Part shown: positions 1 through 64,000 of the stretch, piece after piece
How positions within the stretch are numbered: position 1 is the stretch's first letter
Layout: the number at the start of each line of letters is the position of its first letter
Assembly (NCBI RefSeq): GCF_029255285.1
Contig: NZ_JAPUVI010000043.1
Coordinates: 1 to 64,000, forward strand
Length of the DNA: 64,000 bases
Direction: 5' to 3'
Source of the DNA: Accumulibacter sp.
Lineage (GTDB): Bacteria; Pseudomonadota; Gammaproteobacteria; Burkholderiales; Rhodocyclaceae
Position numbers and translations under genes: made by a program
Notes under the pieces: model-generated
Databases searched by the model: none
What the model was told of the DNA's origin: nothing
What the model saw: only the letters and a program-made list of their open reading frames with translations

Positions 1-59
1 GCGCGCCAACCTGCTACATGCCCTTGCCAGTACGCTGCCACTTCGCCAGCCTTGCCCAT
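1..59 (-). CDS. tnpA: IS66 accessory protein TnpA, N-terminal fragment (runs off left edge)
   Basis: The ATG at 59-57 is preceded by a GGGAG ribosome-binding site. The 19 visible residues carry a YWQGHVAGWRA stretch that resembles the N-terminal helix of IS66 TnpA, where YW-x2-H-x2-AW-x-ASGLSQ is common. TnpA is the small DNA-binding accessory protein encoded ahead of TnpB and the TnpC transposase. The rest lies outside the window, so intactness cannot be judged. With so few residues the call rests mainly on its position inside an IS66-like end. Confidence 0.55.
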   Translation of the reverse strand, partial: MGKAGEVAAYWQGHVAGWR

Positions 60-135
60 CGCGCTCTCCCGTGAAAACCTCGAGAGGGTGCGGCAACTGG
101 CACTGGATTGGTAGGTGGGCCCGATAGACGCTTAC
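1..135 (-). mobile_element. IS66-family insertion sequence, one terminus (element continues left of window)
   Basis: Read on the minus strand, the element starts at 135 with GTAAGCG, the usual tip of IS66-family terminal inverted repeats, and a tnpA-like reading frame follows about 75 bases inside. The bases just outside (136-143) would be one copy of the 8-bp target duplication that IS66 elements make; the other copy lies outside the window. The insertion falls inside a tyrosine-recombinase remnant, directly after its HxLRH catalytic motif. The family assignment comes from the tip sequence plus the TnpA N-terminus and was not checked against a database. Confidence 0.7.
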
Positions 136-317
136 GGTGCGTGGCGAAGGCATGGCGAAGACCGTGGATACCGCCCTCGGGGGCGATGCCGGCGGCGATC
201 GGTGGTAGGGTAGTACTTCGCCAGTTCGATCAGCGCACCGATGTAGGCTTCCTGGGTTCGTCCCGCCATTCCTCGCAGGCACATGGCGTTGCTCATGCGC
301 TCACGCAGCTCACTCAT
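136..317 (-). pseudogene. tyrosine recombinase/integrase remnant, internally deleted and cut by IS66
   Basis: The gene starts at ATG 317 behind a GAGGAG ribosome-binding site. Residues 1-35 (MSELRERM ... RTQEAYIGAL) look like the N-terminal SAM-like core-binding domain of a phage-type integrase. From about position 190, in a different frame, the sequence reads GGIHGLRHAFATH, the HxLRH catalytic box of the C-terminal domain. Some 190 residues that normally separate these parts are missing, so the gene has an internal deletion with a frameshift, and the C-terminus is then cut off by the IS66 end at 135. No recombinase activity is expected. It marks a former mobile element next to guaA. Confidence 0.7.
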
Positions 318-575
318 GATCTTCTCCTCGATGGCTGCGGGGACGCCGCCCGCAACGACGAGGATCGAGGACTTGCGAGTGAGTTGGGAAGCGAGGTGTC
401 GAGACCTCAAGCGGTCAGGGCAAGGGCGAGACCCAACGCCGGTAGCGACAGAGGGAGAACGCAAGGGCGCTGGGGTGCTTACACCAGCGCGCAGCGCTTT
501 AATTCAACGAAATAAAAAAGCCCGAAGTGACGAGGGTTTAGGTGTGTTCTCGGCTACTCGGTGCCAGACGCCAAA

Positions 576-2141
576 TCACTCCCACTCGATCGTCGCAGGC
601 GGCTTACTCGAGATGTCGTAGACGACGCGGTTGATTCCCCTAACCTCGTTGATGATCCGGTTGGACACTTTGGCGAGCAGACTCAGCGGTAGCTTGGCCC
701 ACTGCGCGGTCATGAAGTCTTGAGTCTCCACCGCGCGCAGCGCGACGACGTGCTCGTAGGTTCGTCCATCACCCATGACGCCCACCGATTTTACCGGCAG
801 GAAGACGGCAAATGCCTGGCTGGTCTTCTCGTACCAGCCGGCCGCGCGAAGCTCGTCGATGAAGATGGCGTCCGCGCGGCGCAGCAGCTCGGCGAACTCC
901 GGTTTGACCTCGCCGAGTATCCGGACGCCGAGACCCGGACCCGGGAAGGGGTGACGATAGACCATGTCGTGCGGCAGGCCGAGGGCGACACCGAGTTCCC
1001 GCACCTCGTCCTTGAACAGCTCGCGCAAGGGTTCGAGGAGGTCGAGATTGAGCTTTTCCGGCAGGCCGCCAACGTTGTGGTGGCTCTTGATGGTGTGCGC
1101 CTTTTTCGTCTTGGAGCCGGCGGATTCGATCACGTCGGGGTAGATGGTACCTTGCGCCAGCCACTTGGCGTTGTTGAGCCGGCTCGCCTCGGCCTGGAAG
1201 ACCTCGACGAACTCTCCGCCGATGATCTTGCGTTTTTGCTCGGGGTCGACCACGCCTTGCAGTCGTTTCATGAACTGCGCCGCGGCATTGACGTGTACGA
1301 CCTTGACGCCGAGGTTGCGGGTGAAGGTCTCCATGACCTGCTCGGCTTCGTTCAGGCGAAGCAGGCCGTTATCGACGAAAACGCAGGTGAGCTGGTCGCC
1401 TATGGCGCGGTGGATGAGGGCGGCGGCGACCGAGGAATCGACGCCTCCGGAAAGGCCAAGAATGACCTCCTCGTGACCGACCTGCGAGCGAATGCGGGCG
1501 ACAGCTTCGGCGACGTAATCCGGCATGTTCCAGTCGCGCCCGCAGCCGCAGATGTCGCGCACGAAGCGGCCGATGATTTCCTTTCCCTTCAGCGTGTGGG
1601 TGACTTCCGGATGGAACTGCACGGCGAAAAAGCCACGCGCTTCGTCGGCCATGGCGGCGACCGGCGTCGCCTCGTTGCTGCCGATGAGTCTGAAGCCCGG
1701 GGGCAAGCGCGTGACTTTGTCGCCGTGGCTCATCCAGACATCGAGCAAACCATGTCCTTGCTCATTGCGGCGATCCTCGAGGCCCCTGAACAAGGCCGAG
1801 TGGCCATGGGCGCGGACTTCGGCATAGCCGAACTCGCGCCTCGCCGAGTTCTCGACCTGGCCACCGAGCTGGGCCGCCATCGTTTGCATGCCGTAACAGA
1901 TGCCCAATACCGGCACCCCCAGTTCGAATACTACCGGTGGCGCCTTGAAGTCTTCGACCTCGTAGACCGAGTTCGGGCCACCGGAGAGAATGATTCCTTG
2001 TGGCCTGAAATCGCGGATGAATTCCTCGGCGACGTCATAGGGATGCAGTTCGCAGTACACCTGATGCTCGCGTACGCGGCGAGCGATCAGTTGCGCGACC
2101 TGCGAACCAAAGTCGAGAATCAGAATCTTTTGGTGGGACAT
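576..2141 (-). CDS. guaA: GMP synthase (glutamine-hydrolysing)
   Basis: Converts XMP to GMP using ATP and glutamine, the last step of guanine nucleotide synthesis in the cytosol. The 521 residues match the family length. An N-terminal class I glutamine amidotransferase domain carries the nucleophile Cys82 (GICYG) and the His177/Glu179 pair (FHPEV). The ATP-pyrophosphatase P-loop is SGGVDS at 231-236, and the C-terminal dimerisation/XMP-binding domain ends in PATIEWE. It lies downstream of guaB on the same strand, separated by 93 bases that contain a terminator-like hairpin, so its expression may depend on read-through or a local promoter. Confidence 0.98.
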
Positions 2142-2150
2142 GGCGGCATC

Positions 2151-2186
2151 TCAAAAATGGAGCGGGCGGCCCTTCCGCCGCCCGCT
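2151..2186 (-). terminator. hairpin with U-tract between guaB and guaA (terminator or attenuator)
   Basis: A perfect 10-bp inverted repeat (AGCGGGCGGC at 2161-2170, GCCGCCCGCT at 2177-2186) with a 6-base loop is followed, in the minus direction, by a run of five T. This is the form of an intrinsic terminator, and it sits only about 10 bases ahead of the guaA start codon. It could set the ratio of guaB to guaA transcript. Function is inferred from form alone. Confidence 0.65.
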
Positions 2187-2234
2187 GATGGTCTTCGTCG
2201 GCCCTTGGCCGTTACCCCTTTCCCCTTGGCAGCA

Positions 2235-4198
<1,964 letters not shown>

Positions 4199-4199
4199 G

Positions 4200-4520
4200 C
4201 TACTCGCCGTCGCTGTCGCCGGCGCCCTTTTTCATGATCTTGCCTTCGGCGGCGCGCTGCTTGCGTACTTCCTTCGGATCGGCAATCAACGGGCGATAAA
4301 TCTCGACACGGTCCTGATCGCGCAGCGGCGCGTCGAGCTTGCTCAGCTTGGCGAAGATGCCGACCTTGTTTTTCGTCAGATCGATTTCGGGGTATTTCTG
4401 CAACAGTCCCGAGGCCTCTATCGCGTGCCGCAGCGTGCTGCCTGGCGGCAGTTTCAGGCGGACGATCTGTTGCCTGGCAGGTAGCGCGTAAATCACTTCG
4501 ACGCTCAGCGGATCAGGCAT
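4200..4520 (-). CDS. rnfH: RnfH family ubiquitin-like protein (UPF0125)
   Basis: A small beta-grasp protein of 106 residues. The stretches [21 protein letters not shown] and the C-terminal [21 protein letters not shown] are diagnostic of the RnfH/UPF0125 family, the antitoxin-like partner proposed for RatA. It overlaps the end of ratA by 8 bases and is therefore translated together with it. I chose the ATG at 4520 because MPDPLSVEV aligns with the E. coli start (MPGKIAVEV); an in-frame ATG at 4532 would add four residues. The biochemical role is not settled. Confidence 0.92.
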
Positions 4521-4956
4521 TTGGCATTCCATGCACTTCGTTGGCGCGCTTTACGAAAGCGTCGACAAAAGTATTGGCGATCTGACTGAAAACCGGGCCG
4601 ATCACCTTTTCGAACATGCGGCTCGAAAACTCGTAGGAAAGCTGGAATTCAATCTTGCAGGCCTGTTCGGTCAGCGGCTTGAAACGCCAAAGGCCGTCAA
4701 GGCGACGAAAGGGGCCATCGACCAGACTGATTTTCATCCACAAAGGGGACTCCTTATCGTTCTCGGTCGTGAAGTGCGACTTGACGCTGCGGTAATTGAT
4801 GTGCAGGGTGGCCACCGTCTTTCGGTCGTTCCGAAACTCACAGCGTGTCTGGCTGCACCACGGCAGGAACTGCGGATAGTCCTCGACGCGGTCGACGAGA
4901 TCGAACATCTGCTTGGAAGAATGCTCGATCAGCACCGACTTGTTGACCATGGCCAT
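4513..4956 (-). CDS. ratA: RatA, START-like ribosome association toxin / ubiquinone-binding family
   Basis: A 147-residue START/Bet v 1-fold protein of the RatA/COQ10 family. The N-terminal [20 protein letters not shown] and C-terminal ERANEVHG-like end are typical. E. coli RatA binds the 50S subunit and blocks 70S association; the related COQ10 proteins bind ubiquinone. Its pairing with rnfH and divergence from smpB is the conserved arrangement in beta- and gammaproteobacteria. An AGGTG ribosome-binding site lies about 10 bases before ATG 4956; an ATG at 4950 and a GTG at 4968 are also in frame, so the exact start is not certain. Confidence 0.93.
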
Positions 4957-4981
4957 CCGCTGCCACACCTCATGAATCCTG

Positions 4982-4998
4982 TAGAATCAATCATTCTA
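4982..4998. promoter_or_regulatory. dyad placing TAGAAT -10-like boxes on both strands between ratA and smpB
   Basis: TAGAAT (4982-4987), a 5-base spacer and ATTCTA (4993-4998) form a perfect inverted repeat midway between divergent ratA and smpB. Each strand therefore shows a -10-like TAGAAT pointing at its own gene, about 50 bases from smpB and 30 from ratA. I found no clear -35 boxes. It could be overlapping divergent promoters or a protein-binding site. Confidence 0.4.
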
Positions 4999-5045
4999 AC
5001 ACTCTCCGTCCCATCCCGAATCCACTTACCCCGAGAAACGGCACC

Positions 5046-5492
5046 ATGAGTATCGTCGCCAACAAGAAGGCTTTTCATGACTTTTTCATCGAAGAGAAGA
5101 TCGAGGCCGGTCTGCTCCTCGAGGGCTGGGAAGTGAAAGCCATCCGTGGCGGCCGAGCAAGCATCAAGGAAGCTTACGTGGTCATCCGAGGCGGCGAAGT
5201 CTTCCTGTTCGGCATGCATGTCACGCCGCTGCTGGCGGCGTCGACGCATGTCAGGCCCGACCCGGTACGAACCCGTAAGTTGCTGCTGCACAGCAGGCAG
5301 ATCGGCAAGCTGATCGGCCAGGTCGAACGTTCTGGCTACACCTTGGTGCCGCTCGATCTGCATTTTCAGCGCGGCCGCATCAAGATCGAAATTGGCCTGG
5401 CGAAGGGCAAGAAACAGTACGACAAGCGGGAGTCGGAGAAAGAACGCGACTGGGTTCGCGAAAGAGCGCGTCTGTTGCGCGAGAAAGCCTAG
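5046..5492 (+). CDS. smpB: SsrA-binding protein SmpB
   Basis: Binds tmRNA and delivers it to stalled ribosomes for trans-translation. The 148 residues start [34 protein letters not shown], the conserved SmpB N-terminus. The C-terminal basic tail ([23 protein letters not shown]), which enters the mRNA channel of the ribosome, is complete. No tmRNA gene was seen nearby. It diverges from ratA-rnfH, the usual order. Confidence 0.98.
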
Positions 5493-5573
5493 GGTGGGTT
5501 GACGGCGCACCAAATAGACCGATGTGAAGAGGGCGATAATTGTTTACCATCGAGTCTTTGCAGAAAGGGAATC

Positions 5574-6893
5574 ATGGCCGTCGCGCCCGAGAACGCCATC
5601 ATGGCGTTGTATTGTGACTTTGAGAACGTCGCGCTTGGTGTGCGCGACGCCAAGTACGACAAGTTCGACATCAAGCCGGTACTCGAGCGCCTTCTGCTCA
5701 AGGGCAGTATCGTCGTCAAGAAGGCCTACTGTGACTGGGAGAGATACAAGGGCTTCAAGTCGACCATGCACGAGGCGAGCTTCGAACTGATCGAGATTCC
5801 CCATCTTCGGCAGTCCGGCAAGAACTCGGCCGACATCCGGCTGGTGGTCGATGCACTGGATCTTTGCTACACCAAGTCGCACGTTGACACCTTCGTGATT
5901 ATCAGCGGCGACTCCGACTTTTCGCCGCTGGTATCGAAGTTGCGCGAAAACGCCAAGTACGTGATTGGGGTGGGCGTCAAGCAGTCGACTTCGGATCTGC
6001 TGATCGGTAACTGCGACGAGTTCATCTTCTACGACGACCTGGTGCGCGAGAGTCAGCGAACGGCGAGACGCGATTCGAAGGAATTGCCGCCGGCGGTTCG
6101 GCGTTCGCCCGAGGAGGATGCGCAGCGCCGGGCCGAAGTCGAAGCGCGGCGCAGCAAGGCGATCGAACTTGCGGTGGCGACTTTCGATGCCCTGGTCGCC
6201 GAGCGCGGTGACAGCAGCAAGATCTGGGCGTCCATGCTCAAGGAAGCGATCAAACGGCGTAAGCCGGACTTTAGCGAGTCGTACTACGGTTTCCGGGCTT
6301 TCGGCAACCTGCTCGAGGAGGCGCAAGCGCGCGGTCTGCTGGAAATCGGCCGCGACGAGAAGTCGGGGACTTACGTCTATCGCACTAACGGTGTGCCCGC
6401 ACCACTTCCGCCTGCAGTCGAGCCGCTGCTCGAAACGGTGACAGAGACGCTCGTCGAGCCGGTGGACGAGGGCGTCGGCGGCGAGCCGGCGACCGAGGCG
6501 TCGGACGTTCGCCGGAAGGCGCAGGGCAGGCGCAAGGCGGGCGAAAAAGGGGTGCGGCGGAGTCGCGCAAAGGAAGTCAAGGAAGACGCCGTGGACGCCG
6601 AAGTCGTCGAGCGCGCGGCGGACCTTGTCATGGCACCTGCTGTCCATGATCTGCCGACCGACGGCCAGGTTCCGGGAGCGAGCGAGGCGGCCGGTGAAAT
6701 CCCGGCCGCCGAAGTGAGCCTAACGACAGCCGGCGTCGAGAGCTTGCCGGCGGTAGGCGAAGCTGAACCGGCTGCCGAACAGATGACTCCGCTGGTGTCG
6801 GGTGACGAAACCCCGGCCAAGATGGTACAGAAGCCCGCGAGCCGCAGCCGCCGGCCGCGCAAGCCTAAGGAAGCGCCGGAAGAAGCCGTCTGA
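5574..6893 (+). CDS. NYN (PIN-like) domain protein with OST-HTH/LOTUS domain
   Basis: A 439-residue protein. The NYN ribonuclease-like domain (about residues 8-155, LabA/DUF88 type) has the acidic residues Asp15 (YCDFEN), Asp87 and the SGDSDF motif at 111-116, which point to a metal-dependent RNase. A winged-helix OST-HTH/LOTUS domain follows (about 195-270, YYGFRAFGNLLEEA), a predicted RNA-binding module. The last 170 residues are low-complexity, rich in Glu, Ala and Pro, and end in a very basic SRSRRPRKPK segment. Start ATG 5574 is preceded by AAAGGGA; upstream in-frame codons lack such a site. Target RNA is unknown. It converges with panD over a strong terminator. Confidence 0.88.
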   Translation: MAVAPENAIMALYCDFENVALGVRDAKYDKFDIKPVLERLLLKGSIVVKKAYCDWERYKGFKSTMHEASFELIEIPHLRQSGKNSADIRLVVDALDLCYTKSHVDTFVIISGDSDFSPLVSKLRENAKYVIGVGVKQSTSDLLIGNCDEFIFYDDLVRESQRTARRDSKELPPAVRRSPEEDAQRRAEVEARRSKAIELAVATFDALVAERGDSSKIWASMLKEAIKRRKPDFSESYYGFRAFGNLLEEAQARGLLEIGRDEKSGTYVYRTNGVPAPLPPAVEPLLETVTETLVEPVDEGVGGEPATEASDVRRKAQGRRKAGEKGVRRSRAKEVKEDAVDAEVVERAADLVMAPAVHDLPTDGQVPGASEAAGEIPAAEVSLTTAGVESLPAVGEAEPAAEQMTPLVSGDETPAKMVQKPASRSRRPRKPKEAPEEAV

Positions 6894-6965
6894 AGCACTT
6901 CCGAACGGTCGTCGGTCGGTCTGTGCGGCGCGCCGGTCGACGGAAAAAACCGATCGGTCAACGAA

Positions 6966-6991
6966 AAAGCCGCGACCAAGGTCGCGGCTTT
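6966..6991. terminator. bidirectional intrinsic terminator between the NYN gene and panD
   Basis: AAAGCCGCGACC and GGTCGCGGCTTT form a perfect 12-base inverted repeat with A-rich and T-rich flanks, in the gap between two convergent genes. It can act on both strands. Confidence 0.85.
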
Positions 6992-7011
6992 CGGCACCTC
7001 AGAGAGCGCCG

Positions 7012-7395
7012 TCAGGCCGCTGCCTGTGCCGGAATGTGGCCGGCGGTACGGACGATCCGATTCTGGGTATCCACGTAGATGAGTTGCGGGGCGTACTTGG
7101 CAAGTTCGACTTCGTTGTACACCGCAAAGCTGGCGATGATCAGGATGTCACCCGGTGCCGCGCGGCGGGCCGCCGAACCATTGACCGAAATGACACCTGA
7201 CCCTCGTTCCGCGCGTAGTGCGTAGGTCGTGAAGCGTTCGCCGTTGTTCACGTTCCAGATGTCGATCTGTTCGTATTCACGGATGTTTGCTGCATCGAGA
7301 AGGTCCTCATCGATTGCGCAGGACCCTTCATAGTGAAGCTCGGCATGCGTGGCGCTAACGCGGTGCAGCTTTGACTTCAGCATTGTTCTCTGCAT
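7012..7395 (-). CDS. panD: aspartate 1-decarboxylase (pyruvoyl enzyme precursor)
   Basis: Makes beta-alanine from aspartate for pantothenate synthesis. The 127-residue proenzyme shows the self-cleavage site Gly24-Ser25 (YEGSCAID), where the serine becomes the pyruvoyl cofactor, and the catalytic Tyr ([11 protein letters not shown]) and Lys (LKSKLHR) regions. The four-residue lead before MLKSK matches E. coli PanD, so ATG 7395 is kept. It lies next to panC and panB on the same strand, completing the pathway apart from panE and the later CoA genes. Confidence 0.97.
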
Positions 7396-7452
7396 GGAAT
7401 CACCAGTTCGGAGTTGGAGGGGAAGGGCATTGTAGCGACTAATCGCGGCCTG

Positions 7453-8298
7453 TCAACGACTCCCGTCGAGCTCGATTTCGACGTTGTCGATCAGTCGTGC
7501 GGTGCCCAGCCGACTGGCTCCGAGGGCCACCAGCGAGCGTTCTTCGGCGTGCTCCGGAGGCTGCAGATCGGCCTGTCTGCGCAGTGCGACGTAGTCGGTT
7601 TTCCAGCCGTGGCGGTCGAGTTCGGCCGCCGCTTCGCGCTCGAGTCGGGCGAAATCGCGTTCGCCGGCGCGGACCGCGCGACGCATACCGTCGAGCAGGC
7701 GGTAGAGGCGCGGTGCCTCGGCACGCTCGGCTGGCGAAAGGTAGGCGTTGCGCGACGACAGGGCCAGCCCATCGTCGGCTCGCACGGTCTCACTGCCGAC
7801 GATGTCGATCGGCAAGGCGAGCTGACGCGTCATGTTGCGCAAGACCATCAGTTGCTGGTAGTCCTTCTTGCCGAACAAGGCGACTTGCGGCTGAACGATG
7901 TTGAACAGCTTGAGAACGACGGTCGCGACGCCGCGGAAGTGGCCGGGCCTAAAATGACCGTCGAGTTGATGCTGAATCTCGGGCGGGTCGACATGATATT
8001 GCTGGGCTTCCGGATAGAGATCCGTTTCGCCGGGGGCGAACAACAGATCCACTCCGGCCGCCTCGAGTTGCGCGCAATCGGCCGCAAAGGTGCGCGGATA
8101 GCGATCGAAGTCGTCGTTGGGCCCGAACTGCAGGCGGTTCACGAAAATGCTGACGACCACCGTCTGGCCGTGCGAACGAGCGCGGGTCATCAGCGCGATA
8201 TGGCCAGCGTGGAGATTGCCCATCGTCGGCACGAAGACGATGCCTTCCCGGCTTTTCAGAGCCGTGCGCATCTCCGGAATCGTGGAGTAGATCTGCAT
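7453..8298 (-). CDS. panC: pantothenate synthetase (pantoate-beta-alanine ligase)
   Basis: Joins pantoate and beta-alanine with ATP to give pantothenate. The 281 residues match the family. The nucleotidyltransferase HIGH-like motif is at residues 30-33 (NLHAGH), followed by [18 protein letters not shown] for pantoate binding and the SSRNAYLSP loop that replaces KMSKS. It is 14 bases downstream of panB, so the two are co-transcribed, and 57 bases upstream of panD on the same strand. Confidence 0.98.
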
Positions 8299-8312
8299 CT
8301 TGCCGGCCTCTG

Positions 8313-9125
8313 TCAGTACGCGTGTTCCGGGCCCGGGAAACTACCGTCCTTGACCGCGCCGACGTAGGCTGCGATGGCTTCGGCGATCGACGTCCGCCCG
8401 TCCATGAAGTTCCTTACGAAGCGGGCCTTGCGGCCGGCCGAGACGTCCAGCATGTCGTGCAGGACGAGTACTTGGCCGGAGCATTCGCGGCCAGCGCCAA
8501 TGCCTATCGTCGCGATGGCGAGCTTGTCCGTCACCGCCGCGGCCAAAGCCTGCGGAATCGCTTCCAGGACGATCAGCCCGGCGCCGGCATCCTGCTGCGC
8601 CAGTGCGTCGGCGATCAGCCGAGCGGCGGCGGCTTCGTCGCGCCCCTGAACACGATAACCCCCGAGCTGATGGACTGACTGCGGCGTCAAGCCGACGTGC
8701 GCGCAGACCGGGATGCCGCGCGTGGTCAAGAAGTGCGTCGTCTCCGCCATCTCGACACCGCCTTCGAGCTTGACCATCTGAGCACCAGCCGCCATCAGTT
8801 TGGCGGCATGGCGCAAGGCGCGCGATGGGCTTTCCTGGAAGCTACCGAAAGGCATGTCGGCAATCACCAGTGGGCGCCGGCTGCCGCGTGCGACACTCGC
8901 CGTGTGGTAGGCGATGTCGGACAGGGTGACCGGGAGCGTCGAATCGTGGCCTTGCAGAACCATGCCCAGCGAATCGCCGATCAGCAGGGCGTCGACGCCT
9001 GACGCATCGCAGAGTTGAGCGAAGCTCGCGTCGTAGCAGGTCAGAACCGCGATCTTTTCGCCGTTGGCACGCATCTTGGCGAGGTCCAGATGCGTCAGTC
9101 GGCGCGTTGCAACGTGAGTGGACAT
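8313..9125 (-). CDS. panB: 3-methyl-2-oxobutanoate hydroxymethyltransferase
   Basis: First step of pantoate synthesis: transfers a hydroxymethyl group from methylene-tetrahydrofolate to ketoisovalerate. The 270-residue TIM-barrel protein shows [22 protein letters not shown] and [19 protein letters not shown], all family signatures with the metal-binding Asp of GDSLG. Start ATG 9125 is preceded by a CTGGAG ribosome-binding site; the frame stays open further upstream, but that stretch is low-complexity and not conserved. First gene of panB-panC(-panD). Confidence 0.97.
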
Positions 9126-9614
9126 GGGTTTACTCCAGGTTGAAGGTAATCTTGCTCGGGGCGTCGCGTCGATTTTCGGCTGGCGGCGCCACGCCGCCAC
9201 TGATCGCCCGCGTCGGCGGTCGCCCATCTCGCCGCCCGGCGCTCCGGGCGACAGGCTCGCCGCGGTGTCGCAGCGAGCCGTGAATCCCTTCCGTACCCCC
9301 AAACATCGTGCCACTCCCCTGGTTTTTCGGCCGCTCCGGCGCATTGCTCGGCGTCCTCGCGGCCAGCGTATTGAAACGGCGCCTAGGATACACAGAGCGG
9401 CGCGAAGATGCTCGGGTTTGCGTCGCCGCGGACAGAAAAAAACTGCGCATTCGTGGCGATACGGCAGGGGCTGACGGCGTTTCGCTTGTCGGTGCTGCCG
9501 TCGGCGGCGCCTGGTGTGGCATCAGAGGTTGCGGGACGCAACATCCGGTAACAACTCGTTACCTACCGATTGCCGGTTGCCGCGTTAACAGAGTGTGATC
9601 TGTCGGAGAAACCC
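9126..9614. other. 489-base gap upstream of panB; no convincing gene
   Basis: Open frames here are Arg/Pro/Ala-rich, lack ribosome-binding sites and resemble no family I know. In many betaproteobacteria panB follows folK or a deoxynucleoside kinase directly, so this stretch and the lipoprotein gene look like an insertion or the scar of a lost gene. The only structure noted is the dyad at 9547-9563. Confidence 0.5.
9547..9563. promoter_or_regulatory. inverted repeat GGTAAC-N5-GTTACC upstream of the lipoprotein gene
   Basis: A perfect 6-base dyad with a 5-base spacer lies 52 bases ahead of the ATG at 9615. Size and position suit an operator for a dimeric regulator, but no regulator gene is adjacent. 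Confidence 0.35.
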
Positions 9615-9839
9615 ATGAAAACGCTCCTTTCCGCCCTGTTTGCCGCCGCCAGCCTGGCCGCTTGCGTCGTCGTTCCCGCTGACCCGCCGGTCGTTGTCGG
9701 CGGACCGGCCTTCTACGTCAAGCCGCCACCGGTGCTCGTCGTTCCCGGTCGGCCGTACTACGGGTATGGTCGCGGCTACGGTTACGGCGCTGGTCATCGC
9801 CACGGTTATCCGCGCTATCGCCCCTACTACCGGGACTGA
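9615..9839 (+). CDS. small Tyr/Gly-rich lipoprotein
   Basis: A 74-residue protein with a lipoprotein signal peptide: hydrophobic residues 3-14 and lipobox SLAAC with the lipidated cysteine at 17. The mature part is Pro/Val-rich and then a tail of YGYGRGYGYG and RYRPYYRD repeats. The CGGAGAAACCC ribosome-binding site fits ATG 9615. Similar small outer-membrane lipoproteins with Tyr/Gly/Arg/His tails are common in Proteobacteria and have no defined function. Its 3' end overlaps folK by 13 bases in convergent orientation. Confidence 0.8.
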   Translation: MKTLLSALFAAASLAACVVVPADPPVVVGGPAFYVKPPPVLVVPGRPYYGYGRGYGYGAGHRHGYPRYRPYYRD

Positions 9840-10330
9840 GAGGGTAGTTTTTCGACGCGCTGCAGGCTGACCGCCGGCAGCCAGGCGGCGGCGCTGCCGC
9901 GACCAGGGATTCGGCAAAGCGGTGCAATCTCGAGCAAAGGGGTGAGGACGAAGGCGCGCAAGTGCATGCGCGGGTGCGGAAGGCGGAGGTGTGGGCTATC
10001 GACCACCCGTTCGTCGTGGAGCAGCAGGTCGAGATCCAGCGTGCGCGGCGCATGATGAAATTCGCGGCGGCGACCAAAGCGACGTTCGATGCTGAACAGG
10101 GCATCGAGCAGCGCGGCGGGGTCGAGGTCGGTCGCCAATGCGGCCACAGCGTTGATGAAGTCGGGCTGGCCGTGGATTCCGACGGGTGCCGTGCGGTAAA
10201 GCGAGGACAGGCAGAGCAGTCGGGATTCGGGCAGGCCGGCGAGCGCCGCTCCGGCCGCCCGTACTTGTGCCACCGGGTCTTCCAGGTTGGCGCCGAGGGC
10301 GACGAAAGCCTGGTGCCGGTCACCAGGCAC
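9827..10330 (-). CDS. folK: 6-hydroxymethyl-7,8-dihydropterin pyrophosphokinase
   Basis: Transfers pyrophosphate from ATP to the pterin in folate synthesis. The 167 residues contain FVALGANLEDP at the start and the HPPK signature RTLDLDLLLHDERVVD, with the two metal-binding aspartates, then LPHPRMHLRAFVLTPLLEIAP. Start is GTG 10330; no in-frame ATG lies near, and the ribosome-binding site is weak. It is downstream of pcnB (146 bases), the usual betaproteobacterial order. Confidence 0.96.
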   Translation of the reverse strand: MPGDRHQAFVALGANLEDPVAQVRAAGAALAGLPESRLLCLSSLYRTAPVGIHGQPDFINAVAALATDLDPAALLDALFSIERRFGRRREFHHAPRTLDLDLLLHDERVVDSPHLRLPHPRMHLRAFVLTPLLEIAPLCRIPGRGSAAAWLPAVSLQRVEKLPSQSR

Positions 10331-10476
10331 GCGTGGTCAGCATGGCACGATGCGTGCCGTGAAGGTCATCGACGCGAAGCCGCCGGCCTTATCGTTGGCG
10401 CGAGCCGTGGTGGAGCGGTCGCTGCCTGCCACGAAGCGCAGCCCGAACGCACGGGCGACAGTGTCGCCGGCCACCC

Positions 10477-11817
10477 TCATTCGGTGTTGCTCGGCCTGGT
10501 GCGCGCCGGCCGGCGACGGCGCTTTCTTGTCTCGCCCGCCGGCGGTGGCAGAAGCATTCCGGCCCGCTCCTCGTCACTGGCGTGCAGGAAGTCCGTCCAC
10601 CAGGCGCCGATTTCCTGCGCCACCTCGCCCGACTCGACACGCAACAGCAGGAAGTCGTAACCGGCCCGGAAGCGCGGCTGCTGCAGGACGCCATAGGGAC
10701 GCTTGCCGGAACGTTGTTCGAAACGCGGCTGCAGCGCCCAGATATCCTTGATGTCGCCAGCGATGCGGCGGGTTATCGCGAGTTTTTCGGCCTGCACGTC
10801 GAGCACCTCGTCCATCGCCTGGAAGAGCGCAGGAATCAGCGGGTCGCCCCGCTTCTTCAGCGCTTCCCACTTGATGAGTACTTCGTTCCAGAGTAGTGCC
10901 GCAAAGAGGAAGCCTGGAGAGACCGGTTTGCCTTCGCGCACACGGCGATCGGTGGATTCGAGAGCGAGCATGACGAAGCGTTCGCCGAGCGGCTGATCGA
11001 GAATCACGTCGAGCAAGGGCAGCAGCCCGTGATGCAGTCCCTCTTCACGCAGGCGCGTGACGCAGCGTACGGCATGGCCCGAGGTGAGCAGCTTGAGCAT
11101 TTCGTCGAACAGTCGCGAGGGCGGCACATTCTCGATCAGCTCGGTCATTTCGCGGATCGGCCGGCTGGCCGCCGGATCGACCATCAGTCCGAGTTTGGCG
11201 GCCAGCCGGACGGCGCGCAGCATGCGCACCGGGTCTTCGCGGTAGCGCGTCTTCGGGTCGCCGATCATGCGCAGCGTTTTTTGCTTCAGGTCGGCGACTC
11301 CGTGGTGGTAGTCGACAATCGTCTCCGAGCTCGGATCGTAGTACAGCGCATTGACCGTGAAATCTCGACGGGCCGCGTCCTCGGCCTGGCTGCCGAAGAC
11401 ATTGTCGCGCAACACGCGGCCCTGCTCGTCGGTCTGCGCCTTGTTGCCACCCTGTTCGCCGTGATGACCACGGAAAGTAGTTACCTCGATGGTTTCCGTG
11501 CCGATGTTGACGTGCACGATCTGGAAGCGGCGGCCGATGATCCGCGCGCGTCGGAAGCAATGACGGACTTGCTCCGGCGTGGCGTTGGTGGCGACATCGA
11601 AATCCTTGGGCGTCAGGCCGGCGAGCAGGTCACGCACCGCACCTCCGACGACATAGGCCTGGTAGCCGTTCTCCTGCAGGGTTTCGATGGTTCGCCGGCA
11701 AGCGCGACTGATCTGATCGCTCTGCAGACCGTGCTGGGCGACGGCAATGACCGCCGGCCGTTCCGGCTTGGCGGGGCCGGTCCGTCCGAGGACGCGGGAA
11801 ATGAACTTGCGGATCAT
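10477..11817 (-). CDS. pcnB: poly(A) polymerase I
   Basis: Adds 3' poly(A) tails that promote RNA decay. The 446-residue protein has the class II nucleotidyltransferase signature GGAVRDLL (58-65) with the catalytic aspartates Asp72 and Asp74 (PKDFDVATNA), the RRDFTVNALYYD motif and the neck region RYREDPVRMLRAVRLAAKLG. The Arg/Lys-rich C-terminal tail (RKRRRRPARTR) fits RNA binding and separates it from CCA-adding enzymes. Start ATG 11817 has no strong ribosome-binding site. Confidence 0.95.
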   Translation of the reverse strand: MIRKFISRVLGRTGPAKPERPAVIAVAQHGLQSDQISRACRRTIETLQENGYQAYVVGGAVRDLLAGLTPKDFDVATNATPEQVRHCFRRARIIGRRFQIVHVNIGTETIEVTTFRGHHGEQGGNKAQTDEQGRVLRDNVFGSQAEDAARRDFTVNALYYDPSSETIVDYHHGVADLKQKTLRMIGDPKTRYREDPVRMLRAVRLAAKLGLMVDPAASRPIREMTELIENVPPSRLFDEMLKLLTSGHAVRCVTRLREEGLHHGLLPLLDVILDQPLGERFVMLALESTDRRVREGKPVSPGFLFAALLWNEVLIKWEALKKRGDPLIPALFQAMDEVLDVQAEKLAITRRIAGDIKDIWALQPRFEQRSGKRPYGVLQQPRFRAGYDFLLLRVESGEVAQEIGAWWTDFLHASDEERAGMLLPPPAGETRKRRRRPARTRPSNTE

Positions 11818-11904
11818 CGCGGGTGGCTGGTCGCTCTTCTTGTGCTATAGGCGCGGCATGATAACGGATATTGGGCGCGCCATTACGGTCCTTAGGCCAT
11901 GCGC

Positions 11905-12570
11905 TCAATCGAGCAGGCTGATGACCGGCCAGCCGGAGGCTTCGGCGTGTGCGCGCAAAGTCGGGTCGGGATCGACGGCAACCGGATGGCTGACCCGGGA
12001 GAGCAAGGGAAGGTCGTTTTGCGAGTCGCTGTAGAACCAGGAGCGCTCGAAACTGCTCCACCAAAGTCCCATAGCCTCGAGCCAGTCCTCGACACGGCGA
12101 ATCTTGCCCTCGCGAAATGATGGCGTGCCGCGCGGTCGGCCGGTAAATTGGCCGTTTTCCTGCGCTGGAATGGTGGCAATCAGGTGCGCGATACCAAATT
12201 CGCGGATCGTCGCCGAGGTAACGAAGCTGTTGGTGGCGGTGACGACGACGCATAGCGCACCGCGTTCGGCATGCTCACGCACCAGGGCACGAGCCTTGCC
12301 GCTGACGATCGGTAGAATGTGTCGGGTCATGAACTCTCGATGCCAGGCGTCGAGCAGATGACGCGGGTGGCGCGCCAGGGGTTGCAACTGAAAGTCGAGA
12401 AAGAGATCGATGTCGAGCGTGCCGGCCTTGTACTGCTCGTAGAACTCCCGGTTTCTGACTTCGTACAGTTCGCGGTCGAGAACCCCCTTGTTGATCAGAA
12501 ACTGCGCCCATTCGAAGTCGCTGTCGCCGGCAATCAGAGTGTTGTCGAGGTCGAAGAGAGTGAGGTCCAT
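11905..12570 (-). CDS. HAD-IB family phosphatase
   Basis: A 221-residue HAD-superfamily hydrolase. Motif I is DLDNTL with nucleophile Asp7 and acid/base Asp9; motif II is VTATNSF, and motif IV SDSQNDLPLL. It belongs to the SerB-like HAD-IB subfamily (PSPase, CicA type), with a helical cap at residues 20-85. The substrate is unknown; members often act on phosphoserine-like or lipid phosphates. It lies 19 bases downstream of hda on the same strand, so the two are probably one operon. Confidence 0.9.
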   Translation of the reverse strand: MDLTLFDLDNTLIAGDSDFEWAQFLINKGVLDRELYEVRNREFYEQYKAGTLDIDLFLDFQLQPLARHPRHLLDAWHREFMTRHILPIVSGKARALVREHAERGALCVVVTATNSFVTSATIREFGIAHLIATIPAQENGQFTGRPRGTPSFREGKIRRVEDWLEAMGLWWSSFERSWFYSDSQNDLPLLSRVSHPVAVDPDPTLRAHAEASGWPVISLLD

Positions 12571-12589
12571 TGTTTCGCTTTCATTTGGC

Positions 12590-13246
12590 TCAGTGTTGCG
12601 GCGCTGTGTGCAGGACCTCGCGCAACAGCGGCAAGGTAATCGACCGCTTGTATTCGAGCGAATAGCGATCGATGGCGATCAGCAGGGCGGTCAAACTGCG
12701 CATGTCGCGCCGCGCGTGCAGGAAAAGATAGTTGAAGGCTTCGGGCGGCAGGCGCATGCCGCGCGCTCGTGCCTGCTCCTCGAGCGCGGCGCGTTGTTCG
12801 GCGTCACTCAGCGGCTGCAGTCGGTAGACCAGCCCGCTGCCCAGCCGCGTGCGCAGGTCTTCGCGCAGCATCAGGCGCAAGGGCGGCACGCTGGCGGCGG
12901 TGAGCAGGCGTCCGCCGTCCGCGGGCAGGCGGTTGATCAGGTTGAACAGGGCGATCTGTCCGCGCTCGCTGAGCGCTTCGACGTTGTCCACCGCCTGCCA
13001 GTCACCGGGCGCCACGACCCGCGACAAATCGGGATCCTGGCCGGCATCGTGGTAGGTGGCGTGACTGGCTCGCAGCAGGTGCGACTTGCCGGAGCCGGTG
13101 CCGCCCCAAAGATGGAACAGCGTTTCGCCGCCGCTCGGCGACAGCCAGGCGGCCAGTGCGGCAAGCGTTTCGACGTTCTCCCCGGCGACGAAGTTGTCGA
13201 GACCGGGAGGCACTTCCGGCAGCAAATCGAGGAGCAACTGACGCAT
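12590..13246 (-). CDS. hda: DnaA regulatory inactivator Hda
   Basis: An AAA+ DnaA paralogue that, bound to the sliding clamp, triggers hydrolysis of DnaA-ATP after initiation. The N-terminus MRQLLLDL contains a clamp-binding QLxLxL-type motif (residues 3-8). The Walker A box is GGTGSGKS (48-55), and the C-terminus ([10 protein letters not shown]) ends after the AAA+ lid without the DnaA DNA-binding domain. The ATG at 13246 is chosen because it matches the family start; an in-frame TTG at 13282 would add 12 unconserved residues. Diverges from purM. Confidence 0.94.
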
Positions 13247-13391
13247 TGAGAGGGGCTTGGAACTCGGCTGTTGGCGCGGCAATCAGCACGCCCCGCGGTC
13301 TTTTCGGATAAGATGCGGGCTCGCTGACGACGGCAGTGGCACATTCTACCACCGCGCCGCATTTGCCAGCCTTGCTTGGAACTCTCACCAG

Positions 13392-14429
13392 ATGACTCAG
13401 GAATCGCTTTCCTATCGCGATGCCGGTGTCGATATCGACGCCGGCGATCAACTCGTCGAACGCATCAAGCCGCTGGCGAGAAAAACGCTGCGCGCCGGGG
13501 TGCTCGCCGGCATCGGCGGTTTCGGCGCGCTGTTCGAAGTGCCCGCCGGGTATCGCCAGCCAGTCCTCGTCACCGGGACCGACGGTGTCGGCACGAAGCT
13601 CAAGCTGGCTTTTCAATTGCAGCAGCATGACACCATCGGCATCGATCTGGTCGCCATGAGCGTCAATGACATCCTCGTGCAGGGAGCCGAACCGCTGTTT
13701 TTCCTCGATTACTTCGCCTGCGGCAAGCTCGATGTCGACATTGCCGCCGAGGTCGTCAAAGGGATTGCCCGTGGTTGCGAAATCGCCGGCTGCTCGCTGA
13801 TCGGCGGCGAGACGGCCGAGATGCCGGGGATGTACGCCGACGGCGAGTACGATCTGGCCGGCTTCGCGGTCGGCGTGGTCGAAAAAGCGGCGATCATCGA
13901 CGGGTCGACGATCGTTCCCGGCGACGTCCTGATTGGCCTGCCGTCGTCGGGCGCGCATTCGAACGGCTACTCGCTGGTGCGCAAGATCGTCGCCCGCGCT
14001 CAGCCGGACCTGGGCTCTCGTTTCGACGGCGAACGGACGCTCGGCGAAGCGATCATGGCGCCGACACGGATTTACACGTCGGCCTTGCTGGCGCTCAAGC
14101 AGGCTTTGCCGGTCAAGGGAATGGCGCATATCACCGGCGGCGGTCTGACCGGCAATGTGCCGCGTATCCTGCCGGCCGAGGTCAAGGCGGAGATCGTCCA
14201 GGCGGCTTGGCCGCGTCCGAAGCTTTTCGAGTGGCTGCAGGCGGAAGGCGGCGTCGCCGAGAGCGAAATGCACCGGGTGTTCAATTGCGGCGTCGGCATG
14301 GTCGTCGTCGTCGCGCGCGAGAATGTGCAGAGGGCGGTTCAGGTTCTGCGTGAGGCCGGCGAGGCGGCGGCGGTCATCGGCAGCATCAAGCCACGCCACC
14401 CGGACGAGGCGCCGGTGGTGGTCGTCTGA
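13392..14429 (+). CDS. purM: phosphoribosylformylglycinamidine cyclo-ligase (AIR synthetase)
   Basis: Closes the imidazole ring of purines using ATP (FGAM to AIR). The 345 residues match the family. [20 protein letters not shown] at the start, [13 protein letters not shown], the [22 protein letters not shown] segment and [11 protein letters not shown] are signature stretches of the PurM/SelD ATP-binding fold. Start ATG 13392 is the only one giving the conserved N-terminus. It is divergent from hda with 145 bases between, a common betaproteobacterial pairing. Confidence 0.98.
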
Positions 14430-14494
14430 GGTACCTTACTGGCGGTTCCCGTACGATGGCGGCACTGGCCGTCCCGCTGGCCGCGGCGACCGTG

Positions 14495-14830
14495 TCAAAC
14501 CTTGATGCTGATTCTTCCTTCCCCCGAAGCGGTACGGCGGCCCTTCTTGGAGCGCGTGTCGAGCAGGACCGCACGCTTTTCCGAACGGCGCTCCGCTCGC
14601 CGGCGTTCGCCGGCGAGCGGGGTTCCGGTGGCCGCCTGGAGCGGCGCCGCAGCGGGAACTGCCGGTCGGCGTGGGGTCTGTTCTCCGGACGCCGAGGGCC
14701 GGCCCTGCGGTGACGCCGTGAGATCGTTGGCAAGCCGGGCCGAAGCCTCCACCGGCTCGGCCTTGAGACCGTTTTCGTTGGCCCGGGTCAGGTTGGTGAC
14801 CGGCGGGATGGCTTCCGATGGAATCCTCAT
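14495..14830 (-). CDS. hypothetical basic protein
   Basis: A 111-residue reading frame with a good AAGGGG ribosome-binding site just before ATG 14830, which is the main reason to accept it. The N-terminus is MRIPSEAIPPVTNL, the centre is Ala/Pro-rich and probably disordered, and the C-terminus is highly charged (RRRAERRSEKRAVLLDTRSK ... RISIKV). There is no signal peptide or membrane segment. I do not recognise a characterised family. It converges with purM with 65 bases between. Confidence 0.6.
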   Translation of the reverse strand: MRIPSEAIPPVTNLTRANENGLKAEPVEASARLANDLTASPQGRPSASGEQTPRRPAVPAAAPLQAATGTPLAGERRRAERRSEKRAVLLDTRSKKGRRTASGEGRISIKV

Positions 14831-15192
14831 AGTCCCCTTTCCTTCAGGTGGTCCCCAGGCGGCCGGGCAGCCGGCGAAGCTTCGACTGGCAAGGAATCGG
14901 CCGCTCGCCGACGGCAAACCGTTTGCGGGCGCTACTGTAACATTCGGCATCGGCAAGATAAACCTCTTTCAGGCAACGACTTGCGGGCGGCTTCGTTGCC
15001 CGTTGGCGGGCGGCAGCCAGCGCCGCGCGTGGCGCCCGGATACCGAGTGCCAGGATGCTGCGGATGGCGTCGGCGAAACCTCGTCGTTCTGTCGTCGGCA
15101 GCGAGGTTTCCGGCGGGTCGCGACTTCGCCACCCCTGCACAGCCACTTTGAATACCTACACTGGGCCACCATGGCGGAGGAGGCGGATCACC
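14831..15192. other. 362-base gap between the hypothetical gene and the RND operon; no gene seen
   Basis: The region separates divergent genes and must hold their promoters. Open frames in it are arginine- and alanine-rich shadows without ribosome-binding sites. I could not place a confident -35/-10 pair or an operator, and there is no adjacent regulator gene for the efflux operon. Confidence 0.45.
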
Positions 15193-16374
15193 ATGCCGAT
15201 CGAGAATAGCGGTCGCTTTCGGGTTTTGGCGGTGGTCGTCGTCGGTGCGTTGGGGCTCGGCTATCTCGCCTATACGGGTTTTCGCGAGCCGGCAGTCCCG
15301 AGTGCCGCCGTCGCTCCCGGCGGTGTCGCCGGCAAGTCCGGCGCCGGCGGCGCGCCGGGTGGCATGGCGTCACCCGTCGAAACGGTGCGCGTGCGACCTG
15401 CCGAACTCGTCGTCGAAGCGACGGCGGTCGGCTCGCTGCGCTCCAACGAATCGGTCGTCCTGCGTCCCGAGACGGCCGGGCGGATCGCGGCGATCAACTT
15501 TCGTGACGGCGTCGCGGTTGCCAAGGGCTCGGTGCTGATTGCACTCGACGCCGCGACACAGGCGGCCGAACTCGAACAAGCGAGGGCCAGTTTTGCGCTG
15601 GCGCAGGCGAACCACCAACGCAGTCTCGATCTTTTCGCCAGGCAGTTCATCAGCCAGCAGGCGCTCGACAACACGCAGGCCGGACTGAAAGTCCAGGCTG
15701 CGGCAGTCGCGGTGGCGCTCGCCAGATTCGAGAAGATGCGTATCCGGGCGCCGTTCTCGGGTATCGTCGGCCTGCGCAACGTCAGCGTTGGGGACTACGT
15801 CAAGGAAGGGCAGGAACTGGTCAATCTCGAAGACATCCGTACGCTGAAGATCGATTTTCGTCTGCCGGAAGCCTATCTTGGCCGACTCGAGCCGGGGCAG
15901 CGGCTTGAGGTGGCGAGCGATGCGATGCCCGGCCGGCTGTTTCCCGCCGTGCTCGACGCCATCGACCCCTTGATCGACGCCGGCGGACGCGCCATTGCCT
16001 TGCGTGCGCTGCTGCCGAACGGCGAAGGGCAGTTGCGTCCCGGCATGTTCGTGCGCGTCCGCCTGCTTTTCGAGAAACGCAGCGATGTGCTGTTGATTCC
16101 CGAACACGCGGTAGTGCCGGACCGCAAAGCGCCCTACGTGTATCGCGTGGCAGACGGCAAGGCGCGGCGGGCGCCGATACGGACCGGGACGCGGCGCGAC
16201 GGCCAGGTCGAGGTGGTCGAAGGTTTGGCGGCCGGCGACGAAATCGTGACCGCCGGACAGTTGAAGCTGCGCGACGGGGCAGCCGTGCGTCCGGTCGGTG
16301 GCGGCGCGGCTGCCACGGGAGCCGAGGACGAAAGCAGGACCGGCGGCAAGGCAGCCGAGGGAACCGGCCGATGA
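15193..16374 (+). CDS. RND efflux periplasmic adaptor (membrane fusion protein)
   Basis: A 393-residue adaptor of the HlyD/AcrA type. It has an N-terminal signal/anchor (residues 10-25), a lipoyl half-motif (TAVGSLRSNESVVLRPETAG), an alpha-hairpin (TQAAELEQARASFALAQANHQ), the second lipoyl half (MRIRAPFSGIVGLRNVSVGDYVKEGQEL) and beta-barrel domains. No lipobox cysteine is visible, so it is probably anchored by the N-terminal helix. It bridges the inner-membrane pump and an outer-membrane channel. Its TGA overlaps the ATG of the pump gene (ATGA). Similar to the MdtA/MexE-like branch. Confidence 0.93.
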   Translation: MPIENSGRFRVLAVVVVGALGLGYLAYTGFREPAVPSAAVAPGGVAGKSGAGGAPGGMASPVETVRVRPAELVVEATAVGSLRSNESVVLRPETAGRIAAINFRDGVAVAKGSVLIALDAATQAAELEQARASFALAQANHQRSLDLFARQFISQQALDNTQAGLKVQAAAVAVALARFEKMRIRAPFSGIVGLRNVSVGDYVKEGQELVNLEDIRTLKIDFRLPEAYLGRLEPGQRLEVASDAMPGRLFPAVLDAIDPLIDAGGRAIALRALLPNGEGQLRPGMFVRVRLLFEKRSDVLLIPEHAVVPDRKAPYVYRVADGKARRAPIRTGTRRDGQVEVVEGLAAGDEIVTAGQLKLRDGAAVRPVGGGAAATGAEDESRTGGKAAEGTGR

Positions 16375-19300
16375 AGATCTCCGACTTGTGCATTCGGCGG
16401 CCGGTGTTCGCGACGGTGCTCTCGCTGTCGATCATGCTCGTCGGCCTGGTTTCGTACACGCGCTTGCCGGTACGCGAGTATCCGAAGATCGACGAACCCG
16501 TGGTGACCGTCGATACGACCTACCGTGGCGCCTCGGCTGAAATCGTCGAGTCGCAGATCAGCAAACCGCTCGAGGATTCGCTGGCCGGCATCGAGGGGGT
16601 CGACGTCATCACTTCGATCTCGCGCCAGGAGAACAGCCAGATTTCGGTTCGCTTCAAACTCGAGCGCAATCCCGACTCGGCGGCGGCCGACGTGCGCGAC
16701 CGTGTATCGCGCGTGCGCAACAAGCTGCCGACCGACATCGACGAACCGGTGATCGCCAAGGTCGAAGCCGATGCCAACCCGATCATCTGGATCGCCTTCT
16801 CCTCCGATCAGCACTCGGCTCTGGAAGTCACCGATGTGGCCAATCGCATCGTCAAGCCGCGCTTGCAGACGCTGCCGGGCGCGGCCGACGTGCGCGTCTT
16901 CGGCGAGCGCAAATACGCCATGCGCGTCTGGCTCGATCGTGACCGGCTGGCGGCTTTCGCGCTGACGCCGCAGGATGTCGAGGATGCCTTGCGTCGGCAG
17001 AACGTCGAGGTCCCGGCTGGCCGCATCGAGAGTCAGAGCCGCGAATTCTCCGTCGTCGCGCGCACCGATCTGAGCGAACCGGCACAGTTCGCCGAGATCA
17101 TCGTCAAGCAGGCGGCCAACTCCCGGGGCAGCTACCCGGTGCGCATCGCCGACCTCGGCCGGGTCGAGCTTGGTGCCGCCTCCGAACGCAGCAGTGTACG
17201 CTTCAAAGGCCGGCCGGCGGTTGCGCTGGGTGTCATCAAACAGGCGACGGCGAATCCGCTCGAGCTGTCGCGCGCCTTGCGCGGCGAATTGCCGAAAGTG
17301 ACCGGCGAATTGCCGAAGGGGATGACGGCGAGCATTGCCTACGACTCGTCGGTGTTCATCGATCGCTCGATCGACGCCGTTTTCCATACGATCGGCGAAG
17401 CGATGCTGCTCGTGCTGCTGATCATTTTTCTCTTCCTGCGCAACTTCCGGGCCACGCTGATCCCGCTGGTGACGATTCCGGTGTCGCTGATCGGTGCGTT
17501 CACGCTGATGCTGGTGCTCGGTTTCACCATCAACACGCTGACGCTGCTGGCCCTGGTGCTGGCCATCGGCCTCGTGGTCGACGACGCGATCGTCGTTCTG
17601 GAGAACATCTTCCGCCACATCGAAGACGGCATGCCGCGCCGGCAGGCGGCTTTCCAGGGTGCGCAGGAGATCGGGTTCGCGGTCGTCGCGATGACCATCA
17701 CGCTGGCCGCCGTGTACGCCCCGGTCGCTTTTATGACCGGGCGCACCGGCAAGCTGTTCGTCGAGTTCGCGCTGACGCTGGCCGGCGCCGTTCTGGTTTC
17801 AGGCTTCGTCGCGCTGACGCTGTCGCCGATGATGTGCTCCTTGCTGCTCCGGCACGAGACGCGCCACGGCAAGGCCTACGTATGGGTGGAAGACGCGCTG
17901 AACCGCTTGGCCGCGGGCTATCGGCGCGTACTCGGTGCGGCGCTGGCGCGGCGCTGGCTGGTGATGCTGGCGTTTGCCGTCGTCGCCGCGTCGAACGTCC
18001 TGTTGCTCGGTGCGTTGAAATCCGAACTGGCGCCGATCGAGGATCGCGGCATCATTCTCGGTGTCTTCCTCGGACCGGAGGGGGCGACGCTGGACTATAC
18101 CGACCGCTACGCCAGGCAGCTCGAAGACATCTACGCCAATACCCAGGACGTCGAGCGCTATTTCGTCGTGGCCGGCAACCCGACGGTCAGTCAGGGGATC
18201 TCCTTCGTCGGCCTGAGCGACTGGGGTGAACGCGGCCGCAGCAGCGGCGCGGTGGTCAAGGAGCTGTTCCCGAAGTTCATGGGCATCGCCGGCGTTCTCG
18301 CCTTTCCGGTCTTGCCGCCGTCGCTCGGTCAGAGCCCGCGCGAGCGACCAATCAATTTCGTCGTCGTCACTTCGGCGTCGTACGCCGAACTCGACCGGAT
18401 GACCGCCGCGATTCTTGACGAGGTGGCGAAGAACCCCGGTTTCACCAACGTCGATACCGACCTCAAACTGAACAAGCCCGAACTGTCGGTCATCGTCGAC
18501 CGCGACAAGTCTTCCGATACCGGCGTGCAGATCGAAACCGTCGGCCGCACCCTCGAGACGATGCTCGGCGGCCGCCAGGTCACCCGTTTCAAGCGCGACG
18601 GCGAACAGTACGACGTGATCGTTCAGGTGGAAGACGCCGACCGGCGGACGCCGTCCGACATACGCGACATCTTCGTGCGGGCGAAGGATGGCAGCATGAT
18701 TCCGCTGGCCAATCTGCTGGCCGTCGATGAGTCGGTCAGTCCGCGCGAACTGAACCACTTCGCGCAGCGCCGGGCAGTCATCATCACCGCCAACCTGACG
18801 CCTGGGTACGCCATGGGGGAAGCGTTGAAATTCCTCGAAGAAACCGCCGGGCGCCTCCTGCCGTCCGGTTATGCCGTCGACTACGCCGGCCAGTCGCGCG
18901 AGTTCAAGCTCTCGTCGTCGTCTCTGGCGCTGACTTTCATGCTCGCGCTGGCCTTCATTTATCTGGTACTGGCCGCCCAGTTCGAGAGCTTCCGCGATCC
19001 CTTTATCATCATGCTGACCGTGCCGCTGTCGATGACCGGTGCGCTGCTCGCCCTGCTGCTCAGCGGCGGCACGCTCAACGTTTACAGCCAGATCGGGCTG
19101 GTGACGCTGGTCGGTCTGATCACCAAGCACGGCATCCTGATCGTCGAGTTCGCCAACCAGTTGCACGCCCGGACTCACGACATCAGGCAGGCCGTGATCG
19201 ACGCCTCGGTACTGCGGCTGCGGCCCATCCTGATGACTACCGGCGCCATGGTGCTCGGGGCGATCCCGCTGGCGCTGGCGCGCGGCGCCGGCGCCGAGAG

Positions 19301-19427
19301 CCGGCAACAGATCGGCTGGGTCGTGGTGGGCGGCCTGCTGCTCGGTACCTTCTTCACGCTGTTCGTCGTGCCGACGGTCTATACGCTGTTGGCTCGGCGC
19401 AAAGAGGCGGCGGTCGCCGTGGCTTGA
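16371..19427 (+). CDS. RND efflux pump, HAE1-type inner-membrane transporter
   Basis: A 1018-residue AcrB-family proton/drug antiporter with 12 predicted membrane segments and two large periplasmic loops. The start KISDLCIRRPVFATVLSLSI is typical. The proton-relay pair in TM4 is Asp404-Asp405 (GLVVDDAIVVLENI). The second half repeats the fold (FMLALAFIYLVLAAQFESFRDPFIIM, GLVTLVGLITKHGILIVEFANQ). It is translationally coupled to the adaptor gene. No TolC-like channel or regulator gene is adjacent, so the outer-membrane partner must be encoded elsewhere. Substrate cannot be deduced. Confidence 0.95.
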   Translation: MKISDLCIRRPVFATVLSLSIMLVGLVSYTRLPVREYPKIDEPVVTVDTTYRGASAEIVESQISKPLEDSLAGIEGVDVITSISRQENSQISVRFKLERNPDSAAADVRDRVSRVRNKLPTDIDEPVIAKVEADANPIIWIAFSSDQHSALEVTDVANRIVKPRLQTLPGAADVRVFGERKYAMRVWLDRDRLAAFALTPQDVEDALRRQNVEVPAGRIESQSREFSVVARTDLSEPAQFAEIIVKQAANSRGSYPVRIADLGRVELGAASERSSVRFKGRPAVALGVIKQATANPLELSRALRGELPKVTGELPKGMTASIAYDSSVFIDRSIDAVFHTIGEAMLLVLLIIFLFLRNFRATLIPLVTIPVSLIGAFTLMLVLGFTINTLTLLALVLAIGLVVDDAIVVLENIFRHIEDGMPRRQAAFQGAQEIGFAVVAMTITLAAVYAPVAFMTGRTGKLFVEFALTLAGAVLVSGFVALTLSPMMCSLLLRHETRHGKAYVWVEDALNRLAAGYRRVLGAALARRWLVMLAFAVVAASNVLLLGALKSELAPIEDRGIILGVFLGPEGATLDYTDRYARQLEDIYANTQDVERYFVVAGNPTVSQGISFVGLSDWGERGRSSGAVVKELFPKFMGIAGVLAFPVLPPSLGQSPRERPINFVVVTSASYAELDRMTAAILDEVAKNPGFTNVDTDLKLNKPELSVIVDRDKSSDTGVQIETVGRTLETMLGGRQVTRFKRDGEQYDVIVQVEDADRRTPSDIRDIFVRAKDGSMIPLANLLAVDESVSPRELNHFAQRRAVIITANLTPGYAMGEALKFLEETAGRLLPSGYAVDYAGQSREFKLSSSSLALTFMLALAFIYLVLAAQFESFRDPFIIMLTVPLSMTGALLALLLSGGTLNVYSQIGLVTLVGLITKHGILIVEFANQLHARTHDIRQAVIDASVLRLRPILMTTGAMVLGAIPLALARGAGAESRQQIGWVVVGGLLLGTFFTLFVVPTVYTLLARRKEAAVAVA

Positions 19428-19449
19428 GCCGTGCCCGTCCCGGCGGCAC

Positions 19450-21240
19450 TCAATGCCAGCCGCCGGCCCCGCCTTGTTGCCGGGCCTGATGGTCGCGGCG
19501 CAGGTTTTCCTCCAGTTCCTCGCGTCCACTCTTGACGATGGCCACGGTTTTTGCTTCGTCGCGGAAATGTGGCAGCATGGTCTCGAGCGTGCTGAGGTTG
19601 TGCCGCCGGAAAGCCTCGGCGATCTGCCGCGCTTCGTAGGGATCGACGCCGAGCAGCGTCAGCGCCTGGCGGGCACTGCGCAGCGACGACTCGAAGGTTT
19701 CGCGCTCGATCGACGCCACTCCGCGATCGGCCAGTTCGAGCCAGTGGCGGACGTTGCGCGCACGGGCGACGATGGCGAGCTTGGGGAAACTGGCCTTGGC
19801 CAGATCGACCAGCGCCAGGCTGTCGGCGACATCGTCGATCGCGACGACCAGCAGCCTGGCCCTGGCGGCGCCGGCCGCTTCGAGCAGATCGAGGCGCGTC
19901 GCGTCGCCGTAGAAGACCTGATAACCATAACGGCGCAGCGTCTCGATCTGATCGGGGTCATGATCGAGGACGGTGATCGGAACGCCTTGCGCCAGCAGCA
20001 CCCGGCCGACGATCTGTCCGTAGCGTCCCATGCCGGCGATGATCACCGCTGCCCCCTCGTCGTCGATCGCATCGGCGGCGCGTTGCGTTAAGGCCCGGCG
20101 TGCGGTCAGGCGATCGAAAGCGATCAGCAGCAGCGGCGTGGCCGCCATCGAGAGCGCCACGGCGGCAGCCAGCAGTCCTTCCCACGCGCGCGGCAGGACA
20201 TTTGCCTCGCGCGCGACGCCGAGCACGACGAAGGCAAACTCGCCGGCTTGCGAGAGCAGCGCCGCAAACAGCCAGCGCTCGCTCGCTGGAACGTCGAGGC
20301 GCGGCGCGATCGCCGCCAGCATCGCCACCTTGACGACCAGCAGGCCGACGACCACCAGCGTCAGCAGGCCGGGGCGGGCGATGACCTGCGCGAAGTCGAT
20401 CGACATGCCGACGGCAATGAAGAACAGCCCCAGCAGCAGCCCTTTGAAGGGTGCGATGTCGCTTTCCAGCGCGTGCCGGTATTCGGAACTGGCGAGCAGC
20501 ACGCCGGCCAGGAAAGCACCGAGCGCCATCGACAGTCCGGCGCTGTTCATCAACTGGGCGATGCCGATAACCAGCAGCAGCGCGAAAGCGGTAAAGATCT
20601 CGCGCACTTCGGACTTGGCGATCAGCCGCATCAGAGGCCGCGTCAGAAAGCGGCCGATGAGCACCACGCCGACGATCGCACCGATCGCCTTCACGGCGCC
20701 GAGCCAGCCGGCGCCGCCGTCGCCGCCGGCGTTACCGAGAAACGGTACCAGGGCGATCAGCGGGATCGCTGCGATGTCCTGGAAGAGCAGTACGGCGAAG
20801 CTGCTGCGGCCGACGGGCGCCGTCATCAGGTTGCGTTCGCTCATCGTCTGCACGGCAATCGCCGTCGACGACAGGGCCAGCGCCAGTCCGGTGGTGAGCG
20901 CGGCCTGCCAGGGCAGGCCGAGCGCCAGCAGGCAGAGAGCGAGTGCCGAAGCACAGGCCACCATCTGCAGGCTGCCACCACCGAACACCGTGCGCCGCAT
21001 GGCGAACAGCCGCTTCACTTCGAGTTCGAGGCCGATCAGGAATAACATCAGGACGACGCCGAATTCCGCGAAGTGCAGCGTCGACTCGACGTCGTCGACC
21101 AGCCGCAGGCCCCAGGGTCCGATCAGCCAGCCGGCGATCAGGTAGCCGAGGACCGAACCGAGGCCGCTGCGCTTGGCCAGCGGCACGCAAACGACGGCGG
21201 CAGCGAGGTAGACCAGAGCGTCGTGCAGCAGCTCAGCCAT
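19450..21240 (-). CDS. kefC: Kef-type K+/H+ antiporter with RCK domain (KefB/KefC family)
   Basis: A 596-residue CPA2-family antiporter. About 12 membrane segments fill residues 1-380, with conserved LGYLIAGWLIGPWGL, LLFQDIAAIPLIAL and FLAGVLLASSEYRH. A cytosolic Rossmann RCK-N domain (VIIAGMGRYGQIVGRVLLAQG, near residue 400) follows and holds the glutathione/nucleotide-sensing site in Kef proteins. In E. coli KefC releases K+ and acidifies the cytosol during electrophile stress. The kefF-like gene overlaps it by 8 bases, which favours a KefC-type assignment. ATG 21240 is chosen with a GGTGA site; a GTG two codons upstream is also possible. Confidence 0.93.
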   Translation of the reverse strand: MAELLHDALVYLAAAVVCVPLAKRSGLGSVLGYLIAGWLIGPWGLRLVDDVESTLHFAEFGVVLMLFLIGLELEVKRLFAMRRTVFGGGSLQMVACASALALCLLALGLPWQAALTTGLALALSSTAIAVQTMSERNLMTAPVGRSSFAVLLFQDIAAIPLIALVPFLGNAGGDGGAGWLGAVKAIGAIVGVVLIGRFLTRPLMRLIAKSEVREIFTAFALLLVIGIAQLMNSAGLSMALGAFLAGVLLASSEYRHALESDIAPFKGLLLGLFFIAVGMSIDFAQVIARPGLLTLVVVGLLVVKVAMLAAIAPRLDVPASERWLFAALLSQAGEFAFVVLGVAREANVLPRAWEGLLAAAVALSMAATPLLLIAFDRLTARRALTQRAADAIDDEGAAVIIAGMGRYGQIVGRVLLAQGVPITVLDHDPDQIETLRRYGYQVFYGDATRLDLLEAAGAARARLLVVAIDDVADSLALVDLAKASFPKLAIVARARNVRHWLELADRGVASIERETFESSLRSARQALTLLGVDPYEARQIAEAFRRHNLSTLETMLPHFRDEAKTVAIVKSGREELEENLRRDHQARQQGGAGGWH

Positions 21241-21772
21241 CTTCACCCGCCGCGACGAAGTTCAGCAAGCGCTGGCGATACTCGGCCGCACACTGGTGCA
21301 GCGCCAGTTTGTCGATCTCGTGGGCTCCGTGTACGACCAGCGGCGGCAGCCAGTGCATGCCGCAGTAGCGGGCGGTCATCTCGATCGCCGGGGTGAAGGC
21401 GGAGAACGGAAAACGGTGTGCTCCCTGCGGCGTGTAGGTGTCCGACGGACCTCCGGTGGTCGTCACCCACAGGCAGGACTTGCCGACAAGTGCCGTACCG
21501 CCGTCGCCGGTGGCCCAGCCGTTGGCGAGCACCGTGTCGAACCACAGCTTCTGCAGCGCTGGCGCCGAGTACCACATGATCGGGTGTTGCCAGACGATCA
21601 GTTGCGATTCGAGCAGAAGTCTGCGTTCCGCCGCGACGTCGATGTCGAAGTCCGGATAGCGGTCGTACAGCGAGTGAACCGTCACCGACGGCAGCTCGCA
21701 CACGGCGTCGAGCAGGACGCGATTGGCGCGCGATCGGGTCGGATGCGGATGCGCGTAAATCAGGGCGATCAA
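21233..21772 (-). CDS. kefF: KefF-like NAD(P)H quinone oxidoreductase, KefC ancillary protein
   Basis: A 179-residue flavodoxin-fold protein. IALIYAHPHPTRSRANRVLLDAV at the N-terminus and the LYDRYPDFDIDVAAE, IVWQHPIMWYSAPALQKLW and GHGG-like GDGGTALVGK stretches align well with E. coli KefF, which binds FMN, reduces quinones and activates KefC. I place the start at TTG 21772, with GAGGA six bases upstream, because it gives the same N-terminus as KefF; a GTG at 21817 directly after the preceding stop would add 15 unconserved residues. Coupled to kefC downstream. Confidence 0.88.
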   Translation of the reverse strand: MIALIYAHPHPTRSRANRVLLDAVCELPSVTVHSLYDRYPDFDIDVAAERRLLLESQLIVWQHPIMWYSAPALQKLWFDTVLANGWATGDGGTALVGKSCLWVTTTGGPSDTYTPQGAHRFPFSAFTPAIEMTARYCGMHWLPPLVVHGAHEIDKLALHQCAAEYRQRLLNFVAAGEDG

Positions 21773-21817
21773 GAGCGATCCTCGGCCGGATGGAGGGAAC
21801 GATCGACCATCGGCCAC

Positions 21818-24469
21818 TCAGCCACCGGCCAGTCCGGCCAGGCGCGAGAGATCGCCGCGCCGCAGGTCGCCGCGCAGCGGCGTCAAATCCGTCCCCGCCT
21901 GTACGACACGCGTGAAATCCTTCGCCGAGCGCGGCGGCCCGACGTAGATCGCGCCGACCAGCACGCCCTGGCGCAGGATCAGCCGCCACCACGCCGCATC
22001 GTGCGGCGCCGCGGTGTATTCCTCGTCGCCTGGGCGGGCGACGATTTCGCCGAAACTGCGCAGATCGATACCGTCGCACTTGAGCTGCAGTACGATGCGC
22101 GGAGCCTGGTAGGTGGTATCCAGGCCGAGCAGCGCGCCGGCGGCCGTGTTCGCCTGAGCCACGCCGACCGCCCACAGGCCGCCGATCGCACCGGGCAACT
22201 CGGCGACGTCGCCGATGGCGTAGATGTCCGCGTCGCTGGTCCGCATGCAGGCATCGACCTGGATGCCGCGGCCGACTTGCAGCCTGGCGGCGCGCGCCAG
22301 TTGCACGTTGGCGCCGATGCCGAGGCAGGCGACGAAGACATTCGCCCGCGCGCAGGGGCCGTGGGCCAGCCACGCGGCACGCAGCGTTTCACCTCGACCC
22401 TCCCAGCGGCTGACTTGAGTGTCGGTGAGCACCTCGATACCGATGCCTTCGAGATAGGCGGCCAGACGGGCGGCACCCTGTTCGTCAAGTTGGGCGTTCA
22501 TCAGTCGGTCCGATCGCTGCAGGAGAGTGACGTGCAAACCCAGGTGATGCAAGGCGTCGGCCGCTTCGACGCCGAGTACGCCGCCGCCGACGACCAGCGC
22601 GCGCCGTGCCAGCCGCCGTTGCACGTAGTTGCGCAAAGCCTGCGCATCCTCGGCCGTGCGCAGGACGAAAGCGTTTTCGAAGGACAGGAAGTCGGCGTCC
22701 GGCGTCGTTCCGTGCGCCCCGGTGGCCAGAATCAGCTTGTCGTAGGGCAGGCTCTCGCCGGTGGCCAGCAGTACCGTCTTGTTCTGCCGGTCGATCGAGC
22801 GGACGATCGAGTTGCGCCACACCGCGACCCGGTTGCGGTCGTACCAGTTGTCCGGGATCAGTTGCAGGCCATCCATGCCCGTGCGGCCGTAGATCAGCCG
22901 GCCGATCGCCATGCGGTTGTAAAAGTGCAGCGGTTCGCTGCTGATCATGTCGATCTGCAGCGAGGCGCTGAGGCGGCGCAACTGTTCGGCGGCACTGGTG
23001 CCGGCGACGCCGTTGCCGACGATCAGGACTCGCGAAACGCCGCTGCCCAGCGCATGGTCCACCGCTGGCGCGGCCGGCGTCGCCGCCGCCGGCTCGTCGG
23101 CGGCGGAAGTCGGATCGCGATCGATCACCACCGGGCCGCTGACCCGGCACATGCACGCCAGCCGTGCCTTGCCTTCCAGTCCGAGGCGGCGCAGCGTAGC
23201 CGTTTCGTCGTCGCCGGCCGGAGACAGGTGCTTGCTGCCGGCGCACACGACCACCGCGTCGGCACCACAGAGGCCAGCCCGGCAGCCGTAGTTGATCTTC
23301 AGGCCGGCGCTTTCGATGGCATCGAGCAGCGTGGCGCCGGGCGCGACCGGGAAAGCGATTTTCGTCTCGCGATCGGTTACCTCCGCTGTCTGCTTGCCGC
23401 CGAAGCGGGTACGCATTTGGGTCTTTCGGCTTGGCTCGGGCGCTGGCTCGGCGGCCTTGGCGGACGCCTGGCGAAACAATCCTTCGGCGTACAGGCTGGC
23501 GCCGAGCAGGACCAGGCCGCCAATGGCACCGACGCTGCGCGTCGCCGCGACGAGCCAGTCGGGCGGCGCAAACGAAAGAAATCGGGACAGCGTGGCGAGC
23601 ACGATGGGGCCGCCAAACCAGTAGAATATGGCCAGCGCGACGGCAGCGAAAACCGCGGCGACGCGGTGCGGCGACAAGGGGAAAAAGCTGGTGGCGATGG
23701 CATAGAGTCCGGCCGACGCGCAGCAGGACGCGAGCAGGATGGCGAGATAGATCTCGTAGCCGTAGCCCTGGCTTGGCCCCTGCAGAAAATAGCCGCAGAT
23801 CAATCCGGGCAGCAGGCCGATGAACAGGCGGCGCTGGCCGGCGTAGCGCGGGTCGGGATCGGCGAGGTCGGCAAAAATCGCGCCACGTGGGTTGAAGTCG
23901 TAGCAGTTCTTCTGACATCCGACGCAACTCGGGCAATAGCCGTTCGGCACGACGACCAGGGGTGCCTGCCCATAGGTGCGCTGAATCGGTCCGAGGGGAC
24001 AGAAAGTGCCACACCAGCCGCTGCGCCCGGCGAAGATCAGGCCGCCGACAAACGCCAGACTCAGTACGCCGACGATCCCCGCCGCCACCAATGCGCCTTC
24101 GTGGTTGAGAAGCGGCGCGCGGGCGGCGACACAGGTCAGGAAAAGGGTGACGGCGACGAGAAAAGCGGTGTCCTTCCACTTGCCAGGCAAGGGTCGATTG
24201 CGACTGCTGTTGGTCATGCGCGGAATCTGGTTCACAAAGGCCATCGGACAGATCTGTCGCCACAGACCGGGAGCGATCACCAGTACGGCGGGCAGCACGG
24301 GGATCGCCAGCCCCCACCAGAGCGGCAGTCCGATCGCCGGATCGACCGTCAACAGGACGGCGAAACCCAGGGTGAGCAGCAGCGTGGCGACGCGCAAGAC
24401 CTGCCAGACAGGCTTCGGCAAGGCCGACCGGCGCTTGGTGTAGTTGGCGAAGAAGACTTCGGGGTTCAT
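21818..24469 (-). CDS. three-module membrane redox protein: NosR/NapH-like FeS core, [2Fe-2S] ferredoxin domain and FAD/NAD(P) reductase
   Basis: An 883-residue fusion. Residues 1-330 hold 7-8 membrane segments and, between them, CGTFCP (Cys153/157) and a ferredoxin-type C-x2-C-x2-C-x3-C cluster site (Cys179, 182, 185, 189), resembling NapH/NosR polyferredoxins. Residues 360-450 form a ferredoxin-like domain with Cys396, Cys401, Cys409, Cys439 and Cys441; the usual third ligand position (404) is Asp. Residues 478-850 are a pyridine nucleotide-disulfide type reductase, with an FAD site GNGVAG, an NAD(P) site GGGVLG and DADIYAIGDVAE. A plausible role is moving electrons between NAD(P)H and quinone or periplasm. 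It is upstream of kefF and kefC in the same orientation. Confidence 0.82.
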   Translation of the reverse strand: MNPEVFFANYTKRRSALPKPVWQVLRVATLLLTLGFAVLLTVDPAIGLPLWWGLAIPVLPAVLVIAPGLWRQICPMAFVNQIPRMTNSSRNRPLPGKWKDTAFLVAVTLFLTCVAARAPLLNHEGALVAAGIVGVLSLAFVGGLIFAGRSGWCGTFCPLGPIQRTYGQAPLVVVPNGYCPSCVGCQKNCYDFNPRGAIFADLADPDPRYAGQRRLFIGLLPGLICGYFLQGPSQGYGYEIYLAILLASCCASAGLYAIATSFFPLSPHRVAAVFAAVALAIFYWFGGPIVLATLSRFLSFAPPDWLVAATRSVGAIGGLVLLGASLYAEGLFRQASAKAAEPAPEPSRKTQMRTRFGGKQTAEVTDRETKIAFPVAPGATLLDAIESAGLKINYGCRAGLCGADAVVVCAGSKHLSPAGDDETATLRRLGLEGKARLACMCRVSGPVVIDRDPTSAADEPAAATPAAPAVDHALGSGVSRVLIVGNGVAGTSAAEQLRRLSASLQIDMISSEPLHFYNRMAIGRLIYGRTGMDGLQLIPDNWYDRNRVAVWRNSIVRSIDRQNKTVLLATGESLPYDKLILATGAHGTTPDADFLSFENAFVLRTAEDAQALRNYVQRRLARRALVVGGGVLGVEAADALHHLGLHVTLLQRSDRLMNAQLDEQGAARLAAYLEGIGIEVLTDTQVSRWEGRGETLRAAWLAHGPCARANVFVACLGIGANVQLARAARLQVGRGIQVDACMRTSDADIYAIGDVAELPGAIGGLWAVGVAQANTAAGALLGLDTTYQAPRIVLQLKCDGIDLRSFGEIVARPGDEEYTAAPHDAAWWRLILRQGVLVGAIYVGPPRSAKDFTRVVQAGTDLTPLRGDLRRGDLSRLAGLAGG

Positions 24470-24492
24470 GGCGTGCCTCCCGGGTTAGGCGC

Positions 24493-24966
24493 TCAGCAGG
24501 CGATATCGAGCCGCCGCAAGCGTCGACTGGCGTAGACGGCGAGATCCTCGAGCAGGGCGATGGCCAGGACCGGCTTCCAGGCGGCCAACTGGGCGAACGA
24601 GGCGCGCCGCAAAGCCAGTAACTCGGTGGTTTCGAGAGCGGTGACGGTGATCGGGCTGGCCTCGCCGTCGAGAAAGGACGAGATGCCGAAAACTTCGCCA
24701 TCGGACAGGCGGTCCAGTTCCCGCTCGCTACCGTCCGCCGCGCTGCAAGTCATTCGGACGCTGCCGGAAACGACGATGAACAAGGTCGTGTTGCGCTCGC
24801 CACGCGCGACGATCGGGCGGCCAGCGGCAAAGCGCAGTTCGGCGACGAAGGCGTGCAAACTGTCGAGTTCGTCGTCGGAGAACTCGCGCAACAACGGGCG
24901 CAAGCTCTCTGGAGGTACGATGGCGGTGACCTGCTGGTCCGGGTCGCTGTAGCTGAAAAACTTCAT
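24493..24966 (-). CDS. stand-alone cyclic-nucleotide-binding (Crp-like) domain protein
   Basis: A 157-residue protein with one cNMP-binding beta-roll (about residues 35-130; GRPIVARGERNTTLFIVVSGSVRM, then GEVFGISSFLDGEASPITVTALE). No helix-turn-helix follows; the sequence ends shortly after the C-helix, so it is a sensor or regulatory subunit, not a transcription factor. The phosphate-binding cassette lacks the classic RxSA of cAMP-binding CRP, so the ligand is uncertain. It lies 23 bases upstream of the redox fusion gene and 36 bases downstream of the FHA gene, with a GAGGAG ribosome-binding site; the three look co-transcribed. Confidence 0.85.
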   Translation of the reverse strand: MKFFSYSDPDQQVTAIVPPESLRPLLREFSDDELDSLHAFVAELRFAAGRPIVARGERNTTLFIVVSGSVRMTCSAADGSERELDRLSDGEVFGISSFLDGEASPITVTALETTELLALRRASFAQLAAWKPVLAIALLEDLAVYASRRLRRLDIAC

Positions 24967-25002
24967 CGTGGGCTCCTCGTGCGTTTTTCGGTACCACTCG
25001 TT

Positions 25003-26652
25003 TCAAGCCGTCTTGCCATCGTCGCCCGGCAGCGATGCGCCGCCAAAGGTTTGCAGGAAGGAACGGACGGGTTGCTCGGGCTGCAGGGCGGCGCGGCTGT
25101 TCCAGCGTTCGACATAAATGTCCCACAGCCGCGCTTTGCGTGAGCTCAACAACTGGCCGATGAAACTCTCCGCGGACGCCGCCTGGTCGATGGCTTCTGG
25201 GGCCAGTTCTTTGGACAAGACCCGGGTCGCCACTCGAACGGCGGCGTCGATCTGCCGGAAGTGCTGGCGCAACTCGTCAAGGCTCGCCTGGAACGCTTGG
25301 CGGCTGTCGAGAAAGGCGCGTCTCGGTGGTCCGAAGAGCACTCGCAGGGCTTCTTCGTTGGTCGGCATGATGGCCAGCGGATTGCTGGTACCGGCGCGCA
25401 CGCCCGACGGCGGGCCGACCGAGGCGTCGCGCATGACCAGCAACTGGCGGATTTCGTCGGTGAGGAGCAGCACGAGTTCCGCCAGTTGTCCGCCGAGTGC
25501 GGCGGCATCGGTTTCACCGATGTCGGCCGGCGAAAGCCCCAAAGCGTTGGCCACGGCGGCCAGAAAGCGGTCGTCCGCCGTGGCCGCCGCAGGCGATCGT
25601 CCTTCGCCTCGGCTGCCGCCTTCGTCGCCCGTCTCGGCAGGCGGCCGATCGGCGTCGCCCGCGTCGCCCGTTTTTGCGGTCTGGACTTCCCCTGTCGTTG
25701 CCGCCGGTTTTTTGGGCACCCGTGCCAGGCGGGTCACGCCGTCGTCGCCTGGAGCGGCTTTCGCGCCGGCGGCGTCGCTTCCTCCAGCGGCTGCCACCGG
25801 GATAGCCGGCAGGTCGGCCAGCGTTGCCGCCGGGTCGCCGCCGCGCCGCGCGCTCCCGCGAGGCCGGGCCGCCGCTGGCGGTGGCGAAGAAACCGCCTCG
25901 GGCGGTGAGGCCGGGGCTTGCTCTTCCGCCTTGCCGGTCGGCGGCACGCTCCTCGGCAGGCCGCTGATGCGTACGGCGATCAGATAGCTGCCGATCAACA
26001 GCCGGTCACCGTCGGACAAGCGATAGGCGCTGGTGATCCGCTCGCTGCCACCATTGACGAAGGTACCGTTGGCGGATCTGTCCTCGAGCAGGAAGGCGCC
26101 GTCGGCGAAGCGGATTGAGCAGTGGTCGCGGGAAACGCCGCCGGTCCGGTCGGGCAGCGTCCAGTCCGCATTGTCGTCGCGGCCGATCTTCAGCATCCCC
26201 TGGCGGCCGAGCCGGACCGCCGGTGGCTGCAGGTCGCCAGGCTTGTTGTCGACCGTCAGTTCCAGCCAGGGTTCGGCAGCCGTTGCGCCAATTAGGCGCG
26301 TCCGCTCGTCGGCCGCCGGCTGTTCGTCACCACCGCTCAGTTCGACGCGGACGACGTAGGCACCGATCCGCAGCCTCTCGCCATCGCGCAAGTTGTGCGG
26401 ACCGCTCAGACGGGTCGGGCTGCCGTCGATGAAGGTGCCGTTGGTCGACAAGTCGTACAGCAGGTAGCTGTCGGCCGAGCGACGAATTTCGCAGTGCCTG
26501 CCCGACATCAGCCGGCTGGGATCCGGCAGAGTCCAGTCGAGGCCGGTCAGGCGTCCGATGGCGAGGCACTCCCGGTCGCCGAAGTCGATGCCGGTATCGG
26601 CGTCGGCCGGCAGACCCGTCGCGTTCTCGAGCGTCAGACGAAGACATTTCAT
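25003..26652 (-). CDS. double FHA-domain protein with TagH-like (type VI secretion) C-terminal region
   Basis: A 549-residue cytosolic protein. FHA 1 spans about residues 20-105 (Arg34, Ser50, His53, Asn71 of the phosphothreonine-binding set) and FHA 2 about 135-228 (GRDDNADW, SRDHCSI, NGTF). A low-complexity Pro/Ala/Gly linker covers 235-390. The C-terminus (NPLAIMPTNEEALRVLFGPP, then AESFIGQLLSSRKARLWDIYVERW) resembles the C-terminal domain of T6SS FHA proteins (TagH/ImpI). No other T6SS gene is in the window, so it is an orphan or works elsewhere. FHA domains bind phosphothreonine, implying a Ser/Thr kinase partner. Start ATG 26652 has an AGGAG site. Confidence 0.85.
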   Translation of the reverse strand: MKCLRLTLENATGLPADADTGIDFGDRECLAIGRLTGLDWTLPDPSRLMSGRHCEIRRSADSYLLYDLSTNGTFIDGSPTRLSGPHNLRDGERLRIGAYVVRVELSGGDEQPAADERTRLIGATAAEPWLELTVDNKPGDLQPPAVRLGRQGMLKIGRDDNADWTLPDRTGGVSRDHCSIRFADGAFLLEDRSANGTFVNGGSERITSAYRLSDGDRLLIGSYLIAVRISGLPRSVPPTGKAEEQAPASPPEAVSSPPPAAARPRGSARRGGDPAATLADLPAIPVAAAGGSDAAGAKAAPGDDGVTRLARVPKKPAATTGEVQTAKTGDAGDADRPPAETGDEGGSRGEGRSPAAATADDRFLAAVANALGLSPADIGETDAAALGGQLAELVLLLTDEIRQLLVMRDASVGPPSGVRAGTSNPLAIMPTNEEALRVLFGPPRRAFLDSRQAFQASLDELRQHFRQIDAAVRVATRVLSKELAPEAIDQAASAESFIGQLLSSRKARLWDIYVERWNSRAALQPEQPVRSFLQTFGGASLPGDDGKTA

Positions 26653-26977
26653 GCGTTGCTCCTGGAAAGTGGTGGGTCGGCCGAGCGACGGCCCGTGGCG
26701 CTCCTGTCGGTCGTTGTTGCGGATCGGACGTGGCGCATTCTCGGCCAAAGCGCTACTTTGGGGCAAGCGCTTTCCGGACGGAATTCGTTCGCCAATTCAG
26801 CACCATGCTCATGGGATTTGACGGCGAGTGGCGAGGTCGGGGATACTCCGGACGCGGCGTCAGGCGGCCGTCAAGCCGGCATGACGCGCGTTGGGGTTTG
26901 AGTCGGCGCAGGCCGGCACTTTCGCCCATTCCAAGCCAGTGTCCAAACGATGCAACCGACCCGGAAGGCGGGAAGCC
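26653..26977. other. 325-base divergent intergenic region between the FHA gene and the CBM21-EEP gene
   Basis: It contains no credible gene but must carry two divergent promoters. The one clear element is an inverted repeat, AAAGCGCT (26747-26754) and AGCGCTTT (26766-26773), spaced by 11 bases. I could not assign a confident -35/-10 pair on either strand. Confidence 0.5.
26747..26773. promoter_or_regulatory. inverted repeat AAAGCGCT-N11-AGCGCTTT in the divergent promoter region
   Basis: Perfect 8-base arms, each itself containing the palindrome AGCGCT, are centred about 110 bases from the FHA start and 220 from the EEP start. It is a candidate binding site for a regulator of both divergent operons. 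No known regulator is matched. Confidence 0.4.
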
Positions 26978-28483
26978 ATGGAGAAAATCTCTCTCATCTA
27001 CGCGCAAAACCTGATCAACAGAAAAGCGGCGATGGCGCAGCAGGAGTTGTCCTTCGTCGTGCTGGTCGACAACCTCTGTTACGACAAAAGCGTCGATGTC
27101 GTGTGGGCCGGCGAGGACGGCGTCTGGCATGCCGTGCCGGCGTCCTATCACGGCGGCGCCGATCAGCAGCGGGAATACTGGCTTGCCCGTCTGACGTTTG
27201 CCGTCGCGCCCGACAAGCCGCTGCCGGGAAACGTCCAGTTTGCCTTGTGCTATCGCGCACTCGGCAAGGAGTACTGGAACAACAATGATGGCCGGAACTA
27301 CGCCATTCAGGCGGATTCCGGGATTCTGCCCGGGCCGGGGAGGGGGGTGGTCAATACCGGTTTCGAGAGCCGCCTGAGTGACGAGGACTCGCCGGTTCGG
27401 CTCGTCGTCGGGGTGGACACCGGCTTGGCGGCCAGGGCGGTCAGCATCCAGTGGTCGACCGACAACTGGCGGACGACGCGCCAGACCCCGTGTCGCCTGG
27501 CGACGGACTACTGGGACGAGGCCTGGCTCAGCAACGCCCGCAACCCGAATCACTACGGCTGCCAGGTGTGGAGCGGCGCACTGCGGGCGGCGGATGCCTT
27601 CCGCGTCGACTATCGGATTCGCTGCGAGACGCGGCGTGGCATCGTCTGGGACGATAATTTCGGCACCAGTTATGCGATCCAGCGCCCGGCGCTGAAGGTC
27701 TTGATCCTCAATCTGCATTGTTGTCAGGAGGACAACCAGGACGACAAGCTGTCACAGATTGCCAAGGCGATCGGCGAACTCGAGGTGGATATCGTGTGCC
27801 TGCAGGAGGTGGCCGAACTCTGGAACGACGGCCAGGGCGACTGGCAGACGAACACGGCGCGGATCATCAACGAACGCCTGGAGTCTCCTTATCATCTGGT
27901 CAGTGACTGGTCCCATCTGGGCTTCGAGCGCTATCGCGAAGGCGTTGCGCTACTCAGCCGCTACCCGATTCGCAAACATTCGGCGAGATACGTTTCCGCC
28001 AGCCAGGATCCCTTCAGTATTCATTCGCGAAAAGTCGTGATGGCACAGATCGAAGTGCCAGCGGTCGGACTGATCAACGTCTTCTCGTCGCACTTGAGCT
28101 GGTGGGAAGACGGTTTTGCCGAACAATTCGAGACGCTTCGGCGGTGGGCGCGCGACGAGCACGGTAGCCGCGTGGTGGCGACGATGCTCGGCGGTGATTT
28201 CAACATCAAGGCGGGTGCGGAAGGTTATCGATTGGTGGTCGCGGCGAACGAATACGAAGACCAGTTCCTATTGGTCAAGTCGCCGTCGCTGTTCCACCGG
28301 ATTTTCGAGGCGGGGGATTCGCACTGGCATCACGAGTTGGCCGACGACCGTCGCATCGACTACATTTTCCTGCGCAAGGGGAGTGCGCTGCGCGTCACTT
28401 CGGGTCGCGTCGTGTTTACCGAGCGGGACTACGGGACGGTCTCCGACCACGCGGGTTATCTGATGACTTTCGTGCCGAAGTGA
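26978..28483 (+). CDS. endonuclease/exonuclease/phosphatase-family protein with two CBM21-like glycogen-binding modules
   Basis: A 501-residue protein without signal peptide. Two N-terminal beta modules (about residues 20-112 and 138-236) each end in the CBM21 hallmark: W100NNNDGRNY and W224DDNFGTSY, with STDNWRTT before the second. These modules bind starch or glycogen and in animals target PP1 to glycogen. Residues 238-501 are an EEP (DNase I-like) domain with LNLHC, LQEV (Glu277), SSHLSWW, GGDFN, RRIDYIF and SDHAGY (His491), so the metal-dependent phosphoesterase site looks complete. The substrate is unknown: nucleic acid, sugar phosphate or phospho-glycogen are all possible. Start ATG 26978. 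The PLD-like gene follows 79 bases later. Confidence 0.82.
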   Translation: MEKISLIYAQNLINRKAAMAQQELSFVVLVDNLCYDKSVDVVWAGEDGVWHAVPASYHGGADQQREYWLARLTFAVAPDKPLPGNVQFALCYRALGKEYWNNNDGRNYAIQADSGILPGPGRGVVNTGFESRLSDEDSPVRLVVGVDTGLAARAVSIQWSTDNWRTTRQTPCRLATDYWDEAWLSNARNPNHYGCQVWSGALRAADAFRVDYRIRCETRRGIVWDDNFGTSYAIQRPALKVLILNLHCCQEDNQDDKLSQIAKAIGELEVDIVCLQEVAELWNDGQGDWQTNTARIINERLESPYHLVSDWSHLGFERYREGVALLSRYPIRKHSARYVSASQDPFSIHSRKVVMAQIEVPAVGLINVFSSHLSWWEDGFAEQFETLRRWARDEHGSRVVATMLGGDFNIKAGAEGYRLVVAANEYEDQFLLVKSPSLFHRIFEAGDSHWHHELADDRRIDYIFLRKGSALRVTSGRVVFTERDYGTVSDHAGYLMTFVPK

Positions 28484-28562
28484 CGGCGCACGGCGCGGCA
28501 AGCGCTATTACGCTGGCGACAACACGTGGCCAGCATTGAACAGGACTTTTTTCAGTCAGGCG

Positions 28563-30155
28563 ATGAAAAAAGCTGAGAACTATGCAGTACCGGTACACGG
28601 AAACCTCGGTGGGTCGTTTCCGCGGGTCAACGACTTCAACGAGAAGTTCTATCTGCGCTGGGGCAAGATCCTCTTCGACGTCTCGTACGGCGCTCAACTC
28701 AACGTCAAAGTGATCCTCAGGGTTTACCGCGAGCACCATATTTGCGAAACCTATGTCGTCGACACCGACCCTTACGATGTCCATTGGGACCACCACAAGC
28801 GCCGCACACGGGACTTCTACATCCACCCATTTTCGAACACCTTTGGGCATATCACCTGCGTCAAGTTTGCCTACGTCGTGCACCTCGACGAGCACTCCAC
28901 GGCCTCGCAACTCGAGTACATTTTCATGGACGGCGGGCAGGTGCGGGACGGGCATCCGCAATACCGGCGGATCACCGCCGAGTGGGCGACCGAAAACCAC
29001 TATCGCACGCACGAGCTCCAGGCCTGGGAGTTGCAGAGCGACGTCGACTGGTACAACCACCATTTTGAATCGCTGCGCCTGATCCCGAAGTTCACCAAGG
29101 GGCAGCAGTATCATCCCTACCATCCGAAGCGCTTCATCCACGATCACATCGACAAGGTGATCCATTGCAAGCGCGAGCATCCAGGCCGCTTCTGCACGAT
29201 CAAGGTAAGCGTCGATTGCATCGATGACCACGACTTCACCCAGCACCTCGTGCATGCCAGTCATCATGGCGTCTGGGTGCAGTGCATCGTCGACTGGCGA
29301 AAGATGACGCTGACCAACAGTCCGAACTATGCGCGGCTGAAGCGCGCCGGAATCGAATTGCTGGGGGTGGTGTGCACCCCTCAGCACCACCTGATCGAAG
29401 TCGCTCCGGACATGCACACCAAGTTCATCATCTTCAACGACGAGGACGCGATACTCGGTTCCTTCAACATCACGTTCGACCGCTGGTGGGCGAACTGGGA
29501 ATCGGGAATGACTTTCCATTCACGGGGTGTCTGCCGCCTGCTCGACAACGTTTTCCAGAGCGAGCGGGGGGGTGTCAACCAGAAGTACGGCATCGACCCG
29601 CTCAGCCACTTCAATCTGCTTTACACTTTTGGCCGGCACGCCATGCTGGATGGTCGCTACTACCGTCCGCATCACGCCATCCTGGCCGAGATACACCGTG
29701 CCAGACACTCGATCAGGCTGGTGTTGTTCCTGATCGGCGACCTGCTCGGCGAGCATGGCGACAGCGTCGTCGATGCCCTGATACACGCCAAGAATCGTGG
29801 CGTCTACGTGCATCTCCTGCTCAACGGGCATCTCGCTCGGCAGGGCCGGGTGGGTATCGAACGGTCGATGCACGAGGAACTGAACCGGCCGCTGTTACCC
29901 GCCGTGCAACGCCTGAGGGACGCCGGCGTGGCCGTCGGCCTGGTGTATGGGCAGCAGGATCACCCGGTGCCCTATTCGCCGATCCACTCGAAGTATTGCG
30001 TGATCGACGACGCGACGGTCATCGAAGGCAGCTTCAACTGGTACAACACCTCGGTGTTCTCGCACGACTTGATGGTCCTGGCGACCAACCGCGACGTAGC
30101 GAAAGCCTATCTGTACGAATTCGACCAGATACAGCGGCTCTTCCGCATCTATTGA
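28563..30155 (+). CDS. phospholipase D-like protein with novel N-terminal domain
   Basis: A 530-residue protein, no signal peptide. The C-terminal two thirds contain two HKD half-sites: His285-x-Lys287 (MHTKFIIFNDEDAILGSFN) and His475-x-Lys477 (IHSKYCVIDDATVIEGSFNW), each followed by GSFN, so a complete phosphodiesterase or nuclease active site can form. The first 130 residues are beta-rich with many aromatic residues and match nothing I recognise; they may be another binding module. Cytosolic PLD proteins with a single active site can act on DNA, RNA or phospholipid. It follows the CBM21-EEP gene on the same strand. ATG 28563 is favoured over TTG 28536; neither has a strong ribosome-binding site. 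Confidence 0.8.
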   Translation: MKKAENYAVPVHGNLGGSFPRVNDFNEKFYLRWGKILFDVSYGAQLNVKVILRVYREHHICETYVVDTDPYDVHWDHHKRRTRDFYIHPFSNTFGHITCVKFAYVVHLDEHSTASQLEYIFMDGGQVRDGHPQYRRITAEWATENHYRTHELQAWELQSDVDWYNHHFESLRLIPKFTKGQQYHPYHPKRFIHDHIDKVIHCKREHPGRFCTIKVSVDCIDDHDFTQHLVHASHHGVWVQCIVDWRKMTLTNSPNYARLKRAGIELLGVVCTPQHHLIEVAPDMHTKFIIFNDEDAILGSFNITFDRWWANWESGMTFHSRGVCRLLDNVFQSERGGVNQKYGIDPLSHFNLLYTFGRHAMLDGRYYRPHHAILAEIHRARHSIRLVLFLIGDLLGEHGDSVVDALIHAKNRGVYVHLLLNGHLARQGRVGIERSMHEELNRPLLPAVQRLRDAGVAVGLVYGQQDHPVPYSPIHSKYCVIDDATVIEGSFNWYNTSVFSHDLMVLATNRDVAKAYLYEFDQIQRLFRIY

Positions 30156-30193
30156 GGCTGGCCGGGCCGCTTCGGGCGCTGTCCCGACCGTGC

Positions 30194-31606
<1,413 letters not shown>

Positions 31607-31768
31607 CAGGTACTCCTCAATCGCTTCGACACGCCCTCTCGATCCCCGGGCCGCGTGGTCGTGCGGCAAGGCAGCGGTAGGAAGGTCGGCGGAAAGCCCG
31701 CGAGTATAGGTAGGGGGGACAGCCGCCGTCAATCTCCGGCGTTGCCGACCGGCGACGCGGCCGCGTGC

Positions 31769-33031
31769 TCAGAGTGCGCTGTCGTCGAGGTGGCTCACGT
31801 CGTCCCGCAGGCGCTGGTTGGCCTGATGGCGCAACTTGACAAGATACATCATGCCGCTGACGAACAGTCCGAAGAGGGTAATGACCCAGTAGATCGAGAG
31901 GTCGGATCGGATCATCACGTAGTACAGCCCGGTCATCGCCAGGATCGACAGGTTCTCGTTGAAGTTCTGCACGGCGATCGAGTGACCGGCCCCCATCAGG
32001 ATGTGGCCGCGATGTTGCAAGAGCGCGTTCATTGGCACGACGAAGAAACCGGAGAGGGCTCCGATCAGGACGAGGAGAGAAACGGCCAGCCACATGTGCT
32101 GGACGAAATTCATCACCAGGACAATGACTCCCATGGCGATGCCCAGCGGGATGACGCGCACCGATTTGCGCAGAGTCACCAGTCGTGCGGCGCCGACCGC
32201 ACCGAGTGCCACGCCGACGGCTACCACGCCTTGCAGCATGCTCGACTTCGAGAGGTCGAGTTGCAACGCGACTTCCGCCCACTTGATGACGATGAACTGC
32301 AGGGTGGCGCCGGCGCCCCAGAAGAGCGTCGTTACGGCCAGAGAAACCTGACCCAGGCGGTCACGCCAGAGCAGCACCAGGCAGTGATTGAACTCGCGCA
32401 ACAGATACCAGGGGTTCTTGTGCAGTACGCGGTGGTCGACGCCGGTGTCGGGAATATACAGATTGAACAGCGCGGCTAGCAGGTAGAAAAGAGCAACGAA
32501 ACAGAGCGCCATTTCACCGATCGTATCGACACCGGTATCGATCAGCGGGAAGTCGAAGCCCAGCAGCGCGTGGGCGATCTCCGGCCGGATCAGCGTGCCA
32601 CCGACGACGACACCGAGAATGATCGCGCCGACCGTCAACCCTTCGATCCAGCCATTGGCGACGACCAGCAGTCGATGCGGCAGATATTCGGTCAGGATGC
32701 CGTATTTCGCGGGCGAGTAGGCGGCGGCCCCGAGACCGACCACGGCATAGGCGAAGAGGGGATGGACGTCCCAGTACATCATGGCGCAACCGACGATCTT
32801 GATGCCGTTGCTGATGAACATCACTCGCCACTTCGGCATCGAGTCGGCAAAAGCCCCGACGAAAGCCGCCAGAACGACATAGGAAACCGTAAAAAAGGTT
32901 TTCAGCAGCGGTTCGTAGGCGCTAGGCGCGTGCATCTCGCGCAGCGCGGAAATAGCGATGATCAACAGGGCGTTGTCGGCCAGCGCGGAAAAAAACTGCG
33001 CGGCCATGATGATGTAGAAGCCGAAAGGCAT
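31769..33031 (-). CDS. lplT: MFS lysophospholipid transporter, LplT-like
   Basis: A 420-residue major facilitator protein with 12 predicted membrane helices. IMAAQFFSALADNALLIIAIS at the N-terminus matches the LplT signature (AQFLSAxxDNALL), and FVGAFADSMPKWRVMFISN follows. LplT flips lysophospholipids inward for reacylation by Aas. No acyltransferase gene is adjacent, so the substrate assignment rests on similarity. The ATG at 33031 gives the conserved start but has no good ribosome-binding site. Diverges from the LysR gene; 162 bases from pyk. Confidence 0.85.
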   Translation of the reverse strand: MPFGFYIIMAAQFFSALADNALLIIAISALREMHAPSAYEPLLKTFFTVSYVVLAAFVGAFADSMPKWRVMFISNGIKIVGCAMMYWDVHPLFAYAVVGLGAAAYSPAKYGILTEYLPHRLLVVANGWIEGLTVGAIILGVVVGGTLIRPEIAHALLGFDFPLIDTGVDTIGEMALCFVALFYLLAALFNLYIPDTGVDHRVLHKNPWYLLREFNHCLVLLWRDRLGQVSLAVTTLFWGAGATLQFIVIKWAEVALQLDLSKSSMLQGVVAVGVALGAVGAARLVTLRKSVRVIPLGIAMGVIVLVMNFVQHMWLAVSLLVLIGALSGFFVVPMNALLQHRGHILMGAGHSIAVQNFNENLSILAMTGLYYVMIRSDLSIYWVITLFGLFVSGMMYLVKLRHQANQRLRDDVSHLDDSAL

Positions 33032-33191
33032 AAGGAGAGTGGTTGGTGTTTTTGGTGTTGTTTGTCTGAATGCGAGCGTTCTTCGAGTGTTGGGCTTATA
33101 CCATGAAAGAGGCCGTATTGTTAGCGCGCCTGCCGGCGGCAAGCGGCGAGCGCTCGGGCCGGATCTGTTCGGCGTGCCGGATTTGTGATTC

Positions 33192-33213
33192 AATCGCTTT
33201 ATATAAGTCGATT
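33192..33213 (+). promoter_or_regulatory. candidate LysR promoter/operator: AATCG-N12-CGATT around a TATATAA box
   Basis: An interrupted palindrome encloses TTATATAA just 15 bases before the LysR start codon. LysR regulators usually bind T-N11-A dyads near their own promoter, so this may be an autoregulatory site. Confidence 0.4.
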
Positions 33214-33227
33214 AAAGGAAAGGGCTT

Positions 33228-34130
33228 ATGGCTGATCGTCGCTTGCAGGTGTTTCACGCGGTTGCCAAACACCTATCGTTTACCAAGGCCGGTGAAGCGC
33301 TGCACATGACGCAGCCGGCGGTGACCTTCCAGATCAAACAGCTCGAAGAGCGTTTCAATACCCGGCTCTTCGATCGCGGTGGCGGCCGAATCTCTCTCAC
33401 CCGAGCCGGTGAACTGGTCCTCGACTACGCCGAGCGCATCCTCGGGCTGTCCGCCGACCTCGATTTGCGGGTCGCCGAGATGACCGGGCAGATGAGCGGC
33501 AGTCTGCTGGTCGGCGCCAGTACGACGATCGCCGAGTTTATGCTGCCGCCGATTCTCGGTGAGTTCAACGTCCGTTATCCGCAGGTCCGTGCGCGTCTGA
33601 CGGTCGCCAACTCGGAAGCGATAGGCAACGCCATCGCGGCACATACGCTGGATATCGGGCTGGTGGAATCACTCACCAGCCACCCTAGCCTGCAGTGTGA
33701 GGTCTGCGGCGACGACGAATTACAGGTCATTTGCACGCCGACGCATCCGCTGGCCAAGCGTATCGAGGTCGACGCCAAGAGCCTGCTGGCGTACGACTTC
33801 ATTGCCCGCGAGGCAGGTTCCGGCACGCGCGAAGTGACTGACGATTATCTGCGCGCTTGCGGCGTCGAGCCGGATCAGCTCAAGACACTGATGGAACTGG
33901 CGAGTCCGGAAGCTCTGAAGGGGGTCGTCGCGACCGGGCTCGGCTGTTCGATCGTTTCACGGGCGAGTTTCGAGAAAGAACGTCAGTTGGGGAGTCTGGT
34001 CGCCGTTCCGCTGCGACCACGCCTGACACGTACATTGTCGCTGGTCTACCAGAAGGAGCGCTTTCGCTCGAAAGTGGTGCTGACCTTCGTCGACTTCGCG
34101 CGCGACAAGCTCAGGGAGTTGTCGGCCTGA
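33228..34130 (+). CDS. LysR-family transcriptional regulator
   Basis: A 300-residue regulator. The N-terminal winged helix (LQVFHAVAKHLSFTKAGEALHMTQPAVTFQIKQLEE) is canonical, and residues 90-295 form the periplasmic-binding-like effector domain (SGSLLVGASTTIAEFMLPPILGEF). It resembles the CysB/CbbR-like group in which the domain opens with GxLxIGAStTIxeYxLP; the effector is not predictable. Its TGA overlaps the ATG of alr by one base, so it may be co-transcribed with alr and radA. It could also control the divergent LplT gene. Confidence 0.92.
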   Translation: MADRRLQVFHAVAKHLSFTKAGEALHMTQPAVTFQIKQLEERFNTRLFDRGGGRISLTRAGELVLDYAERILGLSADLDLRVAEMTGQMSGSLLVGASTTIAEFMLPPILGEFNVRYPQVRARLTVANSEAIGNAIAAHTLDIGLVESLTSHPSLQCEVCGDDELQVICTPTHPLAKRIEVDAKSLLAYDFIAREAGSGTREVTDDYLRACGVEPDQLKTLMELASPEALKGVVATGLGCSIVSRASFEKERQLGSLVAVPLRPRLTRTLSLVYQKERFRSKVVLTFVDFARDKLRELSA

Positions 34131-35233
34131 TGCCGCGGCCGATTCTGGCCCGTCTCGACGCGGCGGCGCTGCGCCACAACTATCGGCTGGCGAAGAAGCA
34201 GGCCGCCGTCGCTGGCGGCCGAGCCAAGGCCTGGGCCGTCGTCAAGGCTAACGCTTACGGCCACGGCTTGCGGTGGGCCGCGGCAGCGCTCGGCGATAGC
34301 GCCGACGGCTTCGCTTTGCTCGATCTGGCGGAAGCGGTCAGCTTGCGCGAGGCCGGCGTTCGTCAGCCGATTCTGCTGCTCGAGGGTCTGTTCGAAGCGG
34401 CCGATGTGGCCGTCTGTGCGGCGCACGATCTGACGCTGGTCGTTCATCGTCTCGAACAACTGCAGATGCTGCGCCAGGCTGGCTTGCCGGTGCGCCCGCC
34501 AATCTATCTCAAGCTCAACACTGGCATGAATCGCCTCGGTCTGACGGCGAGCCAATTGCCGGCGATCAGGAACGAACTGGCGGCCGCCTCGGCAGACGGT
34601 CCGATCACCTTGATGACGCATTTCGCCGAAGCCGACGGTCCCGGCGGCGAGGCCTGTTTGGCCTGGCAACTCGAGCGTTTCGCCCGCATGCTCGCGGACT
34701 GGCCGGAAGCTGCCGGTTTTCCCGTTTCGCTGGCGAACTCAGCAGCCATCCTGCGCTACCCGCAGACGGCGCGCGACTGGGTACGGCCTGGGATCATGCT
34801 CTATGGCGGCAGTCCGTTTGCCGATCAGGATGCCGCCAGCCTCGATCTCAAACCGGTGATGACCCTCAGCAGCCGCATTCTGGCGGTTCAAGAGATCGAC
34901 GTCGGTGAACGAGTTGGCTACGGTGGCACCTTCGTCGCGCGTCGGCCAACGCGCGTCGGCGTCGTCGCCTGCGGATACGCCGACGGTTATCCTCGGCACG
35001 CTCCCGGCGGCACCCCGATCGTCGTTGCCGGGCAGCGGACGCAGACCCTGGGTCGCGTCTCGATGGACATGCTGGCTTGCGATCTGACCGATTTGCCGAC
35101 GGCAGGCGTCGATAGTCCAGTCGTCCTCTGGGGTGAAGGGCTGCCCGCGGACGAGGTGGCTGCCGCCGCCGGGACCATCAGCTACGAGTTGTTCTGCGCT
35201 TTGGCGCGGCGCGTGCCGGTCGTCGAAGTCTGA
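34130..35233 (+). CDS. alr: alanine racemase
   Basis: Pyridoxal phosphate enzyme that makes D-alanine for peptidoglycan. The 367 residues are of family length. The PLP lysine is Lys39 (AWAVVKANAYGHG), and the second-base tyrosine lies in RVGYGGTFVA near residue 262. The TIM barrel is followed by the C-terminal beta domain (RRPTRVGVVACGYADGYPR, QTLGRVSMDMLACDLT). Start ATG 34130 overlaps the stop of the LysR gene. RadA follows after two bases. Confidence 0.97.
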   Translation: MPRPILARLDAAALRHNYRLAKKQAAVAGGRAKAWAVVKANAYGHGLRWAAAALGDSADGFALLDLAEAVSLREAGVRQPILLLEGLFEAADVAVCAAHDLTLVVHRLEQLQMLRQAGLPVRPPIYLKLNTGMNRLGLTASQLPAIRNELAAASADGPITLMTHFAEADGPGGEACLAWQLERFARMLADWPEAAGFPVSLANSAAILRYPQTARDWVRPGIMLYGGSPFADQDAASLDLKPVMTLSSRILAVQEIDVGERVGYGGTFVARRPTRVGVVACGYADGYPRHAPGGTPIVVAGQRTQTLGRVSMDMLACDLTDLPTAGVDSPVVLWGEGLPADEVAAAAGTISYELFCALARRVPVVEV

Positions 35234-35235
35234 AC

Positions 35236-36612
35236 ATGGGACGCGCCGAAGGCGGTCAAAGAACCGTTTTTTCGTGCCCCGAGTGCGGCGCCAGTGCGGC
35301 CAAGTGGCAGGGGCAGTGCCCCGGCTGCGGGGCCTGGAACACTTTGGTCGAAACGTTCGCCGAACCGTCCGCCGGTCGGCCGAAGCGCTTCGCCGCGCTG
35401 AGTGGCACGTCGGAACTCCAGACGCTGTCCGAAATCGAGGCGCGCGAGGAGGATCGACTGCCGACCGGGATTGGCGAGTTTGACCGCGCGCTCGGTGGTG
35501 GCTTGGTCGGAGGCGGTGTCGTGCTGCTTGGCGGCGACCCCGGGATCGGCAAGAGCACCTTGTTGCTGCAGGCGCTGTCGGCGATGTGTAGAACACGTCG
35601 GGTGCTCTACGTCAGCGGTGAGGAGTCGGGACAACAGATCGCCATGCGGGCCCGGCGCTTGTCGCTGGTCACCGACAAGCTCCGTCTGTTGGCCGAAATC
35701 AATCTCGAGAAGATCGTCGCCACGCTGCACACGGCGGCCCCACAGGTGGCGGTGATCGACTCGATCCAGACGCTGTGGTCGGAGCAGCTCAACTCGGCAC
35801 CGGGTTCCGTGGCGCAGGTGCGCGAGTGCGCCGCGCAGCTTACGCGGCTCGCCAAACAGACGGGCATCGCCGTAATCCTGGTCGGGCACGTGACCAAGGA
35901 GGGCGCGCTGGCCGGGCCGCGCGTGCTCGAGCACATCGTCGATACGGTTCTTTATTTCGAAGGTGACACCCACTCGAGCTTCCGCCTGATTCGCGCGGTG
36001 AAGAACCGCTACGGCGCGGTCAATGAAATCGGAGTCTTCGCGATGACCGACAAAGGACTCAAAGCGGTCAGCAATCCGTCGGCGATCTTCCTGTCGCAAC
36101 ATGGAAGCGATGTCGCCGGCTCCTGCGTTCTCGTCACCCAGGAAGGCTCGCGGCCGATGCTGGTCGAGATCCAGGCCCTGGTCGACCAGGCGCACGGCAA
36201 TCCGCGTCGGCTGACCGTGGGCCTCGATGCGCAGCGCCTGGCGATGTTGCTGGCGGTGTTGCATCGCCACGCCGGAATCGTCTGCTTCGATCAAGACGTT
36301 TTCGTCAACGCCGTCGGAGGTGTTCGGATTGGTGAGCCGGCGGCCGATTTGGCGGTCGTTCTGGCAATTGTTTCATCACTGAAAAACAGAGCATTGCCAG
36401 CCAAGCTTATTGTCTTCGGTGAGGTTGGACTGGCGGGCGAGGTGCGTCCCGCGGTGCGCGGTCAAGAGCGTCTCAGGGAAGCCGCCAAGCTCGGGTTCAC
36501 GCGTGCGATGATTCCCGAAGCCAATACGCCGCGGCAGGCTATCGCCGGCATCGAAGTGATTGCCGTGCGGCGTGTCGAGGAAGCTGTCCTGCGCCTGCGA
36601 GATCTCGAATGA
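35236..36612 (+). CDS. radA: DNA repair protein RadA (Sms)
   Basis: RecA-like helicase that aids branch migration in recombination. The 458 residues show the N-terminal zinc finger (Cys14, Cys17, Cys28, Cys31), Walker A GGDPGIGKST (99-108), the RadA-specific KNRYGAVNEIGVF motif and a C-terminal Lon-like domain (GLAGEVRPAVRGQERLREAAKLGF). Immediately follows alr, so probably co-transcribed with it. Confidence 0.98.
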   Translation: MGRAEGGQRTVFSCPECGASAAKWQGQCPGCGAWNTLVETFAEPSAGRPKRFAALSGTSELQTLSEIEAREEDRLPTGIGEFDRALGGGLVGGGVVLLGGDPGIGKSTLLLQALSAMCRTRRVLYVSGEESGQQIAMRARRLSLVTDKLRLLAEINLEKIVATLHTAAPQVAVIDSIQTLWSEQLNSAPGSVAQVRECAAQLTRLAKQTGIAVILVGHVTKEGALAGPRVLEHIVDTVLYFEGDTHSSFRLIRAVKNRYGAVNEIGVFAMTDKGLKAVSNPSAIFLSQHGSDVAGSCVLVTQEGSRPMLVEIQALVDQAHGNPRRLTVGLDAQRLAMLLAVLHRHAGIVCFDQDVFVNAVGGVRIGEPAADLAVVLAIVSSLKNRALPAKLIVFGEVGLAGEVRPAVRGQERLREAAKLGFTRAMIPEANTPRQAIAGIEVIAVRRVEEAVLRLRDLE

Positions 36613-36658
36613 ACGGCGGCGGTGCGTGCGTCGAGGCGGTGGCGAGGACGGTTCAGCG

Positions 36659-37183
36659 TCAGGCAGCGAGTCCGTCGTCGAGGGTGATGTCGACCATCAG
36701 GTCGTTCGACAGGTTTTCCAGGTCGCTGGTCAATCTGCCGACATCCAGCGTCGACGACGCTGTCAGTTCGGCGCTGGCGTGAAAAAGCAACTCGGCCGAC
36801 ATCGGCGCGCTGGCCGTGTGCGTGCTGAGGTCTTCGACGTTGATCCCGTGTCGAGCCAGTACCTGCGAAACTTCACGTACGATGCCGATGCGGTCGTGGC
36901 CGACCAGCGAAAGTTTGAAGCGGCGCACGCCGGCCGCCGTGGCTGCCGCACGCGAGACCTCGGAGGTGATGCGCAGACCAGGCAGCGCAGCCAGGGCGCC
37001 GGTCAGCGCCGCGAGCTGCGGTTCGGCAATGCTCACGCAGACGATCCCGGCAAACTTGCCGGACAGGTTAGACATCGACGATTCCAGCCAATTGCCATGG
37101 TATTGACTGATGGTGGTGGCAAGCTGCTCGACGAGACCTGGACGGTCATCACCGATGACGGTCAGGATAAGGGAAACGCTCAT
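36659..37183 (-). CDS. gcvR: glycine cleavage system regulatory protein GcvR-like (two ACT domains)
   Basis: A 174-residue protein of two ACT domains. The first is SLILTVIGDDRPGLVEQLATTISQYHGNWLESSMSNLSGKFAG, the second LSLVGHDRIGIVREVSQVLARHGINVEDLSTHT. Both have the ligand-binding D-R-P/I-G turn. In E. coli GcvR binds glycine and counters GcvA activation of gcvTHP. Here no gcv gene is adjacent, so the target is uncertain. ATG 37183 has an AGGAG site. Converges with radA; diverges from the permease gene. Confidence 0.88.
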   Translation of the reverse strand: MSVSLILTVIGDDRPGLVEQLATTISQYHGNWLESSMSNLSGKFAGIVCVSIAEPQLAALTGALAALPGLRITSEVSRAAATAAGVRRFKLSLVGHDRIGIVREVSQVLARHGINVEDLSTHTASAPMSAELLFHASAELTASSTLDVGRLTSDLENLSNDLMVDITLDDGLAA

Positions 37184-37359
37184 GAAAGGACTCCTCGCAA
37201 GGTGAGCCGCCATTCTAACCTTTGCCGTGCGCCGGATCGGCGCCACGGCGCCGGTGCCGTACCTCGGCCGCCATCGCGGTGCGCTGGCCGGTCGCGCGAT
37301 CAGGCCGACCGATGGCCCTGTCGGGGAGGACCCTTGGCTTGTCGCGCCTTGCTCTGACC

Positions 37360-39915
37360 ATGACCATGCCGCTTCCGCAACTACTGCCCTTCGCTTGGCG
37401 AATGCTGAAGCGCGACGCGCGTAGTGGCGAACTGCACCTGCTCGCCGCGGCCTTGGCGGTCGCGGTGGCGGCGCTGAGCGCGGTCGGTTTTTTTGCCGAT
37501 CGCGTGCGTTTGGCGCTCGAACGCGAGTCTCACCAGCTACTCGGTGCCGATCTTCTGTTGACGGCGGATCATCCGTGGCCTCAGGCGCTGATCGAAGAGG
37601 CGCGGGCGCGTGGTTTGCAAGTGGTTGAGACGCGCACCTTTCCGAGCATGGTGACGCGCGGTTCGGATGGCGAGTTGCGGGCGCAACTGGCCGAGATCAA
37701 GGCGGTGGCGGCCGGCTATCCGTTGCGCGGTGCGCTGCGCGTCGCTCCGGCGCTGAATGTCGCCGACGCGCCGGCACGTGGCGTACCGCCGGTCGGCACG
37801 ACCTGGATCGACGAGCGCCTGGCGTCGGCGCTGGCGGCTCGCGTCGGCGACCAACTCCTGGTCGGGCGGGTCGCCCTGCGCGTCGACGCCGTGCTGACGC
37901 TGGAGCCGGACCGCGGCATCAACTTCTTCAGCGTGGCGCCCCGCCTGTTGATGAACCTCGACGACCTGCCGGCTACCGGACTGGTGCAAGTCGGTAGCCG
38001 GGTCGGCTATCGTCTTCTGCTGGCTGGCGAGGCGTCGCTCGTGAATCGTTTCCAGCGCGAGATCGAGCCTCGCCTGGGGCGTGGTCAGCGGATCGAGGAT
38101 CCGCAGAACGGTCGACCGGAGATCCGCCTGGCGCTCGAACGGGCGCAGAAGTTTCTCGGTCTCTCGGCTCTTTTGAGCGTCGTGCTGGCTGCAGTGGCGG
38201 TGGCGCTGGCCTCCCGGCGTTACGTTCAGCGCCACCTCGATCCCTGTGCCGTGATGCGTTGCCTGGGGGCGACGCAGGGTCTGCTGCTGCGACTGTTTCT
38301 GGGTCAGTTTGCCGTCCTCGGTGGTTTGGCCGCGATCATCGGTTGCGCTTTGGGCTACCTGGCGCATTTTGTTCTTTACGCGTGGTTGGCGCAGTTGCTG
38401 GCCACGCCGCTGCCGTCGCCGGGTCTGCTGCCGGCGGTGCAGGGCGTGGCCGTCGGTTTGGTGCTGCTCTTCGGCTTTGCCGTCCCACCGCTGCTGCAGC
38501 TCAAGAAGGTATCGACCCTGCGCGTTCTGCGCCGCGAACTCGGCAGCCTGCACAGCGGTTCGCTGGGCGGCTATCTGGCCGGCTTTCTGACCTTGGTCTG
38601 CCTGATGTTCTGGGTGGCCGGCGAAGTTGAGCTCGGTGCTTGGGTGGCTGGCGGCTTTGGCGCCGCGCTGCTCGTCTTTGCCGTTGTCGCGCGCCTGGCC
38701 GTCAGCTTGGCCGCCGCGTTGCGGGGCAGGGGGCGGTCGGACAGCTATCGCGCGGGCGGCGTCGGCTGGCGTTATGGGCTGGCCAGTCTGGAGCGGCGGG
38801 CCGGTGCCAGCGTCGTGCAAATCGTCGCGCTGTCGCTGGGCTTCATGGCGTTGCTCTTGCTGACCGTGATCCGTGGCGATCTGCTCGACGCTTGGCGGCG
38901 ATCCGTTCCACCCGGTGCAGCGAACCGTTTCATCGTCAACATTCAGCCGGAACAGGTGGCGTCGGTGCGCACCGCGCTGACGGCGCTGGGGGTGTCGCCC
39001 GAACTGGCGCCAATGGTGCGCGGTCGGCTGGCGCGCATCAACGGCCGCGCAGTCAGCGCCGCCAATTACACGGATGAGCGGGCGCAGCGCCTGATCGACC
39101 GCGAGTTCAATCTGTCGATGCGCGCCGATCTGCCAGAAGGCAATACGCTCAGCGCGGGGCGCTGGTTTTCGTCCGCCGATCTCGCGGCGACCGGCGACGA
39201 CGCGGCCGCCTCGGTCGAGGACGGCCTGGCCAGGACGCTTGGCCTGGCGGTCGGTGACCACCTCGAGTTCGTCGTTGCGGGCGACACGGTCGGCGTGCGT
39301 GTCGTCGGTCTGCGCAAGGTGAATTGGGATACGATGCGCGCCAACTTCTTCGTCCTGACGCCGCCAGCTGTTCTCGAAGGCTATCCCGCAAGCTGGATTA
39401 CGAGCTTCTACCTTGCCCCTGAAAATGCCGATTTCGTCAATCGCCTGATAGCGGACTTCCCCAACCTGACGGTGATCGACGTGGCGGCGATTCTGCGTCA
39501 GTTGCGGTCGATCATGGATCAAGTGGCACGGGCCGTACAGTTCGTGTTCCTGTTCACGCTCGCGGCCGGCGTGATCGTGCTCTATGCGGCTTTGGCTTCG
39601 GCGGCCGATGAGCGGCGCTATGAACTGGCGGTGATGCGTGCCCTGGGCGCCCGCCGGGACCAGTTGCGACGCGCCTTGTTGACCGAATTCGCGGCCAGTG
39701 GCGCGCTCTCCGGGCTGATCGCGGCGCTTGCGGCGATCGCTGTCGGACAGTTCCTGGCGCGTCAGGTTTTTCGCTTCGAGCTGGCGATCGATCTCTGGCT
39801 GCCGCCCGCTGCCATGCTTGGCGGCGCCTTGCTGGTCACTGGCGCCGGTTGGTTTGCCGCCACCCGCTTGCTGCAAGTCGCGCCGCTCGAGACGCTGCGT
39901 GGCGGTAGCAGTTGA
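37360..39915 (+). CDS. FtsX-family ABC transporter permease (YbbP-like)
   Basis: An 851-residue inner-membrane protein with the duplicated FtsX/MacB topology: one TM near the N-terminus, a large periplasmic domain, about eight more TMs in the centre and C-terminus, and a second periplasmic domain (about residues 540-730). The typical motif VMRCLGATQGLLLRLFLGQF occurs midway and VMRALGARRDQLRRALLTEF near the end. YbbP partners an ATPase (YbbA) and, in some species, an esterase (TesA). Neither is adjacent. Start is uncertain: TTG 37339 has a GGGGAGGA site, while ATG 37360 has none. Confidence 0.88.
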   Translation: MTMPLPQLLPFAWRMLKRDARSGELHLLAAALAVAVAALSAVGFFADRVRLALERESHQLLGADLLLTADHPWPQALIEEARARGLQVVETRTFPSMVTRGSDGELRAQLAEIKAVAAGYPLRGALRVAPALNVADAPARGVPPVGTTWIDERLASALAARVGDQLLVGRVALRVDAVLTLEPDRGINFFSVAPRLLMNLDDLPATGLVQVGSRVGYRLLLAGEASLVNRFQREIEPRLGRGQRIEDPQNGRPEIRLALERAQKFLGLSALLSVVLAAVAVALASRRYVQRHLDPCAVMRCLGATQGLLLRLFLGQFAVLGGLAAIIGCALGYLAHFVLYAWLAQLLATPLPSPGLLPAVQGVAVGLVLLFGFAVPPLLQLKKVSTLRVLRRELGSLHSGSLGGYLAGFLTLVCLMFWVAGEVELGAWVAGGFGAALLVFAVVARLAVSLAAALRGRGRSDSYRAGGVGWRYGLASLERRAGASVVQIVALSLGFMALLLLTVIRGDLLDAWRRSVPPGAANRFIVNIQPEQVASVRTALTALGVSPELAPMVRGRLARINGRAVSAANYTDERAQRLIDREFNLSMRADLPEGNTLSAGRWFSSADLAATGDDAAASVEDGLARTLGLAVGDHLEFVVAGDTVGVRVVGLRKVNWDTMRANFFVLTPPAVLEGYPASWITSFYLAPENADFVNRLIADFPNLTVIDVAAILRQLRSIMDQVARAVQFVFLFTLAAGVIVLYAALASAADERRYELAVMRALGARRDQLRRALLTEFAASGALSGLIAALAAIAVGQFLARQVFRFELAIDLWLPPAAMLGGALLVTGAGWFAATRLLQVAPLETLRGGSS

Positions 39916-40033
39916 CGACTCGGCGGCAGCGAACGGCGGCGTATCCGCTATCATACGTTCCGCTGCCAGGAGCGGCGGCCGGCCGGCAAGCGCTTTCTGG
40001 CCATCGTTGATCAACGGGAGGAGGGTTTTCGAC

Positions 40034-41014
40034 ATGAAGGGCAGGACACTACTGGTATTGCGCCACGGGAAGTCGGACTGGAGCACGGGTCAGGAAGATT
40101 TCCATAGACCCTTGGTCAGTCGTGGTCAACTGGGCAGCCGCAAGATGGGGGCCTGGATCCGGCAACAAAAATTGCTGCCGGACACGGTTCTGAGTTCTCC
40201 CGCCGAGCGCGCGCGGGCGACCACGGTGGCGGCCTGCAAGGCCATGGGCCTGCCCGTCAAGCAGGTTCGCTTCGACGAGCGCCTCTACGGCGCGTCAGTC
40301 GAGGATCAACTGACCGTTCTTGCCGAATGCCCCGCCAGCGCACGCCGAGTGATGCTGGTCGGGCACAATCCCGGGCTGGAAGAATTGATCCAACATCTGG
40401 CGGCAGGGCCGGTCGCGATTCCCGAAGACGGCAAGCTGTTGCCTACCTCGGCGCTGGCTCAACTGGCGGTGACCGACGAGTGGCGGAATCTGGGCCGAGG
40501 CTGCGCCAGCTTGATCTCCGTCACACGGGCCGGGGAAGTGCCGGACGAGTTGGCAAGCCGCAGCGCCGAACTGCCCAGTGATGAGCCAAGGGGACCCGTT
40601 CCGGACTACTTTTTCACGCAATCGGCGGTCCTTCCCTATCGCTTCACCGATGGCAACCTGGAGATCATGGTCATTGCCTCACGAAAAGGGACGCGCTGGG
40701 TCATACCGAAGGGGGTAAAGGAGCCCGAGTTGTCGCTGCGTGACTCGGCAGCCAAGGAAGCGCTAGAGGAAGCCGGAGTGCGCGGCCAGCTCGACGACGA
40801 ACCGATAGGCCACTACGATTACGCGAAGTGGGGCGGCGTGTGCCAGGTCGCCGTATTCCCGATGGCGGTGAGCGAAAGTGTTCCGGAAGAAGAATGGGAG
40901 GAGAGCCATCGTGCCAGGCGATGGGTTGACCCGAAAGAAGCGAAGCGTCTGCTCGACGAACCGGCGTTACGCAAGCTGGTGGGAAAACTGGTCAAGTGCC
41001 TGGCGGAACGTTGA
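40034..41014 (+). CDS. SixA-type histidine phosphatase fused to a Nudix hydrolase domain
   Basis: A 326-residue fusion. Residues 1-165 are a SixA-like phosphoglycerate-mutase-fold phosphatase: catalytic RHG at 10-12, SSPAERARATT and second histidine His111 (VGHNPGLEEL). Residues 195-326 are a Nudix domain whose box (227-249, ending AAKEALEEAGV) has Lys in place of the usual Arg, as can occur in diphosphoinositol polyphosphate phosphohydrolases. SixA removes phosphate from phosphohistidine; the Nudix part should cleave a nucleoside- or inositol-type diphosphate. Mycobacterial MutT1 joins the same domains in reverse order. A promoter-like TATCAT lies upstream near 39949. Confidence 0.88.
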   Translation: MKGRTLLVLRHGKSDWSTGQEDFHRPLVSRGQLGSRKMGAWIRQQKLLPDTVLSSPAERARATTVAACKAMGLPVKQVRFDERLYGASVEDQLTVLAECPASARRVMLVGHNPGLEELIQHLAAGPVAIPEDGKLLPTSALAQLAVTDEWRNLGRGCASLISVTRAGEVPDELASRSAELPSDEPRGPVPDYFFTQSAVLPYRFTDGNLEIMVIASRKGTRWVIPKGVKEPELSLRDSAAKEALEEAGVRGQLDDEPIGHYDYAKWGGVCQVAVFPMAVSESVPEEEWEESHRARRWVDPKEAKRLLDEPALRKLVGKLVKCLAER

Positions 41015-41038
41015 TCTTGCGAAACAGTGCATCGGGTG

Positions 41039-41060
41039 GCGCCCGAAAGGAATCGGGCGC
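41039..41060. terminator. hairpin between convergent genes, terminator-like
   Basis: GCGCCCGA, a 6-base loop AAGGAA and TCGGGCGC form a perfect 8-bp stem just after the SixA-Nudix gene. There is no T-run next to it, so it may be a weak or factor-assisted terminator. Confidence 0.4.
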
Positions 41061-41093
41061 GCCCAAGCCCGTTCGCTGCGGCCGCCTTGACCG

Positions 41094-41252
41094 CTAGGCG
41101 TCCGCTTTCTCGTTCGCCAGAATACCGATCAGTTCGACGTAGTCCTTCTGGTTTTGGCGGATTACCAGGAAAAACACCAGGCCGAGCAGCGCGGCCGAGA
41201 TCAGGATTAGCAACTCGTGCCATCCGAGACTGGCCAACAGTTCAAGATTCAT
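41094..41252 (-). CDS. 52-residue single-pass membrane protein
   Basis: A short frame that annotation by length would miss. It starts MNLELLASLGWHELLILIS, continues ALLGLVFFLVIRQNQKDYVE and ends ILANEKADA. A membrane segment covers about residues 13-31, followed by a charged cytosolic tail. The hydrophobic block, single clear start and clean stop support it. The site before ATG 41252 is GGGTAA, weak. Function unknown; it lies alone between the SixA-Nudix gene and serA, about 107 bases downstream of serA on the same strand. Confidence 0.65.
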   Translation of the reverse strand: MNLELLASLGWHELLILISAALLGLVFFLVIRQNQKDYVELIGILANEKADA

Positions 41253-41359
41253 GGCTTTACCCGTCTATGCTTGGTCGTGGGCGAGGTCCAACTCCCCAGT
41301 GTCCTCCTGGCCGGCCGGCGGGGTGGCGGCTCGCCGGCCTGAACTTTCCGCGACCGTGA

Positions 41360-42532
41360 TCAGATCACCCGCACGCGAATCACGTGCGCCACAGCCTGGA
41401 TAGCGTCGATTACCTGGTCACTTGGCGTCCTCTCGACATCGACGATGTTGAAAGCGAGTTCGCCGCGACTCTTGTTCATCATGTCGACCACGTTGACCTG
41501 GTTGTCGGCCAATATCGACAGCACATCACCGAGGACTCCGGAAACGTTCTCGTTCGCGAAAGTGATGCGCGACGTTCCCGGACTACGCTCCATGCCGATC
41601 CGCGGAAAGTTGACCGAGTTTACGATGTTGCCGTTCTCCAGGTAGTCGATCAACTGGTTGGCCGCCATCACCGCACAGTTTTCCTCCGATTCCTCGGTGC
41701 TGGCGCCTATGTGAGGCATGGCGATGATCTGCGGATGGCCGAGCAGAGCCGGTTCTGGGAAATCGCAGACATACCTGCCGAGCCTGCCACCGGCCAGACT
41801 GCGCAGAATGGCTGCCGGGTCCACGATCGCGTCACGAGCGAAATTGAGCAGCACCGCGCCGGTCTTGATCACGGCCAGGGTGTCGTCGTTGATCATGTGT
41901 CGTGTGGCGTCGAGTGCTGGAACGTGCAAGGAGACGTAGTCGGAGCGCGCAAGCAAGGACTGCAGGTTCTCCATGCGGCCGACTTCGTTCGACAGACGCC
42001 AGGCGGCGTCGATCGATAGCACCGGATCGAAACCGATGACCTGCATTCCCATCGCCAGCGCCATATCGGCAACCATCGAGCCGATCGCCCCCAGACCGAC
42101 TATGCCGAGCGTCTTGCCGCGGATCTCGGTGCCGGCGAAGCGCGACTTTTCTTTTTCGAGCCGGGCCGACATCTCCGCGGGATCTTTCAGGTCGCCGAGC
42201 GATTGTACGAAGTTCATGCCATCGACGACCCCGCGCGCGCTGAGCAGCATGCCGGCCATGACCAGTTCCTTGACGGCGTTGGCATTGGCACCCGGCGTAT
42301 TGAACACGACGATTCCTCGTTTACCGTATTCGGTCACTGGGACGTTGTTGACGCCGGCACCGGCGCGCGCCACGGCGAGCAGCGAGGCTGGCACCTCGAT
42401 CCCCTGGAGCTTCTGACTGCGCAGGAGAAAGGCGTCGGGGTGGGCGATGTCGCTGCCCACTTCATAGGCTTGACGGGAAAAACGATCCAGTCCCTTGACC
42501 GAGATCTTGTTGTAGGTTCGGACCTTATACAT
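41360..42532 (-). CDS. serA: D-3-phosphoglycerate dehydrogenase
   Basis: First step of serine synthesis. The 390-residue protein has the 2-hydroxyacid dehydrogenase fold with the NAD site GIVGLGAIGSMVADMALAMG, the catalytic Arg (NFARDAIVDPA) and Glu/His (MPHIGASTEESEENC), and a C-terminal ACT domain (DNQVNVVDMMNKSRGELAFNIVDVE), likely the serine-sensing part. It is 52 bases downstream of serC, forming a serC-serA operon. Confidence 0.95.
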   Translation of the reverse strand: MYKVRTYNKISVKGLDRFSRQAYEVGSDIAHPDAFLLRSQKLQGIEVPASLLAVARAGAGVNNVPVTEYGKRGIVVFNTPGANANAVKELVMAGMLLSARGVVDGMNFVQSLGDLKDPAEMSARLEKEKSRFAGTEIRGKTLGIVGLGAIGSMVADMALAMGMQVIGFDPVLSIDAAWRLSNEVGRMENLQSLLARSDYVSLHVPALDATRHMINDDTLAVIKTGAVLLNFARDAIVDPAAILRSLAGGRLGRYVCDFPEPALLGHPQIIAMPHIGASTEESEENCAVMAANQLIDYLENGNIVNSVNFPRIGMERSPGTSRITFANENVSGVLGDVLSILADNQVNVVDMMNKSRGELAFNIVDVERTPSDQVIDAIQAVAHVIRVRVI

Positions 42533-42584
42533 GGAAGCCTGGCTCCTAGGGTGGTTGGGCGGAAGGTAGGGTAGCGCCGCGGAA

Positions 42585-43700
42585 TCAGGCCGCGACCTGC
42601 TGATAGGCCCAGGCCAGCCAGGGCATCAGGGCTTGCAGGTCGGCCGTCTCGACGGTCGCTCCGCACCAGATGCGAATACCTGCCGGCGCGTCTTTGTAGG
42701 AGCCGATGTCGAACGCGACGCCGGCGCTGTCGAGCAGCTTGACGAGCTTCTTGACCTGCTCGGCGTCGAGTTCGAGGCTCAGGCAGACGCTGGTATTCGA
42801 GCGCGTTGCCGGATCTTTGGCCAGGAAGGTGATCCAGTCGTTGGCCGCGACGAAATCGGCGATCACTGCCAGGTTGGCTTCGCTGCGGGCAATCGCTGCG
42901 CCAACTCCGCCGATCGACTCGATCCACTGCAGCGCATCGAGATAATCGGCGACGCACAGCATGGAAGGGGTATTGATCGTCTCGCCACGAAAAATGCCTT
43001 CGCTGAGCTTACCGCCAGAAGTCAGGCGAAAGACCTTAGGTAGCGGCCATGGCGGCGTATAGGACTCGAGGCGCGCGACGGCGCGCGGGCCGAGAATCAG
43101 CATTCCATGCGCTCCCTCGCCACCCAGCACTTTTTGCCAGGAAAAGGTCACCACATCGAGTTTGTCCCAGGGCAAATCCATGGCGAACACCGCCGAGGTC
43201 GCATCGCAGATCGTCAGGCCAGCCCGGTCGGCCGGGATCCAGTCGCCGTTCGGCACCTTGACACCGGAAGTCGTGCCATTCCAGGTGAACACCACATCGT
43301 GGTCGAAATTGACCTGCGAGAAATCGACGATTTCGCCGTAATCGGCCTTCAGCACCCTGGCGCCGGGAATCTTGAGTTGTTTGACGACGTCGGTGGCCCA
43401 GCCCGAGCCGAAGGACTCCCAGGCCAGAACGTCCACTCCCCGCTGACCAAGCAGGGACCACATTGCCATTTCCACTGCTCCGGTATCCGACCCCGGAACG
43501 ACACCCACTCGATAGCCCTCCGGCAAACCGAGAACACGGGCCGTTTCCGAGCACACCAGCCCGAGTGCTTTCTTGCCCAGCGCCGACCGATGCGAGCGGC
43601 CAAGGGTATCGAGCGGCAGGGTGCTGACGTCGTAGCCTGGGCGCTTGCTGCAAGGACCTGACGAGAAGTTGGGATTCGTGGGTTTGGCTGTGGGTTGCAT
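42585..43700 (-). CDS. serC: phosphoserine aminotransferase
   Basis: Second step of serine synthesis, PLP-dependent. The 371-residue sequence ([38 protein letters not shown] at the start) belongs to the alphaproteobacterial/Methanosarcina-type branch and not to the E. coli type. The PLP lysine lies in [16 protein letters not shown], and the aspartate in [14 protein letters not shown] 43700 has a GAGG site. It is cotranscribed with serA, and the kinase gene diverges. Confidence 0.93.
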
Positions 43701-43981
43701 GATGGCCTCTGTCTGGAGAAAAAAACCGGCCGGCCGGCGCCTTGGCGAAGCCATGGCCACCTCCGGCGAAAGAGTCCTCGATTGTAGCAGAGTGTCTTTT
43801 CGCCGGCAGCACAGCCGAGTCGGGGCGCGCGTTCTCGTCGCTTTCATGGCAGTGGCCGTGCCACAGCGCAGTGAGCTTGCTGGGCCGCGCTAAAGTAAAC
43901 GTCTTTCGCGCCGTCTCTAGCTCTACGAGCTCACAGCAACAGGAGACGGAAATCAGCCGCGCAGTTGGTGCCGTAGGCCGC

Positions 43982-46138
43982 TTGTCGGCCGGAATTCGTT
44001 GGCGTCTGGCCAAGGTATCGCCGTGGCTGGTTCTGGCGCTTGGCTTGTCGGCCACCTGGCTTGTCCAGCGAGTTGCGCTGGGTGCCGCGTACGAGGCCCA
44101 ACAGGAAAGTTTCTCTTCCCAGGCACGCGAGATCATCTTGCGGATCGAACAGCGTCTGGCGGCCTACCGGCAGATTCTTTACGGTGCGAGAGGACTCTTC
44201 GCGGCGTCGGAAAGGGTCGGGCGCGACGAGTTTCGCGAGTATGTGTCCGGCCTGAGTCTCAATCGTGCGTACCCGGGGGTTCAGGGGGTCGGTTTCGCGT
44301 TAGTGGTGACGCCATCCGAGAAGGACGCGCATGTCGCGGAAATCCGCAGGGAAGGATTCCCCGACTACACGCTGCGCCCCGCGGGTAAGCGAGAGCTTTA
44401 CACTTCGATCATTTACCTTGAACCGTTCGCCGACCGGAATCTGCGCGCCTTCGGTTACGATATGTACTCCGACCCGGTTCGCCGGCAGGCCATGGAGCGC
44501 AGTCGTGATCTGGACGAGGCGGCGATATCGGCCAAGGTGACCCTGGTCCAGGAAGACCGAACACGTGTGCAGGCCGGTTTTCTCATGTATGTGCCGGTCT
44601 ACCGCAAAGGTCGCTCGCACGCCAGCAAAGCTGACCGCCGGGCGAACATCGTGGGTTGGACCTACTCGCCCTTTCGCATGGGTGACCTGATGTTGGGCGT
44701 TCTCGGCCAACATCCCGACGACCTCGAGCTCCAGATTTTCGACGGCGGGCAGATCTCGCCCGAAACACGGCTTTTCGATTCGGGCGAGCGCCAGACGACG
44801 CCCGAGGCGCTCGACGCGCTTTACCGGAACAGACAACTGATCGACGTCTTCGGCCATGCCTGGACGATTATCATCACATCCAACGCACGCTTCGAAGCGA
44901 ATCTCGACACTCGCCTAGTGCGGGCCATTCAGCTTGCCGGAGTGCTGACCAGCGTTCTGCTTTCCCTGCTCGTGTGGCAGCTTGCCAACAGCCGCGTTCA
45001 GCTACACCGGGTGCTGGCACTGGCTGACGAACTGCGGACCAGCGAGGAACGCTGGCAGTTCGCCCTCGAAGGCGCCGGCGAAGGGGTCTGGGACTGGAAC
45101 TTGCAGACCGGCGAAGCGACCTATAGCCGGCGCTGGAAGGAACTGTGGGGATTTGCCGATACCGAGATTGGCAATACCGCCGACGAATGGATACACCGGG
45201 TACACCCTGACGATTTGGCGGGTGTCAATGCGGCGCTGCAAAGACATCTCGACGGCGAGAAGAGCGACGCTTCGGTCGAGTTTCGCATGCTCTGTAAGGA
45301 CGGGAGCTGGCGATGGACGTTGGGTCGGGGAAGGGTCGTCAGCCGCGATGCGCAAGGCCAACCCTTGCGTCTGGTCGGTACCAATGCCGACATCACGGAG
45401 CGCAAGCTGCATGACGAGGAACTGAAGCGATCGCACGCTGAGCTCGAGCAGTTCAATTACGCGATTGCGCACGATATGCGGCAACCGTTGCGAATGATCT
45501 CGAGTTACCTGCAACTGCTCGAGATGAACCTCGCCGAGCAACTCGACGACGAGCAACGCCAGTCCTTCGACTTCGCCATCGACGGCGCCAAGCGCCTCGA
45601 TCGCATGCTGCTCGCGCTGCTCGACTTTTCGCGCATCGGTCGCCTCGGCGAAGTGGCCGCGATTGCCAGTCGATCTCTGGTAGATGAGGCGCTGCGCCAG
45701 CTCGCGCCGACGATTGCTTCCGCCACGGCGCAACTTCGAATCGAGGGCGAGTGGCCGATCATCGTCGTCCGCCACGATCAGATCGTCCGCCTGCTGCAGA
45801 ACCTGATCGACAACGCGGTAAAGTTCAGAACGCCCGGCCGCCAGATCGAGGTCGTCATTGCAGGACTGACGGTCGGCAACGACTGGTGTCTTAGTGTCGC
45901 CGACAACGGGGTCGGCATTCGTCCCGACCAACTCGGCCGGTTGTTCCAGATGTTTCAACGCTTGCATAGCCGGACCCACTATGAGGGTACGGGTATCGGT
46001 CTGGCCTTGTGCCGCAAGATTGTCGAGAATCATGGCGGGCGGATCTGGGCCGAATCAGCCGGCGAGGGACTCGGAAGTCGCTTTTTCGCCAACTTGCCGT
46101 TCGCGGTCGTCGATCCCGCTCAGCCAGTCGACTTCTGA
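43982..46138 (+). CDS. CHASE-PAS sensor histidine kinase
   Basis: A membrane kinase of about 718 residues. A first TM (about residues 13-31), a periplasmic CHASE domain (about 55-260, LYGARGLFAASERVGRDEFREYV), a second TM near 314-335, a PAS/PAC domain (about 345-460) and HisKA with the phosphoacceptor His497 (YAIAHDMRQPLR) are followed by HATPase (LLQNLIDNAVKFR; DNGVGIRPDQLGRLFQMFQRL; GTGIGLALCRKIVENHGG). The start is unclear: no ATG occurs in frame. TTG 43982 is used here, while a strong AGGAGA at 43941 sits six bases before an in-frame ATC (43952), and GTG 43871 is also possible. First gene of the signalling array. Confidence 0.88.
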   Translation: MSAGIRWRLAKVSPWLVLALGLSATWLVQRVALGAAYEAQQESFSSQAREIILRIEQRLAAYRQILYGARGLFAASERVGRDEFREYVSGLSLNRAYPGVQGVGFALVVTPSEKDAHVAEIRREGFPDYTLRPAGKRELYTSIIYLEPFADRNLRAFGYDMYSDPVRRQAMERSRDLDEAAISAKVTLVQEDRTRVQAGFLMYVPVYRKGRSHASKADRRANIVGWTYSPFRMGDLMLGVLGQHPDDLELQIFDGGQISPETRLFDSGERQTTPEALDALYRNRQLIDVFGHAWTIIITSNARFEANLDTRLVRAIQLAGVLTSVLLSLLVWQLANSRVQLHRVLALADELRTSEERWQFALEGAGEGVWDWNLQTGEATYSRRWKELWGFADTEIGNTADEWIHRVHPDDLAGVNAALQRHLDGEKSDASVEFRMLCKDGSWRWTLGRGRVVSRDAQGQPLRLVGTNADITERKLHDEELKRSHAELEQFNYAIAHDMRQPLRMISSYLQLLEMNLAEQLDDEQRQSFDFAIDGAKRLDRMLLALLDFSRIGRLGEVAAIASRSLVDEALRQLAPTIASATAQLRIEGEWPIIVVRHDQIVRLLQNLIDNAVKFRTPGRQIEVVIAGLTVGNDWCLSVADNGVGIRPDQLGRLFQMFQRLHSRTHYEGTGIGLALCRKIVENHGGRIWAESAGEGLGSRFFANLPFAVVDPAQPVDF

Positions 46139-46212
46139 GCGTCTATGATATAGGCGGAGCAAGCGCATTCTCAGCTCGCGGCAGGGGCCGTGGGTTTCTC
46201 TCCGGAGGTCAA

Positions 46213-47850
46213 ATGAGTAGCGGGGCCGAACACGACGAGCTGTTTTCAGCGATGCCCGCTTCCGGGTCGGCCGACGCCGCTGCCCCGGCGGGCGGCAACA
46301 TGTGGAAGGTGTTGCTGGTCGATGACGAAGCGGACGTCCATGCCGTGCTCCGCCTCACCCTTCAGGATGTTCAGATCGAAGGTGGTCGGCTGGCTTTGCT
46401 CGATGCTTTTTCGGCTACCGAAGCCGCATCATTGCTCGCGGCGCAAACCGACATCGCACTGGTCTTGCTCGACGTGGTGATGGAATCCGACCGCGCCGGT
46501 CTTGACCTGGTGCGCCAAATTCGTGAGCAGTTGGCCAACCGCAGCGTTCAGATCGTTTTGATCACCGGGCAGCCGGGTTATGCACCGCAGCGGGATGTGG
46601 TGAGCGGCTACGAGATCAACGGCTACTGGATCAAGTCGGAGATGAACGCGGAGCGGCTCTTCGTTGCCGTGTGCTCGGCGATTCGCACCTATCGCTTGAT
46701 ACGCGAACAGGCCAGCTTGCAGGCGGCACTCCGGGAGAAGGTGGATGAACTCGACAACACCTTGCGTACATTGCGCGAAAGCGAGGCGACTTTCATTCGC
46801 GCTCAGTCGGTTGCCCACGTCGGGAGCTGGACCTATGACATGACGAAAGACGAAATGCGTCTGTCGGCGGAAACCTGCCGGATTTATGGTTTGCCCGAGG
46901 GTACGATCGGGCAACGCCACACTTACCTGGAGCGCGTTTGTCTGGACGACCGTGGCGGGCTCGAAGAGGCCTGGCAGGCGGCGCTCGATGCGGGAAGGCC
47001 TTTCAAGCACGAACATCGAATTCAGGTCGGCAAGACGCTACGCCATGTTCGTCTGCAGGCGGATGTGATCTGCGACGCTAGCGGCAAACCCTTGCGCTGC
47101 GTCGGGACGACGCAGGACATTACCGAGCGCAAGCTGGCCGAGGAGGAACTCAGGGTTTCGAACGCCGAGCTCGAACAGTTCAGCTATGCCATTTCGCACG
47201 ATCTTCGGCAACCGCTGAGAATGATTTCGAGTTATCTCCAGCTCTTGGGAATGAGCCTCGCCGACCAGCTCGACGCCGAGCGGCGCGAGTACTTCGACTT
47301 CGCGATCGACGGTGCCAAGCGCCTGGACCGCATGCTGGTGGCTCTGCTCGAATATTCGCGCGTCGGCCGTCTGGGCGAACCGCCGGCCTGGGTCGACAGC
47401 CGGGCAATCCTCAACGAAGCGCTGCTATTCTTGCAGCCGGCGATTGCCGAGGCGGAGGCCAGGGTCAAGGTCAGCGGTCGGTGGCCGCGAGTCTTCGTAC
47501 GTCCGGACGAGATGCTGCGCCTGTTCCAGAATCTGGTGGGCAACGCGACCAAGTTTCGCGTTGCCGGGCGCAATCCGGAGATCGGCGTGACCAGTACGGT
47601 TACCGCCGCGGAGTGGCGCCTAACGATTACCGACAACGGGATCGGCATCCGTCCCGGGCAAGTCGGCCGCCTGTTCCAGGTCTTCCAGCGTCTGCAGAGC
47701 CGTGCCGCTTTCGAAGGCAGTGGCGTCGGGCTGGCGCTTTGCCGCAAGATCGTCGAACACCATGGCGGCCGGATCTGGGCGGAATCGGCTGGCGAAGGAC
47801 AGGGCAGCCGCTTCTGCGTCGCGCTGCCACTGGTTCGGGAGGGCGCATGA
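46213..47850 (+). CDS. hybrid receiver-PAS-histidine kinase
   Basis: A 545-residue cytosolic protein. A receiver domain (about 30-150, VLLVDDEADVH and LLDVVMESD) opens it, a coiled linker and PAS domain (about 195-300) follow, then HisKA with His329 (YAISHDLRQPLR) and HATPase (LFQNLVGNATKFR, GVGLALCRKIVEHHGG). The kinase core is closely similar to that of the preceding gene, so the two are probably duplicates. ATG 46213 has a GGAGGT site. Its TGA overlaps the next gene's ATG. Confidence 0.92.
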   Translation: MSSGAEHDELFSAMPASGSADAAAPAGGNMWKVLLVDDEADVHAVLRLTLQDVQIEGGRLALLDAFSATEAASLLAAQTDIALVLLDVVMESDRAGLDLVRQIREQLANRSVQIVLITGQPGYAPQRDVVSGYEINGYWIKSEMNAERLFVAVCSAIRTYRLIREQASLQAALREKVDELDNTLRTLRESEATFIRAQSVAHVGSWTYDMTKDEMRLSAETCRIYGLPEGTIGQRHTYLERVCLDDRGGLEEAWQAALDAGRPFKHEHRIQVGKTLRHVRLQADVICDASGKPLRCVGTTQDITERKLAEEELRVSNAELEQFSYAISHDLRQPLRMISSYLQLLGMSLADQLDAERREYFDFAIDGAKRLDRMLVALLEYSRVGRLGEPPAWVDSRAILNEALLFLQPAIAEAEARVKVSGRWPRVFVRPDEMLRLFQNLVGNATKFRVAGRNPEIGVTSTVTAAEWRLTITDNGIGIRPGQVGRLFQVFQRLQSRAAFEGSGVGLALCRKIVEHHGGRIWAESAGEGQGSRFCVALPLVREGA

Positions 47851-49508
47851 CGCAACCGGCGAACCCGCAGACTGCGCACGGCGGCGGCAGGGTCGCCAGG
47901 GCCAGCTTTCGGCTGCTCTGCCGACCGGCACACGTGGCGGTGATCGTCTTCGTGCTGGCCGCCGCCTTGGCCGCCGGGCTGATCGGCCGGCAGGAACAAT
48001 ATCGGCTGCGCGAAGAGCGGGCGCTGGTGAGCAATCTGGTGGCGGAACGCGCTTACGCGATACAAACCAGCGTCGATCGCGTGCTGTCGGCGACTTACGC
48101 TCTCGCTGCGATGGTGCGGCAGGGCCGCGGGGAGATCCCGGAGTTCGCGCTGACGGCTGGGCAGTTGCTCCGCTTCTATCCCGGCGCCGCCACGCTGCAA
48201 CTCGCGCCCGGCGGCATGGTCCACCAGGTGGCGCCATTGCAGGGCAACGAGAAGGCGCTTGGTTACGACCTGTTCAACGATCCGCAACGACGCGGCGAGG
48301 CCGCACTCGCGCGAGACACCCGGCAACTCGTGCTGGCTGGACCGTTCAACCTTTTTCACGGCGGTCTGGCGGCAGCCGGTTATTTGCCGGTGTTTCTCAA
48401 CGACGGTGACGACGACGAGGCGTTCTGGGGTTTCGTCATTGTCGGCGTGGCCTTTCCCGAGGTGTTGACGCCGGCCCGCCTCGGCGATTTGGCCGATCGT
48501 GGATATGCTTACGAGTTGTCACGCAGATCTCCGGACGTGGCGGAAAAGCAGGTAATCAGCGCTTCCTCGGCGGACGCTCTGGTCGACCCTGTGGAACGAG
48601 CGCTGACCGTTCCAAATGCGGTATGGACCTTGAGTGTCGCGCCCATCGGTGGCTGGAGCGACCTTTCCGATCTGGTGTGGAAATCGGCGATCGGTCTGTT
48701 GTTCAGCCTGTCGCTCGCCTGGCAGGCCGCGTGGCAGGCGCGACTGATAGCCGCGGCCAACGCGCAGGAGCGCAAGCTCGAACTGCGTGCGGCTCAACGG
48801 AGCGCCGACCTGCAGCGTTTCGCGGAAGTCACGGCGCATCATCTGCAGGAACCGGCGCGGCGGGTCGCGAGCTACGCCGGCCGCTTGCGTGCCCTCTTGT
48901 CGGGCCGGGTAGACGACACCGAAGCCCAGCAATCACTCGACTTCATCAGTCAGCAGGCGGCGCGACTGCAGGAACTGCTGCACGATGTCGAGCTTTACCT
49001 GGCGGCCGATCAGCCGCGCGGCGAACTTGAAGCCTGCCGTGTCGACACGGTGCTCTCCGCCGTCGTGGCCGAGTTCACGGAGCGGGTCGATCTGTCCGGT
49101 GCCGTCCTCAGCGTGGCTAGCCTGCCGGACGCCCTGATCGACTCGCCGCGCCTCGGCGAGCTGTTCCGGATCGCGCTCGACAACGCCCTGCGGCATGGGC
49201 GCAGCGAACGAACGTTGTGCATCGATATCGACGGCGAGCAGCGAGGGGCTTGCGTCCGTTATCGCGTGAGCGATAACGGTCCCGGCGTCGAGGAGCAATA
49301 TCGCGAACGAGTCTTCCGGGTATTCGAAAGGCTGTCGTCGAGCAGCGACGGAACAGGAGTTGGGCTGGCCATCCTGCGCCGCGTCGCCGAGAGCGCCGGC
49401 GGCCGGGCCTGGCTCGATGAGGCGCCCGGCGGTGGCTGCTGCGTGCTGATCGAATTGCCGTTTGCGGGCTCGCCGAGCAGCCGGCCAAGGACGGAACAAC
49501 CATCATGA
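47847..49508 (+). CDS. CHASE-domain sensor histidine kinase
   Basis: A 553-residue membrane kinase. A TM at about 32-50 and a second near 278-295 flank an extracytoplasmic sensor domain (MVRQGRGEIPEFALTAGQLLRFYPG, LVLAGPFNLFHGGLAAAGYLPVF), CHASE-like. The dimerisation helix carries His331 in TAHHLQEPARR, where the residue after the histidine is His and not Asp. The HATPase domain is shorter and divergent but keeps ALDNALRHG, DNGPGVEE and GVGLAILRRVAE. It overlaps both neighbours by four bases (ATGA), so translation is coupled to the receiver gene that follows. Confidence 0.9.
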   Translation: MTQPANPQTAHGGGRVARASFRLLCRPAHVAVIVFVLAAALAAGLIGRQEQYRLREERALVSNLVAERAYAIQTSVDRVLSATYALAAMVRQGRGEIPEFALTAGQLLRFYPGAATLQLAPGGMVHQVAPLQGNEKALGYDLFNDPQRRGEAALARDTRQLVLAGPFNLFHGGLAAAGYLPVFLNDGDDDEAFWGFVIVGVAFPEVLTPARLGDLADRGYAYELSRRSPDVAEKQVISASSADALVDPVERALTVPNAVWTLSVAPIGGWSDLSDLVWKSAIGLLFSLSLAWQAAWQARLIAAANAQERKLELRAAQRSADLQRFAEVTAHHLQEPARRVASYAGRLRALLSGRVDDTEAQQSLDFISQQAARLQELLHDVELYLAADQPRGELEACRVDTVLSAVVAEFTERVDLSGAVLSVASLPDALIDSPRLGELFRIALDNALRHGRSERTLCIDIDGEQRGACVRYRVSDNGPGVEEQYRERVFRVFERLSSSSDGTGVGLAILRRVAESAGGRAWLDEAPGGGCCVLIELPFAGSPSSRPRTEQPS

Positions 49509-49951
49509 CCACTCCGGCGCAGCCATTCGTGATTTTGTTGGTCGAGGACGAAATGGCCGACGCCCATCTCGTCAAGCTGGCATTGACCGAAAACCAGATA
49601 CCGGCGGTGGTCGAGCACGTCCTCGACGGCCGCGAGGCGCTCGAGTATCTTCGTCGGCAGACGGCGCGATTTGCCGAAGCGGTGCGTCCCGATCTGATCC
49701 TGCTCGATCTCAACATGCCGCGCCTCGATGGCCGCGAGTTCCTCGCCGCGGTCAAGCAGGATGCCGCGCTGCAGGCCATCCCGGTAGTCGCGTTAAGCAC
49801 CTCGGCCGTCGAGCGCGACATCGTTGGCGCCTACCGACTCGGGGCGGCGGGCTACATCACCAAGCCGGTCGATGTGGCCGACTTCATTACTGAGATACGC
49901 CAACTGACCCAGTACTGGATGTCTTTGGTGCGCCTTCCCAAACATCGATGA
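49505..49951 (+). CDS. single-domain response regulator (Rcp1-like)
   Basis: A 148-residue receiver with no output domain. The acid pocket is EDE (14-16), the phosphoacceptor is Asp68 (LILLDLNMPRLDGREF), and KPVDVADF holds the conserved lysine. Such Rcp1/phytochrome-type receivers relay phosphate or bind partner proteins. It starts inside the stop of the kinase gene, so that kinase is the likely donor. Confidence 0.93.
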   Translation: MTTPAQPFVILLVEDEMADAHLVKLALTENQIPAVVEHVLDGREALEYLRRQTARFAEAVRPDLILLDLNMPRLDGREFLAAVKQDAALQAIPVVALSTSAVERDIVGAYRLGAAGYITKPVDVADFITEIRQLTQYWMSLVRLPKHR

Positions 49952-49961
49952 GCGTAAGGAC

Positions 49962-50414
49962 ATGAAGCCGCTCGCACCGCGCTTGCGCCTCCTGATTGTC
50001 GAGGACGAGCCCGGCGATTCTCGTCTGTTACAATTCGCGATCGTCAGAAACGGCTTTGCTGCCGATGTGCGCGAGGCCTGTGATGGCTACGAAGCACTGC
50101 GTTACCTGCGCAAGGAATCGCCGCACTGGGCGGCGGAAGCAAGGCCCGACCTGATTCTGCTTGATCTCAAGATGCCGGGGCAGAGCGGCCTGGACTTCCT
50201 CGCCGCAATAAAACAGGACGAAAGCTTGCGCAAGATTCCGGTCGTCGTCGTTACCACTTCGCTGCTGGAAGCCGATGTGCGGGCCGCCTACCAGCTGGGT
50301 GCTGCCGGCTATGTACAAAAGCCGGCCGATCTGCGCGAGTTCATCGCTGCCGTGCGAATACTGTGCGAGTACTGGTTCCAACTGGTATGCCTGCCGCCAC
50401 GCAGCGACGACTGA
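49962..50414 (+). CDS. single-domain response regulator (Rcp1-like)
   Basis: A 150-residue receiver, no output domain. It is a near paralogue of the preceding gene, with phosphoacceptor Asp68 (LILLDLKMPGQSGLDFL) and KPADLREF carrying the conserved lysine. It lies 10 bases downstream of the previous receiver in the same operon. Confidence 0.93.
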   Translation: MKPLAPRLRLLIVEDEPGDSRLLQFAIVRNGFAADVREACDGYEALRYLRKESPHWAAEARPDLILLDLKMPGQSGLDFLAAIKQDESLRKIPVVVVTTSLLEADVRAAYQLGAAGYVQKPADLREFIAAVRILCEYWFQLVCLPPRSDD

Positions 50415-50483
50415 GGACCGCGACAGCGGCTTCGCTAGCGGGGCGATTGCCGAGCACGGCTACCGGATGACGGAGAACGGGAA

Positions 50484-51803
50484 ATGAGCAAGTCGATCGA
50501 ACAACCGATTTCCATTCTGGTCGTCGAAGACGACATCGGCGATCTCGGGCTGATCCGGGCCAGTGTTCGCCTGGCCGGTCTGCGTCCGATCGGCGACGAA
50601 AGTGCGGTGGTCGGCGTCCCGACGTTGGCCGAAGGAGTTGCCGCCGCGGCCCGCAGCAAGCCCGATGTCGTCCTGCTCGACTTGTCCTTGCCCGACTCGG
50701 CGGGACTCGCGACGGTGCAGGCGATGCGCTCGGCGATTCCTGACGTGCCGATCATCGTGCTTACCGGGCAGGACGATCACCAGCTTGCCGAGTCGGCGCT
50801 GCAGGCCGGTGCCCAGGACTACCTAGTCAAAGGACAGTTTCAGCACGACGCGCTGGGTCGAGCCGTCCGGCACGCTCTGATCCGCCAGCGGCTGGAATCG
50901 CGTCTGCGTCTGTTCGAGGCGGCATTGAACTCGGCTGCCAACGGCATCGTCATCACCGACGTCAACGCGACGATAGAGTGGGCCAATCCGGCTTTCGCGA
51001 AGATGACCGGCCGAAGCTTGAGCGAAGCCGTCGGTCGCAGCGCGGGCGAGATGCTCAACTCGGGAAAACAGGACGCTGCTTTCTACCAGCGCATGTGGGC
51101 CACGATTCTCGCCGGGCAGGTGTGGAGCGGCGAACTGGTGAACCGGCGCAAGGACGGCAGTCTCTATGACGAAGCGCTGACTATTTCTCCAGTCACCGAC
51201 GTGAAAGGCAGAATTCATCATTTCGTCGCCATCAAGCAGGATATCTCCGAGCGCAAGGTGACCGAAGAGCGTGTGCAACATCTCGCCCACCATGATCAGC
51301 TAACCGACCTGCCGAACCGTGTGCTGCTCACCGACCGGCTCGCGCAGGCGTTGGCGCAAGCGCGTCGCGATAGAGGAACGCTGGCTCTGATGTTCCTCGA
51401 CCTGGACAAGTTCAAGCCGGTGAACGACACCCTCGGCCACGATATCGGCGATCTGCTTCTTAAGGAGGTGGCGCTGCGGCTGCAAAGCTGCGTGCCGCGC
51501 GAGTCGGACACCGTCTCGCGTCTGGGCGGCGACGAGTTCGTCATTCTGCTGGCCCAGATCGACAAGGCGGTCGATGCCGTCGTCGTCGCGCACAAGGTTC
51601 TGGCGGCGCTCGATCGCCCGTTCAACATCGGTCCGCACGCGATCTCCATTTCGGCCAGCCTCGGCATCGCCGTTTATCCGCAGCACGGCGAAGACGTCAA
51701 TCGTCTGCTGAAGAACGCCGACACGGCGATGTACCACGCCAAGAAGGCAGGCCGCAATTGCTATCGCTTTTTCCGGGCCTTGGCCGAAAAAACCGACGCC
51801 TGA
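50484..51803 (+). CDS. response regulator with PAS and GGDEF domains (diguanylate cyclase)
   Basis: A 439-residue protein. A receiver with Asp66 (VVLLDLSLPDSAG) occupies residues 8-130, a PAS/PAC domain 140-265 and GGDEF 270-435. The active motif GGDEF is intact at 348-352, with an RESD inhibitory site five residues before it (RxxD), so it should make cyclic di-GMP and be product-inhibited. No EAL domain. It ends the signalling array and is the most likely output of the upstream kinases. Confidence 0.94.
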   Translation: MSKSIEQPISILVVEDDIGDLGLIRASVRLAGLRPIGDESAVVGVPTLAEGVAAAARSKPDVVLLDLSLPDSAGLATVQAMRSAIPDVPIIVLTGQDDHQLAESALQAGAQDYLVKGQFQHDALGRAVRHALIRQRLESRLRLFEAALNSAANGIVITDVNATIEWANPAFAKMTGRSLSEAVGRSAGEMLNSGKQDAAFYQRMWATILAGQVWSGELVNRRKDGSLYDEALTISPVTDVKGRIHHFVAIKQDISERKVTEERVQHLAHHDQLTDLPNRVLLTDRLAQALAQARRDRGTLALMFLDLDKFKPVNDTLGHDIGDLLLKEVALRLQSCVPRESDTVSRLGGDEFVILLAQIDKAVDAVVVAHKVLAALDRPFNIGPHAISISASLGIAVYPQHGEDVNRLLKNADTAMYHAKKAGRNCYRFFRALAEKTDA

Positions 51804-51863
51804 GGGCGCCATGCCGCGCTCGCTTGCTACCTTCCGCTTGGCTGGCCTCGCCGAAGCCGCAGT

Positions 51864-52760
51864 TCACTTGGCCTCGCCGCGCGCCGCCAGATAGATTCCG
51901 GCGAGCAGCAGGACGAAGCCGAGTCCCTGCAGTCGAGCGAAGGATTCGTCGAAGAAAAACCACGCCAGCAGTGCACTGCCCACGGGTTCGCCGAGCGTGA
52001 CGACGGCGACGAAAGTGGGCGAGACGTGCTTCAGCGACCAGTTGTACGACGTGTGGCCGAGCAGTTGAGGTCCGACCGCCAGGCCGAGGGCGACCAGATA
52101 GGCGGTGTTCGCATAACCGGTCAAGGGCGTGCCGCCGATCTGGCAGGCGAGCACCAGAAAGATCGCCGCGCTGCCATAGGCTAGCCAGACGTAGGCCGGC
52201 AGCGGCAGGCTGGCACGCAGGCGGCGGCCGATCAGAAGATAAGCCGAAAAACACCAGCTACCAGCAACGGCCAGGAAATTGCCGAGCAGGGGCTCGGCGC
52301 CGGCGGCGCTCGTCCGGCTGTCACTCCAGAAAATCAGCAGGCTGCCAGTCAGCGAAATGGCGATGCCGACGAGCATCAGCCGGTTCGGCCGATCGCCGAA
52401 CAACAGAAAAGACGCGATGCCGATCCACAGCAGATTGGTCGTTACCAGTGCCGTGCTGCTGGCCACCGAGGTGTACTCGAGCGAAGTGATCCAGGTCGCG
52501 AAATGCAGAGCCAGGAAAAGTCCGGCGCCACAGGTCAACAAGCCCTGGCGTCGATCGAGCGAGCGTAAGGCGCGGCCCGACTGCCAGATGGCCAGCGGCG
52601 TGATGAACAGGGCCGCCAGCCCGAGGCGCAGGGTCGCGATGCTCAGCGACGGCAGGCCGTAGCCCTGCGCCAGGCGGGCCAGAATGGCGCCGAAGGAGAT
52701 CGCCAGCAGGCCGACGCCGAGCACCAGGAAGGGCAACCAGCGCGGCGGCGCGTGCTCCAC
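51864..52760 (-). CDS. EamA/DMT-family transporter
   Basis: A 298-residue inner-membrane protein with about 10 TM segments in two EamA repeats (LLAISFGAILARLAQGYGLPSLSIATLRLGLAALF; LLGNFLAVAGSWCFSAYLLIG). Members export amino acids, metabolites or nucleotide sugars. It starts with GTG 52760, 19 bases after livF on the same strand, so it may be the last gene of the liv operon. Substrate is unknown; export of excess amino acid is only a guess. Confidence 0.85.
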   Translation of the reverse strand: MEHAPPRWLPFLVLGVGLLAISFGAILARLAQGYGLPSLSIATLRLGLAALFITPLAIWQSGRALRSLDRRQGLLTCGAGLFLALHFATWITSLEYTSVASSTALVTTNLLWIGIASFLLFGDRPNRLMLVGIAISLTGSLLIFWSDSRTSAAGAEPLLGNFLAVAGSWCFSAYLLIGRRLRASLPLPAYVWLAYGSAAIFLVLACQIGGTPLTGYANTAYLVALGLAVGPQLLGHTSYNWSLKHVSPTFVAVVTLGEPVGSALLAWFFFDESFARLQGLGFVLLLAGIYLAARGEAK

Positions 52761-52779
52761 GATTGCGCCGCGCGCCGGC

Positions 52780-53513
<734 letters not shown>

Positions 53514-53517
<4 letters not shown>

Positions 53518-54365
53518 TGGACACCCTCCGGACGATGTTCTTCGTCGCTCCCTAGCTCGTCGGCCTCTTCCTCGCCGAGATAGGCCTTGATCACGTTCGG
53601 ATCCCTCTGGATCTCCGCTGGCGAACCTTCGGCGATCTTGCGGCCATAGTTGAGAACGCAGATGTGGTCGGAAACATTCATCACGACGCTCATGTCGTGC
53701 TCGATGAGCAGGATGGCAATCCCTTCGACGCCGGCCAGATGCTTCAGCAGTTCGTTGAGTTCGGCCGATTCGCGCGGATTGAGGCCGGCCGCCGGCTCGT
53801 CGAGACAGAGCAGGAGCGGGTCGACGCACAGCGCACGGGCGATCTCGATGCGCCGCTGCATGCCATAGGGCAGGGCTCCCGCCGCCGTATCGGCCTTGTC
53901 GATCAGCCCCAGGCGCTGCAGCCAGCCTACCGCCTTCTCCATGGCCGCCGTTTCGGCCCGGCGATAACCAGGCAAACCGAGCAAGCCGGCGAGCGAGAAT
54001 CGCGACGCCTGTTGCAGTGCGTTGTGCTGCGCGACGATCAGGTTCTCGAGGACCGTCATCTGGGGAAACAGGCGAATGTTCTGGAAGGTGCGGACGACTT
54101 GCGCCGAGCGCGCGACCTGATGGCTGGCCAGCGTCTCGAGCCGCAGCACGCCGCGCTGCGGGTGGTTGAGGCGGACGCTGCCGACGGTCGGCTTGTAGAA
54201 ACCGGTCAGGCAGTTGAAGAAAGTCGTCTTGCCGGCGCCGTTCGGTCCAATGACGCCGGTGATCCGGCGCGCGGCAACGTCGAGCGACAGATCGTCGATC
54301 GCCAGCAAGCCGCCGAAGCGCATCGTCAGGCGCTCGACGCTGAGCAGTGGTGCCGGCTGGCTCAT
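53514..54365 (-). CDS. livG: LIV-type ABC transporter ATPase
   Basis: A 283-residue ATPase. Walker A is [17 protein letters not shown], followed by [25 protein letters not shown], and the Walker [18 protein letters not shown] matches the LivG type. The last 30 residues are an acidic, unusual tail. Its start overlaps the livM stop and its stop overlaps the livF start, so livM-livG-livF are translationally coupled. Confidence 0.95.
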
Positions 54366-55663
54366 CGCCGTCCTCCGTTCGCCCGGTAGCGCAGGGTGGG
54401 TTCGCGGTGCGACAGGATGCCGCCCGGTTTCCAGACCATGATCAGGATCATTGCCGCGCCGAAGAGCAACATCCGGTATTCGGCGAAGTCGCGTCCGAGT
54501 TCGGGCAGCAGGACCAGGACGAGCGACGCGAGAACCACGCCAAGCTGGCTGCCCATGCCGCCGAGAACGACGATCGCGAGGATGATCGCCGACTCGTTGA
54601 AGGTGAAGGACTCCGGCGAAATGAAACCCTGGCGGGCGGCGAAGAAAACTCCGGCGAAGCCGCCGAGCATGGCGCCGATGGCAAAGGCCGAGAGCTTGAC
54701 GTTGCGCGCGTTGATTCCCATCGCCTTGCAGGCGATCTCGTCCTCGCGGATCGCCTCCCAGGCGCGTCCGATCGGCAAGGTGCGCATGCGCGACACGAAG
54801 AGATTGGTCAGCAGTGCCAGCGCGAGAATCAGGTAGTAAAGGAAAACGATGCGGTGGTTGGTCGAATATTCGAGGCCGAAGAAGGAGGCAAAAGTGGCTT
54901 CGTCGCCGGGCGGCTTGAACGGCAGGCCGAAGAACGACGGCCGGGCAATCGAGGCGATACCGTTCGGACCACCGGACAACTCGGTCCAGTTGACCAGGAT
55001 GATGCGGATGATCTCGCCGAAGCCGAGCGTCACGATGGCCAGATAATCACCGCGCAAGCGCAGCGTCGGCCAGCCGAGCAGGATCCCGAAGCTGGCGGCG
55101 ATGGCTCCGGCGACCGGCAGCGCCTGCCAGAAGCCCCAGCCGAACTGGGTCGACAGGAGGCCATAGGTATAGGCGCCGACGGCATAGAAAGCGACATAAC
55201 CGAGGTCGAGCAGACCGGCCAGGCCGACGACGACGTTCAGGCCCCAGCCGAGCATGACGTAGATCAGCACCGTCGTCGCCGTATCGACGACGTAGCGGTT
55301 TTCCGAGAATACCATCGGCAGCGCCAGCGCGACGCCGAGCGCTGCCCATCCGATCCAGGTCAGCCAGGGGCTGGCCGTCCGATCGGCTGCCGCCAGTTCG
55401 ACATCGCTGCGCTCGCGCGCCTGTTTGGCGGCCCGCAGGCGATCGATCGCCAGGCGCAGGATCAGGCGGCCGGTGAAGCAGATGGCGACGAAGGCGAACA
55501 GCGTCGGCCAGCGGGTGGCGACGCGCAGCGCACCGCCCTGGTCGACGGTCAGGAGTCCGATCATCGGGATGCCGAGCAGCAGAGCGATGAAAGCGACGGC
55601 CGCGGCATCCTTCAGGCGGTCGGCGGGCGAGGTGCCGTGTGGTGCGAGGACGAGGGCGGTCAT
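54362..55663 (-). CDS. livM: LIV-type ABC transporter permease
   Basis: A 433-residue permease, about 10 TM segments. [29 protein letters not shown] is the LivM hallmark, and [29 protein letters not shown] is the ATPase-contact loop. There is an N-terminal extension of about 100 residues with two TMs, as in E. coli LivM. Start ATG 55663 overlaps the livH stop by one base. Confidence 0.95.
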
Positions 55664-56577
55664 CAGACTTTCTCCACTTCGGGACGACCGAGCAGGCCGG
55701 ACGGGCGGAACATCAGGACCAGAATGAGGATCGTGAACGTCGCCACGTCCTTGTACTCGGCCGACAGGTAGGCGGCCCAGAACGCTTCGATCAGGCCGAT
55801 CAGCAGGCCGCCGAGCATCGCCCCCGGCAGCGACCCGATGCCACCCAGGACGGCGGCGGTAAAGGCCTTGATGCCGGCGACGAAACCGATGAAGAAATCG
55901 ACCACGCCATAGTAGACAGTGACCATCATCCCGGCGACGGCGGCCAGCGCGGCACCGAGCATGAAAGTCAGCGAAATCGTCCGGTCGACGTTGATGCCGA
56001 GCAAGGCCGTCATCGTCCGGTCCTGTTCGCACGAGCGCTGCTGGCGGCCGAAAGAGGTCTTCGTGATCAGCCAGGTGAAGCCGGCCATCAGCGCTACCGT
56101 GACGAAGACGATCAGGATCTGCGAATAGGCGAGGCGAACGGTGAAGCCATCGACACTCAGCAGGTCGATGCCGCCGACGAGCACCGGCGCCACCGGCTTG
56201 ACGCGTGCGCCCTGCGTCAGTTGCACCATGTTCTGCAGGAAGATCGACATGCCGATCGCCGAGATCAACGGCGCCAGCCGGGTCGACCCGCGCAGCGGCC
56301 GGTAGGCCATCCGCTCGACCGTCCAGCCGTAGATCGAGGTGAAGAAGACGGCGACCAGCAGGACCACCAGCAGTGACAGCGGCACCGAACTGATGCCGAA
56401 GCCGGCGAGCAGTGTGAACACGGTTACCGCGATGAAGGCGCTGACCATGTAGATGTCGCCGTGCGCGAAATTGATCATGCCGATGATGCCGTAGACCATC
56501 GTGTAGCCGATGGCGATCAGGCCATAGACGGCACCCAGGGTCAGGCCGTTGATCAGTTGTTGTAGTGCGAGAGCCAT
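55663..56577 (-). CDS. livH: LIV-type ABC transporter permease
   Basis: A 304-residue permease of about eight TM segments. [39 protein letters not shown] is the family signature, and the loop [24 protein letters not shown] contacts the ATPase. ATG 56577 has a GGAGG site. It is the first gene of livHMGF, 203 bases downstream of putA. Confidence 0.96.
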
Positions 56578-56780
56578 GATCCTCCTCCTTGTTGTCGCCT
56601 CCGGGAAGCGCTGGTGCGATCGGTGGGCCCGATACGGTCGGTCGAGAAGCGCGCGGGCCGGGCGACGCGTTGGAACTTCGTTGGCGCTGGAACAGACCCA
56701 CCCTGAATCCATGCCGGCACTTTCAGACAAATTGTCCTGCTTTCCGCTGCCGTCCTTCCTTGCCGGAGGGTAGCTGCCGC

Positions 56781-59700
56781 TCACTCGCCCTGATCGAGCG
56801 CCATCAACCCGGCATTGCCGCCGGCTGCCGTGGTGTCGACCGAAATCGTGCGTTCGCTGGCAAAACGGTACAGATAGTGCGGGCCGCCGGCTTTCGGCCC
56901 GGTTCCCGAAAGGCCTTCGCCGCCAAACGGCTGGACGCCGACGACGGCGCCGATGATGTTGCGGTTGACATAGGTGTTGCCGACGTGCAGGCGGCGCGTG
57001 ATACGCTGTATCGTTTCGTCGATGCGGCTGTGGATGCCCAGCGTCAGTCCGTAGCCGGTTGCCGCGATGGCGGCGCAGACCTGGTCGAGATCTTCGGCGC
57101 GCCAGCGGATGACGTGCAGGATGGGGCCGAAGACTTCGCGCTCGAGGCGCGACAGGCTGTCGATTTCGTAGGCCCGCGGGGCGAAGAACGTGCCGTGGCG
57201 CGTCGCTTCTTCGTCGACCACGCAGGTATGCAGGGGCATCGCGAAGCTGTCCAGCCAACGCGCGTGCGCTTCGAGAACCCGGCGCGCGGCGTCGTCGATC
57301 ACCGGGCCGACGTCGGTGGCGATTTCGGCCGGGTTGCCGATGCGCAGCTCCTGCATCGCGCCGGCAAGCATCTCCTCGACCTTGTCGGCGATGTCGGCCT
57401 GAACGAACAGCACGCGCAGTGCGGAGCAGCGTTGCCCGGCCGAATTGAAAGCCGAGGCGACGACATCGCGCACGATCTGTTCGGGCAGTGCCGAGGAATC
57501 GGCGATCATTGCGTTCTGGCCCCCGGTTTCCGCAATCAGCGGCACGATCGGGCCGTCTTTCTCGGCCAGTCGGCGGGCGATGAGACGAGCGACTTCGGTT
57601 GACCCGGTGAACGCGACTCCGGCGCATTGGCGTGCCGCGACCAGCGCCGCGCCGACCTGGCCGTCGCCGGGCAGAAAGGCCAGCGCATCGGCCAGGATGC
57701 CGCCAGCCTGCAGCAGTTCCACCGCCAGTGCGGCGACCAGTGGCGTCTGTTCGGCCGGCTTGGCCACGACGCAGTTGCCGGCGGCCAGTGCGGCGGCGAT
57801 CTGGCCGACGAAAATGGCGAGCGGAAAGTTCCACGGGCTGATGCACACGAAAACGCCGCGGCCGTGCAGGGAGAGGCTGTTGCGTTCGCCGGTCGGGCCG
57901 GGCAGGGGGATGGCCTGAGCGAATTTGTCGCGCGCCTGAGCCGCGTAGTAGCGGCAGAAATCGATCGCTTCGCGCACCTCGGAAACCGCGTCGGCCTGCG
58001 TCCGGCCGCCTTCGCGAACGATCAGCGCGACGAGTTCGGGCAGTCGGCCCTGCATGCGGTCGGCGGCGTGTTCCAGCGCTGCCGCACGATCGGCCGCCGG
58101 CGTGCCTTCCCAGGCCGGGAAAGCCGCTTGTGTGGCGGCCATCGCCGCGTCGACGTCGGCCAGGCTGGCGTCGATCACCTGACCCACGACGTCGCGCTGG
58201 TCCGCCGGCGAGCGTAGCGGCCGGCCGTTGCCGCCGCGTGGCCGGCCGCCGATCAGCGGTGCCGCGACGTAGCTGACGCGTGCGCTGTCTGCGATGGCTT
58301 GGCGCAGGTCTTCGAGAGTGGGTTTGTCGTTCATGTCCAGTCCTTCGCTGTTGGTACGTTCGGCGCCGAAGAGGTCGCGCGGCAGGGGAATGCGAAGCTG
58401 GCGTTTCACCGCCAGGGCCGCCGCCTTGTCGACCGGATCGGCGATCAGCGCGGCGATCGGCAACGAGGCGTCGGCAATGCGATTGACGAACGACGAGTTG
58501 GCGCCGTTCTCGAGCAGACGACGCACCAGATAGGCGAGCAGATCCTCGTGGCTGCCGACCGGCGCGTAGACGCGGCAGGCGCGGCCCCACTTGTTTTCGC
58601 CGACGATCTGGTCGTACAGTTCTTCGCCCATGCCGTGCAGGCGCTGGTATTCCCATTCGTCGCTGCCGCCGGCGCTGATGGCAATTTCGGCGACCGCGGC
58701 CAGGGTGTGCGCATTGTGAGTGGCGAAGGCGGGATAGAAAGCCACTGGGTCGGCGAACAATCGCCGGGCGCACGCCAAGTAGGAAACGTCGCTCGACACC
58801 TTGCGCGTGAACACCGGATAGTCGCTCAGGCCGCGCTCCTGCGCCAGCTTGATCTCGGCGTCCCAGTAGGCGCCCTTGCACAAACGCACCATCAGCCGCC
58901 GGTCGGCACGGTGCGCCAGATCGGCGAGCCAATCGAGTACCGGCAGCGCGCGCTTCTGATAAGCCTGGACGGCGAGTCCGAGTCCGTTCCAGCCGGCCAG
59001 CTCGGGGTCGAGGGCCAGAGTCTCGACCAGGTCGAGCGAAATCTCGAGGCGATCGACTTCTTCGGCGTCGATCGTGAAGCCGACGTTGCGCGCCTTGGCG
59101 CGTAACGCCAGGGCCTTGACCGCCGGCTGCAGCTCGTGGCGAACGCGATAGTCGTTCGCCACTTCGTAGCGCGGATGCAGCGCCGAGAGCTTGATCGAGA
59201 TCGATGGTGCCTCGAAGGCCGGCCGCCCGGCCGCCGCCTTGCCGATGGCCGCGATGGCCTGGCTGTAGGACTCGAAATAGCGCAGCGCATCGGCACTGGT
59301 GCGAGCCGATTCGCCGAGCATGTCGTAGGAGTGGCGATAACCGGAAGCCTCGGCACTGCGCGCACGCTCGATTGCTTCGTGAATGTTCCGTCCCATGACG
59401 AACTGCTTGCCGAGAATGCGCATGGCGGTGGTCACCGCCTGCCGGATGACCGGTTCGCCGGCGCGCGCGACAAGGCGTTTGAGCGTGCCGCGCAAGTTGC
59501 GGTCGTCGTTGTCGAGCTTGACGATGCGGCCGGTCAGCATCAGCGCCCAGGTGCCGGCGTTGACGAAGGTGCTGTGCGACGTGCCGAGGCGCTTTTCCCA
59601 TTCGGTGCTGCCGATCTTGTCGCGAATCAGGCGATCGACGGTTTCCGCATCGGGGATGCGCAACAGCGCTTCGGCGAGGCACATCAGGACGACGCCTTCG

Positions 59701-59924
59701 CGCGACGAGAGGTCGTAGGTAGCCAGGAAGGCGTCGATGCCGCCGGTGTTCAGACGGCTGTCGCGCACTGTCTGGACCAGTGGCGTGGCGCGCTGGCGAA
59801 TGCCTTCCTGTTCGGAATGGCTGAAGCGGGCGAGTTCGATCAGTTCGTCGACGACCCGAGCTTCGTCGATGCGGAGATAGTCGCGCACACGCTGGCGCAA
59901 AGCAGTGGTATTGGCGACGTTCAT
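56781..59924 (-). CDS. putA: bifunctional proline dehydrogenase / P5C dehydrogenase
   Basis: Oxidises proline to glutamate. The 1047 residues hold a PRODH barrel (about 90-470; STFVNAGTWALMLTGR and the FAD-binding RLCKGAYWDAEIKLAQ) and an aldehyde dehydrogenase domain (about 530-1040; LIAETGGQNAMI, catalytic Cys833 in GQRCSAL, PFGGEGLSGTGPKAGG). There is no N-terminal ribbon-helix-helix, so it cannot act as its own repressor as in E. coli, and the upstream GntR protein may do that. ATG 59924 has a GGGAAGG site. It stands between livK and livHMGF on the same strand. Confidence 0.96.
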   Translation of the reverse strand: MNVANTTALRQRVRDYLRIDEARVVDELIELARFSHSEQEGIRQRATPLVQTVRDSRLNTGGIDAFLATYDLSSREGVVLMCLAEALLRIPDAETVDRLIRDKIGSTEWEKRLGTSHSTFVNAGTWALMLTGRIVKLDNDDRNLRGTLKRLVARAGEPVIRQAVTTAMRILGKQFVMGRNIHEAIERARSAEASGYRHSYDMLGESARTSADALRYFESYSQAIAAIGKAAAGRPAFEAPSISIKLSALHPRYEVANDYRVRHELQPAVKALALRAKARNVGFTIDAEEVDRLEISLDLVETLALDPELAGWNGLGLAVQAYQKRALPVLDWLADLAHRADRRLMVRLCKGAYWDAEIKLAQERGLSDYPVFTRKVSSDVSYLACARRLFADPVAFYPAFATHNAHTLAAVAEIAISAGGSDEWEYQRLHGMGEELYDQIVGENKWGRACRVYAPVGSHEDLLAYLVRRLLENGANSSFVNRIADASLPIAALIADPVDKAAALAVKRQLRIPLPRDLFGAERTNSEGLDMNDKPTLEDLRQAIADSARVSYVAAPLIGGRPRGGNGRPLRSPADQRDVVGQVIDASLADVDAAMAATQAAFPAWEGTPAADRAAALEHAADRMQGRLPELVALIVREGGRTQADAVSEVREAIDFCRYYAAQARDKFAQAIPLPGPTGERNSLSLHGRGVFVCISPWNFPLAIFVGQIAAALAAGNCVVAKPAEQTPLVAALAVELLQAGGILADALAFLPGDGQVGAALVAARQCAGVAFTGSTEVARLIARRLAEKDGPIVPLIAETGGQNAMIADSSALPEQIVRDVVASAFNSAGQRCSALRVLFVQADIADKVEEMLAGAMQELRIGNPAEIATDVGPVIDDAARRVLEAHARWLDSFAMPLHTCVVDEEATRHGTFFAPRAYEIDSLSRLEREVFGPILHVIRWRAEDLDQVCAAIAATGYGLTLGIHSRIDETIQRITRRLHVGNTYVNRNIIGAVVGVQPFGGEGLSGTGPKAGGPHYLYRFASERTISVDTTAAGGNAGLMALDQGE

Positions 59925-59981
59925 GCAGCCTTCCCATCCGGGTGGGCGTCGACACGGAGGTGTCGCGCAGGTGGTCAAGGG

Positions 59982-60041
59982 GCCCGCCAGCCGGCGGGCA
60001 TGGAGTCGCTGGCAGGCCGGGTCAAGGCGGCGCGGCCTGCC
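59982..60041 (-). terminator. two hairpins between livK and putA
   Basis: GCCCGCC-AGCC-GGCGGGC (59982-59999) is a perfect 7-bp stem with a 4-base loop. A second pair, GGCAGGCCG (60011-60019) with CGGCCTGCC (60033-60041), has a 13-base loop. No T-run follows, so these may stabilise the livK message 3' end or attenuate read-through and not stop it fully. Confidence 0.4.
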
Positions 60042-60047
60042 CGGCGA

Positions 60048-61145
60048 TCACTTCTTCACGTAGTCGTACTTGCCGTCCTTCCACTGATAGACGACGAAGG
60101 CCGGCGCTGAGCTGTTGCCGTTGGCGTCGAAGGTGAGCTTGCCGATCACGGTGTCGAAGCTGCCGCTGCGCAGCGCTTTCTCCAGGTCGGCGTACTTCGT
60201 GCTTTTGGCCTTGACGGCGGCCTGATCAAAGAGCTGGAAGGCGGCGTACGCGTAAAGGACATAGCCTTCGGGCTCGATCTTGGCGTCGTGGAACTTCTTC
60301 ACGATAGGCGCCGCGCTCGGATTCTTGCGCGCATCCGGACCGAAGGTGAACAGCACGTTGTTGGCCTGCGCGCCGGCGGCGGTCGCCAGCTCGGAGTTGG
60401 ACATCGTGTCGCCGCCCAGTACGGTCAGTTTCAGGCCGGCCTGCTGCGCCTGGCGCAGAATCAGCGCCACTTCGGTATGATAGCCGCCGAAGGCCATCAC
60501 TTCGACGCCGGCCGACTTGAGCTTGCTGACCAGGCCCGAATAGTCCTTCTCGCCGGCCGTGATCGATTCGCGCAGCGCCGGCTTGACGCCTTTGGCTTCC
60601 ATCGCCTTGGCGACCTCGTCGGCGAGTCCCTTGCCGTAGGCGCTCTTGTCGTCGACGACGGCGATCTTCTTGCCCTTGTAGTGTTCCGCCAGGTAGGCGC
60701 CGCCGACCTGGCCCTGCTGGTCGTCACGACCGGCGATGGCAAAGATGTTCTTCAGGCCGCGGTCGGTGACTTTGGGGTTGGTCGACACGGTGACCATCGG
60801 GATCTGCGCCTCGTTGTACACGTCGGATGCCGGGATGGTGGACGACGAGCACCAGTGGCCATGCATGAAAACGATTTTCTTGTTGACCATCGTGTTGGCG
60901 ACGGCGACGGCCTGTTTCGGGTCGCAGGCGTCGTCGCCGATTTCCAGTTTCAGTTTCTGGCCGAGCACGCCGCCTTTGGCGTTGATGTCGGCGATGGCCA
61001 TCTCGGCGCCTTTCTTGATCTGGTCGCCCGCCGAGGCGTACTGACCGGTCATCGGGCCGGCGATGGCGACCGGATGATCGGCCCAGGCGCTTGTCGTGGC
61101 CAGGGCGAGCAGGCTGAGGCTGGCGGCCAGGATAGGTTTGCTCAT
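60048..61145 (-). CDS. livK: amino-acid ABC transporter substrate-binding protein (LivJ/LivK type)
   Basis: A 365-residue periplasmic type I binding protein. The signal peptide is residues 1-22 (cleavage after AWA). GPMTGQYASAGDQIKKGAEMAIADINAKGG and DDACDPKQAVAVANTMV are LIV-family signatures. The ligand cannot be told from sequence; its link to putA suggests proline or a similar neutral amino acid. A strong AAAGGAGG site lies in the end of gntR, whose stop overlaps its ATG (ATGA). Confidence 0.95.
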   Translation of the reverse strand: MSKPILAASLSLLALATTSAWADHPVAIAGPMTGQYASAGDQIKKGAEMAIADINAKGGVLGQKLKLEIGDDACDPKQAVAVANTMVNKKIVFMHGHWCSSSTIPASDVYNEAQIPMVTVSTNPKVTDRGLKNIFAIAGRDDQQGQVGGAYLAEHYKGKKIAVVDDKSAYGKGLADEVAKAMEAKGVKPALRESITAGEKDYSGLVSKLKSAGVEVMAFGGYHTEVALILRQAQQAGLKLTVLGGDTMSNSELATAAGAQANNVLFTFGPDARKNPSAAPIVKKFHDAKIEPEGYVLYAYAAFQLFDQAAVKAKSTKYADLEKALRSGSFDTVIGKLTFDANGNSSAPAFVVYQWKDGKYDYVKK

Positions 61146-61834
61146 TTGTTTCCTCCTTTGCTACGGTGGTCGTTAAGGTATCTGACAAGTGACGCACCCG
61201 CATCGAGCACGTGCGCCCGAGTGAGTTCTGCCGCCGCGTCGGGGTCCCGGCGAACGAAGGCGTCGAGGATCTCGGCGTGCTCGTTCCGGGTTTTGGGCAT
61301 TTCGGTGGTAACGGACAGCAGCGCGCGCACGTAACGTTCGACCTTGTTGTAGAGCGCGCGGATTTCGGCCAGCAGGATCGGTCGTGCCGCCGCTGCGTAG
61401 AGCGTCGAATGGAACAGCCAGTTCAGTTCGCCCCAGCGCGCCGCGTCGGTGGCGACGCCGAATTCGTCGAGATGGCATCGTGCCTGCTCGATCGCCGACG
61501 GGCCGATCAGCGGCACGGCAAGCTGCGCCGCGCGCGCTTCGAGCAGGGCGCGGATCTCCATGTACTCGTCGATTTCGGCCGCCGACAACGAGGCGACGAC
61601 GGCGCCGCGGTTGCGCAGGAAAGTCACCAGTCCTTTCGCCTCGAGGTGTTTGAGTGCTTCGCGAACAGGAATCTTGCTGACATGGAAATGGGCGGCGATC
61701 TCATCCTGACGCAGCAGTTCGCCGGCTGGCAGGAGACCGTCGACGATGGCTTTCTTGAGTGTCTGCGCGACATGATCCGACGCGCTGAGGCGCGGTACTT
61801 TATGCGCAGAGATCAGTCCGAGAGCCGATGGCAT
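61142..61834 (-). CDS. GntR-family transcriptional regulator (FCD/FadR subfamily)
   Basis: A 230-residue regulator. The winged helix at about 20-80 has the GntR signature (LPAGELLRQDEIAAHFHVSKIPVREALKHLEAKGLV), followed by a helical FCD effector domain (residues 90-220, EIRALLEARAAQLA). Its stop overlaps the livK start, so it very likely controls the downstream transport and putA genes. ATG 61834 is used; the frame is open further upstream but the extra part overlaps the candidate operator and is not conserved. Confidence 0.92.
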   Translation of the reverse strand: MPSALGLISAHKVPRLSASDHVAQTLKKAIVDGLLPAGELLRQDEIAAHFHVSKIPVREALKHLEAKGLVTFLRNRGAVVASLSAAEIDEYMEIRALLEARAAQLAVPLIGPSAIEQARCHLDEFGVATDAARWGELNWLFHSTLYAAAARPILLAEIRALYNKVERYVRALLSVTTEMPKTRNEHAEILDAFVRRDPDAAAELTRAHVLDAGASLVRYLNDHRSKGGNK

Positions 61835-61855
61835 GGTCGATCGCGAATCCCTATT

Positions 61856-61865
61856 TCGTATACGA
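61856..61865. promoter_or_regulatory. palindromic candidate GntR operator TCGTATACGA
   Basis: A perfect 10-base palindrome, in an AT-rich patch that stands out in this GC-rich DNA, lies 22 bases upstream of the gntR start. FadR/FCD-type GntR proteins often bind T-n-GT-n-AC-n-A sites like this one. Autoregulation is inferred. Confidence 0.6.
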
Positions 61866-62001
61866 TATAAGGTTGAGGCGGCGAAGATACAGACAGATTT
61901 CGCGACATGCAAGCTGCGGTGCACCATTCTTTGCCGCCTGCGCTGCCAAGGGCTCGCGGAAGCCGGAGCAGAGCGCCCGCTTCCTGTAGAATCGCTGCCG
62001 C

Positions 62002-64000
62002 ATGAACACGATCAACCAGGTGGCACGGCCCGGCGCCGCGCGGAATCTCTTCTCGTTCAACCAGGTGGCACGGCCCGGCGCCGCGCGGAATCTCTTCTCG
62101 TACCGCAAGTACTGGGCTCATCGCTTCGGCACGGCGCCTTTCCTGCCGATGTCGCGCGCCGAAATGGATGCCCTCGGCTGGAACGCTTGCGACATCATCC
62201 TGGTCACCGGCGACGCCTATGTCGATCACCCGAGCTTCGGCATGGCGCTGATCGGCCGCCTGCTCGAGGCGCAGGGTTTTCGCGTCGGCATCATTAGCCA
62301 GCCCGACTGGCGGTCGGCAGCGGACTTTCGCGCTCTTGGCCGGCCGCAGCTTTTTTTCGGCGTGACGGCCGGCAACATGGATTCGATGGTCAATCGCTAC
62401 ACGGCGGAGCGCAAGCCGCGTTCGGACGACGCCTATACGCCCAACGGCGAACCGAACCGGCGGCCCGACCGCGCGGTCGTCGTCTATGCACAGCGCTGCC
62501 GCGAGGCTTTTCCCGGGGCTGGCGTGGTGATCGGCTCGATCGAAGCCAGCCTGCGCCGCATCGCGCATTACGACTACTGGTCGGACAAGGTGCGCCGCTC
62601 GGTCCTGCCCGATTCGAAGGCCGATCTGCTGATCTTCGGCAACGCCGAACGGGCGATCGTCGAGCTGGCGCATCGCCTGGCCGCCGGCGAGGCGATGGCC
62701 GAGATTCGCGACCTGCGCGGCACGGCCTTCATGGTTCCGCACGCCTGGCTGCCGGGCGGCGATTGGGCCGAGGTCGATTCGACCGCGGTCGATACGCCCG
62801 GACCTCTGGTCCGTCACCCCGATCCCTATGCGGCGAGCCCGCACGACACCCAGGCCGGCGCGGCTTGCGGTGGTCCGCCCGCCGGCGCCGAGGCGGACCA
62901 CCGGGCGCCGCGCACCCAGGTCGTTCGTACTCCCTTGCAGTGGCACCAGCGGATGCCCCGGCTCGATCGCGCACGCACGGTGATTCGCTTGCCTTCGTAC
63001 GAGCAGGTGGCCGCCGACCCGGTGCTTTATGCGCACGCCTCGCGTACTTTTCACATCGAATCGAATCCCGGTAATGCGCGAGCGCTGGTGCAGGCGCACG
63101 GCGAGCGCGACGTGTGGCTCAACCCTCCGCCCATTCCGCTGTCGACGCCGGAGATCGACGGCGTGTTCGCCGCGCCCTTCCAGCGTCGACCGCATCCGTC
63201 GTACGGCGCGGCGAAGATTCCGGCTTTCGAAATGATCCGCTTCTCGGTCAACATCATGCGTGGCTGCTTCGGCGGCTGTACCTTCTGCTCGATCACCGAA
63301 CACGAGGGGCGAATCATCCAGAGCCGCTCCGAGCAGTCGGTCCTGCGCGAAATCGAGGAAATCCGAGACAAGACCCCAGGCTTCACCGGCGTCATTTCCG
63401 ATCTCGGTGGCCCGACGGCCAACATGTACCGCTTGGCGTGCAAGGACGCGCGGATCGAGTCGGCGTGCCGCCGCCTGTCCTGCGTTTTTCCCGGCATCTG
63501 CGAGAACCTCGATACCGACCACACGCCGCTGCGCCAGCTCTACCGCCAGGCGCGGGCCGTACGGGGAGTGAAGAAGGTGCTGATCAGTTCCGGTCTGCGC
63601 TACGACCTGGCAGTACGCGATCCGCATTACGTGCGGGAACTGGTGACCCACCACGTCGGCGGTTATCTCAAGATCGCTCCGGAGCATACCGAGGAGGGGC
63701 CGCTGGCCCATATGATGAAGCCCGGGATGGCGTCCTACGAGCAGTTCCGGGCAATGTTCGAGAAGTTCTCGAAAGAGGCCGGCAAGGAGCAGTACCTGAT
63801 CCCGTACTTCATCGCGGCACATCCCGGGACGACCGACGAGGACATGCTCAATCTGGCGCTTTGGCTCAAGCGCAACGGTTTTCGTCTCGACCAGGTGCAG
63901 ACCTTTCTGCCGACTCCGATGGCGATCGCCACGGCGATGTATCACACGCGCCGCAATCCGTTGCACAAGGTCGGCCGATCCTCGGCAAGCGTCGACTCCG
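62002..64000 (+). CDS. ygiQ: YgiQ family radical SAM protein (UPF0313), partial at right edge
   Basis: 666 codons are present and no stop is reached before the window ends. [42 protein letters not shown] and [22 protein letters not shown] match YgiQ. The radical SAM cluster motif is CFGGCTFC (C-x3-C-x2-C) in [19 protein letters not shown], so it should bind a [4Fe-4S] cluster and cleave SAM; the substrate is unknown. The N-terminus carries an exact duplication of 15 codons, giving ARNLFSF and ARNLFSY twice. No ribosome-binding site is obvious before ATG 62002. Confidence 0.95.
62012..62101 (+). repeat. exact 45-bp tandem duplication inside ygiQ
   Basis: Two identical 45-base copies lie head to tail (62012-62056 and 62057-62101), 15 codons each, in frame. 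They encode the N-terminal segment [14 protein letters not shown] twice. E. coli YgiQ has only one LFS block before the KYW/QYW segment, so the extra copy is lineage-specific or recent; a zero-mismatch repeat points to recent origin or an assembly artefact. Confidence 0.9.

Follow-up and report, generated by a model that had tools for sequence, protein, structure and literature searches.

The window analysed here, a 64,000-nucleotide stretch of an Accumulibacter sp. contig (NZ_JAPUVI010000043.1), contains a gene for a 501-aa protein in which two CBM21 modules precede an EEP (DNase I-fold) phosphoesterase domain. It is followed on the same strand by a gene for a PLD-superfamily protein. The features of the locus are:

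26978..28483, forward strand: CBM21-CBM21-EEP protein, 501 aa (Pfam profile scan and structure prediction)
27032..27307, forward strand: CBM21 module 1, with PTG site I (W100, N102, N107) and site II (N32, Y35, D36, K37) retained (profile, alignment)
27431..27679, forward strand: CBM21 module 2, diverged, with site II lost and site I degenerate (24.3 bits, below the cut-off in the window copy)
27689..28468, forward strand: MapP-like EEP (DNase I-fold) phosphoesterase domain (profile, structural and sequence matches)
28097..28117, forward strand: SWWEDGF motif after His372, its WW common with Enterococcus faecalis MapP (alignment)
28563..30155, forward strand: PLD-superfamily partner with two PLDc domains, the first motif being HKN and the second HKD (Pfam, alignment)
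30194..31732, reverse strand: pyruvate kinase, a convergent neighbour that is not claimed as a member of the unit

The arrangement of two CBM21 modules followed by an EEP domain with full catalytic motifs, proposed in an earlier note on this DNA, was confirmed by Pfam profiles, a structural match and an alignment of 23 family members; the gene is real and not an artefact. The EEP domain is complete: both the Exo_endo_phos superfamily fold and the catalytic residues were identified (Pfam, structural match, alignment), and these residues were unvaried in 23/23 family members. A Pfam scan of the 501-aa protein (up to an E value of 1) revealed no families besides CBM_21 and two EEP families, and no dual-specificity phosphatase (DSP) domain. 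The protein joins a starch-binding-type CBM and a phosphatase-type domain in one chain, which is the architecture that characterizes glucan phosphatases. The earlier note had also described the protein as lacking a signal peptide, and indeed none is evident in it; in the predicted structure the first strand starts at residue 4.

The whole protein scored 65 bits with the CBM21 profile, which is over the curated cut-off, and module 1 alone scored 47.2 bits. Module 2, below the cut-off in the window copy, exceeded it in some relatives. The profile comparison that had been named as a test capable of refuting the CBM21 assignment left the N-terminal modules within this family, module 2 being weak in the window copy.

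The contacts of PTG to beta-cyclodextrin (PMC9582199) are Arg187, Trp193, Tyr196, Cys235, Trp246, Asn248 and Asn253 in site I, and Asn177, Phe180, Glu181, Lys182, Tyr203 and Asp214 in site II. In the alignment, Trp246, Asn248 and Asn253 of PTG correspond to W100, N102 and N107 of module 1, and Asn177, Phe180, Glu181 and Lys182 to N32, Y35, D36 and K37. Module 1 keeps all seven of the contact positions that could be mapped (out of 13), with Tyr replacing Phe180 and Asp replacing Glu181. These residues are well represented in the 23 rows: W100 and K37 in 23 each, N102 and N107 in 21 each, N32 in 20, Asp or Glu at position 36 in 22, and Tyr or Phe at position 35 in 19. For module 2, the alignment (made with a Methylobacter copy) gave no equivalents of site II; the Asn pair of site I is present in 14/23 and 16/23 rows, and both residues are gone in the window copy. 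The same mapped positions of module 1 are found in PTG/GL/GM, the glycogen-targeting subunits of PP1, which also aim a phosphatase at glycogen. However, the catalytic subunit in that system, PP1, is a separate protein with glycogen enzymes as its substrates, whereas the CBM21-EEP protein carries the module and the catalytic domain in one chain and has an EEP fold.

Stand-alone double-CBM21 proteins occur in other genera of the family and the order (L018, L019 and L026, from genomes G121 and G034), two of them (L018, L019) as tandem copies. By eye, the N-termini of all three resemble signal peptides; therefore, paired CBM21 modules elsewhere are probably secreted, while in the CBM21-EEP protein they are fused to an enzyme without a leader.

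The closest relatives of the EEP domain were found around MapP, reportedly described by Mokhtari in 2013 as the maltose 6'-phosphate phosphatase of E. faecalis, with a disaccharide as its substrate. MapP reportedly prefers alpha-linked phospho-disaccharides. In a tree of 25 rows, E. faecalis MapP and six other proteins formed one clade (support 99/99) adjoining the window family (86/82), the two clades being separate. Within the EEP proteins gathered for this comparison (seven in the MapP clade and 10 others), BLASTP gave 30–32.5% identity between the MapP clade and the window EEP domain, with E values of 5e-23 to 7e-29. The next-best match was a single protein (L020/L071) at 1e-16, and the remaining EEPs gave 8e-9 to 4e-4. 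The homologous EEP domains of the window protein and MapP have in common the motifs SH-x-G-aromatic, H-x-x-WW and VSDH-x-G. The WW pair after the active-site His, part of SWWEDGF at residues 374–380 of the window protein, is present in 23/23 family members, in 5/7 of the MapP clade (not in L069 and L070) and in 0/10 other EEPs, and may form part of a candidate alpha-glucoside site. Another sugar-phosphate enzyme with the EEP fold, BT3783 (4c1r), named in its entry title for mannosyl 6-phosphate, is more distant (19% identity over 228 aligned residues) and concerns another sugar.

MapP and the window protein differ in architecture and gene context. E. faecalis MapP is without a CBM, and its gene adjoins PTS IIBC and GH65 genes, while the window protein has two CBM21 modules. 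Four of the seven MapP-clade genes are annotated beside a PTS IIBC gene, and two further ones adjoin a gene 68–69% identical to E. faecalis IIBC; no neighbouring IIBC gene was found for the Niallia member. In contrast, a profile search detected PTS_EIIC in none of eight genomes hosting CBM21-EEP genes (completeness is given for only four of these), and the methanotroph copies have glycogen-synthesis neighbours. A role in a maltose PTS was rejected because of this absence of PTS_EIIC.

The downstream PLD gene starts with ATG at 28563, the Met being kept in 18/18 rows; an upstream TTG at 28536 is open too. The N-terminal 171 residues of its product gave no Pfam match up to an E value of 1. In the first HKD motif, Asn stands for Asp in 18/18 rows. 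In the second motif, one of 18 rows lacks the His (L030 9587–11176, from one Accumulibacter species, with Asn instead) and one lacks the Gly. The protein was likened to PPK1 and to Nuc/Zucchini-type PLDs, on the basis of a poor structural model.

Each protein was used to search 150 genomes. The 17 with PLD matches (the genome of origin plus 16 of the 27 other genomes of the genus) were the same ones that had EEP matches of near full length, and eight more genomes gave weaker, EEP-only or CBM-only matches. The two genes share a contig in 16/17 genomes, and in G017 each of them is located at the end of a different contig. In methanotrophs the PLD gene adjoins the EEP gene in 11/14 loci. Two of the remaining contigs (L045, L051) stop within ~225 bases of the EEP gene, and their genomes (contig collections of unstated completeness) gave no PLD match. 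The 2.1 kb downstream of the EEP gene in L046 are devoid of a PLD gene, and its genome (also a contig collection) has only a 110-residue stretch on another contig. In the SAR324 locus (L049) the PLD gene starts 7.6 kb away, with parts on two contigs. The EEP-PLD link is looser outside the genus Accumulibacter. Between Accumulibacter and methanotrophs, the PLD partner is 74–85% identical and the CBM21-EEP protein 49–66% (alignments).

The gene neighbourhoods were compared in 24 loci retrieved by one contig scan: nine from Accumulibacter, 14 from methanotrophs (Methylobacter, Crenothrix and Methylococcaceae/Methylococcales) and one from SAR324. The flanks were searched by tblastn at 1e-25 with queries taken from the same loci, whose identities were assigned by NCBIfam and Pfam. 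Glycogen-synthesis genes were detected in 12/14 methanotroph flanks (GH57 branching enzyme in nine, GlgA in six, GlgB in six, GlgC in two and MalQ in one); in L046 the order is glgB, glgA, EEP, with a gap of 18 bp between glgA and the EEP gene. At this threshold, no match was obtained for L050, whose contig begins inside the gene, and for L051. This count includes self-matches of four methanotroph loci from which queries were taken, and the Methylobacter loci are close relatives of one another; therefore, the independent arrangements are fewer, ~4 by our estimate. The presence of glycogen genes in the methanotroph neighbourhoods further supports glycogen targeting of the CBM21-EEP protein, which we regard as very probable.

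None of the nine Accumulibacter flanks gave a glg match (tblastn, 1e-25). In eight of them the order is carbamoyltransferase, EEP, PLD, phosphoglycerate kinase, triosephosphate isomerase, and the ninth (L037) is a 4.1 kb contig. The window copy is placed differently from these eight, adjoining an FHA gene and the pyruvate kinase gene. GlgA scored above the cut-off in 6/6 Accumulibacter genomes tested, two of which are without the EEP-PLD pair.

The CBM21-EEP fusion is rare in what was sampled. In 398 genomes drawn evenly from the phylum, any match was found in 17 and the full-length architecture only in the genome of origin. CBM_21 was detected in 18 of 61 genomes (the genome of origin and relatives), 17 of which carry the CBM21-EEP gene, and in 0/14 control genomes. 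This patchy pattern suggests that the gene moved horizontally among Accumulibacter, methanotrophs and SAR324. A phage origin was rejected, since two scans of viral contigs yielded no relative of the EEP or PLD protein.

In view of the MapP-like EEP domain, phosphate removal from glucan is the leading candidate among the roles listed in the earlier note. We infer glycogen binding, the cytosolic location, the substrate, the position of the phosphate and the role of the partner from these comparisons, and propose, with about an even chance of being right, that the leading function is that of a glycogen or phospho-glucan phosphatase: a bacterial analogue of laforin in which a MapP-type phosphatase is tethered to glycogen. 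The protein would be a cytosolic phosphomonoesterase, functionally analogous to laforin and SEX4, with another catalytic fold. The CBM21 pair, chiefly module 1, would dock onto alpha-1,4-glucan chains, and the metal-dependent EEP domain would release phosphate that is esterified to the glucosyl units of glycogen (most likely at C6), which would let branching, synthesis and phosphorolysis proceed. The PLD partner probably acts on the same polymer, in a phosphodiester or phosphoryl-transfer step. Docking by module 1 combined with MapP-type hydrolysis would account for the domain architecture and the MapP kinship as well as for the gene neighbourhood and the lack of PTS_EIIC.

The phosphatase reading is weakened by the lack of a recognised glucan kinase, by other GlgA-bearing Accumulibacter that do not carry the pair, and by the moderate support in the tree. 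No dedicated glucan kinase was recognised in a search of four genomes with the PPDK_N profile. By eye, the two PPDK_N proteins of the genome of origin are PPDK and another PEP-utilising enzyme, and one protein of G015 was read likewise.

A somewhat unlikely alternative is that the CBMs keep the enzyme on the granule, where it would remove phosphate from short phospho-maltodextrins or from glucose phosphates that glycogen breakdown sets free, as MapP does from maltose 6'-phosphate. The kinship with MapP, which works on a disaccharide, and the common WW pair agree with a soluble substrate, but two polymer-binding modules are then hard to account for, and the lack of PTS_EIIC in the host genomes also argues against it. 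In an extension of the phosphatase reading that we consider unlikely, the two genes would form a phospho-editing module. The PLD protein, with its weak structural likeness to PPK1, would create or cleave a phosphodiester or phosphoryl bond on glycogen, with polyphosphate as a possible donor or acceptor, and the monoester thus produced would be removed by the CBM21-EEP protein. Accumulibacter stores both glycogen and polyphosphate, and such a module, if true, would tie these two stores together and provide the first example of a glucan phosphatase that is neither eukaryotic nor of the DSP family.

Quite unlikely, in our judgement, is a pair of nucleases serving defence or nucleic-acid scavenging, with glycogen binding merely as storage or scaffolding. 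TDP2 and Nuc-type folds do occur among the structural matches, and the PLD partner resembles DrmC of DISARM (3.6e-12 in PADLOC), although at 39.3 bits against an NCBIfam cut-off of 133. Searches of PADLOC (up to 0.01) and PHROGs (up to 0.001) with the EEP protein, however, retrieved nothing, and the nuclease or defence reading was rejected on this ground together with the sub-cut-off likeness of the partner. The glycogen-gene context also speaks against nucleases, and in the neighbourhoods inspected by eye none of the genes was recognisable as a defence gene. Hydrolysis of a nucleotide sugar or nucleotide at the granule, e.g. of ADP-glucose, which would throttle glycogen synthesis, is similarly improbable, as the nearest sequence matches are sugar-phosphate enzymes of the MapP type. 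Finally, a catalytically marginal regulator or scaffold resembling plant LSF1, recruiting enzymes such as the PLD partner to glycogen, would fit the better conservation of the partner, but it is very unlikely given the invariant catalytic residues.

Laforin is the human glycogen phosphatase, faulty in Lafora disease. Laforin (CBM20-DSP) and SEX4 (DSP-CBM) also combine a starch- or glycogen-binding module with a phosphatase domain in one chain and act on a storage glucan, the presumed target of the CBM21-EEP protein. The latter has an EEP/DNase I fold instead of a DSP, two CBM21 modules, a bacterial host and a PLD-family partner; since it lacks a dual-specificity phosphatase domain, it is an analogue and not a member of the laforin/SEX4 family. 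Gentry and Pace 2009 (PMC2714694) reported that laforin and SEX4 are absent from bacteria and that the individual domains of glucan phosphatases occur in bacteria and archaea, though not together in one protein; they considered a bacterial glucan phosphatase unlikely. According to a 2025 abstract (PMC12834914), no glycogen phosphatase other than laforin is known, and another paper reports that glucan phosphate weakens the binding of branching enzymes, including the bacterial enzyme tested (PMC13011383). Among the literature matches listed, no title dealt with a CBM21-EEP fusion or a bacterial glycogen phosphatase. A real bacterial glucan phosphatase in Accumulibacter and methanotrophs would make the question of such enzymes directly testable, would point to convergent evolution of glycogen quality control, and would be relevant to how carbon is stored in phosphorus-removal sludge and by methane oxidisers.

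Several further observations concern the flanking genes. In 9/14 methanotroph loci a DUF4912 protein gene precedes that of the GH57 branching enzyme (e.g. L041 5310–5981). The carbamoyltransferase found upstream of the pair in 8/9 Accumulibacter loci (L034 6238–7998) has a 37% relative in Crenothrix (L052 2–859), ~7 kb upstream. L051, the locus without a glg match, encodes what appears by eye to be an exopolyphosphatase of the Ppx/GppA type (4579–6075), ~2 kb upstream of the EEP gene. In the window, the FHA protein (25003–26766, reverse strand), which had no match in the 17 loci compared, has a C-terminal domain as in FHA proteins of type VI secretion. An 883-aa ORF (21818–24469, reverse strand) appears by eye to be a fusion in which a membrane polyferredoxin part is joined to a 2Fe-2S ferredoxin domain and an FAD-dependent oxidoreductase.
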